Assembly: GCA_022827945.1 (NCBI GenBank)
Contig: JAJEIT010000024.1
Span: forward strand, 1 to 42,179
DNA: 42,179 nucleotides
Source: Dehalococcoidia bacterium
GTDB taxonomy: Bacteria > Chloroflexota > Dehalococcoidia > Tepidiformales > Tepidiformaceae
Direction: 5' to 3'
The translations under genes and the position numbers were made by a program. Below, piece after piece: positions 1 through 42,179 of the stretch. Below the pieces are notes generated by a model. It was not told where the DNA came from. It saw only the letters and a program-made list of their open reading frames with translations, and ran no database searches. The stretch's first letter is position 1. The number at the start of each line of letters is the position of its first letter.

Positions 1-1
1 G

Positions 2-757
2 CCGGTGATCGTGATCGTGGAGATGCTGGGCGTGCCCGGAGACGACCTGCAGAAGTTCAAGTACTGGTCCGATATCACCGTGGAAGCGATGGGCGCCGAG
101 GACCCAACGCCCTGGGCGGCGGAGATGGGCGAGCTGGCCGCCTACCTGCTGGGCGTGATCCGAGAGCGCCGGGCGAGCCCGCGCGACGACCTCATCAGCG
201 AGCTCGTGACGGCCGAGCAGGACGGCAAGGGGCTCACGGACGAGGAGCTCCTCGGGGTCGTGAACCAGCTGTTCGTGGGAGGCAACGAGACGACGACGTC
301 GCTGATCACGAACATGGTCTGGCGGCTGCTGCAGGACCGACCGCTCTGGGAGCGGTTGGTGGCGGACCCGGGCCTGATCGACGCCGCGGTCGAGGAGAGC
401 CTTCGTTTCGACCCGCCCGTCCTGGGCCTCTACCGGACCACGACGAAAGACGTGGAACTCGAGGGAGGGGCGATTCCGAAGGACGCGAAGGTGATGATGC
501 ACTACGCCGCCGCGAACCGGGATCCGGCGGCGTTCCCGTCGCCGGACGAGTTCTCGCTGGACCGCGAGCGCAACCGGCACCTGGGGTTCGGGCTGGGCGT
601 GCACTTCTGCCTGGGGGCGCCGCTGGCGCGGCTGGAGGCTCGCGTCGCGTTGCGCACGCTGCTGCAGCGCTGCCCCGACCTGCAGCTCCTGGGCGACGGC
701 GAGCGGATCGCTCCGTTCTTCCTGTGGGGAAGGCGCCGGCTCCCGGTCTCGGGGTAG
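2..757 (+). CDS. Cytochrome P450, C-terminal part (5' end outside window)
   Basis: Heme-thiolate monooxygenase; substrate unknown. The reading frame is already open at the window edge (PVIVIVEMLGVP, a typical mid-protein P450 segment), so about the first third is missing and the GTG at 5 is probably not the start. Visible landmarks in order are the I-helix oxygen-activation segment FVGGNETTTS, the K-helix ExxR in EESLRF, and the heme loop HLGFGLGVHFCLGAP with the axial cysteine at codon 203 of the visible frame. The acidic-alcohol pair of the I-helix (E-T) is intact, so the enzyme looks functional. An MFS exporter follows 32 nt downstream with its own promoter-like box. Family assignment is secure; reaction cannot be told. 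Confidence 0.95.
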   Translation, partial: PVIVIVEMLGVPGDDLQKFKYWSDITVEAMGAEDPTPWAAEMGELAAYLLGVIRERRASPRDDLISELVTAEQDGKGLTDEELLGVVNQLFVGGNETTTSLITNMVWRLLQDRPLWERLVADPGLIDAAVEESLRFDPPVLGLYRTTTKDVELEGGAIPKDAKVMMHYAAANRDPAAFPSPDEFSLDRERNRHLGFGLGVHFCLGAPLARLEARVALRTLLQRCPDLQLLGDGERIAPFFLWGRRRLPVSG

Positions 758-774
758 GGACACCCGCAGCCCTG

Positions 775-780
775 TAGCAT
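775..780 (+). promoter_or_regulatory. -10-like box TAGCAT, near-leaderless promoter for first MFS gene
   Basis: TAGCAT (TANNNT class) ends 9 nt before the GTG start at 790. The second, paralogous MFS gene has the same hexamer at exactly the same distance. No Shine-Dalgarno sequence lies between box and start, which points to a leaderless or nearly leaderless mRNA. No convincing -35 is visible. Confidence 0.45.
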
Positions 781-789
781 CGCCCGAAC

Positions 790-2142
790 GTGGCATCCCT
801 TTCCGAGACGAAGGCTGGACCTGTCGAGGTTTCGATCGAGGGCGGGCGGGGTCTCTCCCGCTCGACCTTCGCCGTCTTCCGGCAGAAGCCGTTCGCCCTG
901 CTGTGGGGAAACACGATCACGTTCGCCCTCTCGCAGGCGATCCAGCAGTTCACCTTCGCCTGGCTGGCGCTCGACATCGCCGGCGACGAAGGCGTCGAGC
1001 TCTGGGCCGGATTCACGGCAGGGTCGGGGACGGTCGTTGGCCTCGTCATCGCCGCGCTGGGCCTGCCCGTGCTCTTCTTCGGGCTCTACGCGGGAATCCT
1101 CACCGATCGCATGGACCGGCGCGTGCTCCTCTTCGGCACGCAGCTCGGCGGAATCGCCCTTGCGGCCGGCGCGGCGACGCTCGTGGCTATGGGGTCGCTG
1201 AACATCTGGGGCATCTTCGGCCTCGCATTCGTGCTGGGTTGCACGACGGCCTTCGGGATGCCCGTGCGGCAGGCGATCGTGCCCTCGCTGGTCCCTCCCG
1301 AACGCGTCCTGAACGCCGTCACGCTCATGAACGTGAGCGCCCAGGTTGCGCAGGCGGGGGCGGCGGTCAGCGGCGCCGTCATCGCCTTTGGCGGGATTGA
1401 GTCAGCCTTCGCAGTGCAGGCGGCCCTGCTGACACTGGGACTGCTGGTCCTGATCCCGATCCGCGTGCCCAACGTCCGGAGCGGCACACGGCGACGGATA
1501 CGGGAAGACCTGCGGGAGGGCCTCTCCTTCGTGATCCACCACCCGGGCATCCGGACGCTCATGATCGTGCTGCTGGCCACCGCCCTCGCGATGGCGGGCA
1601 CGTTCCAGGCGCTCCTTCCCAAGATCGCGCTCGACGAGTTGGGCGCGGGCCCGTTCAGGGCCTCCATGCTGTTCACGATCATGCTGGTCGGCACGCTGAT
1701 CACGTCGGTCGTGCTGGCCTCGTTCCGGCGGGTCGACCGGGCGGGGTTCTACTTCCTCTGCACGCTCGTGGCCGGGGGAGTGCTGAACGTCGCGCTGGGC
1801 CTTGCGCCCTGGTATTCCATGGCCCTGGTGATCATGTTCATCACGGGCTTCAACGCCGGGATTTTCATCAACCTGAACATGGCCCTGGTCCAGGCGCACA
1901 CGCCCAACGCGATCATGGGGCGGGTGATGAGCATCTACCAGATGTGCATGGCGGGAGCGATGCCGATCGGCGCACTCATCGCGGGCCCGATGGCGGATGT
2001 CGTGGGTGCACGCTACTGGTTCGCCATCGGCGGCGCGCTGCTCTTCCTGCTCGGCGTCGTGGTTATCGCGACGCAACCGGCCCTGAGGCGGATGAGCTCG
2101 GCGCCCGATCCGGTGGGCACGGCAGCGGCAATGGGCAGGTAG
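790..2142 (+). CDS. MFS transporter, EntS/MFS_3-like exporter (tandem copy 1)
   Basis: A 450-residue polytopic protein with about 12 predicted membrane segments. The major facilitator motif A is present between helices 2 and 3 (GILTDRMDRRVLLF). The sequence around VRQAIVPSLVPPERVLNAVTL, with conserved proline and arginine residues, is typical of the MFS_3/EntS exporter branch, which exports siderophores or drugs by proton antiport. The start is GTG at 790, chosen because a TAGCAT box lies 9 nt upstream and because the N-terminus then matches that of the downstream paralog. The gene at 2214 is a clear tandem duplicate of the same length. Substrate is unknown; proximity to a P450 suggests export of a small organic molecule, which is inference. 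Confidence 0.9.
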   Translation: MASLSETKAGPVEVSIEGGRGLSRSTFAVFRQKPFALLWGNTITFALSQAIQQFTFAWLALDIAGDEGVELWAGFTAGSGTVVGLVIAALGLPVLFFGLYAGILTDRMDRRVLLFGTQLGGIALAAGAATLVAMGSLNIWGIFGLAFVLGCTTAFGMPVRQAIVPSLVPPERVLNAVTLMNVSAQVAQAGAAVSGAVIAFGGIESAFAVQAALLTLGLLVLIPIRVPNVRSGTRRRIREDLREGLSFVIHHPGIRTLMIVLLATALAMAGTFQALLPKIALDELGAGPFRASMLFTIMLVGTLITSVVLASFRRVDRAGFYFLCTLVAGGVLNVALGLAPWYSMALVIMFITGFNAGIFINLNMALVQAHTPNAIMGRVMSIYQMCMAGAMPIGALIAGPMADVVGARYWFAIGGALLFLLGVVVIATQPALRRMSSAPDPVGTAAAMGR

Positions 2143-2198
2143 CGCTGCCGGGTGACGATGGGGCGGCCGCGACCCGCATGGCGGCAGTCCGGGCGCTG

Positions 2199-2204
2199 TA
2201 GCAT
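2199..2204 (+). promoter_or_regulatory. -10-like box TAGCAT, near-leaderless promoter for second MFS gene
   Basis: TAGCAT followed after 9 nt by the GTG start at 2214, without a Shine-Dalgarno sequence. The flanking bases (CTGTAGCATCG) match those in front of the first MFS gene, so the promoter was duplicated together with the gene. Confidence 0.45.
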
Positions 2205-2213
2205 CGGCGGTAC

Positions 2214-3566
2214 GTGGGTTCTGTCTCCGAAACAGCCGCGGACCCGGTAGCGGTTGAGCACGAGGGCCGCGGGCTCTCGCACTCGACGTTCGCCGCGTTC
2301 CGCTCGAAGCCGTTCACGCTGCTGTGGGCGAACACGATCACGTTCGCGCTCTCGCAATCGATCCAGCAGTTCACGTTCGCCTGGCTGGCGATCGAGATCG
2401 GGGAAGGCGGCGTACAGCTCTGGTCCGGATTCACGGTGGGCGAGGGAGCCGTGCTCGGGTTCGTCATCGCGGCCCTGGGCCTGCCCATCCTCCTCTTCGG
2501 GCTCTACGCCGGCATCCTCGCGGACCGGCTCGACCGGCGCTTGCTCCTCTTCGGGAGCCAGGGGGCGGGCATCGCGATCACGGCGGGGGCGGCCACGCTG
2601 GTGGCGATGGGCTCGCTGAACATCTGGGGCGTCCTCGCGCTGGCGTTCGTACTCGGCTCCGCCGTCGCCTTTGGAATGCCCGTACGCCAGGCGATCGTGC
2701 CGTCGCTCGTGCCTCCCGAACGCGTCCTGAACGCAGTGACCCTCATGAACGTGGGAGCGCAGGTCGCCACGGGCGGCGCGGTGATCAGCGGCGCGGTCAT
2801 CGAGCTCGGCGGCATTTCCGCGGCCTTTGCGGCGCAGGCGGCGCTGCTGACGCTCGGGCTGCTCGCACTCATCCCCCTGCGCGTTCCCACGGTGCGAGCG
2901 GGCATCTCCCGCCGGATGGGTGAAGACCTGCGGGAGGGGTTCACCTTCGTGGTTCACCACGCGGGCATTCGCTCGCTCATGGTCGCCCTGCTGGCGACCT
3001 CGCTGGTGATTGGAGGAGCGTTCCAGGCGCTGCTCCCGAAGATCGCCGTCGACGACCTGGACGCGGGGCCCTTCCAGGCCTCGATGCTGTTCACGGTGAT
3101 GCTCGGCGGCACGCTGATCACGTCCCTCGTGCTCGCGTCGTTCCGGCGGGTAGACCGCGCCGGGTTCTACTTCCTCATGACACTGGTGGTCGGCGGCTTC
3201 CTGAACATCGGGCTGGGAGTGGCGCCGTGGTACACCCTGGCCCTCGTCATCATGTTCGTCACGGGGTGGAACGCGGGCTTCTTCACGAACCTGAACATGG
3301 CGCTCGTCCAGGCGCACACGCCGAACGCGATCATGGGCCGCGTGATGAGCATGTATCAGCTCTGCATGGCGGGAGCGATGCCCCTCGGCGCCCTCGTGGC
3401 CGGCCTGATGGCGGACGTGGTGGGGGCACAGGAGTGGTATGCGATCTGCGGCGTGGGGCTGCTGCTTCTGGGCGTCGTCATGGTCACCACGCAGACCGAC
3501 CTGCGCCGCATGAGCTCGGCGCCCGACCCGAAACGGGATGCGGTGGCGGGCGCGGTCGGCCGCTAG
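2214..3566 (+). CDS. MFS transporter, EntS/MFS_3-like exporter (tandem copy 2)
   Basis: A 450-residue paralog of the preceding gene, collinear along its whole length. It shares segments such as KPFTLLWANTITFALSQSIQQ and the C-terminal RRMSSAPDP. Motif A reads GILADRLDRRLLLF, closer to the family consensus than in copy 1. About 12 membrane segments are expected. The GTG start at 2214 sits 9 nt after a TAGCAT box, as in copy 1. The two copies differ at many positions spread over the protein, so the duplication is not recent, and retention of both implies different substrates or dosage need (inference). It converges with a small minus-strand gene ending at 3650. Confidence 0.9.
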   Translation: MGSVSETAADPVAVEHEGRGLSHSTFAAFRSKPFTLLWANTITFALSQSIQQFTFAWLAIEIGEGGVQLWSGFTVGEGAVLGFVIAALGLPILLFGLYAGILADRLDRRLLLFGSQGAGIAITAGAATLVAMGSLNIWGVLALAFVLGSAVAFGMPVRQAIVPSLVPPERVLNAVTLMNVGAQVATGGAVISGAVIELGGISAAFAAQAALLTLGLLALIPLRVPTVRAGISRRMGEDLREGFTFVVHHAGIRSLMVALLATSLVIGGAFQALLPKIAVDDLDAGPFQASMLFTVMLGGTLITSLVLASFRRVDRAGFYFLMTLVVGGFLNIGLGVAPWYTLALVIMFVTGWNAGFFTNLNMALVQAHTPNAIMGRVMSMYQLCMAGAMPLGALVAGLMADVVGAQEWYAICGVGLLLLGVVMVTTQTDLRRMSSAPDPKRDAVAGAVGR

Positions 3567-3649
3567 CCGCCGAGAGAAGGTCCAGGGGACCGTCGTCAGA
3601 TCAACGCGGTCGACTGACGATGGATGCAGGCAAGCTGGAACGCTTCGAA

Positions 3650-3904
3650 CTACGAAACGACGAAATACACGGCCCCATCGCGGACCCAGGTGTCGGCGCT
3701 CTTGCCGACACGCTTGGCGGCACGGGAGATGCGGAGTGCGAGACCACGAGTCGTTTCGCCCTCTTCAGGAGTGAGCTTTCCCGCTTCATCGGACTTCACC
3801 GAATTGACGTAGTCCTCGTACTGTCGCATTCGGGCAGTAAGACGGCCCGTCTGCTTCATCGGACCTGGAGCAGCCGATGCCTTTACGGTTGAAAACTTCA
3901 CCAT
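3650..3904 (-). CDS. Small basic protein of unknown function (84 aa)
   Basis: Not recognised. The 84-residue product begins MVKFSTVKASAAPGPMKQTG, is rich in Lys and Arg and has a helical-looking centre (RMRQYEDYVNSVKSDEAG). It ends in RAAKRVGKSADTWVRDGAVYFVVS. The C-terminus could be a small nucleic-acid-binding or antitoxin-like fold, but no motif proves this. A longer in-frame start exists at 3988. The ATG at 3904 is preferred because AGGAGT lies 8 nt upstream. Base composition is less GC-rich than in neighbouring genes, suggesting acquisition by transfer. It stands alone between a convergent MFS gene and a divergent DUF3500 gene. Confidence 0.6.
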   Translation of the reverse strand: MVKFSTVKASAAPGPMKQTGRLTARMRQYEDYVNSVKSDEAGKLTPEEGETTRGLALRISRAAKRVGKSADTWVRDGAVYFVVS

Positions 3905-3934
3905 TGGTTGAGACTCCTGCGAATTGTGCATCAC

Positions 3935-3940
3935 AGAATA
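3935..3940 (-). promoter_or_regulatory. Possible extended -10 (TGC-TATTCT) for the small gene
   Basis: On the minus strand TATTCT is preceded by TGC, forming an extended -10 element about 30 nt before the ATG at 3904. The -35 region (TGTGAA, 18 nt spacing) is poor. The rest of the 265-bp gap up to the DUF3500 gene shows no other convincing signal on this strand. Confidence 0.3.
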
Positions 3941-4169
3941 GCAGTACAGATTGGGAAGTTCACACCGGCGTAGCGATAACAGATGCACTCTAGTGCCCGA
4001 CGAGGGCTCCAGGACAACTCTCGAACAAGGGGCGACTCTTCAGGCCCCTGTGGTTGCGTCCCCTGCGGTCCTCGAAAGCGCCTCTCGGCACGCCGTGGGG
4101 GCCTGCGGTACTCCGGTGCTTCACGCGGCCTCCCGCGGGCCGTAGGCTGCGCGGCGATCGGAGGTCAGG

Positions 4170-5297
4170 ATGAGCGTCGCCGCGAAGGATGTCGTTGCAC
4201 GAATGGCGGAGGCGGCCAGCGACTGGCTGGACTCGCTGCCGGAGGAGCTGCGTTCCGCGGCGAACCCACCCTTTGCCGACCCGCGCCGGGAGATCTGGTA
4301 CTACACGCCGACGAACCACGAAGGCGTGCCCATGGCCGACCTCAACGTGCGGCAGGTGCAGCTCGCGCACCGGCTGCTGGCCTCGGGCCTGAGCCTGCCC
4401 GCCTACCGGCGAGCGACCGTCATCATGAACCTGGAAGCGTGGCAGGACGCGCTCGGCGGGTGGCGTATCCCGCGGGGGTCCATGCGGGGCACGATGCACG
4501 GGCAGGATCCGGCGATGTACTTCGCAATGGTCTTCGGGGAGCCCGGAAGCGATGCCTGGGGATGGCGCTTCGGCGGGCACCACGTCTCGGTGCACAACAC
4601 GATCGTGAACGGCGAGATCGTGTCGGTGACGCCCACGTTCTTCGGGGCGAACCCGCACGAGGCCGACCTGAGCGACTACCAGACGCTGCGCCCCGTCGCG
4701 GGCGAGGAGGACATCGCGCGCGAGCTCGTGCACAGCCTCGACACGGAGCAGCGGTCGGTTGCGATCATCTCGAAGGCGGCGCCCTTCGACATCGTGCAGT
4801 CGAACCGCTCGCGAGTGGAGGACGGGGCGCAGCCGGAATGGATCTCGATGGTCTTCAACGGGTTGCCGGACCAGGGCACGGCCGATCGCCTCACGATCAT
4901 GCAGGACGACCTGGACAGCCGGCAGGCCATGACGGACGCCGACCGCGCGGCGGCGCGCTACTCGCTCACGCCCAAGGGGCTGGCGGCCGCGGGCATGTCG
5001 CAGGCGCAGCTCGCGATCCTCGAGGCGCTCCTGCGGGAGTACACGCAGCGCCTTCCCGAGCCCATGGCGGCAGCCGAGCACGAGCGACTCATGGGCATCC
5101 TGCCGGACCTGCACTTCGCCTGGGCCGGCGGCATCGAACGGAAGCAGCCGCACTACTACCGGCTGCAGGGACCGCGCGTGCTGATCGAGTACGACTGCGT
5201 CCAGAATGACGCCAACCACAGCCACACGGTCTGGCGCGATCCGGAGGGCGACTTCGGGCGCGACCTGCTGGCGGAGCACTACGCGGCGGCGCATTGA
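4170..5297 (+). CDS. DUF3500 family protein
   Basis: The 375-residue product matches the DUF3500 family as I recognise it: WYYTP near the start, MNLEAWQDAL, the MYFAMVFGEPGSDAWGWRFGGHH segment (residues about 110-135) and HNTIVNGEIVSVTPTFFGANP (about 137-158). The C-terminus has HYYRLQGPRVLIEYD and the NDANHSHTVWRDPEGDFG segment. The family is often annotated as hypothetical; some members are secreted, but no signal peptide is visible here. The function is unknown. The ATG at 4170 has GGAGG 5 nt upstream, and a TAGGCT box lies about 23 nt before the start. It precedes a P450 gene by 99 nt, so the two may be cotranscribed, perhaps in breakdown of an organic substrate (inference). Confidence 0.85.
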   Translation: MSVAAKDVVARMAEAASDWLDSLPEELRSAANPPFADPRREIWYYTPTNHEGVPMADLNVRQVQLAHRLLASGLSLPAYRRATVIMNLEAWQDALGGWRIPRGSMRGTMHGQDPAMYFAMVFGEPGSDAWGWRFGGHHVSVHNTIVNGEIVSVTPTFFGANPHEADLSDYQTLRPVAGEEDIARELVHSLDTEQRSVAIISKAAPFDIVQSNRSRVEDGAQPEWISMVFNGLPDQGTADRLTIMQDDLDSRQAMTDADRAAARYSLTPKGLAAAGMSQAQLAILEALLREYTQRLPEPMAAAEHERLMGILPDLHFAWAGGIERKQPHYYRLQGPRVLIEYDCVQNDANHSHTVWRDPEGDFGRDLLAEHYAAAH

Positions 5298-5298
5298 T

Positions 5299-5330
5299 GG
5301 TGATCGGTGGTCGGTGATCGGTGTTCGGTC
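5299..5330 (+). repeat. Short direct repeat GGTGATCGGTG, two exact copies and one degenerate
   Basis: GGTGATCGGTG occurs at 5299-5309 and 5313-5323, with a degenerate third copy (GGTGTTCGGTC) at 5320-5330, directly after the DUF3500 stop codon. It lies outside coding sequence and shows no hairpin. It may be an intergenic repeat family of this genome; only one locus is visible. Confidence 0.6.
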
Positions 5331-5396
5331 TCCACCACCCATCCACCGGCGGCGACGGATCCTGAACACGGAACAGAACGCACCAGGAGAAACACG

Positions 5397-6677
5397 ATGA
5401 GCGAGACGACCCAGAAGACGCCCGAGGACTTCAACTTCCTCGACCCGGAGGTGCAGGACTGCCCCTACGAGGCGTACCAGGTGCTGCGCGACCAGGCGCC
5501 GGTCTACCAGGATCCGCACACGGGCCAGTACGTGATCTCGCGCTTCGAGGACCTGCGCGAGGTGCTGCTCGATACGGAGAACTTTGGGAACGGGGGCAAT
5601 CGCGCCGCTCAGGCCGAGGCGAGGCCCCAGTTGACCGAGCGCCAGATGCGCATGCTCGCGGTGTACGAGGAGAACAACGGCTGGCTCCCGGAACCGACGC
5701 TGGCGGCTCGCGACGACCCGAACCACCGTCAGATGCGGAACATGTTCGACAAGGCGTTCCGGCCGGGGAAGATCAAGCAGCTCGACCCGTTCGTCGAGAG
5801 CGTCGCGAACCGGCTCTTCGACGCGTTCATCGAGGACGGGCACTGCGACTGGGTCCACCAGTTCGCGGTGCCGCTACCGCTCACCGTGATCGGGCACCAG
5901 ATGGGCGTGAAGGAAGAGGACATCTGGCTCATCAAGCGCGCCACCGACGCGTGGGTCCGGCGGTTCGGCCAGATGGTGAGCGAGGAGGAGGAGAAGGAGG
6001 CGCTCGAGCTGGAGATCGAGGCGCAGCACTACTTCAAGAAGGTGTTCGACCGCCTGCGGGAGGAGCCCGACGACACGCTCCTCTCCGACCTAGTCAACAC
6101 GGAGATCCCGGAGTGGGGCCGCACCCTCACGGACGGTGAGCTGCAGTCAGAGATGATGTCGGACACCTTCGTCGGGGGTTCGGAGACGAGCACGAACGCC
6201 ATCGGCGAGGGCGTCAAGATCCTGATCGAGCAGCCGGAGATCTGGGAGCAGCTCAAGTCGGACCCGGACACGTACCTGCGCACGTTCGTGGAGGAGGTGC
6301 TGCGGCTGGAGTCACCGGTGCAGATGCTGGGGCGGGTCGCGCTGAACGACGTGGAGATGCACGGCGTGACGATCCCGGCGGGGGCGTCGATCGGGACGCG
6401 CTACGCCGCCGCCAACCGCGACGAGCGCCGCTTCGAGTGTCCGGCTGACGTTGACCTGGAGCGCAAGAACCCCATGGCGCACCTCACCTTCGGGGCGGGC
6501 ATCCACTACTGCCTCGGCGCCCCGCTCGCGCGTCGCGAGCTGTACTACAGCTTCAAGACGCTCGTGGAGCGGGTCGACGAGATGTGGTTCGCGCCGGGAA
6601 AGAACGACTTCAAGCACCACCCGCACATGTTCCTGCGGGCCCTGAAGGAGCTCCACATCGAGTTCAAGGCGAAGTAG
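5397..6677 (+). CDS. Cytochrome P450 (full length)
   Basis: A complete 426-residue bacterial class I-type P450. Landmarks in order: WVHQFAVPLPLTVIGHQMGV, the I-helix FVGGSETSTNAI (from about residue 258), the K-helix EEVLRLESP, the segment YAAANRDERRF, and the heme loop HLTFGAGIHYCLGAPL with axial Cys372. The ATG at 5397 is chosen over an in-frame GTG at 5307 because AGGAGA lies 7 nt upstream and the longer version would run through the direct repeat. No ferredoxin or reductase partner is in the window. A solute-binding lipoprotein gene starts 10 nt downstream. Relatives in Chloroflexota and Actinobacteria act on steroids, terpenes or xenobiotics, but the substrate cannot be read from sequence. 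Confidence 0.96.
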   Translation: MSETTQKTPEDFNFLDPEVQDCPYEAYQVLRDQAPVYQDPHTGQYVISRFEDLREVLLDTENFGNGGNRAAQAEARPQLTERQMRMLAVYEENNGWLPEPTLAARDDPNHRQMRNMFDKAFRPGKIKQLDPFVESVANRLFDAFIEDGHCDWVHQFAVPLPLTVIGHQMGVKEEDIWLIKRATDAWVRRFGQMVSEEEEKEALELEIEAQHYFKKVFDRLREEPDDTLLSDLVNTEIPEWGRTLTDGELQSEMMSDTFVGGSETSTNAIGEGVKILIEQPEIWEQLKSDPDTYLRTFVEEVLRLESPVQMLGRVALNDVEMHGVTIPAGASIGTRYAAANRDERRFECPADVDLERKNPMAHLTFGAGIHYCLGAPLARRELYYSFKTLVERVDEMWFAPGKNDFKHHPHMFLRALKELHIEFKAK

Positions 6678-6687
6678 CGGGCGGCGA

Positions 6688-7923
6688 ATGAACATTCGCC
6701 GAAGGCTTCCGGTCTTCCTGCTGGCCCTGGGGGCAGCGTTCGCGCTGCTGGCGGGATCGCTCGCGGCCTGCAGCGGCGACGAGGAGCCCCCACCCCTGAA
6801 GGTCGGCCTGCTGCTGCACTTCGGCGACAGTCCCTCCCAGACCACGCTCGGGCGGCAACGCGCCTTCGACCTCGCGATCAAGCACATCAACGCCGGCGGC
6901 GGCGTCTTCGGTCGGGACGTGGAGGTGGCGGTGGGCGACGCTACCATCGACGCGGCCGGGGAAGCGCGGCGGCTGGTCGAGGAAGAGGGTGTTCACGCCA
7001 TCGTCGGCCCGAGCAGCAGCGCCGCGTCCCTGCTCGTGATCGAAGCGATCCTCGGGGACGTCGGCGTGCCCATCATCAGCCCCTCGGCCAGCTCGCCCCG
7101 GCTCACCTCCGCCGCCGACGACGACTTCTTCTTCCGCACCGTCCTCTCGGATATCGCCCAGGGGCCGGTCCTCGCCCAGCTGACGCGTGAGCTGGGATTC
7201 GACAACGTCGGCATCGCCTACCGCGACGACGCCTGGGGCCAGGGACTGGCCGCGGCCTTCGAGGGCGCCTGGACGGGCGAGGTCGTTTCCGTGGCCATCG
7301 CCCCCGACCAGGAGAGCTACCTCGCCGAGGTCCGCCGGAGCGCGAGCGGGGGCGCCCAGGCCCTCATCGTGCTCACCTTCGGGACGGAAGGGGAGATTGT
7401 CGTGCGCGAGGCGATGGAGAACGGGCTCTACGACCAGTTCCTGTTCGGCGACGCGCTCCGGCGTCCGGAGCTGATCGAGGCGATCGGCGCGAACCGCCTG
7501 GGCGGCAGGTACGGGGTCTCGGGCGCGCACGAGCACGGCACGCCCGCCGCCGAAGCGTGGGAGGCGGCCATGCTCACCGAGTACGGCGAGGTTCCCGACC
7601 TGACCTATATCCGCGAGACGTACGACGCCACCATTGCCATCGCGCTCGCCGCCCAGGCCGCCGGCGGGGTGGAGGGCGCCGCCATCCGCGATGCGCTGCG
7701 CGCCGTGGGCTCGGCGCCCGGCGAGGTCGTGATCGCGGGGCCGGAGGGCGTCGCGCGCGCCCTCCGCATCCTCGGGGACGGCGGCAAGGTCGACTACGAG
7801 GGCGCGGCCGGAACGGTCGACTGGGACGAGAACGGCGATCTCGCGCGGGGGGCGGTCGCCATCTGGCGCTTCACCGCCGACGGCTCCATCGAGGACGTCG
7901 ACCTGGTCGTCTACGAACGCTGA
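6688..7923 (+). CDS. ABC transporter substrate-binding lipoprotein (branched-chain amino acid type)
   Basis: A 411-residue periplasmic-binding-protein type I (Peripla_BP_6) protein. It starts with a lipoprotein signal peptide: NIRRR, a hydrophobic stretch VFLLALGAAFALLAG, and lipobox LAAC with Cys28 as the lipidated residue. The mature part begins KVGLLLHFGDS, followed by KHINAGGGVFGRDVEV and VEEEGVHAIVGPSSSAAS, all typical of LivJ/amide-binding proteins. It would sit on the outer face of the membrane and deliver an amino acid or organic amide to an ABC permease. No livHMGF permease or ATPase genes are adjacent, so its partner must be elsewhere or it acts as a sensor. It starts 10 nt after the P450 stop. 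Confidence 0.9.
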   Translation: MNIRRRLPVFLLALGAAFALLAGSLAACSGDEEPPPLKVGLLLHFGDSPSQTTLGRQRAFDLAIKHINAGGGVFGRDVEVAVGDATIDAAGEARRLVEEEGVHAIVGPSSSAASLLVIEAILGDVGVPIISPSASSPRLTSAADDDFFFRTVLSDIAQGPVLAQLTRELGFDNVGIAYRDDAWGQGLAAAFEGAWTGEVVSVAIAPDQESYLAEVRRSASGGAQALIVLTFGTEGEIVVREAMENGLYDQFLFGDALRRPELIEAIGANRLGGRYGVSGAHEHGTPAAEAWEAAMLTEYGEVPDLTYIRETYDATIAIALAAQAAGGVEGAAIRDALRAVGSAPGEVVIAGPEGVARALRILGDGGKVDYEGAAGTVDWDENGDLARGAVAIWRFTADGSIEDVDLVVYER

Positions 7924-7934
7924 GGAGAGCAAAC

Positions 7935-9008
7935 ATGACTGGCATCTGGCAGAAGGACGGCGACAAGTGGAGCCGCGCGAAGCCGAGTGACTATCGAAAC
8001 GAGGAGGAACTCCACGACCGCATCGTGGAGGCACCCGAGATACTGCCACTCTCGGGGCAGCCCAAGATTGTCGCCAAATACCGAGAAGTACCTCTCGGAG
8101 GTGGCTCGGCAGATGTGCTTGCGTTTGAAGCGAGCGGTCGCCCGGTGGTTATCGAGGTCAAGCTTTCGAAGAACCCCGAGGCAAAGCGGGCAGTAGTGGC
8201 GCAGACGCTCGCCTACGCCGCTTGGCTGCACGGTGCGACGATCGACGAGCTTGAAGGAGCAATTCTCGGCCAGCATCTCGCCGGTAGAAGCCTTGCGGAC
8301 GCTATTGAGGAAGACTACGGCGAGGAAACGACCGATCGCGACAGTTTCCACGAAACCCTGACCGCTCACCTCGAACGTGGCAGCTTCCGCCTCGTCATCG
8401 TCCTCGATGATGCGCCTACCCAACTCGTCCGGCTCACGAGGTACCTAGAAACGATTACGACTGACCTCATCGCGGTTGATCTCGTGACGGTGACCGCGTA
8501 CGAGGTGAACGGTACCCAGATTCTGGTACCGCAGCGGATCGATCCCGAGCGCGAGCCGGAACAGGAACTAAGCCGGAGCGCCGACCGGTCCCGGACACCA
8601 CGCCGAACCGGTTCTGTCACCACGCAGGGTTCCGGGGCGTTTCTGGAAGTGGCCGCTGAATCGACAGACGAAGGACTGGCTGAACTCGTGAGAGAATGCG
8701 CTGACTGGGCGGACGGTCTCGTAAAACAAGGACTCGCTCGGGTCTACACCGCCAGAGGATCCGTCTACACGAGTCTCCAGCCTCGCCTGTTAAACGAGAA
8801 GGCTTCTCTGGCGAATCCCCAAACGAGTTCTGGACGCGCATACGTGACACTTAACCGCACAGTCATCGAGCGAAGGTCTCCCAACTCGCTAGCCGCGATC
8901 GAGCGAGCCCCAGACGCTAAGGAAGGGACGGGTAGTACGAAGGCAATCACCCCAGAACTCTTGGACGCCCTCACTGAGGCGTACCGCGAAGCGGCAGAGA
9001 GGGACTGA
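7935..9008 (+). CDS. PD-(D/E)XK nuclease-like protein
   Basis: The 357-residue protein has an N-terminal restriction-endonuclease-like fold signature: an early Glu-rich helix (NEEELHDRI, residues 22-30), Asp60 in GSADVLAF, Glu74-Val-Lys76 in VVIEVKL, and Gln90 in QTLAYAAW. This order (E...D...ExK...Q) is that of RecB/NucS-like PD-(D/E)XK nucleases. The C-terminal part (from about 215) is not recognised. The frame is open from 7557, but ATG 7935 with GGAG 7 nt upstream is the clear start. Codon use is visibly less GC-biased than in the flanking genes (many AAG/GAA/TCT-type and AT-ending codons), suggesting horizontal acquisition. It might be a solitary defence or repair nuclease; no methylase or partner gene is adjacent. 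Confidence 0.8.
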   Translation: MTGIWQKDGDKWSRAKPSDYRNEEELHDRIVEAPEILPLSGQPKIVAKYREVPLGGGSADVLAFEASGRPVVIEVKLSKNPEAKRAVVAQTLAYAAWLHGATIDELEGAILGQHLAGRSLADAIEEDYGEETTDRDSFHETLTAHLERGSFRLVIVLDDAPTQLVRLTRYLETITTDLIAVDLVTVTAYEVNGTQILVPQRIDPEREPEQELSRSADRSRTPRRTGSVTTQGSGAFLEVAAESTDEGLAELVRECADWADGLVKQGLARVYTARGSVYTSLQPRLLNEKASLANPQTSSGRAYVTLNRTVIERRSPNSLAAIERAPDAKEGTGSTKAITPELLDALTEAYREAAERD

Positions 9009-9011
9009 CCT

Positions 9012-9923
9012 ATGCGAATCGGGATATCGGTGGCGACGGCGCTCAGGGCACCGGACGCGCGCACGGGCGGGCGGTGGCTCGTCGAGCGGGCGGCGGCGGC
9101 ACAGGAAGCGGGCCTCGACAGCCTCTTCGTGGGGGACCACCACAGCACCGCGCCCATGACCTACTACCAGAACGTGCCCGTGCTGGCGCGGATGCTGGCG
9201 GAGTGGGGCGACCGGCCCGCGGGGGCGCTCTTCCTGCTCCCGCTCTGGCACCCGGTGCTGCTGGCCGAGCAGATCGGGACGCTGGCGGCGTTGCACGAGG
9301 GGCCGTTCGTGATGCAGTGCGCCATCGGGCCCGACGACAACCAGTTCCCGGCGTTCGGCGTGAACGTCCGGCACCGGCCCTCGCGCTTCGAGGAGTCGCT
9401 GGACATCATGCGGCGGCTCTGGGCGGGTGAGAGCGTCAGCTCGGAGGGCCGCTGGCAGATTACGGATGCCCGCATCAGCCCGGTCCCCCCGGACGGCGTG
9501 CAGGTCTGGATCGCGGCCGTGGCGCGGAAGGCCGCGGACCGGGCGGCGAAGCTCGGCGACGGCTGGCTGGCCTCGCCCGGCCTGACCCCGGAGCAGGCAG
9601 CACGGCACTCAGCGGAGTACCTTGAGCGCCGCCAGATCCACGGGCACGAGGATCCGGGCGTCGTGGCCATCCGGCGCGACGTGTACGTGGGCGAGAGCGA
9701 CGAGGAGGCGGAGGAGACTTCGAGGCCGGTCGTCGAGGCGGGCTACCGCGGCCTCGACCCCTCGGCGCTGGCCATCGGCAGTCCAGAGACGGTGGCGGCG
9801 GAGTTCCGCGCGCTCGAGGAAGCGGGCTACACGGACGTGATCGTGCGCAACCTCATGCCCACGCAGGAGCACGCGCTCGGCTCGATCGGCCGGCTGGCGG
9901 AGGTGCGGGCCAGCCTGGCGTAG
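9012..9923 (+). CDS. LLM-class flavin-dependent oxidoreductase
   Basis: A 303-residue luciferase-like monooxygenase-fold protein, probably F420- or FMN-dependent. Recognisable segments are MRIGISVAT, AAAAQEAGLDSLFVGDHHS (residues about 30-48), LLPLWHPVLLAEQIGTLAAL, ACAIGPDD-like QCAIGPDDNQF, RFEESLDIMRRLWAGE and VWIAAVARKAADRAAKLGDGW. All these are standard in the (beta/alpha)8 LLM family. It begins 3 nt after the nuclease-like gene, so the two may be cotranscribed despite their different base composition. The following VOC gene starts 89 nt downstream. Chloroflexota carry many such paralogs; the substrate is unknown. Confidence 0.9.
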   Translation: MRIGISVATALRAPDARTGGRWLVERAAAAQEAGLDSLFVGDHHSTAPMTYYQNVPVLARMLAEWGDRPAGALFLLPLWHPVLLAEQIGTLAALHEGPFVMQCAIGPDDNQFPAFGVNVRHRPSRFEESLDIMRRLWAGESVSSEGRWQITDARISPVPPDGVQVWIAAVARKAADRAAKLGDGWLASPGLTPEQAARHSAEYLERRQIHGHEDPGVVAIRRDVYVGESDEEAEETSRPVVEAGYRGLDPSALAIGSPETVAAEFRALEEAGYTDVIVRNLMPTQEHALGSIGRLAEVRASLA

Positions 9924-10012
9924 GCACGGCCATGCCGGCTCTTCGCTACTGGCCCGCGGGGACGGGATCGCGTAGCGTGCGCGGGCACTCTGAACGCACG
10001 GAAGAGAGACCG

Positions 10013-10585
10013 ATGACCATCCACACCGGCAAGCCTGTCATGCACCACCTCGGGTTCGTCGTGAAAGACGCCGACGAGATGGCGAACACGTACACGAATC
10101 TGCTGGGCGCCGAGTTCCGCCTGATGCCGCCCTACATGGTCCACTCGATGGCGGGCGAAGAGGCCGAGCTGCGCGTCTACTACGGCGCGATCGCCGGCAG
10201 CATCGCCGAGATCATCCAGCCCGTGCGGGGCGACACCCCCCACCAGCAGTGGCTCGACGAGCGGGGCGAGGGCGTGCAGCACCTCGGGCTGTACGTGGAC
10301 GACGTGGTCTCCGCTACGAAGGACCTCCTCGAGAAGGGCGGCGAGATTCGCTGGGTCTACCCGAACGCGGGCGTCGTCCAGCTGAACTTCGACAGCTCGC
10401 TCGACGAGATCCTCGGCGAGACGCTTCCCGGGAGCCTGACGTACCTGCACGCCGCCGGCGGCGGGCCCATCCTCGAGCTGCTCGGTCCCCCGATCCACCA
10501 GGGCGTGGTCGGCGGGGCTGTCGCCGGTCTCAACGACTACTGGGAGACGACATTCCCGCCTGTGGAGCCACTCCAGCAGGGGTAG
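10013..10585 (+). CDS. VOC (glyoxalase/epimerase-like) metalloenzyme
   Basis: A 190-residue vicinal-oxygen-chelate protein with two beta-alpha-beta-beta-beta modules. The expected metal ligands are all present: His12 (MHHLGFVV), Glu66 (IAEIIQP), His90 (VQHLGLYVDD) and Glu155 (ILELLGPP). This 2-His/2-Glu set is that of glyoxalase I and methylmalonyl-CoA epimerase, and the sequence spacing is closer to the latter. The ATG at 10013 with an upstream GAAGAGAG is preferred over the in-frame ATG at 9932. No mutase or carboxylase gene is adjacent, so the epimerase reading is tentative. It converges with the DUF2164 gene. Confidence 0.85.
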   Translation: MTIHTGKPVMHHLGFVVKDADEMANTYTNLLGAEFRLMPPYMVHSMAGEEAELRVYYGAIAGSIAEIIQPVRGDTPHQQWLDERGEGVQHLGLYVDDVVSATKDLLEKGGEIRWVYPNAGVVQLNFDSSLDEILGETLPGSLTYLHAAGGGPILELLGPPIHQGVVGGAVAGLNDYWETTFPPVEPLQQG

Positions 10586-10600
10586 GTCCCAGCCGATCGA

Positions 10601-10885
10601 CTACTCCTCCGCCTCGTGCGGCTTGAACGTGTCCTGCGTGAGCGACGCGAGTTCCGCATCGACGATGTCGGCATGCTCGCGGAAGGCTTTGGCGGCGTCG
10701 GTGAGGGCGGCGTTGTAGAGGTCCGGGCCGGCAAGGTCGAGGACGAAGTCGAGCAGGAAACCGGCCGCGAGCTCGCCGACATCCTCGTCGCGCTCCTCGA
10801 GCAGCCACGCCTGGAGCTCGCGCACCATGGCCCGGCGACGGCGGGCGTCGATGCGTTCAGACAGTCCACGGCCCTTGTCCGCCAT
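10601..10885 (-). CDS. DUF2164 family protein
   Basis: A 94-residue protein. The segment RELQAWLLEERDEDVGELAAGFLLDFVLDLAGPDLYNAALTDAAKAFRE shows the DUF2164 hallmarks: an acidic helix, then D(F/L)xLDxxGPxLYNxAL. The family is a small cytosolic protein group of unknown role. The ATG at 10885 has GAGGGGG about 5 nt upstream. It reads away from nfeD, with a short shared promoter region (10886-10949), and converges with the VOC gene with 15 nt between stops. Confidence 0.85.
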   Translation of the reverse strand: MADKGRGLSERIDARRRRAMVRELQAWLLEERDEDVGELAAGFLLDFVLDLAGPDLYNAALTDAAKAFREHADIVDAELASLTQDTFKPHEAEE

Positions 10886-10941
10886 GGCGACCCCCTCGCG
10901 CTAGGGTAACGGCCTTCCCACCAAGCGCCGAATACGCTGGC

Positions 10942-10947
10942 TATACT
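10942..10947 (+). promoter_or_regulatory. -10 box TATACT, probable leaderless promoter of nfeD
   Basis: TATACT (5 of 6 consensus bases) ends 2 nt before ATG 10950 and 8 nt before the next in-frame ATG, 10956. Transcription starting about 7 nt after the box would begin next to the second ATG, favouring a leaderless mRNA that starts translation at 10956. No Shine-Dalgarno sequence is present. Confidence 0.5.
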
Positions 10948-10949
10948 CG

Positions 10950-12275
10950 ATGCAGATGCGTTCCCTGAAGACGGCTCGGCGCGCCTTCCTGCTCATCCTG
11001 ATCGCGGTCGGGATCGGGGTGGCGTGCAGCAGCGACGAGCCGGAACAGGGCGCCATCCACCTGCTGGAGATCGACGGCGGCATCGGCCCGATCACCGAGC
11101 GCTACATCGACCGCGGCATCAACAAGGCCGAGGACGAGGGCGCCAGGCTCATCGTGATCCAGATGGACACGCCGGGCGGGTTCAGCTCATCGATGCGCGA
11201 GATCGTGCAGCGCATCGAGGCGTCGAACGTGCCGGTAGTCGTGTACGTATCGCCCTACGGCGCGCGGGCGGCGAGCGCGGGGACGTTCATCACGATGGCG
11301 GCGCACGTGGCGGTGATGGCGCCAAACACGTCGATCGGCGCGGCCTCGGCGATCAACGCCGACGGCAGCGACATCGAGGGCACACTCGGCAAGAAGATCG
11401 AGAACGACGCCGTCGCCTTCATCCGCGGCATCGCGGAGCTGCGCGGCCGCAATGCCGACTGGGCCGAGGAAGCGGTGCGAGAGGCGGTCGCGGCCACGCA
11501 GACCGAGGCGGTGGAGCTGAACGTGGTCGATTTCGTGGCGAGCGATCTCGACGAGATCTTTCACCGCATCGAGGGCACAACCATCGAACTGAAGCCCGGG
11601 CTCATGGTGACGCTCACGGGCCTGCCCGGGGCAGAGCGGGTGAACACGAGCATGACCGTCTGGGAGCGGATGCTGGAACACCTCGCCAACCCGACGCTCG
11701 CGACCATCCTGATCTCGCTTGGCATGATCGGGCTTTTCATCGAGCTCACGAATCCGGGCGTGATCTTCCCGGGTGTGGCCGGAGTGCTCGCCATCGCGAT
11801 CGGCTTCCTCGCCCTGGGCGTGCTGCCGGTCGACACCATCGGGCTCGTTCTGATCGGAATCGCGCTCCTCTTCTTCGCGCTGGAGCTGTTCGTGCCGTCC
11901 GGGGGAATCCTCGCCGGCGGAGGACTGGTGGCGCTCGTGCTGGGGGCGATCATCGCCTTCCGCGACACGCCCACGGAGCTCCAGCCGAACCGCATTGTCG
12001 TCGGCATCCTGGGGTTCCTGCTGGTGATCGTGTTCGTCTCGATGGCGGTCGGGCTGGCGCGGATGCGGAAGATGCGTTCGGAAACCGGGGCGGAGGCCCT
12101 TGTCGGTAGAATGGCGATCGCACGTACGCCGCTTACACCGGACGGCATGGTGTTCATCCAGGGCGAGCGCTGGCACGCGGAGTTGGAAGACGGCTCCGCC
12201 GCAGAGGGCGAAGAGGTGCGCGTGGTGAGCGCAGACGGCCTGAGGCTCAGGGTACGGAAGGAGAACCACCCATGA
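10950..12275 (+). CDS. NfeD-family membrane-bound serine protease (long form)
   Basis: A 441-residue long NfeD protein. It has an N-terminal signal ([23 protein letters not shown], with a lipobox-like VAC), then a ClpP-class protease domain (residues about 35-220). The catalytic serine lies in [14 protein letters not shown] and the lysine in GKKIENDAV. Four or so membrane helices follow (about 240-370), and a C-terminal OB-fold (about 385-440). The family cleaves hydrophobic regions of stomatin-type proteins. The adjacent slipin gene overlaps by 4 nt (ATGA), the classic operon partner. Start is ATG 10950 or, if the mRNA is leaderless, ATG 10956; this changes only two residues. Confidence 0.93.
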
Positions 12276-13105
12276 CCCAAGAACTGCCACAACCGGAACA
12301 GATCGACCAGGAACCCCCGAGCAGCCTGCTCGCATCCATCATTCGCGTCTTCCTGCTGGGGTTGAGCGCGGTCCTGCTGGTTCCGCTTCTGCCCTTCCAG
12401 GTGCGCGTGGTCGCGGAGTACGAGCGGGGCGTGATTTTCCGGCTCGGGCGCTTGCAGGGGGCGAAGGGACCGGGGCTGTTCGTGCTGCTGCCGTTCATCG
12501 ACCGGATGGTGAAGGTGGACCTGCGCACGATCACGCTGGACGTACCCTCGCAGGACGCGATCACGCGGGACAACGTGACGGTGCGGGTCAACGCGGTCGT
12601 CTACTTCCGGGTGGTCGAGCCGACGATGGCGGTCGTGCGCATCCTCGACTTCGTCCGCGCAACCTCGCAGATCTCGCAGACAACCCTGCGTTCGGTGATG
12701 GGCCAAACGGACCTCGACGGCCTGCTCTCCCAGCGGGAGGAGGTCAACCAGGAGCTGCAGGCGATCATCGACGAGGAAACGGAGCCGTGGGGCATCAAGG
12801 TCAGCACGGTCGAAGTGAAGGACGTGGAGTTGCCGGAGCAGATGCGGCGCGCCATGGCCGCCCAGGCGGAGGCAGAACGCGACCGGCGCGCGAAGATCAT
12901 CGCCGCCGACGGCGAGTTCCAGGCCAGCGAGCGGCTGCGCGAAGCAGCAGACGTCATGGCCGAGCAGCCGATCACGCTCCAGCTGCGCTACCTGCAGACG
13001 CTCGGCGAGATCTCCGTCGAGAACAACTCGACGATCGTGTTCCCGCTCCCGATGGACCTGATCCGCATGTTCATCGAAGACGGGGACGACGACGACGACG
13101 AGTAG
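12272..13105 (+). CDS. SPFH-domain protein, slipin/stomatin family
   Basis: A 277-residue membrane-anchored protein: one N-terminal hydrophobic hairpin ([20 protein letters not shown], residues about 28-47), then the SPFH/band-7 domain. Its hallmarks are [57 protein letters not shown] and the helix [23 protein letters not shown]. The acidic tail EDGDDDDDE is unusual. Slipins form oligomeric rafts in the inner membrane and are substrates or partners of NfeD proteases. Start and NfeD stop overlap in ATGA, implying translational coupling. It converges with birA, stop codons 9 nt apart. Confidence 0.94.
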
Positions 13106-13114
13106 CGAGCGGCA

Positions 13115-13894
13115 TCACTCTCCGGGACGAACGGAGACATCGGCGGCGAGCACCGTGAGGCGCTCGCCGCCTTCGCGTTCGACAACAAGGGCGCCATCGG
13201 GGGCGATGTCGAGTGCGCGGGCCTCATAGGCGCCCTCCGCCTCCTCGACCGTGATCAGGCGACCCAACACGAGGCTGACCGCGCGGTACGCGTCGACGAG
13301 GTCGCTTTCGGGAGCGTCGATGGCGGCCTCGAGCTGGTCGCAAATGCGGGCGAGAAGCGACTCCCGGCCGACTTCGCGGCCGAGCTCGCGGGAGAGGCTC
13401 GTGGCGCTGTCACGCAGGGCGGGATCGGCGGTGGGATCGGCATTCACGTTGATGCCGATCCCGGCGTAGGCAGTCAGGCCGCCGGGGCCGGTCTCGCCGT
13501 CGATGAGCATGCCGCACAGCTTGCGCTCGCCGACCCAGATGTCGTTGGGCCACTTGATGCGCGCGTCGACGCCCTCATGGGCGCAGGCGCGGCAGACGGC
13601 GAGGGGGACGGCGAGGGGGAGGCGGCCGTACGCCTCGCGGGAGGGACGCAGGACGAGGGTGAAGTAGAGGCTGCCGCCGGGAGGGCTGAAGAAGCCACGC
13701 CCGCGGCGGCCCCGGCCGGCAGTCTGGGACTCGGCAAGGACGAGGGCGCCGTGGGGAGCACCCTGGGCGGCAGCGGAGCGCGCGAGGTCCATGGTGGAGG
13801 GAGTTTCGAGGGCGTAGCGGAAGTCGCGGCCGAGGGCGGCGGTGTGAAGGGCGGCAGCGAAGCGCTCGGTGTCGAAGGGTGGAGAGGCAGCCAT
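13115..13894 (-). CDS. birA: Biotin--[acetyl-CoA carboxylase] ligase, monofunctional
   Basis: A 259-residue biotin protein ligase that adenylates biotin and transfers it to the lysine of biotin carboxyl carrier proteins. Visible motifs: the biotin-binding loop AGRGRRGRGF, then PPGGSLYFTLVLRP, the KWPNDIW segment, and the GIGINVN motif, followed by the C-terminal SH3-like domain. The N-terminal helix-turn-helix of E. coli BirA is absent, so this is a group I enzyme without repressor function. The ATG at 13894 has no clear Shine-Dalgarno sequence. An intrinsic terminator ends only 23 nt upstream of it, so expression may depend on read-through or on a promoter inside the terminator region. Confidence 0.93.
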   Translation of the reverse strand: MAASPPFDTERFAAALHTAALGRDFRYALETPSTMDLARSAAAQGAPHGALVLAESQTAGRGRRGRGFFSPPGGSLYFTLVLRPSREAYGRLPLAVPLAVCRACAHEGVDARIKWPNDIWVGERKLCGMLIDGETGPGGLTAYAGIGINVNADPTADPALRDSATSLSRELGREVGRESLLARICDQLEAAIDAPESDLVDAYRAVSLVLGRLITVEEAEGAYEARALDIAPDGALVVEREGGERLTVLAADVSVRPGE

Positions 13895-13917
13895 GGGATC
13901 CCGGGATTGCGGGTATG

Positions 13918-13955
13918 AAAAAGGGGCCTGGCGGCAATCGCACCGCTCAGGCCCC
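13918..13955 (-). terminator. Intrinsic terminator directly upstream of birA
   Basis: On the minus strand GGGGCCTG pairs with CAGGCCCC, the stem is extended by a GCGG/CCGC pairing inside (one bulged base), and five T residues follow. It reads in the birA direction and lies between the 18-codon ORF and the birA start, an attenuator arrangement. Transcripts from the plus strand would meet the stem without a T-tract. Confidence 0.75.
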
Positions 13956-13974
13956 GTTCGTAGCTCAACGCTTT

Positions 13975-14003
13975 TCTAGGAGGAGGTCACCTCCTGCGCT
14001 AGA
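13975..14003 (-). repeat. Inverted repeat sequestering a GGAGG in the birA leader
   Basis: TCTAG and CTAGA flank AGGAGGT and ACCTCCT, giving a near-perfect hairpin. In the minus-strand transcript it spans the last codons and the stop of the 18-codon ORF. A ribosome on that ORF would melt it, so it could be the switch element of an attenuator. Confidence 0.55.
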
Positions 14004-14032
14004 TGGGGTTGGCTACTACTGTGGTCTTCCAT
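13976..14032 (-). CDS. Candidate 18-residue leader peptide upstream of birA
   Basis: The peptide is MEDHSSSQPHLAQEVTSS. Its ATG at 14032 is preceded at 8 nt by a perfect Shine-Dalgarno sequence (AAGGAGGTG), the strongest in the window. The reading frame ends inside the inverted repeat and 20 nt before the terminator hairpin. No run of a single regulatory amino acid is present apart from three consecutive serine codons, so what would be sensed is unclear. It could alternatively be a small independent gene whose transcript ends at the terminator. Confidence 0.4.
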   Translation of the reverse strand: MEDHSSSQPHLAQEVTSS

Positions 14033-14112
14033 GCGCATCACCTCCTTCCTTGCGGCTAACGATAAACGCCCGCTCGCCCGGTGGCTAGAGGTGAAGGTTG
14101 GGAGCACCGCGC

Positions 14113-14141
14113 TTCCGCGAGTGGGGGAGCACCGGTATTCT
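14113..14141 (+). promoter_or_regulatory. Possible rpsB operon promoter
   Basis: TTCCGC and TATTCT are separated by 17 nt, placing a transcription start near 14148 and a leader of about 58 nt before the TTG start of rpsB. The -35 matches consensus poorly. It is the best candidate in the birA/rpsB intergenic region on the plus strand. Confidence 0.35.
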
Positions 14142-14205
14142 GAGCGGGCGCGCGGCGCCTGACGCTCTGCGTCAAATCTATGCGTCGCGCAGAAAGGGGC
14201 GGACC

Positions 14206-15049
14206 TTGGTCACGCCCGTCACGATGAAACAGCTCCTCGAAGCCGGTGTGCACTTCGGCCACCAGACACGTCGCTGGAACCCGAAGATGCAGCACTTCAT
14301 CTTCACGGAGCGCAACGGCATCCACATCATCGACCTGCAGCAGACGGTTACGCGGCTGGACGAAGCCATCGATTTCGTGCGCGAGGTCGTAGCCGGCGGC
14401 AACGACGTGCTCATCATCGGCACGAAGAAGCAGGCCCGCGAAACGGTCGAGCAGGAGGCGCAACGCGCCGGCCTGCCCTATGTGAACAACCGTTGGCTGG
14501 GCGGCACGCTCACCAACTTCCGGACCATCCAGGCGCGCATCCGCCACATGCGCGACCTCGAGGAGCGCACCGAGCGCGGCGAGTTCGCGCGGCGCGCCAA
14601 GAAAGAACAGCTCGACATCGCCAACGAGATCGAGCGGCTGAACCGCTACTTCGGCGGCATCAAGTACCTCGATCGGCTTCCCGGAGCCGTCTTCGTCATC
14701 GACACGATGAAGGAGGCGATCGCCGTGGCCGAGTGTGACCGGCTGGGGATCCCGATCGTGTCGCTGGTCGACACGAACTGCGACCCGGACCCGATCGCCT
14801 ACCCGATCCCGAGCAACGACGACGCCATCCGCGCGATCAAGCTCATCCTCGGCAAGATTGCCGACGGAGCGATCGAGGGCCGCGCGGCCCGCGAAGCGGG
14901 GGTCGGCGCGGAGGCGTACAGCGAGGAGATGGCGCAGCTCGCGGCCGAGCAGGAAACCGCGGCAGCTGAAGCTGAGGCTGAGGCTGAAGCGCCGGCAGCA
15001 GAAGAACCGGTCGCCGCGGCGGCCGTCACGGCATCAGAGGAGCAGACCA

Positions 15050-15057
<8 letters not shown>
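14206..15057 (+). CDS. rpsB: 30S ribosomal protein S2
   Basis: A 283-residue S2, with the unmistakable N-terminus [22 protein letters not shown] followed by [27 protein letters not shown] and [27 protein letters not shown]. The C-terminus carries a low-complexity Glu/Ala tail (about residues 250-275), longer than in most S2 proteins. The TTG at 14206 (giving [14 protein letters not shown]) is chosen because AAAGGGG lies about 8 nt upstream and because S2 proteins usually have 5-7 residues before MKQLL. A longer open frame from 14098 is not supported. It is the first gene of the translation/cell-envelope operon. Confidence 0.97.
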
Positions 15058-16314
<1,257 letters not shown>

Positions 16315-16329
16315 ATCGAGAGCAGACGC

Positions 16330-16893
16330 ATGGCGGACCCAGACGAAATCATGCTCGACGCGGAGATGCGCATGGACGGCGCCGTGGAGGCGTTCGGACG
16401 CGAGCTTGCCGGCGTTCGCACCGGCCGCGCCCACCCCAGTCTCATCGAGGGGCTGCAGGTGGAGCATTACGGGCAGACGCAGCCGCTCAACCAGCTCGGC
16501 ACGATCAACGCGCCGGAGGCGCGGCTGCTGGCCGTGCAGGTGTGGGATGCGGGAGCCGTGCAGTCGGTGGTGAAGGCGATCCAGACGTCCGACCTGGGGC
16601 TGAACCCGAACATCGACGGGCAGCTCATCCGGCTGCCCATTCCCCAGCTCACCGAGGAGCGCCGCCGCGAGTTCGTGCGGATGGTCCACCAGAAGGCGGA
16701 GGACGCGCGAGTCGCCGTGCGCAACGTGCGCCGGCACACGCACGACGACCTGCGCAAGGGTGAGCGTGAGGGCGACATGACACAGGACGACCTGCGCGAT
16801 TACGAGAGCGACCTGCAGAAGCTGACCGACTCCCACACGGACCTGATCGACGAGGCGATGAAGCGCAAGGAGGAGGAGCTGCTTGAGCTATAG
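16330..16893 (+). CDS. frr: Ribosome recycling factor
   Basis: A 187-residue RRF that, with EF-G, splits post-termination ribosomes. Visible landmarks are AVEAFGRELAGVRTGRAHPSLIEGLQVEHYGQTQPLNQLGTINAPEARLL, then LNPNIDGQLIRLPIPQLTEERRREFVRMVHQKAEDARVAVRNVRR, split here as the family expects. The length is normal. It starts 15 nt after pyrH and overlaps uppS by 11 nt. Confidence 0.97.
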   Translation: MADPDEIMLDAEMRMDGAVEAFGRELAGVRTGRAHPSLIEGLQVEHYGQTQPLNQLGTINAPEARLLAVQVWDAGAVQSVVKAIQTSDLGLNPNIDGQLIRLPIPQLTEERRREFVRMVHQKAEDARVAVRNVRRHTHDDLRKGEREGDMTQDDLRDYESDLQKLTDSHTDLIDEAMKRKEEELLEL

Positions 16894-17683
16894 GCTGGCG
16901 CAGCGCGCGGGGACCGAATTCCGGACCGACCCCGGCGGCGACCGCATATCGTCGCTGACGGGTGGGCGCGTGCCCGGCCACATCGCCATCATCATGGACG
17001 GCAACGGGCGCTGGGCCACGGAACGGGGCCTGCCGCGCGCCGCCGGACACCGGGCGGGGGCGGAGAACATCCGCCGCGTGATCGAGCGGTTCGCCGAACA
17101 CGATGTGCGCTACGTCACCCTGTTCGCCTTTTCGACCGAGAACTGGAACCGGCCCGCGAGCGAGGTGTCGGTCATCTTCCAGCTGATCGACCGCTTCCTG
17201 AAGCGGGAGCTGGACAACATGCAGCGCGATAACGTTCGCATTCGTCACTTCGGCCACCTGGAGCAGCTCCCGGCGGCGCTGGCGGTGCGAGTCGAGGAGG
17301 CGGTGGCGGTCACCCGCGGGAACGACGGGCTGATGCTGAACATCTGCCTGAGCTACGGCAGCCGGGACGAGATCGTGACCGCAATCCAGCGGATCGCCGA
17401 GGAGGGCATCCCCGCCGGGGAGATCGACGAGGCGACGGTATCGTCGCACCTGCTCACCGGCGGGCTGCCGGACCCGGACCTCGTCATCCGGACGGCGGGG
17501 GAACAGCGCATCTCGAATTTCCTGCTCTGGCAGAACGCCTACGCGGAGCTTTACTTCACGTCCGCCTACTGGCCGGACTTCGGGCGGGAGGACGTCGACC
17601 TGGCGCTCGCCGAGTATGGCCGCCGCAAGCGGAAGTTCGGCAAGCTGCTGCCAGAAGACCTCGACGCGTTCGAGGACGCCTAG
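16883..17683 (+). CDS. uppS: Isoprenyl transferase (undecaprenyl diphosphate synthase family)
   Basis: A 266-residue cis-prenyltransferase that makes the C55 lipid carrier for peptidoglycan. Motifs: IAIIMDGNGRWATERGLPR with the catalytic Asp, GHRAGAENIRRVIE, YVTLFAFSTENWNRP, DLVIRTAGEQRISNFLLWQ, and AYAELYFTSAYWPDF. The TTG at 16883 lies inside the 3' end of frr and has AGGAGGAG about 5 nt upstream, indicating coupling. The extra 30 residues before the core are longer than usual. Confidence 0.96.
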   Translation: MSYRLAQRAGTEFRTDPGGDRISSLTGGRVPGHIAIIMDGNGRWATERGLPRAAGHRAGAENIRRVIERFAEHDVRYVTLFAFSTENWNRPASEVSVIFQLIDRFLKRELDNMQRDNVRIRHFGHLEQLPAALAVRVEEAVAVTRGNDGLMLNICLSYGSRDEIVTAIQRIAEEGIPAGEIDEATVSSHLLTGGLPDPDLVIRTAGEQRISNFLLWQNAYAELYFTSAYWPDFGREDVDLALAEYGRRKRKFGKLLPEDLDAFEDA

Positions 17684-18492
17684 TGCGCATCCCCCGCAAT
17701 CTCGCCCTTCGCCTAGCGACGGCGGCCGTGGGCATGCCCCTGCTGCTACTGGTCATCTGGGCCGGCGGCTGGCCGTTCGCCATTGTCGCGGGTTTGATCA
17801 CGCTGGGCGGCACGATCGAGTTCGCACGCGCCTGGCTCATGCCCACGCGGCCGTACCGGGACATCGCGCAACTCGGTCCCTTCCTGCTGGGACCGGCGAT
17901 CGTAGTGGCGGGCGTTCACGCGGACGAGCGGTTCCTTATCGCGGGGGCGTTGCTGGCAGCGCTCTTCCTGGGCGCAGGGTACTCCCGCTCGAACGTCTTC
18001 GGACCCCGGAAACCACTGCGGGTGATGGGCTGGGCGATCATCTACCCGGGCATCATCTTCTCGACGATCGTGCTGACGCGGGATCTCGACCAGGGCCGCG
18101 ACTGGGTGTTGCTGCTCGTGCTGACCACGTTCACCGCAGATACCGGCGCCTACGCAGTCGGGTCGCTGTTCGGACGACACAAGCTCTGGCCCGCCATCAG
18201 CCCGAACAAGACGTGGGAGGGCGCGATGGGCGGCCTGGGCGGAGCGGTCCTGGCCGTCTGGGTGCTCTCGACGTGGTTCGATCTCGACCTCCCCATCGCC
18301 GCAGCCGTAGGGCTTGGCCTCGGGCTGGGAGTGGCGGCCCAGGTGGGAGACCTGGCCGAGAGTTGGATGAAACGGAAGGCCGACATCAAGGATTCGTCCG
18401 GGCTGCTTCCCGGACACGGGGGGCTGCTGGACCGGCTCGACTCGATCACGGCCGTGGCGCCGGTGGTCTACCTGGTCGCGAACTTCACCTGA
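17683..18492 (+). CDS. cdsA: Phosphatidate cytidylyltransferase
   Basis: A 269-residue integral membrane enzyme making CDP-diacylglycerol from phosphatidate and CTP. It has about 7-8 hydrophobic helices and the CDS signature in its last third (SPNKTWEGAMGG, then DLAESWMKRKADIKDSS and LPGHGGLLDRLDS). The GTG start shares one base with the uppS stop (TAGTG). In many bacteria dxr and rseP follow; here an alpha/beta hydrolase with its own promoter follows, so the operon ends with cdsA. Confidence 0.96.
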   Translation: MRIPRNLALRLATAAVGMPLLLLVIWAGGWPFAIVAGLITLGGTIEFARAWLMPTRPYRDIAQLGPFLLGPAIVVAGVHADERFLIAGALLAALFLGAGYSRSNVFGPRKPLRVMGWAIIYPGIIFSTIVLTRDLDQGRDWVLLLVLTTFTADTGAYAVGSLFGRHKLWPAISPNKTWEGAMGGLGGAVLAVWVLSTWFDLDLPIAAAVGLGLGLGVAAQVGDLAESWMKRKADIKDSSGLLPGHGGLLDRLDSITAVAPVVYLVANFT

Positions 18493-18530
18493 CCGAAACT
18501 CGCCTGGCCTGCCCGTTCCGGGCGCTCGCC

Positions 18531-18536
18531 TAAGAT
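18531..18536 (+). promoter_or_regulatory. -10 box TAAGAT, probable leaderless promoter of the hydrolase
   Basis: TAAGAT ends 8 nt before ATG 18545 with no ribosome-binding site between. A good -35 is not visible. Confidence 0.5.
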
Positions 18537-18544
18537 AGAAACCG

Positions 18545-19420
18545 ATGGCTCCCGAAGCACCCTTCGAACCGCAGCACCGCCAGGTCGTGGCGAACGGCCT
18601 GCGTGTGCATTATGTCGAGGGTGGCGAAGGCGAGCCGGTCGTCTTCCTGCACGGGTTCCCGGAGTGCTGGTACTCGTGGCGCAATCAGCTGCCGGTGCTG
18701 GCTGCGGGCTACCGCGTCATCGCCCCCGACCTGCGGGGCTACCACGAGACCGAGGCGCGACCTCCCTACGACACGGAGACGCTCCAGCAGGACGTCCTCG
18801 GACTGATCGAGGCGCTGGGCGAGCGGAGCGCACACATCGTGGGGCACGATTGGGGCGGCGCGATCGCCTGGCAGCTGGCCATGAATCGCCCCGAGGCCGT
18901 GCGCTCGCTCGCGGTCCTGAACATCCCGCACCCGGCCCTCTCCATCAAGGGCCTTGGCAGCATCGCGCAGCTGCGGCGGAGCTGGTACATGTTCTTCTTC
19001 CAGCTTCCCTGGATCCCGGAGCAGTTCCTGGCCCGCAACGGGTACCGGCAGCTGGCGAACACCCTCCTCCAGGGGATTCCTCCGGGGGAGGAGCGCAGCG
19101 CGGACCTGGCCTTCTACCGGCAAAGCTGGGAGGAGCACGGGCTGAGCGGCGGCATCAACTGGTACCGGGCCCTTTTCAGGAGTCCGCGACGCCTGCCCAA
19201 TCCCGTGCCCGTCGTCACGGCGCCGACGACCATGATCTGGGGCGAGGAGGACTTCGCCCTGGGCAAGGAACTGACCGTGGGAACGGAGCGCTTCGCGGAG
19301 GACTTCGAGTTGCACTACCTGCCGGGGGTGGGGCACTTCGTGCAGCAGGAGGCGCCGGAGCGGGTCAACGAGCTGTTGCGGGCGCACCTGGAGCGGGCTG
19401 GGAGCCGTGCCGATGGCTGA
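18545..19420 (+). CDS. Alpha/beta hydrolase, epoxide hydrolase-like
   Basis: A 291-residue hydrolase. The oxyanion motif is HGFPECWYSWRNQ (residues about 38-50), typical of soluble epoxide hydrolases and fluoroacetate/haloalkane dehalogenase relatives. The nucleophile elbow is GHDWGG with Asp as nucleophile, the acid residue lies around WGEEDFAL and the catalytic His is in GVGHFVQQEAPE. A lid domain with SWEEHGLSGGINWYRALFR is present. The Asp nucleophile excludes an ordinary esterase. Epoxide hydrolase is likely; a dehalogenase would be the alternative. Its end overlaps the VTT-domain gene. Confidence 0.88.
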   Translation: MAPEAPFEPQHRQVVANGLRVHYVEGGEGEPVVFLHGFPECWYSWRNQLPVLAAGYRVIAPDLRGYHETEARPPYDTETLQQDVLGLIEALGERSAHIVGHDWGGAIAWQLAMNRPEAVRSLAVLNIPHPALSIKGLGSIAQLRRSWYMFFFQLPWIPEQFLARNGYRQLANTLLQGIPPGEERSADLAFYRQSWEEHGLSGGINWYRALFRSPRRLPNPVPVVTAPTTMIWGEEDFALGKELTVGTERFAEDFELHYLPGVGHFVQQEAPERVNELLRAHLERAGSRADG

Positions 19421-20207
19421 GGACCGGTCCGGGCCCGCCCTGCGCAAGCCCACCATCACCGACTTCGTGGCCGAAGGGGAGGAGACGCCGATCCTCCTGC
19501 GGCCGCGCGTGCTGGCCGGTATCGCGGTGGTGTTCCTGGCGCTGGTCGCGGCCTACTTCATCCTCGCCGACGTCTTCGACATCTCGCTGCAGTTCGACGC
19601 CGAGCCCCTGCAGGACTGGGTGGAGCAGTGGGGCGTGTGGGGCCCGATCGCGTTCATGGCCGTGATGGCCTTCTCTGTGCTGTTCGCGCCCGTCCCGAAC
19701 GCGCCCATCTTCATCGCCGCGGGACTCGTCTGGGGTCCGGTGCTGGGGACTGTCTACTCGATGATCGGGATGATGTGGGGCTCGGCGATGGCGTTCTGGG
19801 TGGCGCGCTGGCTGGGGCGCCGCCACCTGCCGAAGCTGGTGGGGAGCAAGGCGGCGGCCAACATGGACTCCCTCTCCGTCCGCATGGGGGGGCGGCTCAT
19901 CTTCTGGGCGCGCATGCTGCCCGTCGTGAACTTCGACTGGATCAGCTTCCTCGCGGGGCTGACGGCGATGCGCTTCTGGCGGTTCTTCTTCTTCAGCTTC
20001 CTGGGCATGCTCACGCCGACGACCGTGGGCGTGGTCGCGGGCGACAGCCTCGGACGCGACCTGCGCATCACGCTGGTCATCGTGGCGGTCTGGGTAGCGG
20101 CCATCATCCTGAGCGGGCTCTACCTCTGGTGGCGGCGGCGGCAAGCGCGAACGCAGGCGCCGCCCCCACCCGCGAAACCGCTGGCGGAGGGGCAGTCGGG
20201 ACAGTAG
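19413..20207 (+). CDS. TVP38/TMEM64 (VTT/DedA-like) membrane protein
   Basis: A 264-residue inner-membrane protein. After one N-terminal helix (VLAGIAVVFLALVAAYFILADVF) the VTT domain follows: APVPNAPIFIAAGLVWGPVLGTVYSMIGMMWGSAMAFWVARWLGRR, given here in segments, and RMLPVVNFDWISFLAGLTAM, which resembles the conserved re-entrant segments of DedA proteins. The family flips or scrambles lipid carriers or phospholipids in some members; the role here is unknown. ATG 19413 has GGAG 8 nt upstream and overlaps the hydrolase stop; an in-frame GTG lies at 19407. Confidence 0.88.
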   Translation: MAEDRSGPALRKPTITDFVAEGEETPILLRPRVLAGIAVVFLALVAAYFILADVFDISLQFDAEPLQDWVEQWGVWGPIAFMAVMAFSVLFAPVPNAPIFIAAGLVWGPVLGTVYSMIGMMWGSAMAFWVARWLGRRHLPKLVGSKAAANMDSLSVRMGGRLIFWARMLPVVNFDWISFLAGLTAMRFWRFFFFSFLGMLTPTTVGVVAGDSLGRDLRITLVIVAVWVAAIILSGLYLWWRRRQARTQAPPPPAKPLAEGQSGQ

Positions 20208-20218
20208 CCCGGGGGGCG

Positions 20219-21019
20219 CTACTGGAAGCGGTGGGGCAGCGGTTCGACGCGGGGGGGCAGCGCGATCTCGTGGTCGAGCCAAATGCCGATGTTCTCGCCC
20301 GTGCGCCCTTCGGGGCCCTCCTCCAGGAGGTCGACGAGGAGGCCCGCGATCTGCTCGGGGCGCATCCAGCGGTCGAGGAGCTCCTGCGGGGGCGTCATGC
20401 CGAGGGCGCCCCGGATCATCTCCGAGTCGGTCGCGTCCATGCAGAGTGCGTTCACGCGCACCCCGTGGGGCCCGAGCACCCGCGACCACGCCTGCGTGAA
20501 GCCGTTGATGCCCCACTTGGAGGCGTCGTAGACATCCATACGAGTGCCACCGCCGGTGTTGTAGCCGGGCGGCGGGCAGATGTGGTCGGTAGCGATGTTG
20601 ACGATGTTGCCGCCGCCCATCTCGACCATGTGCGGAGCGATGGCGCGTCCGCAGAGGAAGACGCCCTTGAGGTTGGTGCCGACGAGAGCCTCGAAGTCAT
20701 CGATGGCCTTCTCCCAGGGGTCGACCGGGTAGGTGGCGCGCCAGATGCCCGCGTTGCTGACCATCGTGTGGATGCGCCCGAAGCGCTCGATTGCGGCATC
20801 GACGAAGGCGCGGACGGCATCGGGGTCGCTGACGTCGGCCTCGGCGGCCGTCACGCTAGCGCCTTCCGCCTCGAGCTCGGCGGCGAGATCGTGGACGGTG
20901 GGATCGATGTCACAGAGGGCGAGGGAAACGCCCTCGCCCGCGAGCACACGGGCAATGCCGTTGCCAATGCCGTGGGCCGCGCCGGTGACGATCGCAGCCG
21001 TGCCTTCGAGGTCGCTCAC
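20219..21019 (-). CDS. SDR family oxidoreductase
   Basis: A 266-residue short-chain dehydrogenase/reductase. The N-terminal NAD(P) motif is TGAAHGIGNGIA (TGxxxGIG), Asp in LCDIDP favours NAD, and the NAG motif is in VSNAGIW. The active site YDASK (YxxxK) is present, but the usual catalytic Ser stretch (NISS) reads NIATDH, so a threonine may take the serine's place. An insertion rich in Pro/Gly precedes the Tyr. The GTG at 21019 overlaps the stop of the upstream redoxin gene (GTGA), so the two are translationally coupled. The partner redoxin is a probable selenoprotein, which suggests a linked redox function (inference). Confidence 0.9.
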   Translation of the reverse strand: MSDLEGTAAIVTGAAHGIGNGIARVLAGEGVSLALCDIDPTVHDLAAELEAEGASVTAAEADVSDPDAVRAFVDAAIERFGRIHTMVSNAGIWRATYPVDPWEKAIDDFEALVGTNLKGVFLCGRAIAPHMVEMGGGNIVNIATDHICPPPGYNTGGGTRMDVYDASKWGINGFTQAWSRVLGPHGVRVNALCMDATDSEMIRGALGMTPPQELLDRWMRPEQIAGLLVDLLEEGPEGRTGENIGIWLDHEIALPPRVEPLPHRFQ

Positions 21020-22062
21020 GAGGCGCTCACCGGCTCGAGGGGCCGGTAGAACGTGTTCCCGGCCTCGGTCCACTCGGTCACGATCTTCATAAAGTCCTCA
21101 CCCATGGGGTCGAGGCCGCGGATGAGCATGGTGCCGCGCCGGATGGTGAAGTCGTGGGGCGCGAGCTCGCCGGCGCGCACGTAGTGCGGCTCGGCGTCCT
21201 CGGCGTGCCCCTGCTGCGAGAGCCACCACGCGAGGGTGAACTCGGCGCGGGCTTCCTGGTCGGCCGCGGTCGGAAGGGTCTGGGCGGCGCGCACCTCTTC
21301 CGGCGTCATCGCCGGGCCCTCGCCACGCACCCAGGCGCGCAGCCGTTCCAGATGCGCCTCGGAATCGATGCCGGTCATCTCCTTGAACTGGTTCGAACCG
21401 AAAGCGACGTCGTTGGGACGCGCGATGCGGCCCTCCTCGTCGATCCAGAGGATGGTGGGCACGTTGATCATGCCGTAGAGGTCGGCTACCAGGTGCTCGG
21501 TGTCGATCAGGCTCGGATGCGCGGGCTTCGCCGCCTCGATCCACTCGCGTACGTCGTCCGGCGAGCGCTCGATGGCGACGGTGATGACGGTGAAGGCCTC
21601 GTCCTTGAGCTCCTCGTAGACGGACTGCCAGACCGGCAGGTCGTAGCGGCAGCCTCACCAGGAGGCATAGGCGACGAGGAGAACCTTCTTGCCGCGCTGG
21701 TCGCTCAGGGAGTGCGGGTTCCCGTCGAGGTCGGGGAGGGTGAAGTCGGGCGCCTCCAGCGAATTGAGGGCGTCGCCGCGATCGTGGTGCGAGGCGCCGA
21801 GGGAGGCGACAGCGTGCTTCTCGTCGGTCACGAGGGGGCGCTGGAGGGCGCCGGCGAGGACGCGCAGGTCGAGGACGTCGCCGCGAACAAGCGCGGACTG
21901 GTCAACAGGCACGCAGATGACCCCGCGGCAGAGGCCCTCGGGCTGGAGATCCCAGCCGAGAGTCTCCTCGAGGGCTTCGGCGGGGATGGTGGGGTTGGCG
22001 AGGTCGGCGACGGGGATCTCGTCGCTGCGGCCATCGTGCAACAGCGTCAGGGTGGGGGACAT
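21016..22062 (-). CDS. Selenocysteine-containing redoxin (copy 1), TGA at codon 136 read as Sec
   Basis: Two open frames (21655-22062 and the frame ending at 21016) join through one TGA at 21655-21657. The full product is 348 residues. Domains: an N-terminal region (1-95) with a CX4C pair at Cys45/Cys50 (EGLCRGVIC); a thioredoxin/AhpC-TSA fold (about 100-245) containing APDFTLPDLDG, KKVLLVAYASW, the active site U136-G-C138, and the cis-Pro stretch GMINVPTILWIDEEGRI; and a helical TPR-like tail (about 260-345). ATG 22062 has GGGAG 7 nt upstream. A SECIS-like hairpin follows the TGA. The next paralog has TGA at the same residue. It would act as a disulfide reductase or peroxidase; no signal peptide is visible. 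The alternatives, a pseudogene or stop, are unlikely because frame and fold are preserved after the TGA. Confidence 0.88.
21625..21657 (-). promoter_or_regulatory. UGA codon plus bacterial SECIS-like hairpin, copy 1
   Basis: The TGA is at 21657-21655. Twenty nt later lies a GGTCT loop (21634-21630) closed by CTGCC (21639-21635) and GGCAG (21629-21625), with two further lower pairs after a 2x2 mismatch. Known bacterial SECIS elements have the loop about 16-37 nt after the UGA and G residues at the loop start; E. coli fdhF carries the same GGUCU loop 18 nt after its UGA. Confidence 0.8.
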
Positions 22063-22110
22063 GGCATCGCTCCCGGAAACAGCAGGTGGCCGGATTCTAC
22101 GGGAGCGAGC

Positions 22111-23151
22111 TCATGGGCTGTCCTTGAGCGGGCGGTAGAGGGGGTTGCGCGTCAGAACGCTCTTGATGGCCAGCTTCAGAAAGGCCAGACCCATGGGGTT
22201 GAGGCCGCGGGTGCGCATGGAGCCGCGCCTGATGGTGATGTCGTGCGGGGCAAGTTCGCCGGCGCGCACGTAGTGGGGCTCGGCATCGTCGTCGTGGCCT
22301 TCCCGGGAGAGCCACCACGCCAGCGTGAACTCGGCGCGCGCCTCCTGATCGGCGGCGGTTGGGAGATCCTGGTGCTTGCGGACCTCGGACGGCGTCAGGG
22401 CAGGGGCTTCGCCGCGCACCCAGGCGCGCAGGCGTCTGAGGTGCCGTTTGGAGTCGAGGCCCGTCAGCAGCTTGAACCTGTTGGAGGCGAAGGAGGCGTC
22501 GTTGGGGCGCGCGATGCGGCCTTCCTCGTCGATCCAGACGACAGTGGGGACGTTGATCATGCCGTAGAGGTCGGGCACGAGGTGCTCGATGTCGATGAGG
22601 CTGGGGTGCTGGGGCCTGGCCTTCTCGATCCAGGGGCGCGCGTCGTCGGGTGACCGCTCAATGCCGACCGTGATGACGGTGAAGCCCTCGTCCGCAAGCT
22701 CCTCGTACACGGACTGCCAGACCGGCAGGTCGTAGCGGCAGCCTCACCAGGAGGCGTAAGCGACGAGCAGCACTTTCTTGCCGCGCTCGTCGCTGAGGGA
22801 GTGGAGATTGCCACCGAGGTCGGGAAGCGTGAAGTTGGGAGCATCGAGGGAGGCCAGTGCCTCGCCCCGGTCGTGGTGCGAGGCGCCGAGGGAGGCGACG
22901 GCGTGCTTCTCGTCAGTGACGAAGGGGCGCTGGAGGGCATCGGCCAGCACGCGCAGGTCGAGTCCGTCTTCTCCGACGAGGTCATCCTGGTCGACGGGGA
23001 TGCACATGTAGCCCTGGCAGAGGCCTTCGGGTTTCAACTCCCAGCCGAGCAGGCTCTCAAGCTGGTCCGGGGGGATGGTGGGGCGGGCAAGGTCGGCGAC
23101 GGAGATCTCGTCGACTCGTCCATCGTGCAGCAACGTCATCGTCACAGGCAC
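22111..23151 (-). CDS. Selenocysteine-containing redoxin (copy 2), TGA at codon 136 read as Sec
   Basis: A 346-residue paralog of the downstream gene, also split by one in-frame TGA (22744-22746). Landmarks have the same numbering: Cys45/Cys50 (EGLCQGYMC), U136-G-C138 in YASW-U-GCRYDLPVW, and GMINVPTVVWIDEEGRI. The C-terminal tail (EARAEFTLAWWLSREGH, then HYVRAGELAPHD) is the same TPR-like helical region. GTG 23151 is chosen because GGAGG lies 8 nt upstream and because it gives identical numbering to copy 1; a GTG at 23160 is only 1 nt from the GGAGG. It lies 48 nt upstream of copy 1, in one operon with it and the SDR. The selenocysteine synthesis genes (selA, selB, selC, selD) are not in the window. 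Confidence 0.88.
22714..22746 (-). promoter_or_regulatory. UGA codon plus bacterial SECIS-like hairpin, copy 2
   Basis: The TGA is at 22746-22744; the GGTCT loop is at 22723-22719 between CTGCC (22728-22724) and GGCAG (22718-22714). Geometry and sequence are identical to copy 1. The 47 nt at 22709-22755 equal those at 21620-21666 base for base, while codons on both sides differ between the copies. Confidence 0.8.
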
Positions 23152-23223
23152 AGTGACCACCTCCAGGGCCTGGAGCCAGCCAGATTCTACGGGGCAGGTT
23201 CTGAGTGCGGTGTAAGCGAGACA

Positions 23224-23312
<89 letters not shown>

Positions 23313-23319
23313 TCGTTCG

Positions 23320-23325
23320 ATTGTA
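23320..23325 (-). promoter_or_regulatory. -10 box TACAAT of tRNA-Ser
   Basis: TACAAT (5 of 6 consensus bases) ends 7 nt before the 5' base of the tRNA. The -35 region (near 23343-23348, CTCCCG) is poor. It lies next to the CIRCE element. Confidence 0.55.
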
Positions 23326-23348
23326 GTGCGGGATGGGCGGAGCGGGAG

Positions 23349-23375
23349 TTAGCAGTCACCACCGGAGAGTGCTAA
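23349..23375 (+). promoter_or_regulatory. CIRCE element (HrcA operator)
   Basis: TTAGCAGTC, 9 nt spacer, GAGTGCTAA. This matches the CIRCE consensus (TTAGCACTC-N9-GAGTGCTAA) except for one base in the left arm. Its left arm overlaps a TTAGCA -35-like sequence and its right arm overlaps the -10-like TAAACT at 23373-23378 (18 nt spacing), the usual location for HrcA repression. It controls the zinc-ribbon gene starting at 23417. Confidence 0.85.
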
Positions 23376-23416
23376 ACTGCCGGAGTCAGACTTCCGCTCA
23401 ACCTGGACGGACCCGC

Positions 23417-23719
23417 GTGCCCACCTACGAGTACCAGTGCGACTCCTGCAAGCGCAGATATGACCTGCGAGAGGGGTTCGACGCGCCGAGCAGCCACCCC
23501 TGCGAGCGCTGCGACAAGGGCACGGCGAACCGCGTGCTGCACGCGCCCACGGTCGTCTTCAAGGGCAGCGGCTTTTACGTGAACGACAGCCGCAAGTCAG
23601 AGAAGAGCACCAGCTCGAGCGAGAAGACGATGAGCCTGCCCAGTGACTCCGGCAAGAGCGACAGCAAGAGCAACGGCAAGAGCGCGAAGTCCAGCAGCAG
23701 TTCCTCCTCGAAGGACTAG
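23417..23719 (+). CDS. FmdB-family zinc ribbon protein
   Basis: A 100-residue protein. The N-terminal zinc ribbon is PTYEYQCDSCKRRYDLREGFD, with the second Cys pair in HPCERCDKGTANRVLHAPTVVFKGSGFY; these are FmdB/CxxC_CXXC_SSSS family hallmarks. The C-terminal 40 residues are a low-complexity Ser/Lys tail, also typical of the family. Start is GTG 23417, giving (M)PTYEYQC, the canonical FmdB N-terminus. The gene is preceded by a CIRCE element, so it is probably induced by heat or misfolded-protein stress through HrcA. Its molecular role is unknown; zinc or nucleic acid binding is likely. dtd begins 6 nt downstream. Confidence 0.92.
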   Translation: MPTYEYQCDSCKRRYDLREGFDAPSSHPCERCDKGTANRVLHAPTVVFKGSGFYVNDSRKSEKSTSSSEKTMSLPSDSGKSDSKSNGKSAKSSSSSSSKD

Positions 23720-23725
23720 CACCTC

Positions 23726-24190
23726 GTGCGCGCCCTCGTACAGCGCGTGAGCCGCTCAAGCGTGCGCGTGGACGGCGAGCTCGCGGGCGCCATCGAGAGT
23801 GGGTTCCTGGTGCTGCTGGGCGTCACGCACGGCGACGACGAAGCGATCGCGTATGCGCTCGCCCGCAAGGTCGCGGGACTGCGGGTGTTCGAGGATGCGG
23901 ACGGGAAGATGAACCGGGACCTGGCAGCCACGGGCGGGGCGATACTGTGCGTCAGCCAGTTCACTCTGTACGGGAGCGTGCGGAAGGGGCGGCGGCCGTC
24001 CTTCACGGAGGCAGCGGATCCGGCGTGGGCGGAGGCGCTCTACGAGCGCTTCTGCGCCGCAGTCGAGGGGGAAGGGGTGCGCTGCGAACGGGGACGCTTC
24101 GGCGCGCACATGGAGGTCGAGAGCGTGAACGACGGGCCCGTCACGCTGCTCATCGACAGCGCCGACCTGGAGCGTCCGCGCCGTGCTTGA
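23726..24190 (+). CDS. dtd: D-aminoacyl-tRNA deacylase
   Basis: A 154-residue DTD that hydrolyses D-aminoacyl-tRNAs and mischarged glycine. Hallmarks: MRALVQRVSRSSVRVDGE, VGLRVFED-like AGLRVFEDADGKMN, the active-site motif SQFTLYG (residues about 78-84) and the cross-subunit Gly-Pro motif NDGPVT near the C-terminus. GTG 23726 is 6 nt after the zinc-ribbon stop, so the gene probably shares its CIRCE-controlled promoter. Confidence 0.96.
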   Translation: MRALVQRVSRSSVRVDGELAGAIESGFLVLLGVTHGDDEAIAYALARKVAGLRVFEDADGKMNRDLAATGGAILCVSQFTLYGSVRKGRRPSFTEAADPAWAEALYERFCAAVEGEGVRCERGRFGAHMEVESVNDGPVTLLIDSADLERPRRA

Positions 24191-24220
24191 CCGGAGCGGC
24201 ACGGCGGGGAGAGTAGGTCC

Positions 24221-25927
24221 ATGACCGTATCGACGCGGATGAGCCGCTATTTCCTGAAGACGCTGCGGGAAGCGCCTGCCGAGGCGGAGCTTCCGAGTCA
24301 CCGGCTGCTGCTGCGCGCGGGTCTCGTGATGCCGCTGGCGGCGGGGCTCTACTGCTTCACGCCGTTCGGGTGGCGGGCGATGCGGCGCGTCGAAGAGCTG
24401 GTGCGCGAGGAGATGAACCGGGCAGGAGCGCAGGAGCTGCGGCTGCCGGCCCTGCAGCCGGTCGAGCTCTGGGAACGATCGGGGCGGAACGAGACCTTCG
24501 GGGGCGTGCTCTACCGCGTCTCGGACCGGCGGGAGCGGGACTTCGTGCTCGCCCCCACGCACGAGGAAGCGGTGAGCGCGCTGGCGGCCTCGCAGGTGCA
24601 GAGCTACCGCGACCTGCCCGTGACCCTCTACCAGTTCCAGCAGAAGTTCCGGGACGAGCCGCGTCCCCGCGGCGGGCTCATCCGGCTGCGGGAGTTCTGC
24701 ATGAAGGACGCCTACAGCTTCGACCCGAACTGGGAGACGCTGGACGAGTCGTACCAGGCGATGTTCGACGCCTACGCACGCATCTTCGCGCGGGCGGAAG
24801 TGCCCGCGGTGCCGGTCGAGGCGGACTCGGGGGCCATCGGGGGGAAGGACAGCCAGGAGTTCATCTACCTGAACGAGAACGGTGAGGACGAGGTGCTGCT
24901 GTGCTCCTCGTGCGGCTACGCCGCGAACGCGGAGAAGGCGACGTTCCGGGCGGAGCCGCCGGTCGCGGCCGGGCCCGCGCCGGTCGAGCGCGTGGACACG
25001 CCAGGGGTCGGGACCATCGCGAGCCTGGCGGCATTCCTCGGTGTCGAGGAGCGGCAGACCGTGAAGGCGGTGTTCTACGCCGCCGACGGGGAGCCGGTGT
25101 TCGTCGCCATCCGGGGCGACCTCGAGGTGAACGAGACGAAGCTGCGGAACCTGCTCAAGGCAGTCGAGCTGGAGGCGATGGATGACGCCACGGTGGCGCG
25201 GCATGGACTGGTGGCAGGTTCGGCCTCGCCGGTCGGGCTGGAGGGGATGCGGGTGGTGGCGGACACGAGCGCCACGGAGGCGGTGAACCTAGTCGGGGGA
25301 GCGAACGAGCCGGACGCGCACCTGCTCAACCTGAACCACGGCCGCGATTGGACCGCGGACCTCGTCGACGACATCGCCTTGGCCGAGGGCGGCCACGGCT
25401 GTCCCAACTGCGAAGGCACGCTGGACGTGCGCTCGGGCATGGAGCTCGGGCACGTCTTCAAGCTGGGCTCGACCTACGCCGAGGCGCTCGACGTTCGTTA
25501 TCTCGACGGCGAGGGCGAGCGGCGCCACGCGGTGATGGGCTGCTACGGGATCGGCGTCGACCGCTTGCTGGCAGCGATCCTCGAGGCGAACCACGACGAG
25601 GACGGCATCATCTGGCCCGAGACGCTGGCGCCGTTCGACGTGCATGTGGTGGTGCTCGGCGGCGACAAGCCGGAGGTGGCGGAGGCGCTGAGCGAGTTGG
25701 AGGCGGCGCTGGAGGCGGCGGGGCTGGAGGCGCTCGTGGACGACCGGGACGAGTCGCCGGGGGCAAAGTTCAAGGACGCGGACCTGCTGGGTATGCCCGT
25801 GCGGCTGACCGTGAGCCCTCGGGCGCTCGGGCAGGGCGGCATCGAGCTCCAGGCCCGGGCCTCGGGCGAGCGTGAAGTCGTGCCGATGGCAGAGGTCGTG
25901 GGGCGGATCCGGGCGGGCGTCGCCTAG
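24221..25927 (+). CDS. proS: Prolyl-tRNA synthetase, bacterial type with editing domain
   Basis: A 568-residue class II synthetase charging tRNA-Pro. The N-terminus RMSRYFLKTLREAP is typical, followed by motif 1, motif 2 (around QFQQKFRDEPRPRGGLIRLREF) and the YbaK-like INS editing domain (about residues 255-385) with VGTIASLAAFLGV and KAVFYAADGEPVFVAIRGD. Motif 3 is MGCYGIGVDRLLAA, then the anticodon-binding domain. ATG 24221 has GGAGAG upstream and begins 30 nt after dtd, so fmdB-dtd-proS form one run of genes. Confidence 0.97.
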   Translation: MTVSTRMSRYFLKTLREAPAEAELPSHRLLLRAGLVMPLAAGLYCFTPFGWRAMRRVEELVREEMNRAGAQELRLPALQPVELWERSGRNETFGGVLYRVSDRRERDFVLAPTHEEAVSALAASQVQSYRDLPVTLYQFQQKFRDEPRPRGGLIRLREFCMKDAYSFDPNWETLDESYQAMFDAYARIFARAEVPAVPVEADSGAIGGKDSQEFIYLNENGEDEVLLCSSCGYAANAEKATFRAEPPVAAGPAPVERVDTPGVGTIASLAAFLGVEERQTVKAVFYAADGEPVFVAIRGDLEVNETKLRNLLKAVELEAMDDATVARHGLVAGSASPVGLEGMRVVADTSATEAVNLVGGANEPDAHLLNLNHGRDWTADLVDDIALAEGGHGCPNCEGTLDVRSGMELGHVFKLGSTYAEALDVRYLDGEGERRHAVMGCYGIGVDRLLAAILEANHDEDGIIWPETLAPFDVHVVVLGGDKPEVAEALSELEAALEAAGLEALVDDRDESPGAKFKDADLLGMPVRLTVSPRALGQGGIELQARASGEREVVPMAEVVGRIRAGVA

Positions 25928-25936
25928 GCGCTTGCC

Positions 25937-25965
25937 TTGCCCCTGCCGGGTGCGCTTCCTACGAT
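25937..25965 (+). promoter_or_regulatory. Promoter of tRNA-Phe
   Basis: TTGCCC (25937-25942) and TACGAT (25960-25965) with 17 nt spacing; the -10 ends 9 nt before the tRNA. Confidence 0.6.
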
Positions 25966-25974
25966 GGCCTGCAC

Positions 25975-26050
25975 GCTGAGGTAGCTCAGTTGGTAGAGCA
26001 CTGCGCTGAAAACGCAGGTGTCCCCAGTTCGATTCTGGGCCTCAGCACCA
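25975..26050 (+). tRNA. tRNA-Phe (anticodon GAA), CCA encoded
   Basis: Acceptor GCTGAGG/CCTCAGC, discriminator A and encoded CCA; D-arm AGCTCAGTTGGTAGAGCA; anticodon stem CTGCG/CGCAG with loop CTGAAAA, anticodon GAA; T-loop GTTCGATTC. The length of 76 nt is standard. Confidence 0.97.
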
Positions 26051-26065
26051 CCCACCCTTCCCCGA

Positions 26066-27406
26066 TTACTTGGCTGCGGGCGTGAGCTCGCCGTCACGCC
26101 TCCCGCGCCGATCGAGGGCTCCGAACTCGACCTCCGCTTCGCGCGTGTTCGTATCGAGGCGCCGGAGCGACGGGCTGAGGGCATAGAACACGATTGCCAG
26201 GATGACCATGAGCACCGCGGCGAGCCCGACAGCGAAGGGGGCGCCGTACCGCTCGGCGATCCAACTCATGGGGACCGTGCCGAGCGGTGTCAGGCCGAAC
26301 GACATCATCAAGAGGCTCATGACACGACCACGAACGAAGTCGGGGATGAGCACCTGGATGGCCGTGTTGTTCAGCACCATGAACATGGTCACGAAGACAT
26401 CGGCGAAGAAGATGAGCGGTAAGGCGAGCAGGAACCAGGGGCTGACCGAGAACAGCAGGAGCGTGGCCCCGAAGGCGAAGATGCTCGCCATCATGCGTCT
26501 CAAGCGCTGGTGCGACTCCGCATCCCAGGCGACGTACACCGACCCGATCAGGCCCCCGATGCCGGCCGCCGCATTGAGGATGCCAAGCCCCGACTCGCCG
26601 ACCTCCCAGACATCGATTGCAAACACGACGAGCAGAGTCTGGAATGGCATCGCCAACAGGGTCGGGACGAGACCGAAGACAAGCAGCACACGCACGGGAG
26701 GGTGCTCCCATACGTAGCGGAAGCCGTAGGCGATGTCGCCGAGCACGGTCCGGCGCTCCTCCACCTCATCGGGATACGAGGGCCGGACGCGGAGCATCGC
26801 GGTGAGACCGATCCCGTACAGCACAAGCGCCACGGCCCAGGTGCTGGCGATGCCCACGACGGAGATGAGGATGCCCGCGACCACCGGCCCGACGACCCGC
26901 GTGAAGTTCATTCCGCCCATCTGGAGGGCCATCGCGTTGCCGAGACCCTGCCTGCCGACGACGTTCGCGATGATGGCCTGCCGGGCCGGCATCATGAAGG
27001 GGAAGAGCACACCGAGAAAGCCCGTGAGCACGAGCAGGTGGATGAAGCCGAGTTGGTCGGTGATGAGAAGCGCGAAGACAAGGGCTTCGTCGATGATCAC
27101 GGCGGTCTGCACGAAGAGGATGAGCTTGCGGCGGTCGAGCCGGTCGGCGACGGCGCCACCCAGGGGTGACACGATCAGCATCGGGATGGCGACGACGAAG
27201 TTGACGATGCCGAGGGCGAAGGCGTTGTTGTCGGTGAGGTCGTAGGCGAGGACGGAGCGCACGAGGAACTGCGCCATCATGGCGAACATGAAGCAGATGT
27301 TGCTGATGTAGAGCCAGCGGAACTGCTGGTAGCGGAGCGAGGAGATAAGCCGGTCCACGGCCGAGTCGTAGTGCGCCTCGACCACGTGGACGCCGGAACG
27401 GGACAC
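26066..27406 (-). CDS. MFS transporter (third, distinct from the tandem pair)
   Basis: A 446-residue polytopic protein with about 12 helices. Motif A is GGAVADRLDRRKLILF. The segments MMPARQAIIANVVGRQGLGNAMAL and NNTAIQVLIPDFVRGRVMSL place it in the same MFS_3/EntS-like exporter group as the tandem genes, but with lower similarity. GTG 27406 is preferred over an in-frame GTG at 27424 because GGAGGG lies 7 nt before it and a TAGAAT -10 box lies 1 nt before the longer start. It converges with the tRNA-Phe gene. Substrate unknown. Confidence 0.9.
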   Translation of the reverse strand: MSRSGVHVVEAHYDSAVDRLISSLRYQQFRWLYISNICFMFAMMAQFLVRSVLAYDLTDNNAFALGIVNFVVAIPMLIVSPLGGAVADRLDRRKLILFVQTAVIIDEALVFALLITDQLGFIHLLVLTGFLGVLFPFMMPARQAIIANVVGRQGLGNAMALQMGGMNFTRVVGPVVAGILISVVGIASTWAVALVLYGIGLTAMLRVRPSYPDEVEERRTVLGDIAYGFRYVWEHPPVRVLLVFGLVPTLLAMPFQTLLVVFAIDVWEVGESGLGILNAAAGIGGLIGSVYVAWDAESHQRLRRMMASIFAFGATLLLFSVSPWFLLALPLIFFADVFVTMFMVLNNTAIQVLIPDFVRGRVMSLLMMSFGLTPLGTVPMSWIAERYGAPFAVGLAAVLMVILAIVFYALSPSLRRLDTNTREAEVEFGALDRRGRRDGELTPAAK

Positions 27407-27425
27407 GCGAGGGCCCTCCGCCACG

Positions 27426-27431
27426 ATTCTA
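27426..27431 (-). promoter_or_regulatory. -10 box TAGAAT of the third MFS gene
   Basis: TAGAAT on the minus strand, 19 nt before GTG 27406, giving a leader of about 12 nt that contains the GGAGGG ribosome-binding site. It decides the start codon choice. Confidence 0.5.
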
Positions 27432-27463
27432 GCGGCTCGCCCGGAGCGGCTGGCCGGAGGGAA

Positions 27464-28261
27464 CTATGTCCAGGTGCCCTTCCAGTCCGGGTCTCGCTTC
27501 TCGGCGAAGGCGCGCGGTCCCTCGACGGAGTCGGGGGACTGGCGGCGGCGGGTCTCCCATGGGAAGAGCGCCTGTGAGGCGTGCGGGAGGGCCATATCGA
27601 GGCCGCGCATGGCCGTCTCCTTGGTGGAGCGCACGGAGAGGGGAGCGCAGCTGAGGATGTCGGTGACCCAGCGGTCGACGGCCTCGTCGAGTTCCTCCAT
27701 GGGTACGACCTCGTTGACGAGACCGAGCTCGTAGGCGCGCTGGGCGGTCATGTGGCGGCCGGTGAGCATGTGGCCCATGACCGCCTTGAGGGGACCCTGG
27801 CGGGGGAGGCGGTGGACACCGTTGGCGCCGGCAATGAGGCCGACCTTGGGCTCCGTCAGGCCAAAGCGTGCGTGCTCGGCGGCGACCACGATGTCGCAGG
27901 CGAGGGCCATCTCGAAACCGCCCCCAAGGGCGTAGCCGTTCACCCGAGCGATGATCGGCTTGTAGAGGTCGAAGCGACTCGTGATCCCGCCGAAGCCACC
28001 GCGCGGCCAGGCCTGGCGCGGACGCTCTGAGGCGGGCAGGCGCGACATCTCGGCGGTGAACTTGAGGTCGTTGCCGGCGCTGAAGGCGCGCGAGCCCTCG
28101 CCGGTGAAAACGGCAACCCAGAGGTCGTCGTCGGCAGCGAAGTCATCCCAGACTTCGTTGAGCTCGAGGTTGCCATGAATGTGGAGCGAGTTCATGACCT
28201 CCGGGCGAGTGATGGTGATGTAGGCGACACGGTCCTTCTTCTCGTAGCTGCAGAACTCCAC
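27464..28261 (-). CDS. Enoyl-CoA hydratase/isomerase (crotonase family)
   Basis: A 265-residue crotonase-fold enzyme. Visible: RVAYITITRPEVMNSLH, the oxyanion-hole stretch SRAFSAGNDLK, the second oxyanion segment NGYALGGGFEMALACDIVVAAEHARFGLTEPKVGL in two parts, and LTGRHMTAQRAYELGLVNEVVP. The Glu in GGGFEM and the Glu in LTEPKVG occupy the two catalytic acid positions, so hydratase activity is plausible. The segment following (GLIAGANGVHRLPR) is family-typical. GTG 28261 has GGAGG 8 nt upstream; the frame is open to 28291. Acyl substrate is unknown. Confidence 0.92.
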   Translation of the reverse strand: MEFCSYEKKDRVAYITITRPEVMNSLHIHGNLELNEVWDDFAADDDLWVAVFTGEGSRAFSAGNDLKFTAEMSRLPASERPRQAWPRGGFGGITSRFDLYKPIIARVNGYALGGGFEMALACDIVVAAEHARFGLTEPKVGLIAGANGVHRLPRQGPLKAVMGHMLTGRHMTAQRAYELGLVNEVVPMEELDEAVDRWVTDILSCAPLSVRSTKETAMRGLDMALPHASQALFPWETRRRQSPDSVEGPRAFAEKRDPDWKGTWT

Positions 28262-28329
28262 GCTGGCGACCTCCGGAGATGTGGGTGGCACTCTACCGCC
28301 CGCCGGGCTACCGCGCCGCCGCGCCTCGC

Positions 28330-28335
28330 TACACT
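28330..28335 (+). promoter_or_regulatory. -10 box TACACT, leaderless promoter of small membrane gene
   Basis: TACACT ends 7 nt before GTG 28343 with no ribosome-binding site, the spacing expected for a leaderless mRNA. Confidence 0.5.
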
Positions 28336-28342
28336 GGACCTC

Positions 28343-28498
28343 GTGTCATTCCTCATCGGGCTCGTGTTGCTGCCGTTCTTCGTGTGGTCGTGGATCAAGC
28401 ACGATGCCGACGAGGACGCCGCGGCGGCGCTCTCGATCGCGGCGTGGATCGTGATCGGCGTGAGCGGGATGGCGGCGATCTGGTACGCGTTCGGGTAG
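28343..28498 (+). CDS. Small membrane protein (51 aa)
   Basis: The product consists of two hydrophobic helices, SFLIGLVLLPFFVWSWI and LSIAAWIVIGVSGMAAIWYAF, joined by a short acidic loop KHDADEDAAAA. Not recognised as a named family. A TACACT box 7 nt before the GTG supports it as a real gene. It is divergent from the enoyl-CoA hydratase and 51 nt upstream of a methyltransferase gene. Confidence 0.55.
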   Translation: MSFLIGLVLLPFFVWSWIKHDADEDAAAALSIAAWIVIGVSGMAAIWYAFG

Positions 28499-28549
28499 GG
28501 CGGCGGTACCGCTGGCCCGCTCCCCAGACCCGCGAGAGAATGGGAGCCC

Positions 28550-29566
28550 ATGCCCGCCGCGACTGACGATCTCGAGGCCGCGAGGCTGCGCATCTACGCG
28601 CTGCAGGACGGGGCGATGCGCGCGCAGGCGCTCGCCTTCTGTCTGCGCAACGGCGTTTTCGAGCGCTTGTCGAGCGGGCCGTCGACACCGGACGACCTGG
28701 GGCTCGCGCCTCGCGTGGCGCCGGCGCTGCTCGCGTTCCTGACGAGCCAGGGACTTGCGGAACGCGACGCAGAGGGGCGCTTCCGCGCGACACCGGCGGC
28801 CGAAGCGTTCCTGGTGCGGTTCAGCCCGCGGTTCGCGGGAGGACGGTCGCTGCTGTTCCAGGGCTTCCACGAGCAGATCGGACGGCTAGGAGACGCGCTC
28901 GCGAGCGGCAAGCCGCTCGCCGACGGCGGGCAGGCCGACCTCTTCGGAGGATTCGACGAGGAGGACCAGCGCTGGTTCGCCGAAGGCATGCTCGCGAACG
29001 CCATCGCCGGAGCCGAACGGCTTCGATGCGAGGTCGACTTCGCGCCGTTCCAGCGGCTGCTGGACGTAGGGGGCAGCAGCGGCGGCTACACCCTCGCCCT
29101 GCTGGAAGCGCAGCCGTCACTGGAGGCGACGATCTTCGACCTGCCGGCCATGCGCCCGCTCGCGGAGGAGCGGATCGCCGAGCACGGGCTCGATGCCCGT
29201 TGCCGCTTCGTCGCCGGGTCGTTCTTCGACGACCTGCTACCGCGAGGTCACGACGTCCTGTTGCTCGCGAACATCCTGCACGACTGGGAGACGCCGGAGT
29301 GCCGCCGAATCCTGGCGGCGTGCCACGCCGCAATCGAGCCAGGGGGTACGATCGTGGTCGTGGAGCCGATGCTGGCCGAAGACCTGTCCGGGCCCGACCA
29401 CGCGTCCGTCAGCGGCCTGACGATGGCGATGCTGGGAGGGGAGAACCGCACGCAGTCGCGCATCGTGGAGCTGCTGGAGGAGGCGGGGTTCGGCGACGCG
29501 TGGCGCTCGGCTATCGGGGAGCAGAACAGCGTGGTGACGGCGCGAAAGCGGGGAGGGGACGCGTAA
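28550..29566 (+). CDS. SAM-dependent O-methyltransferase (methyltransf_2 / acetylserotonin-OMT type)
   Basis: A 338-residue enzyme. The N-terminal winged-helix dimerisation domain (residues about 10-90) includes RNGVFERLSSGPSTPDDLGL and ALLAFLTSQGLAERD. The SAM-binding motif I is LLDVGGSSGGYTLAL (about 166-180), followed by EATIFDLPAM and the signature LLANILHDWE with the conserved His/Asp. These are features of small-molecule O-methyltransferases that act on phenols or polyketides. The acceptor is unknown. ATG 28550 follows GGGAGCCC. The stop overlaps the start of the next small membrane gene by one base (TAATG). Confidence 0.9.
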   Translation: MPAATDDLEAARLRIYALQDGAMRAQALAFCLRNGVFERLSSGPSTPDDLGLAPRVAPALLAFLTSQGLAERDAEGRFRATPAAEAFLVRFSPRFAGGRSLLFQGFHEQIGRLGDALASGKPLADGGQADLFGGFDEEDQRWFAEGMLANAIAGAERLRCEVDFAPFQRLLDVGGSSGGYTLALLEAQPSLEATIFDLPAMRPLAEERIAEHGLDARCRFVAGSFFDDLLPRGHDVLLLANILHDWETPECRRILAACHAAIEPGGTIVVVEPMLAEDLSGPDHASVSGLTMAMLGGENRTQSRIVELLEEAGFGDAWRSAIGEQNSVVTARKRGGDA

Positions 29567-29802
29567 TGCTGAAGGCGCCGATCTCACCCTACGTAGTCGC
29601 AGGACGCATCCTTTCGATTATCGGGATGTCGTTCTTCACGGCCGCGGGCATCCTGTTCTGCATCGGGGGTTTCTGGTTCTGGGGACTGGGGGCGCTGATT
29701 GGCTTCATTCCCTTCTTCGCGCTCATCGTGGCGGTGGAGCGGTACTCGACCAAGCACGGATTGATCGGCCCTGAGCCAGACCCGCCCTTCGACGAGGAAT
29801 AG
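29566..29802 (+). CDS. Small membrane protein (78 aa)
   Basis: Unrecognised protein with two hydrophobic segments, RILSIIGMSFFTAAGILFCI and FWGLGALIGFIPFFALIVAV, and a short acidic proline-rich tail (GPEPDPPFDEE). The ATG shares its first base with the methyltransferase stop codon, so it is translationally coupled to it. A lipoprotein frame overlaps its 3' end. Function unknown. Confidence 0.6.
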   Translation: MLKAPISPYVVAGRILSIIGMSFFTAAGILFCIGGFWFWGLGALIGFIPFFALIVAVERYSTKHGLIGPEPDPPFDEE

Positions 29803-30370
29803 GGCGGGAATCGCCCTCGCCACGCTGGGCATCGTCGCACTGCTGGCGGCGTGCGGCGGCGAGTCGAAGCTGCTGGCCGACCGGGTGTGCGACGACGCCG
29901 ACCTGCCCGAGGGGTTCGAACGCCTGACGTTCGGGAACCTCTCGCGGAGCGAGCTGGGCCGCGAAGTCGGAGCGGCATCGCTGGAGGCGGCGGGCGTTGA
30001 GGGGGGCTATTTCGCTTACTGGAAGGAGCGGCGCGACAGCCTGGAAGGTGATCCGGCTATCGAGGTCGTCTGCCAGGTAGTCGCTTTCGGAGATGGCGGG
30101 GAAGCATCCCGTTTCGTGGCGGAGCTGCCACCCGACGCCGCCTGGCTGAGCGTCACGGTCGCGGGCATCGCGCTGGCGGAGGGCACGGGCCTCACAGAGC
30201 TGGCGGCGCAGGGGGCGCGGGCGTTCCGGCTCGACGAACCGGACGGGCGGGTTCGCTATGCGGTCGTGGCCGCGCGGGATCGGTTCGTGCTGAGCGTCCA
30301 TCTGGGCGGTCCCGCAGGGGAGGTGTCGGTGGTGGAGGCGGCCGCGATTCTGGAGGCGATGGGTCGCTAG
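29771..30370 (+). CDS. Lipoprotein of unknown function, probable CTG start
   Basis: The frame is open from 29765 and contains no ATG, GTG or TTG before the signal peptide. A CTG at 29771 gives an n-region SQTRPSTRNRAG, a hydrophobic core IALATLGIVALLA and a lipobox LAAC with Cys28, a complete type II signal peptide. The GTG at 29885, which a gene finder would choose, lies after the lipobox and removes the signal. The mature part is about 170 residues with ACGGESKLLADRVCDDADLPEGFERL and is otherwise unrecognised. It overlaps the preceding gene by 32 nt. The coding region is well supported; the start is inference. Confidence 0.6.
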   Translation: MSQTRPSTRNRAGIALATLGIVALLAACGGESKLLADRVCDDADLPEGFERLTFGNLSRSELGREVGAASLEAAGVEGGYFAYWKERRDSLEGDPAIEVVCQVVAFGDGGEASRFVAELPPDAAWLSVTVAGIALAEGTGLTELAAQGARAFRLDEPDGRVRYAVVAARDRFVLSVHLGGPAGEVSVVEAAAILEAMGR

Positions 30371-30386
30371 GGCTGGCCAGATCGGG

Positions 30387-30415
30387 TAAGATTGACCGGT
30401 CAGAATAACCGGACA
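30387..30415 (+). promoter_or_regulatory. Promoter -10 and double palindrome operator of the TA pair
   Basis: TAAGAT (30387-30392) is followed immediately by the perfect palindrome TGACCGGTCA (30393-30402) and a degenerate copy TAACCGGACA (30406-30415), centres 13 nt apart. This would let an antitoxin dimer cover the transcription start. The antitoxin ATG lies at 30422. Confidence 0.55.
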
Positions 30416-30421
30416 GATTTG

Positions 30422-30673
30422 ATGCAGACAATCCAGACCACGGAAGCCAAGGCCCGATTCGCCGAGATCCTGCGCAAGGTCGAGGACGGGGAGACCGTCG
30501 CGATCACCCGCCACGGGAAGACGGTCGCCCATCTGGTTCCGGCGCGGGATCAGGAGCAGGCCGAGCGGAATGCAGCGGTTGACCGGTTCCTCGAGGAACG
30601 AGCTACGTGGGAGCCCACAGGGATGACCCTGGAAGAGATTCTCGCCGCACGCCACGAAGGCCACCGCATGTGA
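30422..30673 (+). CDS. Phd/YefM-family antitoxin
   Basis: An 83-residue antitoxin. The N-terminal DNA-binding part QTIQTTEAKARFAEILRKVEDGETVAITRHGKTVAHLVPA is a typical Phd/YefM fold; the C-terminal part EERATWEPTGMTLEEILAARHEGHRM is the toxin-neutralising tail. ATG 30422 is chosen because it gives the family's usual N-terminus; an in-frame upstream GTG/ATG would run through the operator. It overlaps the toxin start (GTGA), standard for such pairs. Confidence 0.93.
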   Translation: MQTIQTTEAKARFAEILRKVEDGETVAITRHGKTVAHLVPARDQEQAERNAAVDRFLEERATWEPTGMTLEEILAARHEGHRM

Positions 30674-31113
30674 GCGGGGTCGTGCTGGACGCCTCGATAG
30701 TCGCCGCCTGGCTCCTGGACGACGAAGCGGACCCCGACGCCTCCCGGGCAATGGACGCCGTCCGACACGAAGGCGGTCTTGTTCCACAGCTCTGGCGGTA
30801 CGAAGTCGGCAATGCGCTGGTGGTGGCGGAGCGGCGCGGGCGGCTACCAGAGGGCGGAGCAACCGCTCGCCTTCTTACCCTCGAACGACTTCCAATCTCC
30901 ACCGACGACGCCCCGGACATTCACCAGGCGATGGATCTGGCCATTGCCCACGGACTATCGCTCTACGACGCCGCCTATCTGGAACTGGGGAGGCGGCACA
31001 GTCTCCCGCTGGCGACCCTGGACCGTAGTCTGGCCCGTGCGGCGCTCGCTGAAGGACTTGTAGTCATTCCGGCCCCTCAAGACCCGCCCGCCCGCAACGG
31101 ACAGCAGCCCTAG
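30670..31113 (+). CDS. vapC: VapC-type PIN-domain toxin
   Basis: A 147-residue PIN nuclease. The acidic Mg-binding residues are all present: Asp7 (VVLDASI), Glu45 (RYEVGNAL), Asp100 (SLYDAAYLEL) and Asp118 (LATLDRSL). VapC toxins cleave tRNA or rRNA; the target cannot be inferred. The GTG start at 30670 overlaps the antitoxin stop. Its own stop overlaps the end of the convergent transporter gene (31110-31113). Confidence 0.93.
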   Translation: MSGVVLDASIVAAWLLDDEADPDASRAMDAVRHEGGLVPQLWRYEVGNALVVAERRGRLPEGGATARLLTLERLPISTDDAPDIHQAMDLAIAHGLSLYDAAYLELGRRHSLPLATLDRSLARAALAEGLVVIPAPQDPPARNGQQP

Positions 31114-32207
31114 ACCACCAGCAGGATGGCCGGCACGGCCACGATGACGCCGAGGAAGGCGGCGAGGCGGCGGGGGCGCTCGGCTATCCAGCGCTCGCCG
31201 CGGAGGATGGCGATCCGGTAGGGCCTGTAGAGCACGGTGAGGACGATGCCCGCCACGACGGTGATCGAAGCGACCTGCGCGAGGACGACGGCGACGGCGG
31301 CCTCGCCGCCGACGAGGACGCTGGCGGCGAGGGTGTCGACGAAGGTGGCGATGTTGGCGCCGAGGACGTAGGGAATGATGTGCTCGCGGCGGACGTAGCC
31401 GCGCAGGGCGAGGGGCACGAGGACGGTCAGGGAAACGGCCACGCTGAGGGTCGTGAGCGTGATGATGACGCCCATCAGGAACATCAGGGGGCGGCGGTTG
31501 AGGACGTCGAGGCGGCGGCGGATACCCTCGGCCTCCCCTTCCAGCTGGGGGAGGGCACGCTCGAAGACGGCGAAGGCGAGGAGCAGGACGCCGGCGCCGG
31601 CAACGAACACGAGGAGGCCGGGCAGGAAGGAATCGAGAGCGTCGGTGACGGGGCCGAAGGCAGCGTCGGTACCCTGCAGGAAGGCATCGGGAGTGGAGGG
31701 CATGGCGCCTTCGAACCAGCCGAGGTGCAGGGCCAGGAAGCCGAGCGCAACAGCCGGCCCCTGTGTCGTGAAGGTGACGAGCATGGCGACGATGCCGATG
31801 GCGACGCCATCGCCGCTGCGGCGGCCGAAACGAAAGGCGAGAAAGCCGACGGCGAGGACGATGAAGGACGCGCCGAGCCGCGAGCCGGCGATGACAGCGA
31901 AGGCTTCAGTCGTGTGGAAGACGCCCTCGGAGAGAAGGGTGACGCCGATGGCGGCGACCGGCGAGCCGCTGAGGACGACGTAAGCGAAGAGCCACCCGAA
32001 GCCAAGCCCGTTGGCGACACCCTCGGCGTTGATGTCGGAGAGCAGGGGCGCCAGGGAGCCGGCGCCCGCGCGCGTTATCTCGAGGGCGAGGGCGAACAGC
32101 GCGATCCCTGCGACCGCGCAGACCACGCGCGCGAGCATCGCGAGGGGCAGCGTGCGAAGGCCGTGCACAGCGGGCGCCTCGCGCGCGGCGGAGCGCGCCC
32201 GCTGCAT
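31110..32207 (-). CDS. Na/Pi-cotransporter-like membrane protein in the sulfate operon
   Basis: A 365-residue polytopic protein with about 8-9 helices. Segments FVDTLAASVLVGG and GANIATFVDTLAAS resemble the repeated GANIGTT-type motif of NptA/SLC34 sodium-phosphate cotransporters; an N-terminal counterpart is LSGSPVAAIGVTLLS. No cytoplasmic PhoU-like tail is present. The gene follows sat with only a 4-nt gap (ATG 32207; GTG 32210 is the other possible start), so it is the last gene of the cysC-sat operon. The context suggests sulfate or another oxyanion as substrate rather than phosphate. That is inference. Confidence 0.7.
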   Translation of the reverse strand: MQRARSAAREAPAVHGLRTLPLAMLARVVCAVAGIALFALALEITRAGAGSLAPLLSDINAEGVANGLGFGWLFAYVVLSGSPVAAIGVTLLSEGVFHTTEAFAVIAGSRLGASFIVLAVGFLAFRFGRRSGDGVAIGIVAMLVTFTTQGPAVALGFLALHLGWFEGAMPSTPDAFLQGTDAAFGPVTDALDSFLPGLLVFVAGAGVLLLAFAVFERALPQLEGEAEGIRRRLDVLNRRPLMFLMGVIITLTTLSVAVSLTVLVPLALRGYVRREHIIPYVLGANIATFVDTLAASVLVGGEAAVAVVLAQVASITVVAGIVLTVLYRPYRIAILRGERWIAERPRRLAAFLGVIVAVPAILLVV

Positions 32208-32211
32208 CACC

Positions 32212-33372
32212 TCAGCCGCCCCGGGCGCTCTCCATCAGCACGGCGGCAACCTCGGGACGCGTGAACTCGACGGGGAGGTCCTCGCCGTTGGCGAGCATCT
32301 CGCGCACCTTCGTCCCGGAGAGGAAGAGGCGCTCCTCGGGCGTGGCCGGACTCGTCTTCGTGGTGGCCATGGCGCCACTGCGGAGACACCAGAAGGCGTG
32401 TTCGAAGAAGAGCGGCTGGATGCCGAGGGCGTCGAGGTCGATGTCGTCAAAGATGCGCTGGGCATCGTAGGTGCCGTAGTAGTTGCCCACGCCTGCGTGG
32501 TCGCGCCCCACGATGAAGTGGGTGCAGCCGTAGTTCTTGCGCATGATGGCGTGGAAGATCGCCTCTCGCGGACCGGCGTAGCGCATGGCCGCGGGCAGCA
32601 CCGAGAGCTGCACACGGTCCTCGGGGAAGTAGCGGTCGAGCAGCACCTGGTAGCACTGCATGCGCACGTCGGCTGGGATGTCGTCGTCCTTCGTATCGCC
32701 CACGAGGGGGTGGATGAGGGCGCCGTCGACCCCTTCGAGCGCAACCTTGATGAGGTACTCGTGGGCGCGGTGGATGGGGTTGCGAGTCTGGAAGCCGACG
32801 ACCGTGCGCCAGCCGCGCTCGGCGAAGGCGGCGCGGGTCTGGGCGGGGGTGAGGCGGTGATCGGGGAAGTTCCCGTGGTCTGGAAGGCGCAGGGCCTTGA
32901 CCTTGCCGCCCAGGACAAGGTCGCCGGAGGCGTAAACCGCGGCGACACCCGGGTGGGCCTCGTCCGTGGTGCGGTAGACCTGCTCGGCCAGTCGGGTCTT
33001 GTCCCGCCGGTAGACCTCCTCGATGTCGATGACGCCGAGGGGGAACCCCTCGTTGTCGCGGAGGTCGGCGCGAACCCCGGGGGTCAGCTCGCCGGCGCGA
33101 GACTCGGGGACGGAGAGCGTGACCGGCATCGACCAGGGCAGGCCGTTCGCCAGCGTCATGCTCTCGACGACGGAGTGGTAGTCGGCCTCGCCCATAAAGC
33201 CGGTGAGGGGGCTGAAGCCGCCGTTGGCAAGGAGCTCGAAGTCGGCCAGGTGCCGGGAGTCGAGCTCGATGGTCGGGAGACTCGCGACCTCGCGGCCGAT
33301 CTCTACGTGCTCCTCTTCATCGACGAGCAGGTCGACAAGGGTTCCGCCGTACGGTTCGCCAAGGTTGCTCAT
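32212..33372 (-). CDS. sat: Sulfate adenylyltransferase (ATP sulfurylase)
   Basis: A 386-residue Sat-type enzyme making APS from sulfate and ATP. The active-site motifs are [15 protein letters not shown] (QxRNPxHxxH) and [12 protein letters not shown]; the C-terminal mobile loop contains FLSGTKVRE. The CysD/CysN type is absent. The ATG at 33372 overlaps the cysC stop (ATGA). The length matches bacterial Sat without a fused kinase. Confidence 0.97.
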
Positions 33373-33923
33373 GACTGCGCCTTCCCGATGAGCCCGCGGG
33401 ACTCGAGGTAGTCGATGATCTGCTGGAGGCTGCTCGCTTCGGGGTCGACGCCAGTCTCACAACGCACCTCGGGGGAGGGCGGCTCCTCGTAGGGGTCGTC
33501 GATGCCGGTGAAGCCCTTGATCTCGCCGGCGCGGGCCTTCGCGTAGAGGCCCTTCACGTCGCGCGCTTCGCACTGCTCGACGGTGGCGGCGGCGTGCACC
33601 TCGACGAAGACGGCGCCGTCTCCCTCGGTCATGGCGCGGTTCTCGTCGCGGATCTCCTGGTAGGGGGAGATGGCGGCGGTGATGACGCCGACGCCGTTGC
33701 GGGCGAGGAGGCTGGCGACAAAGCCGATGCGGCGGATGTTCGTGTCGCGATCCTCCTTGCTGAAGCCGAGGCCCTTCGAAAGGTTGGTGCGGACGATGTC
33801 GCCGTCGAGGATCTCGACGTTGCGGCCGCGCTCACGCAGCACCGGGGCGAGCGCCTCGGCAAGGGTGCTCTTGCCCGAGCCCGAGAGCCCGGTGAACCAG
33901 ATGACGAAGCCCTGATTGCTCAT
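33369..33923 (-). CDS. cysC: Adenylylsulfate kinase
   Basis: A 184-residue APS kinase making PAPS. P-loop GLSGSGKST (residues about 12-20), [26 protein letters not shown], and the SPYQEIRD and [22 protein letters not shown] segments are all present. ATG 33923 has GGAG 8 nt upstream within a 7-codon open frame that ends in the overlap with the cysC ATG. The gene is followed by sat with a 4-nt overlap. Confidence 0.97.
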
Positions 33924-33943
33924 TGGCTGTACTCCAGACGCAT
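33920..33943 (-). CDS. Candidate 7-residue leader ORF before cysC
   Basis: The ORF MRLEYSQ starts at ATG 33943, 8 nt after a GGGAG ribosome-binding site, and its TGA overlaps the cysC ATG. It could couple translation of cysC to itself. It contains no cysteine codon, unlike known cysteine-sensing leaders. It may equally be chance. Confidence 0.25.
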
Positions 33944-33999
33944 TGGTATTTCTCCCTGCTTGTGGTGGTGGCGCCTGCGCGCCGGATGCTCATCAAGAA

Positions 34000-34017
34000 G
34001 GCGGCCCCGGGGCCGCC
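34000..34017 (-). terminator. 18-bp perfect palindrome with short T tract between cysH and cysC
   Basis: GGCGGCCCCGGGGCCGCC on the minus strand is followed by TTCTT. With no unpaired central bases it would form a hairpin with a tight loop. It may reduce transcription from cysH into cysC-sat. The T tract is short, so it could instead be a processing or stabilising hairpin. Confidence 0.45.
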
Positions 34018-34044
34018 GTTCGGTGGTCGTGGACGATGGCCGGC

Positions 34045-34743
34045 TCAGGTGTGGAGTCCGCACTCGTCCTTGTCGAAGCCTTCCCAGCGCCCCTGGCGGC
34101 CCTGCTTGCCGGGCACGGTGCAGTTGAAGCAGCCAATGCTGACGAAGCCATGGTCGAGCAGCGGGTTGTACGGAACGTCGTGTTTGGAGATGTAGTTCCA
34201 GGTGTCTTTCTCGGTCCAGCGAGCAAGCGGGTTGATCTTGATAAGGCTGAACCTCTGGTTCCAGGCGACGATGGGAACGTCGGAGCGGCCCTCGGACTGG
34301 TCGCGCCGGAGGCCGGCGATCCAGGCAGTCTTGCCGGCGAGGGCGCGCTGGTTGGGCTCGACCTTGCGCAGGTCGCAGCAGAGGTCGGGATCGCGCATCC
34401 AGAGGGCGGCGCCGTGTTGGGCGGCCTGCTCCTCGTGGGTCAGCTTCGACTTGTAGACCTGGACATTCGTGAGGTTGAGGGCAGCGGTGGCGCGCTCACG
34501 CGTCTGGTGGGTCTCGTCAAAGAGGTAGTCGGTATCAAGAACGAACACGTGGACGTTGGGCTTGAGCTGGGCGGTCATGTGGAGGATGGCCATGCCCGTG
34601 GGGCCGCCGAAGCTGGCGCCGACGGAGAGGCCATCGTCGAACGTTTCGACGGCCCAGCGCACGATCTCCTCGGGCGTCGCCTCCTCGAAGCGCTCGTTAA
34701 GCGCCGAGATGGCGGTGTCGTCGAGGGTGGCGGTGAGAGACAC
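34045..34743 (-). CDS. cysH: Adenylylsulfate/phosphoadenylylsulfate reductase with [4Fe-4S] motif
   Basis: A 232-residue thioredoxin-dependent reductase giving sulfite. The N-terminal PP-loop contains LSVGASFGGPTGMAILHM, and FVLDTDYLF follows. The cluster cysteines Cys122/Cys123 (LCCDLRK) and Cys205/Cys208 (GCFNC) are all present, as is the catalytic Cys228 in DECGLH. These CC...CxxC cysteines occur in APS reductases and in some bacterial PAPS reductases. GTG 34743 is preferred over the TTG at 34809 because GGAG lies 9 nt before it, it gives the family's usual N-terminus, and a promoter lies in the excluded segment. Confidence 0.95.
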   Translation of the reverse strand: MSLTATLDDTAISALNERFEEATPEEIVRWAVETFDDGLSVGASFGGPTGMAILHMTAQLKPNVHVFVLDTDYLFDETHQTRERATAALNLTNVQVYKSKLTHEEQAAQHGAALWMRDPDLCCDLRKVEPNQRALAGKTAWIAGLRRDQSEGRSDVPIVAWNQRFSLIKINPLARWTEKDTWNYISKHDVPYNPLLDHGFVSIGCFNCTVPGKQGRQGRWEGFDKDECGLHT

Positions 34744-34780
34744 GGGATGCGGCTCCGCGTAAAGCTGAGTTCGTCGCTCA

Positions 34781-34809
34781 ACAATATCAACAACGTGACT
34801 TGCCAGCAA
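34781..34809 (-). promoter_or_regulatory. Possible cysH promoter
   Basis: TTGCTG and TATTGT separated by 17 nt on the minus strand in the most AT-rich part of the divergent cysH/sulfite reductase region. Transcription would start about 34774, leaving a 30-nt leader with GGAG before GTG 34743. On the plus strand no equally good promoter for the reductase is seen. Confidence 0.4.
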
Positions 34810-34902
34810 CGACGGGGCGCGTGCTACATGCTACAGTCGCTTCACACACTCCCAGCCCGCGATGGCCGGACCTGAAGGGTCTGCCGCGAAAGGACAGCGT
34901 AG

Positions 34903-36684
34903 ATGCGCGCAGTCGAGACTATCGTCCAGACCAACGCTCCCGGCAAGGTTCTGCCGATCCTGACCGAGGAGCTCGACGACTTCGAGACCGAAGCGACGCG
35001 CTTCCTGGCGGGCGGCTACGAGGAAGAGGCGGTTTTCCAGGGCTACCGGCTGAAGCAGGGCGTCTACGGCCAGCGCCAGGCGAACGTGCAGATGACGCGC
35101 GTCAAGCTCCCCTTCGGCGGCGTGACGCCGGAGCAGATGGACGCCTTCGGCGAGGTCGCGGAGCGGTTCGCGCCGCTGCGCAAGGGGCACATCACGACCC
35201 GCCAGAACTTCCAGTTCCACCACATGCCGCTGGCGCGGATGCCGGACGTGTTGCGCCTGCTGGCGAGCGTGGGGCTCTCGACGCGCGAGGCCTGCGGCAA
35301 CACCGTGCGCAACGTGACCGCCGACCCGTGGGCGGGCGTGACCGACGGCGAGCTGTTCGACGTGACGCCCTACGCGGGCGCCTTCGCACGCTTCTGGCTG
35401 CGCAACCCGCTGACGCAGCTGCTGCCGCGCAAGTTCAAGGTCGCGTTCAGCGCCGACGACGCGGACGTGGCGATCACGGGCATCCACGATCTCGGCTTCA
35501 TCCCGCGCGTCGAGAACGGGGTGCAGGGCTTCAAGATGGTTTGCGGCGGCGGGCTCGCGATCATGCCGCGCGAGGCCATCGTGGTCCGCGAGTTCGTCTC
35601 GCTGGACGAGTACCTGAAGGTGAGCGAGGCGGTCATCCGCATCTTCAACGCGGCCGACATGCTGCGGAAGAACCGGGCGATGGCGCGCATCAAGGTGCTC
35701 ATCGACCGCATCGGGGCGGACCGCTTCCTCGAGATGGTCGACGACGAGCTGGCCCAGCCCTGGGCCCAGCGCGACTTCAGCCCGGAGCGGCTGCTCTTCC
35801 TCGACAACGAGGAGGAGCGGGCGCCGGCGCGGCGCGACTCCTACGCGCAGCCGGGCGACGACGCGGCCGCGTTCACGCAGTTCGCCTCCGCGAACGTGAA
35901 GGCGCAGAAGCAGCAGGGCTTCAGCACGGTCGAGATTAAGATCACGCGCGGCGACCTGACGCCGGCGCAGTTCCACGGCATCGCCGACCTCATGCGCGAG
36001 TACTGCGGCGGGAACGCGCGCACGTCGGTGCAGCAGAACATGGTGCTGCGCTGGGTGCGCGACGAGAGCCTGTACGAGGTCTACTCGCGGCTGGTCGACC
36101 TGGGCCTGGCGGAGGCGGGCGCGGGAACGGTGACGGACGTGGTGAGTTGCCCCGGTACGGACAGCTGCAAGCTCGGCATCACGAGCTCGATGGGACTGAA
36201 CCGCGCCATCCAGGAGCGCGTGACGGACCTGGCCGTGGCCGACCCGCTCGTGGAGAAGCTGCACATCAAGATGAGCGGCTGCCCCAACAGCTGCGGCCAG
36301 CATCACCTCGGCAACATCGGCTTCCACGGCGCCGCCATGAAGGTCGACGGCCACCAGCTTCCCGCGTACCACGCCTTCATCGGCGGCGGCTACGAGGAGG
36401 GCAACGGCAAGGTGCGCGTGGGCACGCAGCTGAAGCTGCGGCTGCCGGCCAAGCGCACGCCCGACGCCGTCCAGCGCTGGCTCGAGCTGTACCGGCAGGG
36501 CCGCCAGAACGGCGAGGAGTTCAACGCCTACTTCGACCGCGTGGGCAAGGAGCCGTTCGAGGAAGCCGTGCGCGACCTGACGATTCCCGGCGAGTTCTCG
36601 GACGACAACCGCGAGATGTTCATCGACTGGACGAAGTTCGAGCTCTACGTGCTGGAGCGCGGCGAGGGCGAGTGCGCCGTCTAG
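34903..36684 (+). CDS. Ferredoxin-type sulfite/nitrite reductase, probably assimilatory sulfite reductase
   Basis: A 593-residue siroheme-[4Fe-4S] protein with two ferredoxin-like domains. The first siroheme-binding region contains RKGHITTRQNFQFHH and CGNTVRNVTADP; the second contains the cluster cysteines Cys416/Cys422 (CPGTDSC) and Cys460/Cys464 (CPNSC). Six-electron reduction of sulfite or nitrite is the family reaction. Divergent cysH and the absence of nitrate genes favour sulfite. ATG 34903 is clear; the frame is 60-plus nt from any likely promoter. hemB begins 32 nt downstream, which fits with siroheme demand. Confidence 0.93.
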   Translation: MRAVETIVQTNAPGKVLPILTEELDDFETEATRFLAGGYEEEAVFQGYRLKQGVYGQRQANVQMTRVKLPFGGVTPEQMDAFGEVAERFAPLRKGHITTRQNFQFHHMPLARMPDVLRLLASVGLSTREACGNTVRNVTADPWAGVTDGELFDVTPYAGAFARFWLRNPLTQLLPRKFKVAFSADDADVAITGIHDLGFIPRVENGVQGFKMVCGGGLAIMPREAIVVREFVSLDEYLKVSEAVIRIFNAADMLRKNRAMARIKVLIDRIGADRFLEMVDDELAQPWAQRDFSPERLLFLDNEEERAPARRDSYAQPGDDAAAFTQFASANVKAQKQQGFSTVEIKITRGDLTPAQFHGIADLMREYCGGNARTSVQQNMVLRWVRDESLYEVYSRLVDLGLAEAGAGTVTDVVSCPGTDSCKLGITSSMGLNRAIQERVTDLAVADPLVEKLHIKMSGCPNSCGQHHLGNIGFHGAAMKVDGHQLPAYHAFIGGGYEEGNGKVRVGTQLKLRLPAKRTPDAVQRWLELYRQGRQNGEEFNAYFDRVGKEPFEEAVRDLTIPGEFSDDNREMFIDWTKFELYVLERGEGECAV

Positions 36685-36716
36685 TGGCGTAGCGTCCCGG
36701 GAGGCGCAAGCTCACC

Positions 36717-37691
36717 ATGGAAGGGCTGGAATTCCGGCGGCACCGGCGGCTGCGTAGCTCGCAGGCGGTTCGTGGGCTCGTGCGCGAGACCGAGCTGACG
36801 CCGGCGCACCTGGTCGCGCCCCTGTTCATCGAGGAAGGCCTCGACGGCCGTGCGCCGATCGAGGCGATGCCGGGACAGTCGCGACTGGGGCTGGAGGCGC
36901 TGGTGGGGGAAGCGCGGGAGCTGCGCGATGTGGGCGTGCCGGCGGTGCTGCTGTTCGGCATTCCGGCCGCCAAAGACGAGCGCGGCTCGGGCGCCTACGA
37001 GGACCGGGGCGTCGTGCAGGAGGCGATCCGGCGGCTCAAGGACGCCGTCCCGGAGATGCTGGTGATCGGTGACGTGTGCCTGTGCGAGTACACGAGCCAC
37101 GGCCACTGCGGCCTCCTGACGGACGAGGGCGAGGTCGACAACGACGCGAGCCTGCCGCTGCTGGCGGACATGGCCGTGAGCCTCGCGGACGCGGGGTGCG
37201 ACATCGTGGCGCCGAGCGACATGATGGACGGCCGCGTGGCCGCCATCCGCGAAGCGCTTGACGGCTCGGGCCGGAGCGACACGGCCATCCTCTCGTACGC
37301 GGCCAAATTCTCGAGCGCGTTCTACGGGCCGTTCCGGGAGGCGGCGGACAGCGCCCCGGCGTTCGGCGACCGGCGCGGCTACCAGATGGACCCCGCGAAC
37401 GCGCGCATGGCCCGCGACGAGGCGCTCACGGACATCGACGAGGGGGCCGACATGGTGATGGTGAAGCCGGCCCTCCCATACCTCGACGTGCTGCGCTCGG
37501 TGCGGGAGGCGGTGGATGTGCCGGTGGCGGCCTACAACGTGAGCGGCGAGTACAGCATGTTGAAGGCGGCGGCGGCGAAGGGCTGGATCGAAGAGGAGCG
37601 CGCGATCGACGAGGCGTTGACGTCAATCCGCCGGGCGGGGGCGGACATCGTCATTACGTACCACGCGAAGGAGTGGGCGCGGAGCCGCTAG
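36717..37691 (+). CDS. hemB: Porphobilinogen synthase (delta-aminolevulinic acid dehydratase)
   Basis: A 324-residue enzyme condensing two ALA into porphobilinogen. The N-terminal arm has RHRRLRSSQAVRGLVRET. The zinc cysteines lie in DVCLCEYTSHGHCG, so this is the Zn-dependent type. The two Schiff-base lysines are in SYAAKFSSAFYGPF and MVKPALPYLD. ATG 36717 follows GGGAGGCGCAAGCTCACC. It lies next to sulfite reductase, consistent with joint siroheme supply. Confidence 0.97.
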   Translation: MEGLEFRRHRRLRSSQAVRGLVRETELTPAHLVAPLFIEEGLDGRAPIEAMPGQSRLGLEALVGEARELRDVGVPAVLLFGIPAAKDERGSGAYEDRGVVQEAIRRLKDAVPEMLVIGDVCLCEYTSHGHCGLLTDEGEVDNDASLPLLADMAVSLADAGCDIVAPSDMMDGRVAAIREALDGSGRSDTAILSYAAKFSSAFYGPFREAADSAPAFGDRRGYQMDPANARMARDEALTDIDEGADMVMVKPALPYLDVLRSVREAVDVPVAAYNVSGEYSMLKAAAAKGWIEEERAIDEALTSIRRAGADIVITYHAKEWARSR

Positions 37692-37703
37692 CCGGTCGCT
37701 GTC

Positions 37704-38984
37704 TCAGTCGGAGTCGAGGGCGGCGACGGCGCCGCTGTCGATGGCGTCCTCGATGACGTCCCCGGAGAGGCCGGCCCAGGAAAGGATGTCGCGCGTCTCG
37801 GAGCGGAAGGCGGCGGGAGTGGGCGCCGGCGCGAAGCCCGCGTCGTCCAGCTTGAGGGCGTTGCCCAGCACGGTGAAGGGCCCCGCTTCGGGGTGGTCGC
37901 GGTGGATGAAGAGGTCGTTGGCGGCGGCCTGTTCGTTGTCGATGAGCTCGGTGGGGAAGCGGACGCGGGAGACGGGGATGCCGGCCTCCCGCAGGCGTCC
38001 TTCCCAGTGGTCGGTCGTCTCGGAGGCGAAGAGCTTCTCCATCTGGTCACGCAGCTCGGTGTCGAGCGCGTGGCGCTGCTCCTGGGGGAGGCTGGGGTCG
38101 AGGGCGGGGTCGTGCAGCCCAACTACGTCCATGAGGCGTCGGCGCAGGCCCACGCTCGGACAGGCGATGGCGATGGCCGAGTCCTTCGTGGTGAAGGTGC
38201 GGTAGTAGATGCTGACCAGCCGCGCGACGCGGCTGCTCGGCATGTGCGTGGCCTGCTCGGCGTAGGGCATGCCCTCGGCCCGGGCCTCGGCAAGCCAGTC
38301 GAGGTAGGTGGCATGGGTCTCGCCGTCCTGGTCCTCGACGCGGATGAGGAGGTTGTTCTGGAGGATGAGGGCGGACATGAGCAGCGAGGTATCGACCCGC
38401 CCGCCTCGGCCCGTGCTCGTGCGGCGGTAGAGGGCGGAGGCGACGCCGTAGGCGAGCAGGGCCGCGCACATGAAGTCGGAGATGGGCGAGCCCTCGGCGA
38501 TGGGGCGGCCGTCGCGCATGCCGCCGTTCATGGCCATGAGGCCGCTGTGCGCCTGCACAACCTGGTCCATGCCCGCGAGCCCGGCGTCGGGACCCTTCTC
38601 GCCGAACGCGGTCACGTTGCCGACGATGATGCGGGGGTAGCGCTCGGAGAGGCTGTCGTAGTCGAGGCCGAACTGCTGGGCGAGGCCGGGGCGGAGGTTT
38701 GTGAGGACCACGTCGGTCCTGGCGAGCAGGGCGTCCAGGATTTCGGCGGCTTTCTCGTGGCGGAGGGCGAGGGGGAGGGAGTGGGTTCCGCGGTTGCGGG
38801 CGAGGAAGTGGCGGGTGACATCGCCCCAGCGGTAGCCGGTGTGGCGCGAGGCCTCGCCCTCGAGGGGTTCGATCTTGATGACGCGGGCGCCGCCGTCGGC
38901 CAGGAGCTGGGCGCCGTAGGGGACGGCGACGAACTGGCCGAATTCGAGCACGGTGATGCCGGCGAAGGGCTGCTCGTCGCTCAC
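37704..38984 (-). CDS. CaiB/BaiF-type CoA-transferase (family III)
   Basis: A 426-residue family III CoA-transferase. Recognisable segments are GITVLEFGQFVAVPYGAQLLADGGARVIKIEP, split as the family expects, YRWGDVTRHFLARNRGTHSLPL, NLRPGLAQQFGLDYDSL and AGMDQVVQAHSGLMAMNGG, in which the Asp is the nucleophile. RGGRVDTSLLMSALILQNN follows. It would move CoA between carboxylic acids in degradation of organic acids. GTG 38984 overlaps the upstream DUF4177-like gene stop (GTGA). Confidence 0.93.
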   Translation of the reverse strand: MSDEQPFAGITVLEFGQFVAVPYGAQLLADGGARVIKIEPLEGEASRHTGYRWGDVTRHFLARNRGTHSLPLALRHEKAAEILDALLARTDVVLTNLRPGLAQQFGLDYDSLSERYPRIIVGNVTAFGEKGPDAGLAGMDQVVQAHSGLMAMNGGMRDGRPIAEGSPISDFMCAALLAYGVASALYRRTSTGRGGRVDTSLLMSALILQNNLLIRVEDQDGETHATYLDWLAEARAEGMPYAEQATHMPSSRVARLVSIYYRTFTTKDSAIAIACPSVGLRRRLMDVVGLHDPALDPSLPQEQRHALDTELRDQMEKLFASETTDHWEGRLREAGIPVSRVRFPTELIDNEQAAANDLFIHRDHPEAGPFTVLGNALKLDDAGFAPAPTPAAFRSETRDILSWAGLSGDVIEDAIDSGAVAALDSD

Positions 38985-39235
38985 GCGTCGTCCTGCTGCG
39001 GGCGCTTGAAGTAGAGCATCTCGCGGAAGATGAGCTGGGTGCCGACCCAGTTCTCGACGCGTGCGTCGGAGACCATCTCCCAGCCCGCATCGCCGAGGTC
39101 GCGGAGCGCCTCGGCGAGGTCATTCGTGCCGTACTCGCGGTCGTCCTCGGGCTGGTGGCTGAAGTTGGCGACGATGGGCTGCTCCATACCGCTGACGACC
39201 ACGCGGGCGTACTCCCAGCGGGTGCGTTCGGTCAC
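38981..39235 (-). CDS. DUF4177-like small protein (84 aa)
   Basis: The product begins TERTRWEYARVVVSG and has ALRDLGDAGWEMVSDARV and, near the end, FREMLYFKRPQ. The WEY...LxxLGxxGWE(L/M)V...FKRP pattern matches DUF4177-type proteins of unknown role. GTG 39235 is preceded at 7 nt by GGAGG and overlaps the PHP gene stop; its own stop overlaps the CoA-transferase start. A longer open frame upstream is a shadow of the PHP gene. Confidence 0.75.
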   Translation of the reverse strand: MTERTRWEYARVVVSGMEQPIVANFSHQPEDDREYGTNDLAEALRDLGDAGWEMVSDARVENWVGTQLIFREMLYFKRPQQDDA

Positions 39236-39945
39236 GCGGGCACCTCCTCGGGAGGCGGGGCGTCCCAGAAGTTCTCGAGCTCGCCCTGAGGGAGGCCGCG
39301 GACCGGGTTGAAGGCGCCCCGGTGGAGGAGGCGGAGGAAGTGCTCCGGCGTTTCGACGGTCTCGTCGAGCTCGATGCTGAAATAGCCGATGCCCTGGTTC
39401 GAGTGGGCGTCGGAGCCGCCGGTTCCGGGCTTCCCGAGCACCTTCGCGACCTGCAGAGCGAAGTAGTTCTCGCGGGGGGTGTTGCAGCCGTTGAGCACCT
39501 CGACGGCGTCGACGAGCTGGAAGACCGGGAGCTTCGCCGCCTCCTCGGGGGTCAGGGTGAAGGCCGGCTTCCCCTGGCGCTTGAAATGGACCGGATCGAA
39601 GAAGTGGCGGAAGGGGTGAGCGACGATCAAGAAGGCGCCCTGCTCGTCGGCGACCTCGCGGAGCCGTTCGAGGCGGCGGATGCCACCCTCGTAGCCGCGC
39701 AGGCCGACGGCGAGTATGTGGCCCATATCGGTCGAGACCTCCATGCCGTTCGAGATAAAGGTCTCGGGGTGGGCCTTGCGGAAGGGGTTGAGATCCCAGG
39801 ACTCCCACATGCGGTCGTGCTCGGTGATGTTCACGCCGGTCAGGCCGATGCGGTTGGCTTCGGCGATGAGGTCCTCGGGGTCGAGCATGGAGTCGGACGC
39901 GCCACGGGTCGTGTGCAGGTGCATATCGACGATGGTGCCGGCCAC
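39232..39945 (-). CDS. PHP-domain phosphoesterase
   Basis: A 237-residue protein with metal-binding motifs in the canonical order: VDMHLHTTRGASDS (DxHxH), NITEHDRMW, SNGMEVST, LIVAHPFRH and GTGGSDAHSNQG. Such enzymes hydrolyse phosphate mono- or diesters of small molecules or nucleotides. The frame is open to 40317, but the upstream part overlaps a membrane protein gene. GTG 39945 is chosen with GGAGG 5 nt upstream. A TAAGAT box at 39989-39994 suggests its own promoter. Confidence 0.88.
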   Translation of the reverse strand: MAGTIVDMHLHTTRGASDSMLDPEDLIAEANRIGLTGVNITEHDRMWESWDLNPFRKAHPETFISNGMEVSTDMGHILAVGLRGYEGGIRRLERLREVADEQGAFLIVAHPFRHFFDPVHFKRQGKPAFTLTPEEAAKLPVFQLVDAVEVLNGCNTPRENYFALQVAKVLGKPGTGGSDAHSNQGIGYFSIELDETVETPEHFLRLLHRGAFNPVRGLPQGELENFWDAPPPEEVPA

Positions 39946-39988
39946 GTGCGCCTCCACGCTCGTGAACAGCGGCACAAGCGCGCCAGCT

Positions 39989-39994
39989 ATCTTA
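39989..39994 (-). promoter_or_regulatory. -10 box TAAGAT for the PHP gene operon
   Basis: TAAGAT on the minus strand overlaps the 3' end of the membrane protein gene, 43 nt before GTG 39945; TTCTGC lies 17 nt upstream as a weak -35. Confidence 0.4.
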
Positions 39995-40405
39995 TCGGCC
40001 CGCCAGGTGAGGCAGAAGCCAGCCGAAGAGGCCGACGCAGGGAAGGCCCAGCCCCACCCACATCCACCAGAGGCGCGTCCAGAGGATGCTGAGGAGCATG
40101 ACGGGCGCGACCGAGAAGACGACGGCGATGATCGTGAAGACAGCGCTCGGGCTGGCGAGGCCATCCGGCTGGGAGCCGAGATCGGCGACCTCATAAATGA
40201 TGGCGGCCACGAGCCCAACGAAGACCCAGCTGAGCACCGAGGCTGTGAGGATGGGGACGAGGAGGAGCGGTCCGGCGACGTCCCGGTCGACCCAACGCTG
40301 AAGGACCTCGGTGTCACGCGCGCGGAACACGAGGTAGGTGACGGCGATGCTCGTGAGCATGGACATCACGTACCCGGCGATCGCGCCCGCGATCAGCGCA
40401 GCCAT
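39992..40405 (-). CDS. Hypothetical membrane protein (137 aa)
   Basis: About four hydrophobic helices: LIAGAIAGYVMSMLTSIAV, LLLVPILTASVLSWVFVGLVAAI, AVFTIIAVVFSVAPVMLLSIL and WMWVGLGLPCVGLFGWLL. Not recognised. ATG 40405 lies inside the 3' end of ispE (13-nt overlap), so it is translationally coupled to it. Confidence 0.7.
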   Translation of the reverse strand: MAALIAGAIAGYVMSMLTSIAVTYLVFRARDTEVLQRWVDRDVAGPLLLVPILTASVLSWVFVGLVAAIIYEVADLGSQPDGLASPSAVFTIIAVVFSVAPVMLLSILWTRLWWMWVGLGLPCVGLFGWLLPHLAGR

Positions 40406-41268
40406 GGCGAACCGGCCGTGGCCGTGGGGATGATGGTGCAGTCGAGCCCCTCGGCGGCGTTCCGCACGCGCTCGGTCTCGTTTACGGGGCCGATCCAGAA
40501 CAGGGTCGGGCCGGCGCCTGCCAGACGGACAGCCTCCCCCGTTCGCGCCTCGATCTGCTCCCAGAGGCCAGCCAGGCCGGGGAAGCAGTCGAAGGCAACG
40601 CGCTCGAAGCTGTTGTAGAGATCGGCGCCGGTGACCCGCGCGGGCAGGCGTTCCGCCAGCGCCGTGCTCACCGTCGGTTCGTCGACCCGGCCGTCTCGGT
40701 CGAGGGCGCGGAAGAGGGTGGCGGTCTTGTTGGGGAGGGTGTCGGGCGGAATGAAGAGCACGACGCCGTGCCCGGGGAGGTCGGGGAGCGGCGTGACGCG
40801 CTCGCCCCGACCCTCGACGAGCGCCGTGCCGCCAGCAAGGAAGAACGGCTCGTCGCTGCCCACCCCGGTAGCAGCGGTCGCCAGCGCGTTCTCACTAACG
40901 CCGGGCCAGTGACGGGCGAGCAAGCGGAGGACGGTGGCGGCATCGGAGGCGCCGCCGCCCAGTCCGCCGGCCGCCGGGATGCGCTTCACGATGCGGATGC
41001 GAAGCGGCTCGGGCTCGCGCCCGAGCGCGTCCGCGAGGGCGTCGACGGCTCGCCAGGCCAGGTTCTCGGGGCCGCCGGGCGAGCCATCGGCGAAGGGGCC
41101 GGTGTTCTCGACCGATGTCGACGCAGCCGGCTGCAGGGTGACCTCGTCGGCAAGGGCGAGCGTCTGGAGGATGCTGGAGAGGTCGTGGTAGCCATCGGGG
41201 CGAGTGCCGCCGATCTCAAGGGTGAGATTGATCTTGGCAGGAGCGAGCCCGGTAAGCGTGTCAGGCAT
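40393..41268 (-). CDS. ispE: 4-diphosphocytidyl-2-C-methyl-D-erythritol kinase
   Basis: A 291-residue GHMP kinase of the MEP isoprenoid pathway. N-terminal LAPAKINLTLEIGGTRPDGYHDLSSI, the ATP-binding loop IPAAGGLGGGASDAATVLRLL, and C-terminal RLAGAGPTLFWIG are all typical. ATG 41268 overlaps the rsmA stop, giving the common rsmA-ispE pair. An upstream extension of the frame shadows rsmA. Confidence 0.96.
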   Translation of the reverse strand: MPDTLTGLAPAKINLTLEIGGTRPDGYHDLSSILQTLALADEVTLQPAASTSVENTGPFADGSPGGPENLAWRAVDALADALGREPEPLRIRIVKRIPAAGGLGGGASDAATVLRLLARHWPGVSENALATAATGVGSDEPFFLAGGTALVEGRGERVTPLPDLPGHGVVLFIPPDTLPNKTATLFRALDRDGRVDEPTVSTALAERLPARVTGADLYNSFERVAFDCFPGLAGLWEQIEARTGEAVRLAGAGPTLFWIGPVNETERVRNAAEGLDCTIIPTATAGSPWLR

Positions 41269-42082
41269 GGGAGGCGGAGGCCTCGAAGGCGTCGAGGAGG
41301 GCGAGCCACTCCGGGATGTCGAGCGTCTCGGGGCGGCGCTGCGGGGCGATGCCCGCGGCATCGAGGGCGGGGCGGACGGCATCGGGCACGTGGCCGGGGG
41401 CGCGGGAAAGGGCGTTGTGAATCTGCTTGCGGGGGTTGCGGAAGGCTCCCGATACGAGCGCGAAGAACGCCTCGTCGCGCTCGCCCGGGACAAGCGGGGC
41501 CTCGCGCAGCGTGAGGCGAACGACGGAGGAGTGGACGGCGGGGGGCGGGTCGAAGGCGATGGGGGGGACATCGAAGAGCGGTTCGGATACGGCGTGGTTC
41601 TGGACGGAGATGCCGAGCAGCGAGAGCTTGCCGGGGCTGGCGGTGATCTCGCGGGCAACCTCACGCTGCACCATCACCACAAGCTCGCTCGGGCGAGGAC
41701 GGCCTTCCAGCAGGTGCCGGATGATGGGGTTGGCGGCGAAGTAGGGGAGGTTCCCGACGACGCCGAAGGGGCGTCCGGCGGGAATAGCCTCGGCGAGGTC
41801 GAAGATGCGGGCGTCGCCCTGGACCAGCGTGAGGCGTTCACGGCCGGCGAAGCGCCGGCGGAGGTGGTCGAGGAGGCGGGGCTCGATCTCCAGCGCGACG
41901 ACCTCATGGCCGGCGTCTAGCAGGGTTCCAGTGAGCTGGCCCGTGCCGGCGCCTATCTCAAAGAGGATACCGTCCTCGGGGACCCGCACGGCCGCCGCGA
42001 TGTCGGCCAGCACGCCGGTGTCGACGAGGAAGTGCTGACCGAGCGCCTTGCGGGCGTGCGGTCCCCGTGATCGTGCGCTCAT
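41261..42082 (-). CDS. rsmA: 16S rRNA dimethyladenosine transferase
   Basis: A 273-residue enzyme methylating the two adjacent adenines near the 3' end of 16S rRNA. Motifs: RKALGQHFLVDTGVLADIA, LFEIGAGTGQLTGTLL, EVVALEIEPRLLDHLR, and the catalytic NLPYFAANPIIRHLL. ATG 42082 has no ribosome-binding site and a TACCAT box 6 nt upstream, so its mRNA may be leaderless. Confidence 0.97.
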   Translation of the reverse strand: MSARSRGPHARKALGQHFLVDTGVLADIAAAVRVPEDGILFEIGAGTGQLTGTLLDAGHEVVALEIEPRLLDHLRRRFAGRERLTLVQGDARIFDLAEAIPAGRPFGVVGNLPYFAANPIIRHLLEGRPRPSELVVMVQREVAREITASPGKLSLLGISVQNHAVSEPLFDVPPIAFDPPPAVHSSVVRLTLREAPLVPGERDEAFFALVSGAFRNPRKQIHNALSRAPGHVPDAVRPALDAAGIAPQRRPETLDIPEWLALLDAFEASASHA

Positions 42083-42088
42083 GCTGCG

Positions 42089-42094
42089 ATGGTA
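42089..42094 (-). promoter_or_regulatory. -10-like box TACCAT upstream of rsmA
   Basis: TACCAT on the minus strand ends 6 nt before ATG 42082, the spacing expected for a leaderless start. No -35 is evident. Confidence 0.35.
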
Positions 42095-42110
42095 GGCCGG
42101 GCCGCGCGGG

Positions 42111-42179
42111 TCAGTCGAGGATGTAGATGTGGACGTAGCCGGTGTGCCACGGCTCGGGCGGATGGCCTTCGGGAAAGCC
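42111..42179 (-). CDS. C-terminal end of an unidentified protein (partial)
   Basis: The last 22 codons, ending EPWHTGYVHIYILD and a TGA stop, run off the window. The PEPWHxxYV stretch is reminiscent of the end of the M15 D-Ala-D-Ala carboxypeptidase active site (EPWHxRYV), but the fragment is too short to decide. Confidence 0.45.
   Translation of the reverse strand, partial: GFPEGHPPEPWHTGYVHIYILD

What the first reader, a model, noticed from the sequence alone, without database searches (positions are those of the whole stretch)
23349..23719. CIRCE element drives an FmdB zinc ribbon gene rather than a chaperone
A one-mismatch CIRCE overlaps the promoter of an FmdB-type gene followed by dtd and proS. 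HrcA usually regulates groESL and dnaK. The placement implies that this zinc ribbon, and possibly dtd and proS, belong to the HrcA heat-shock regulon. The element also abuts the divergent tRNA-Ser promoter.
Basis: partly seen in the sequence, partly recalled or inferred. Interest (0 to 1): 0.52.

Follow-up and report, generated by a model that had tools for sequence, protein, structure and literature searches.

The report
HrcA heat-shock switch on Ruc-type chaperone
A standard bacterial heat-shock control site sits in front of a small zinc protein that resembles a known stress-activated chaperone, so the arrangement is sensible rather than odd, though it extends that control to a little-studied lineage and links it to two tRNA quality-control genes.

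Summary
The CIRCE element is real (23349-23375, 17 of 18 arm positions, none expected by chance). The genome carries hrcA and five CIRCE sites: before hrcA-grpE-dnaK, groES-groEL, a second groEL, hsp20 and this fmdB gene. A CIRCE lies before fmdB in 32 of 33 same-family loci examined, with an embedded promoter, against 6 of 19 loci from other families of the class. So this is most likely an HrcA-controlled Ruc homologue: known logic, conserved in a Dehalococcoidia family and recurring in Actinomycetota. dtd and proS follow after 6 and 30 bp with no detected terminator, so co-induction is likely but unproven; the CIRCE tracks fmdB, not dtd (0 of 57 CIRCE-fmdB loci outside Chloroflexota have dtd within 100 bp). 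An effect on the divergent tRNA-Ser is unsupported. Novelty is modest; a selenoprotein pair beside it was noticed in passing.

The parts
23349..23375 (+). CIRCE operator TTAGCAGTC-N9-GAGTGCTAA, predicted HrcA binding site
   Evidence: 1 mismatch of 18, 0 expected; at the same place in 32 of 33 same-family loci
23349..23354 (+). putative -35 hexamer TTAGCA inside the left CIRCE arm (inferred)
   Evidence: 18-bp spacer to TAAACT; same layout at the hrcA, groEL2 and groES CIRCE sites of this genome (read by eye)
23370..23378 (+). putative extended -10 TG-C-TAAACT, right CIRCE arm plus 3 bases (inferred)
   Evidence: bases C, T just outside the CIRCE are invariant in 8 of 8 same-genus sites
23417..23719 (+). 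fmdB-type gene, probable ruc orthologue: 100-aa zinc ribbon plus disordered Ser/Lys tail
   Evidence: PF09723, TIGR02605, four invariant Cys, AlphaFold2
23726..24190 (+). dtd, D-aminoacyl-tRNA deacylase, second gene of the probable operon
   Evidence: TIGR00256 170.7 bits, cut-off 101.5; 6-bp gap
24221..25927 (+). proS, prolyl-tRNA synthetase with editing domain, third gene of the probable operon
   Evidence: NF006625 696.8 bits, cut-off 558; tRNA_edit PF04073
23224..23312 (-). divergent tRNA-Ser (TGA); its -10 TACAAT is at 23325-23320
   Evidence: ARAGORN; -10

Best explanation
The gene is a homologue of the redox-regulated chaperone Ruc and is a fifth member of this bacterium's HrcA heat-shock regulon. 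At normal temperature HrcA sits on the CIRCE, which contains the promoter itself, and keeps the gene low; on heat or unfolded-protein load HrcA lets go and the gene is induced together with dnaK, groESL, groEL2 and hsp20. The protein waits zinc-bound; oxidation releases zinc and its disordered tail then holds unfolded clients for DnaK. dtd and proS are probably carried along on the same transcript. Shown: operator, hrcA, regulon partners, conservation, embedded promoter signature, Cys pattern, predicted tail disorder. Inferred: HrcA binding, heat induction, chaperone activity, co-transcription.
For: CIRCE 1 mismatch. hrcA, E 6e-40. All five CIRCE sites of the genome map to chaperone loci plus this gene (families). 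CIRCE with 3 or fewer mismatches within 150 bp of fmdB in 32 of 33 same-family loci, 31 of 33 at 2 or fewer. In the 24 family loci outside the genus, arms are near invariant, flanks random, and the loop carries TTGAC in 24 of 24 with a -10 (A 22, A 21, T 23 of 24) after an 18-bp spacer: a promoter inside the operator. Strict CIRCE-plus-FmdB-start pattern in 47 of 393 class genomes, reversed-pattern control 0. Genomes with hrcA have CIRCE in 53 of 54, genomes without in 3 of 6, Fisher p 0.002. Cys at 8, 11, 29, 32, the positions mutated in Ruc (PMC7448276); the tail is 91% hydrophilic and low confidence, pLDDT 45-51. No Hsp33 found in the genome, fitting the paper's anticorrelation. In M. tuberculosis HrcA represses ruc (PMC7448276).
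Against: No expression or binding data. G004, a complete-looking single-contig genome of the same genus with hrcA, has lost the CIRCE arms before fmdB. L037 (same genus) has 3 mismatches. Outside the family 13 of 19 class loci lack the site, and 0 of 263 Chloroflexota genomes outside the class match the strict pattern. Three genomes with CIRCE lack a detected hrcA (G019, G030, G050; 72-85% complete). Full-length Rv0991c was not at hand for a direct alignment. FmdB family members have also been named regulators.
Confidence: 0.82

Rival explanations
1. The CIRCE regulates the whole fmdB-dtd-proS unit because translation fidelity (Dtd, ProRS) is the main point of the heat-shock control, with FmdB a passenger.
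For: Gaps of 6 and 30 bp, no terminator or sigma-70-type promoter match in 23200-26100. fmdB-dtd adjacency in 16 of 19 CIRCE-bearing class loci outside the family.
Against: fmdB-dtd adjacency is as common without CIRCE (10 of 13 class loci). In 14 of 33 family loci about 1.3 kb separates fmdB from dtd, with the CIRCE still at fmdB. None of 57 CIRCE-fmdB loci outside Chloroflexota with enough sequence downstream has dtd within 100 bp. The promoter and terminator scan is weak in this G+C-rich DNA (it also missed the proposed CIRCE promoter).
Confidence: 0.08
2. FmdB is a DNA- or RNA-polymerase-associated zinc-ribbon regulator induced by heat, not a chaperone.
For: The family name comes from a putative regulatory protein (recalled); the predicted fold's weak best PDB matches are zinc-ribbon parts of the transcription factor RbpA and of MCM helicases (none with E at or below 0.001).
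Against: Ruc, with the same Cys positions and tail type, has shown holdase activity in vitro (PMC7448276). The regulon is otherwise chaperones.
Confidence: 0.1
3. The CIRCE mainly controls the divergent tRNA-Ser.
For: 36 bp between CIRCE and the tRNA 5' end.
Against: tRNA -10 TACAAT is separate from the CIRCE; no good -35 falls in it (by eye). 12 of 33 family loci have no divergent tRNA-Ser called there and all keep the CIRCE; the -10 element conserved next to the CIRCE points towards fmdB.
Confidence: 0.02
4. Chance palindrome.
For: One mismatch, patchy outside the family.
Against: 0 expected; conserved footprint.
Confidence: 0.01

Closest known systems
Mycobacterium tuberculosis ruc (Rv0991c), HrcA-repressed redox chaperone (PMC7448276)
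   Same: Small N-terminal zinc ribbon with Cys 8, 11, 29, 32; hydrophilic disordered C-terminus; HrcA operator overlapping the promoter; no Hsp33 found in this genome.
   Different: In M. tuberculosis SigH also acts at the promoter and the next gene is Rv0990c (Hsp22.5); here the promoter looks sigma-70-like and the next genes are dtd and proS. Chaperone activity not tested here.
HrcA/CIRCE regulon (hrcA-grpE-dnaK, groESL)
   Same: Same operator and repressor family; the classic members are present in this genome.
   Different: Adds ruc and hsp20; a 2004 study of delta-proteobacteria found groESL the only constant member (PMC545781, passages read).
FmdB zinc-ribbon family, TIGR02605 / PF09723
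   Same: Both models matched over cut-off.
   Different: The regulator role behind the family name (recalled) was not tested.

Membership tests
HrcA/CIRCE regulon member | CIRCE palindrome in the promoter region | tested here: met
   17 of 18 positions, 41 bp before the start codon
HrcA/CIRCE regulon member | hrcA gene in the same genome | tested here: met
   C7:52448-53089, E 6e-40, 137.9 bits over 22.2
HrcA/CIRCE regulon member | same operator at known heat-shock operons of the genome | tested here: met
   hrcA-grpE-dnaK, groES-groEL, groEL2, hsp20
HrcA/CIRCE regulon member | site conserved before orthologues | tested here: met
   32 of 33 family loci; but 6 of 19 other class loci and 0 of 263 genomes in other classes of the phylum at strict match
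HrcA/CIRCE regulon member | HrcA binding and derepression on heat | not testable with these tools
   needs bench work
Ruc family | four Cys in C-x2-C-x17-C-x2-C of an N-terminal zinc ribbon of about 50 residues | tested here: met
   C8, C11, C29, C32 invariant in 27 of 27 aligned family proteins; Ruc numbering from primer names in PMC7448276
Ruc family | hydrophilic disordered C-terminus of 7-61 residues | tested here: met
   46-residue tail, 91% hydrophilic; pLDDT 45-51 for residues 61-100
Ruc family | sequence similarity to Rv0991c over the ribbon | tested here: inconclusive
   only residues encoded by printed primers were available (MPTYSYE.TQ, TT.ER, VVFKG); these match MPTYEYQCDS, CERC, VVFKG by eye
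Ruc family | zinc binding and oxidation-activated holdase activity | not testable with these tools
   needs protein
FmdB family (TIGR02605/PF09723) | score over curated cut-off | tested here: met
   49 over 31.3 bits; 37.9 over 34.4 bits

The most novel reading that the evidence does not exclude
In Dehalococcoidia, HrcA controls a combined proteostasis operon in which a redox-activated holdase (Ruc) is induced together with two tRNA quality-control enzymes (Dtd and an editing ProRS), so heat and oxidation raise protein holding and translation proofreading together; and in some Solirubrobacterales the CIRCE has been kept while the Ruc protein lost all its cysteines, giving a natural redox-independent version like the constitutively active Cys-to-Ser mutants of M. 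tuberculosis Ruc.
Probability: 0.4. Interest if true: 0.55.

Novelty: new member of a known kind. Interest (0 to 1): 0.36.

Why it matters
HrcA control of Ruc was shown in M. tuberculosis. Finding the same operator-gene pairing conserved through a Dehalococcoidia family and recurring in many Actinomycetota supports a general role of FmdB/Ruc proteins as heat-shock chaperones, and argues against the default annotation 'FmdB family regulatory protein'. The conserved dtd link makes joint control of protein holding and tRNA proofreading testable.

Tried and rejected
Chance palindrome: rejected. tRNA-Ser as the target: rejected on conservation. dtd/proS as the primary target: rejected, CIRCE stays with fmdB when dtd is away. 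PDB sequence search of the protein: 0 matches at E up to 1. Foldseek against PDB: only weak zinc-ribbon matches, none at E 0.001 or better. Promoter/terminator consensus scan of 23200-26100: nothing found, so it neither supports nor excludes internal promoters. Paper searches: HrcA+FmdB 0 papers, CIRCE+FmdB 0, CIRCE+zinc ribbon+HrcA 0, HrcA+CIRCE+Dehalococcoidia 0, D-aminoacyl-tRNA deacylase+HrcA 1, a Streptococcus agalactiae temperature study, listing only, HrcA regulon+Chloroflexi 1, the Ruc paper itself. The library is open-licence PMC only, so 'not described' is limited to it. M. intracellulare table: an FmdB family gene with positive change values (3.44, 2.16) in a table of genes under acidic and oxidative stress (PMC11022373, one passage); orthology to ruc not tested.

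Rows left out of counts: of 60 relative genomes, 6 had no FmdB hit (G010, G013, G016, G037, G048, G049) and of the 54 with a hit G044 (gene cut by contig start) and G056 (weak, E 8.5e-4, not fetched) were not counted, leaving 52 loci. Second and third FmdB hits of G041, G042, G054, G055 were not examined. The 57 loci outside Chloroflexota are those of the 80 listed that had a tblastn hit and more than 600 bp downstream.

Full report
Observation. The window holds one CIRCE at 23349-23375 with one mismatch (none expected). The gene after it is FmdB-type by Pfam and NCBIfam. Its start, fixed by homology, is GTG 23417, not the upstream ATG at 23333 of the mechanical ORF list, which would run through the CIRCE. 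dtd and proS follow at 6 and 30 bp.

Regulon. The genome has one hrcA and exactly five CIRCE-like sites at 3 or fewer mismatches, with none for the reversed control pattern. They precede hrcA-grpE-dnaK (contig C7), groES-groEL (C76), a second groEL (C85), hsp20 (C57) and fmdB (C72) (Pfam identities). So fmdB is one of five and the other four are textbook chaperone loci. Among 60 relatives, CIRCE is present in 53 of 54 with hrcA and 3 of 6 without a detected hrcA (Fisher p 0.002), with the caveat that the three exceptions are incomplete genomes and that the genomes are related.

Conservation. Of 52 loci with an intact fmdB start, a CIRCE with at most 3 mismatches lies within 150 bp upstream in 32 of 33 from the window's family and 6 of 19 from other families of the class. 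A strict composite pattern (CIRCE core, 10-70 bases, FmdB start) matches 47 of 393 class genomes, 25 of 38 in the family and 22 of 355 outside it (split counted by hand). It misses the window itself and most of its genus, which share an arm mismatch. In a 301-genome phylum sample only 2 match, both in the family; 0 of 263 outside the class. All 80 listed loci start an FmdB-like protein, 64 with the four-cysteine pattern (several misses are cut or variant). By title, read by eye, 65 are Actinomycetota, 10 Chloroflexota, 2 unassigned, and one each Ignavibacteriales, Acidobacteriota and Rubrivirga. The last two carry proteins, and Rubrivirga also a CIRCE loop, much like actinobacterial ones, so contamination is possible.

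Mechanism at the promoter. In 24 family loci outside the genus, the CIRCE arms stand out against random flanks; the loop begins TTGAC in 24 of 24 and a -10-like element (A 22, A 21, T 23 of 24 at positions 2, 5, 6) follows with an 18-bp spacer. The operator thus contains the -35, and bound HrcA should block RNA polymerase. In the window's genus the loop has lost TTGAC; instead the left arm TTAGCA and the right arm TGC-TAAACT are spaced by 18 and the two bases outside the palindrome are invariant in 8 of 8. The hrcA, groEL2 and groES sites of this genome have the same form, with TAACAT or TAGCAT. This suggests promoter turnover around a kept operator; it is inference from sequence. In G004, of the same genus, the arms are gone but TTGACG and CACAAT remain upstream of fmdB (by eye), as if the gene had become constitutive.

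What the protein is. Becker and co-authors (PMC7448276; abstract, passages, sections 8, 10, 13) describe Rv0991c (Ruc): a zinc ribbon with four cysteines and a disordered tail, inactive when zinc-bound, a holdase once oxidised, aiding DnaK, and repressed by HrcA. They report it in 22 of 22 Chloroflexi genomes searched (given as 100%). The window protein has Cys 8, 11, 29 and 32 invariant in 27 of 27 aligned family members, the numbers of the paper's Cys-to-Ser mutants; a 46-residue tail, 91% hydrophilic; and a model that is confident for residues 1-50 (block means pLDDT 85-94) and not for the tail (45-51). No Hsp33 was found in the genome. Homology to Ruc is thus strong by pattern; full-length Rv0991c was not available, only the stretches in printed primers.

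dtd and proS. fmdB-dtd adjacency (100 bp or less) is found in 10 of 13 class loci without CIRCE and in 16 of 19 composite-pattern loci outside the family. It is therefore an older neighbourhood, independent of CIRCE. Within the family, 14 of 33 loci have dtd adjacent and 14 have about 1.3 kb between. Co-induction in the window is the simplest reading, but the selected target is fmdB.

Verdict. Observation right; regulon placement right; 'rather than a chaperone' wrong. A new lineage for a known regulator-chaperone pairing, with an operon context worth testing.

Noticed in passing
window 23160-22111 (-) and 22062-21016 (-): Two tandem AhpC/TSA-type redoxins, each with an in-frame TGA in YASW-U-GCRYDLPVW. 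The genome has tRNA-Sec (71.1 bits, gathering 47) and SelA (422 bits), and the TGA is conserved in 7 of 9 same-genus loci: very likely a selenoprotein pair, annotated as broken ORFs by table 11. It lies just beyond the tRNA-Ser, divergent from ruc.
   Followed up: partly
L128, L151, L153, L200: CIRCE-driven FmdB relatives, titled Solirubrobacterales or Solirubrobacteraceae, whose first 70 residues have no cysteines, yet they keep the KGKGFHNTDYGT region and the CIRCE. They resemble the constitutively active Cys-to-Ser Ruc mutants of PMC7448276.
   Followed up: partly
L040:1380-1502 (G004): Same genus, CIRCE arms lost before fmdB while a TTGACG/CACAAT promoter-like pair remains and hrcA is present: a natural loss of HrcA control.
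   Followed up: partly
L042:1834-3067 and similar family loci: About 1.3 kb inserted between fmdB and dtd; in L042 it holds two ORFs that look like TetR-type regulators by eye, not scanned.
   Followed up: no
L158, L189, L191, L199: Record titles (Bifidobacterium breve, Acidobacteriota, Rubrivirga) that fit poorly with their FmdB proteins or CIRCE loops, which resemble those of other Actinomycetota loci: probable mislabelled or contaminated assemblies.
   Followed up: no
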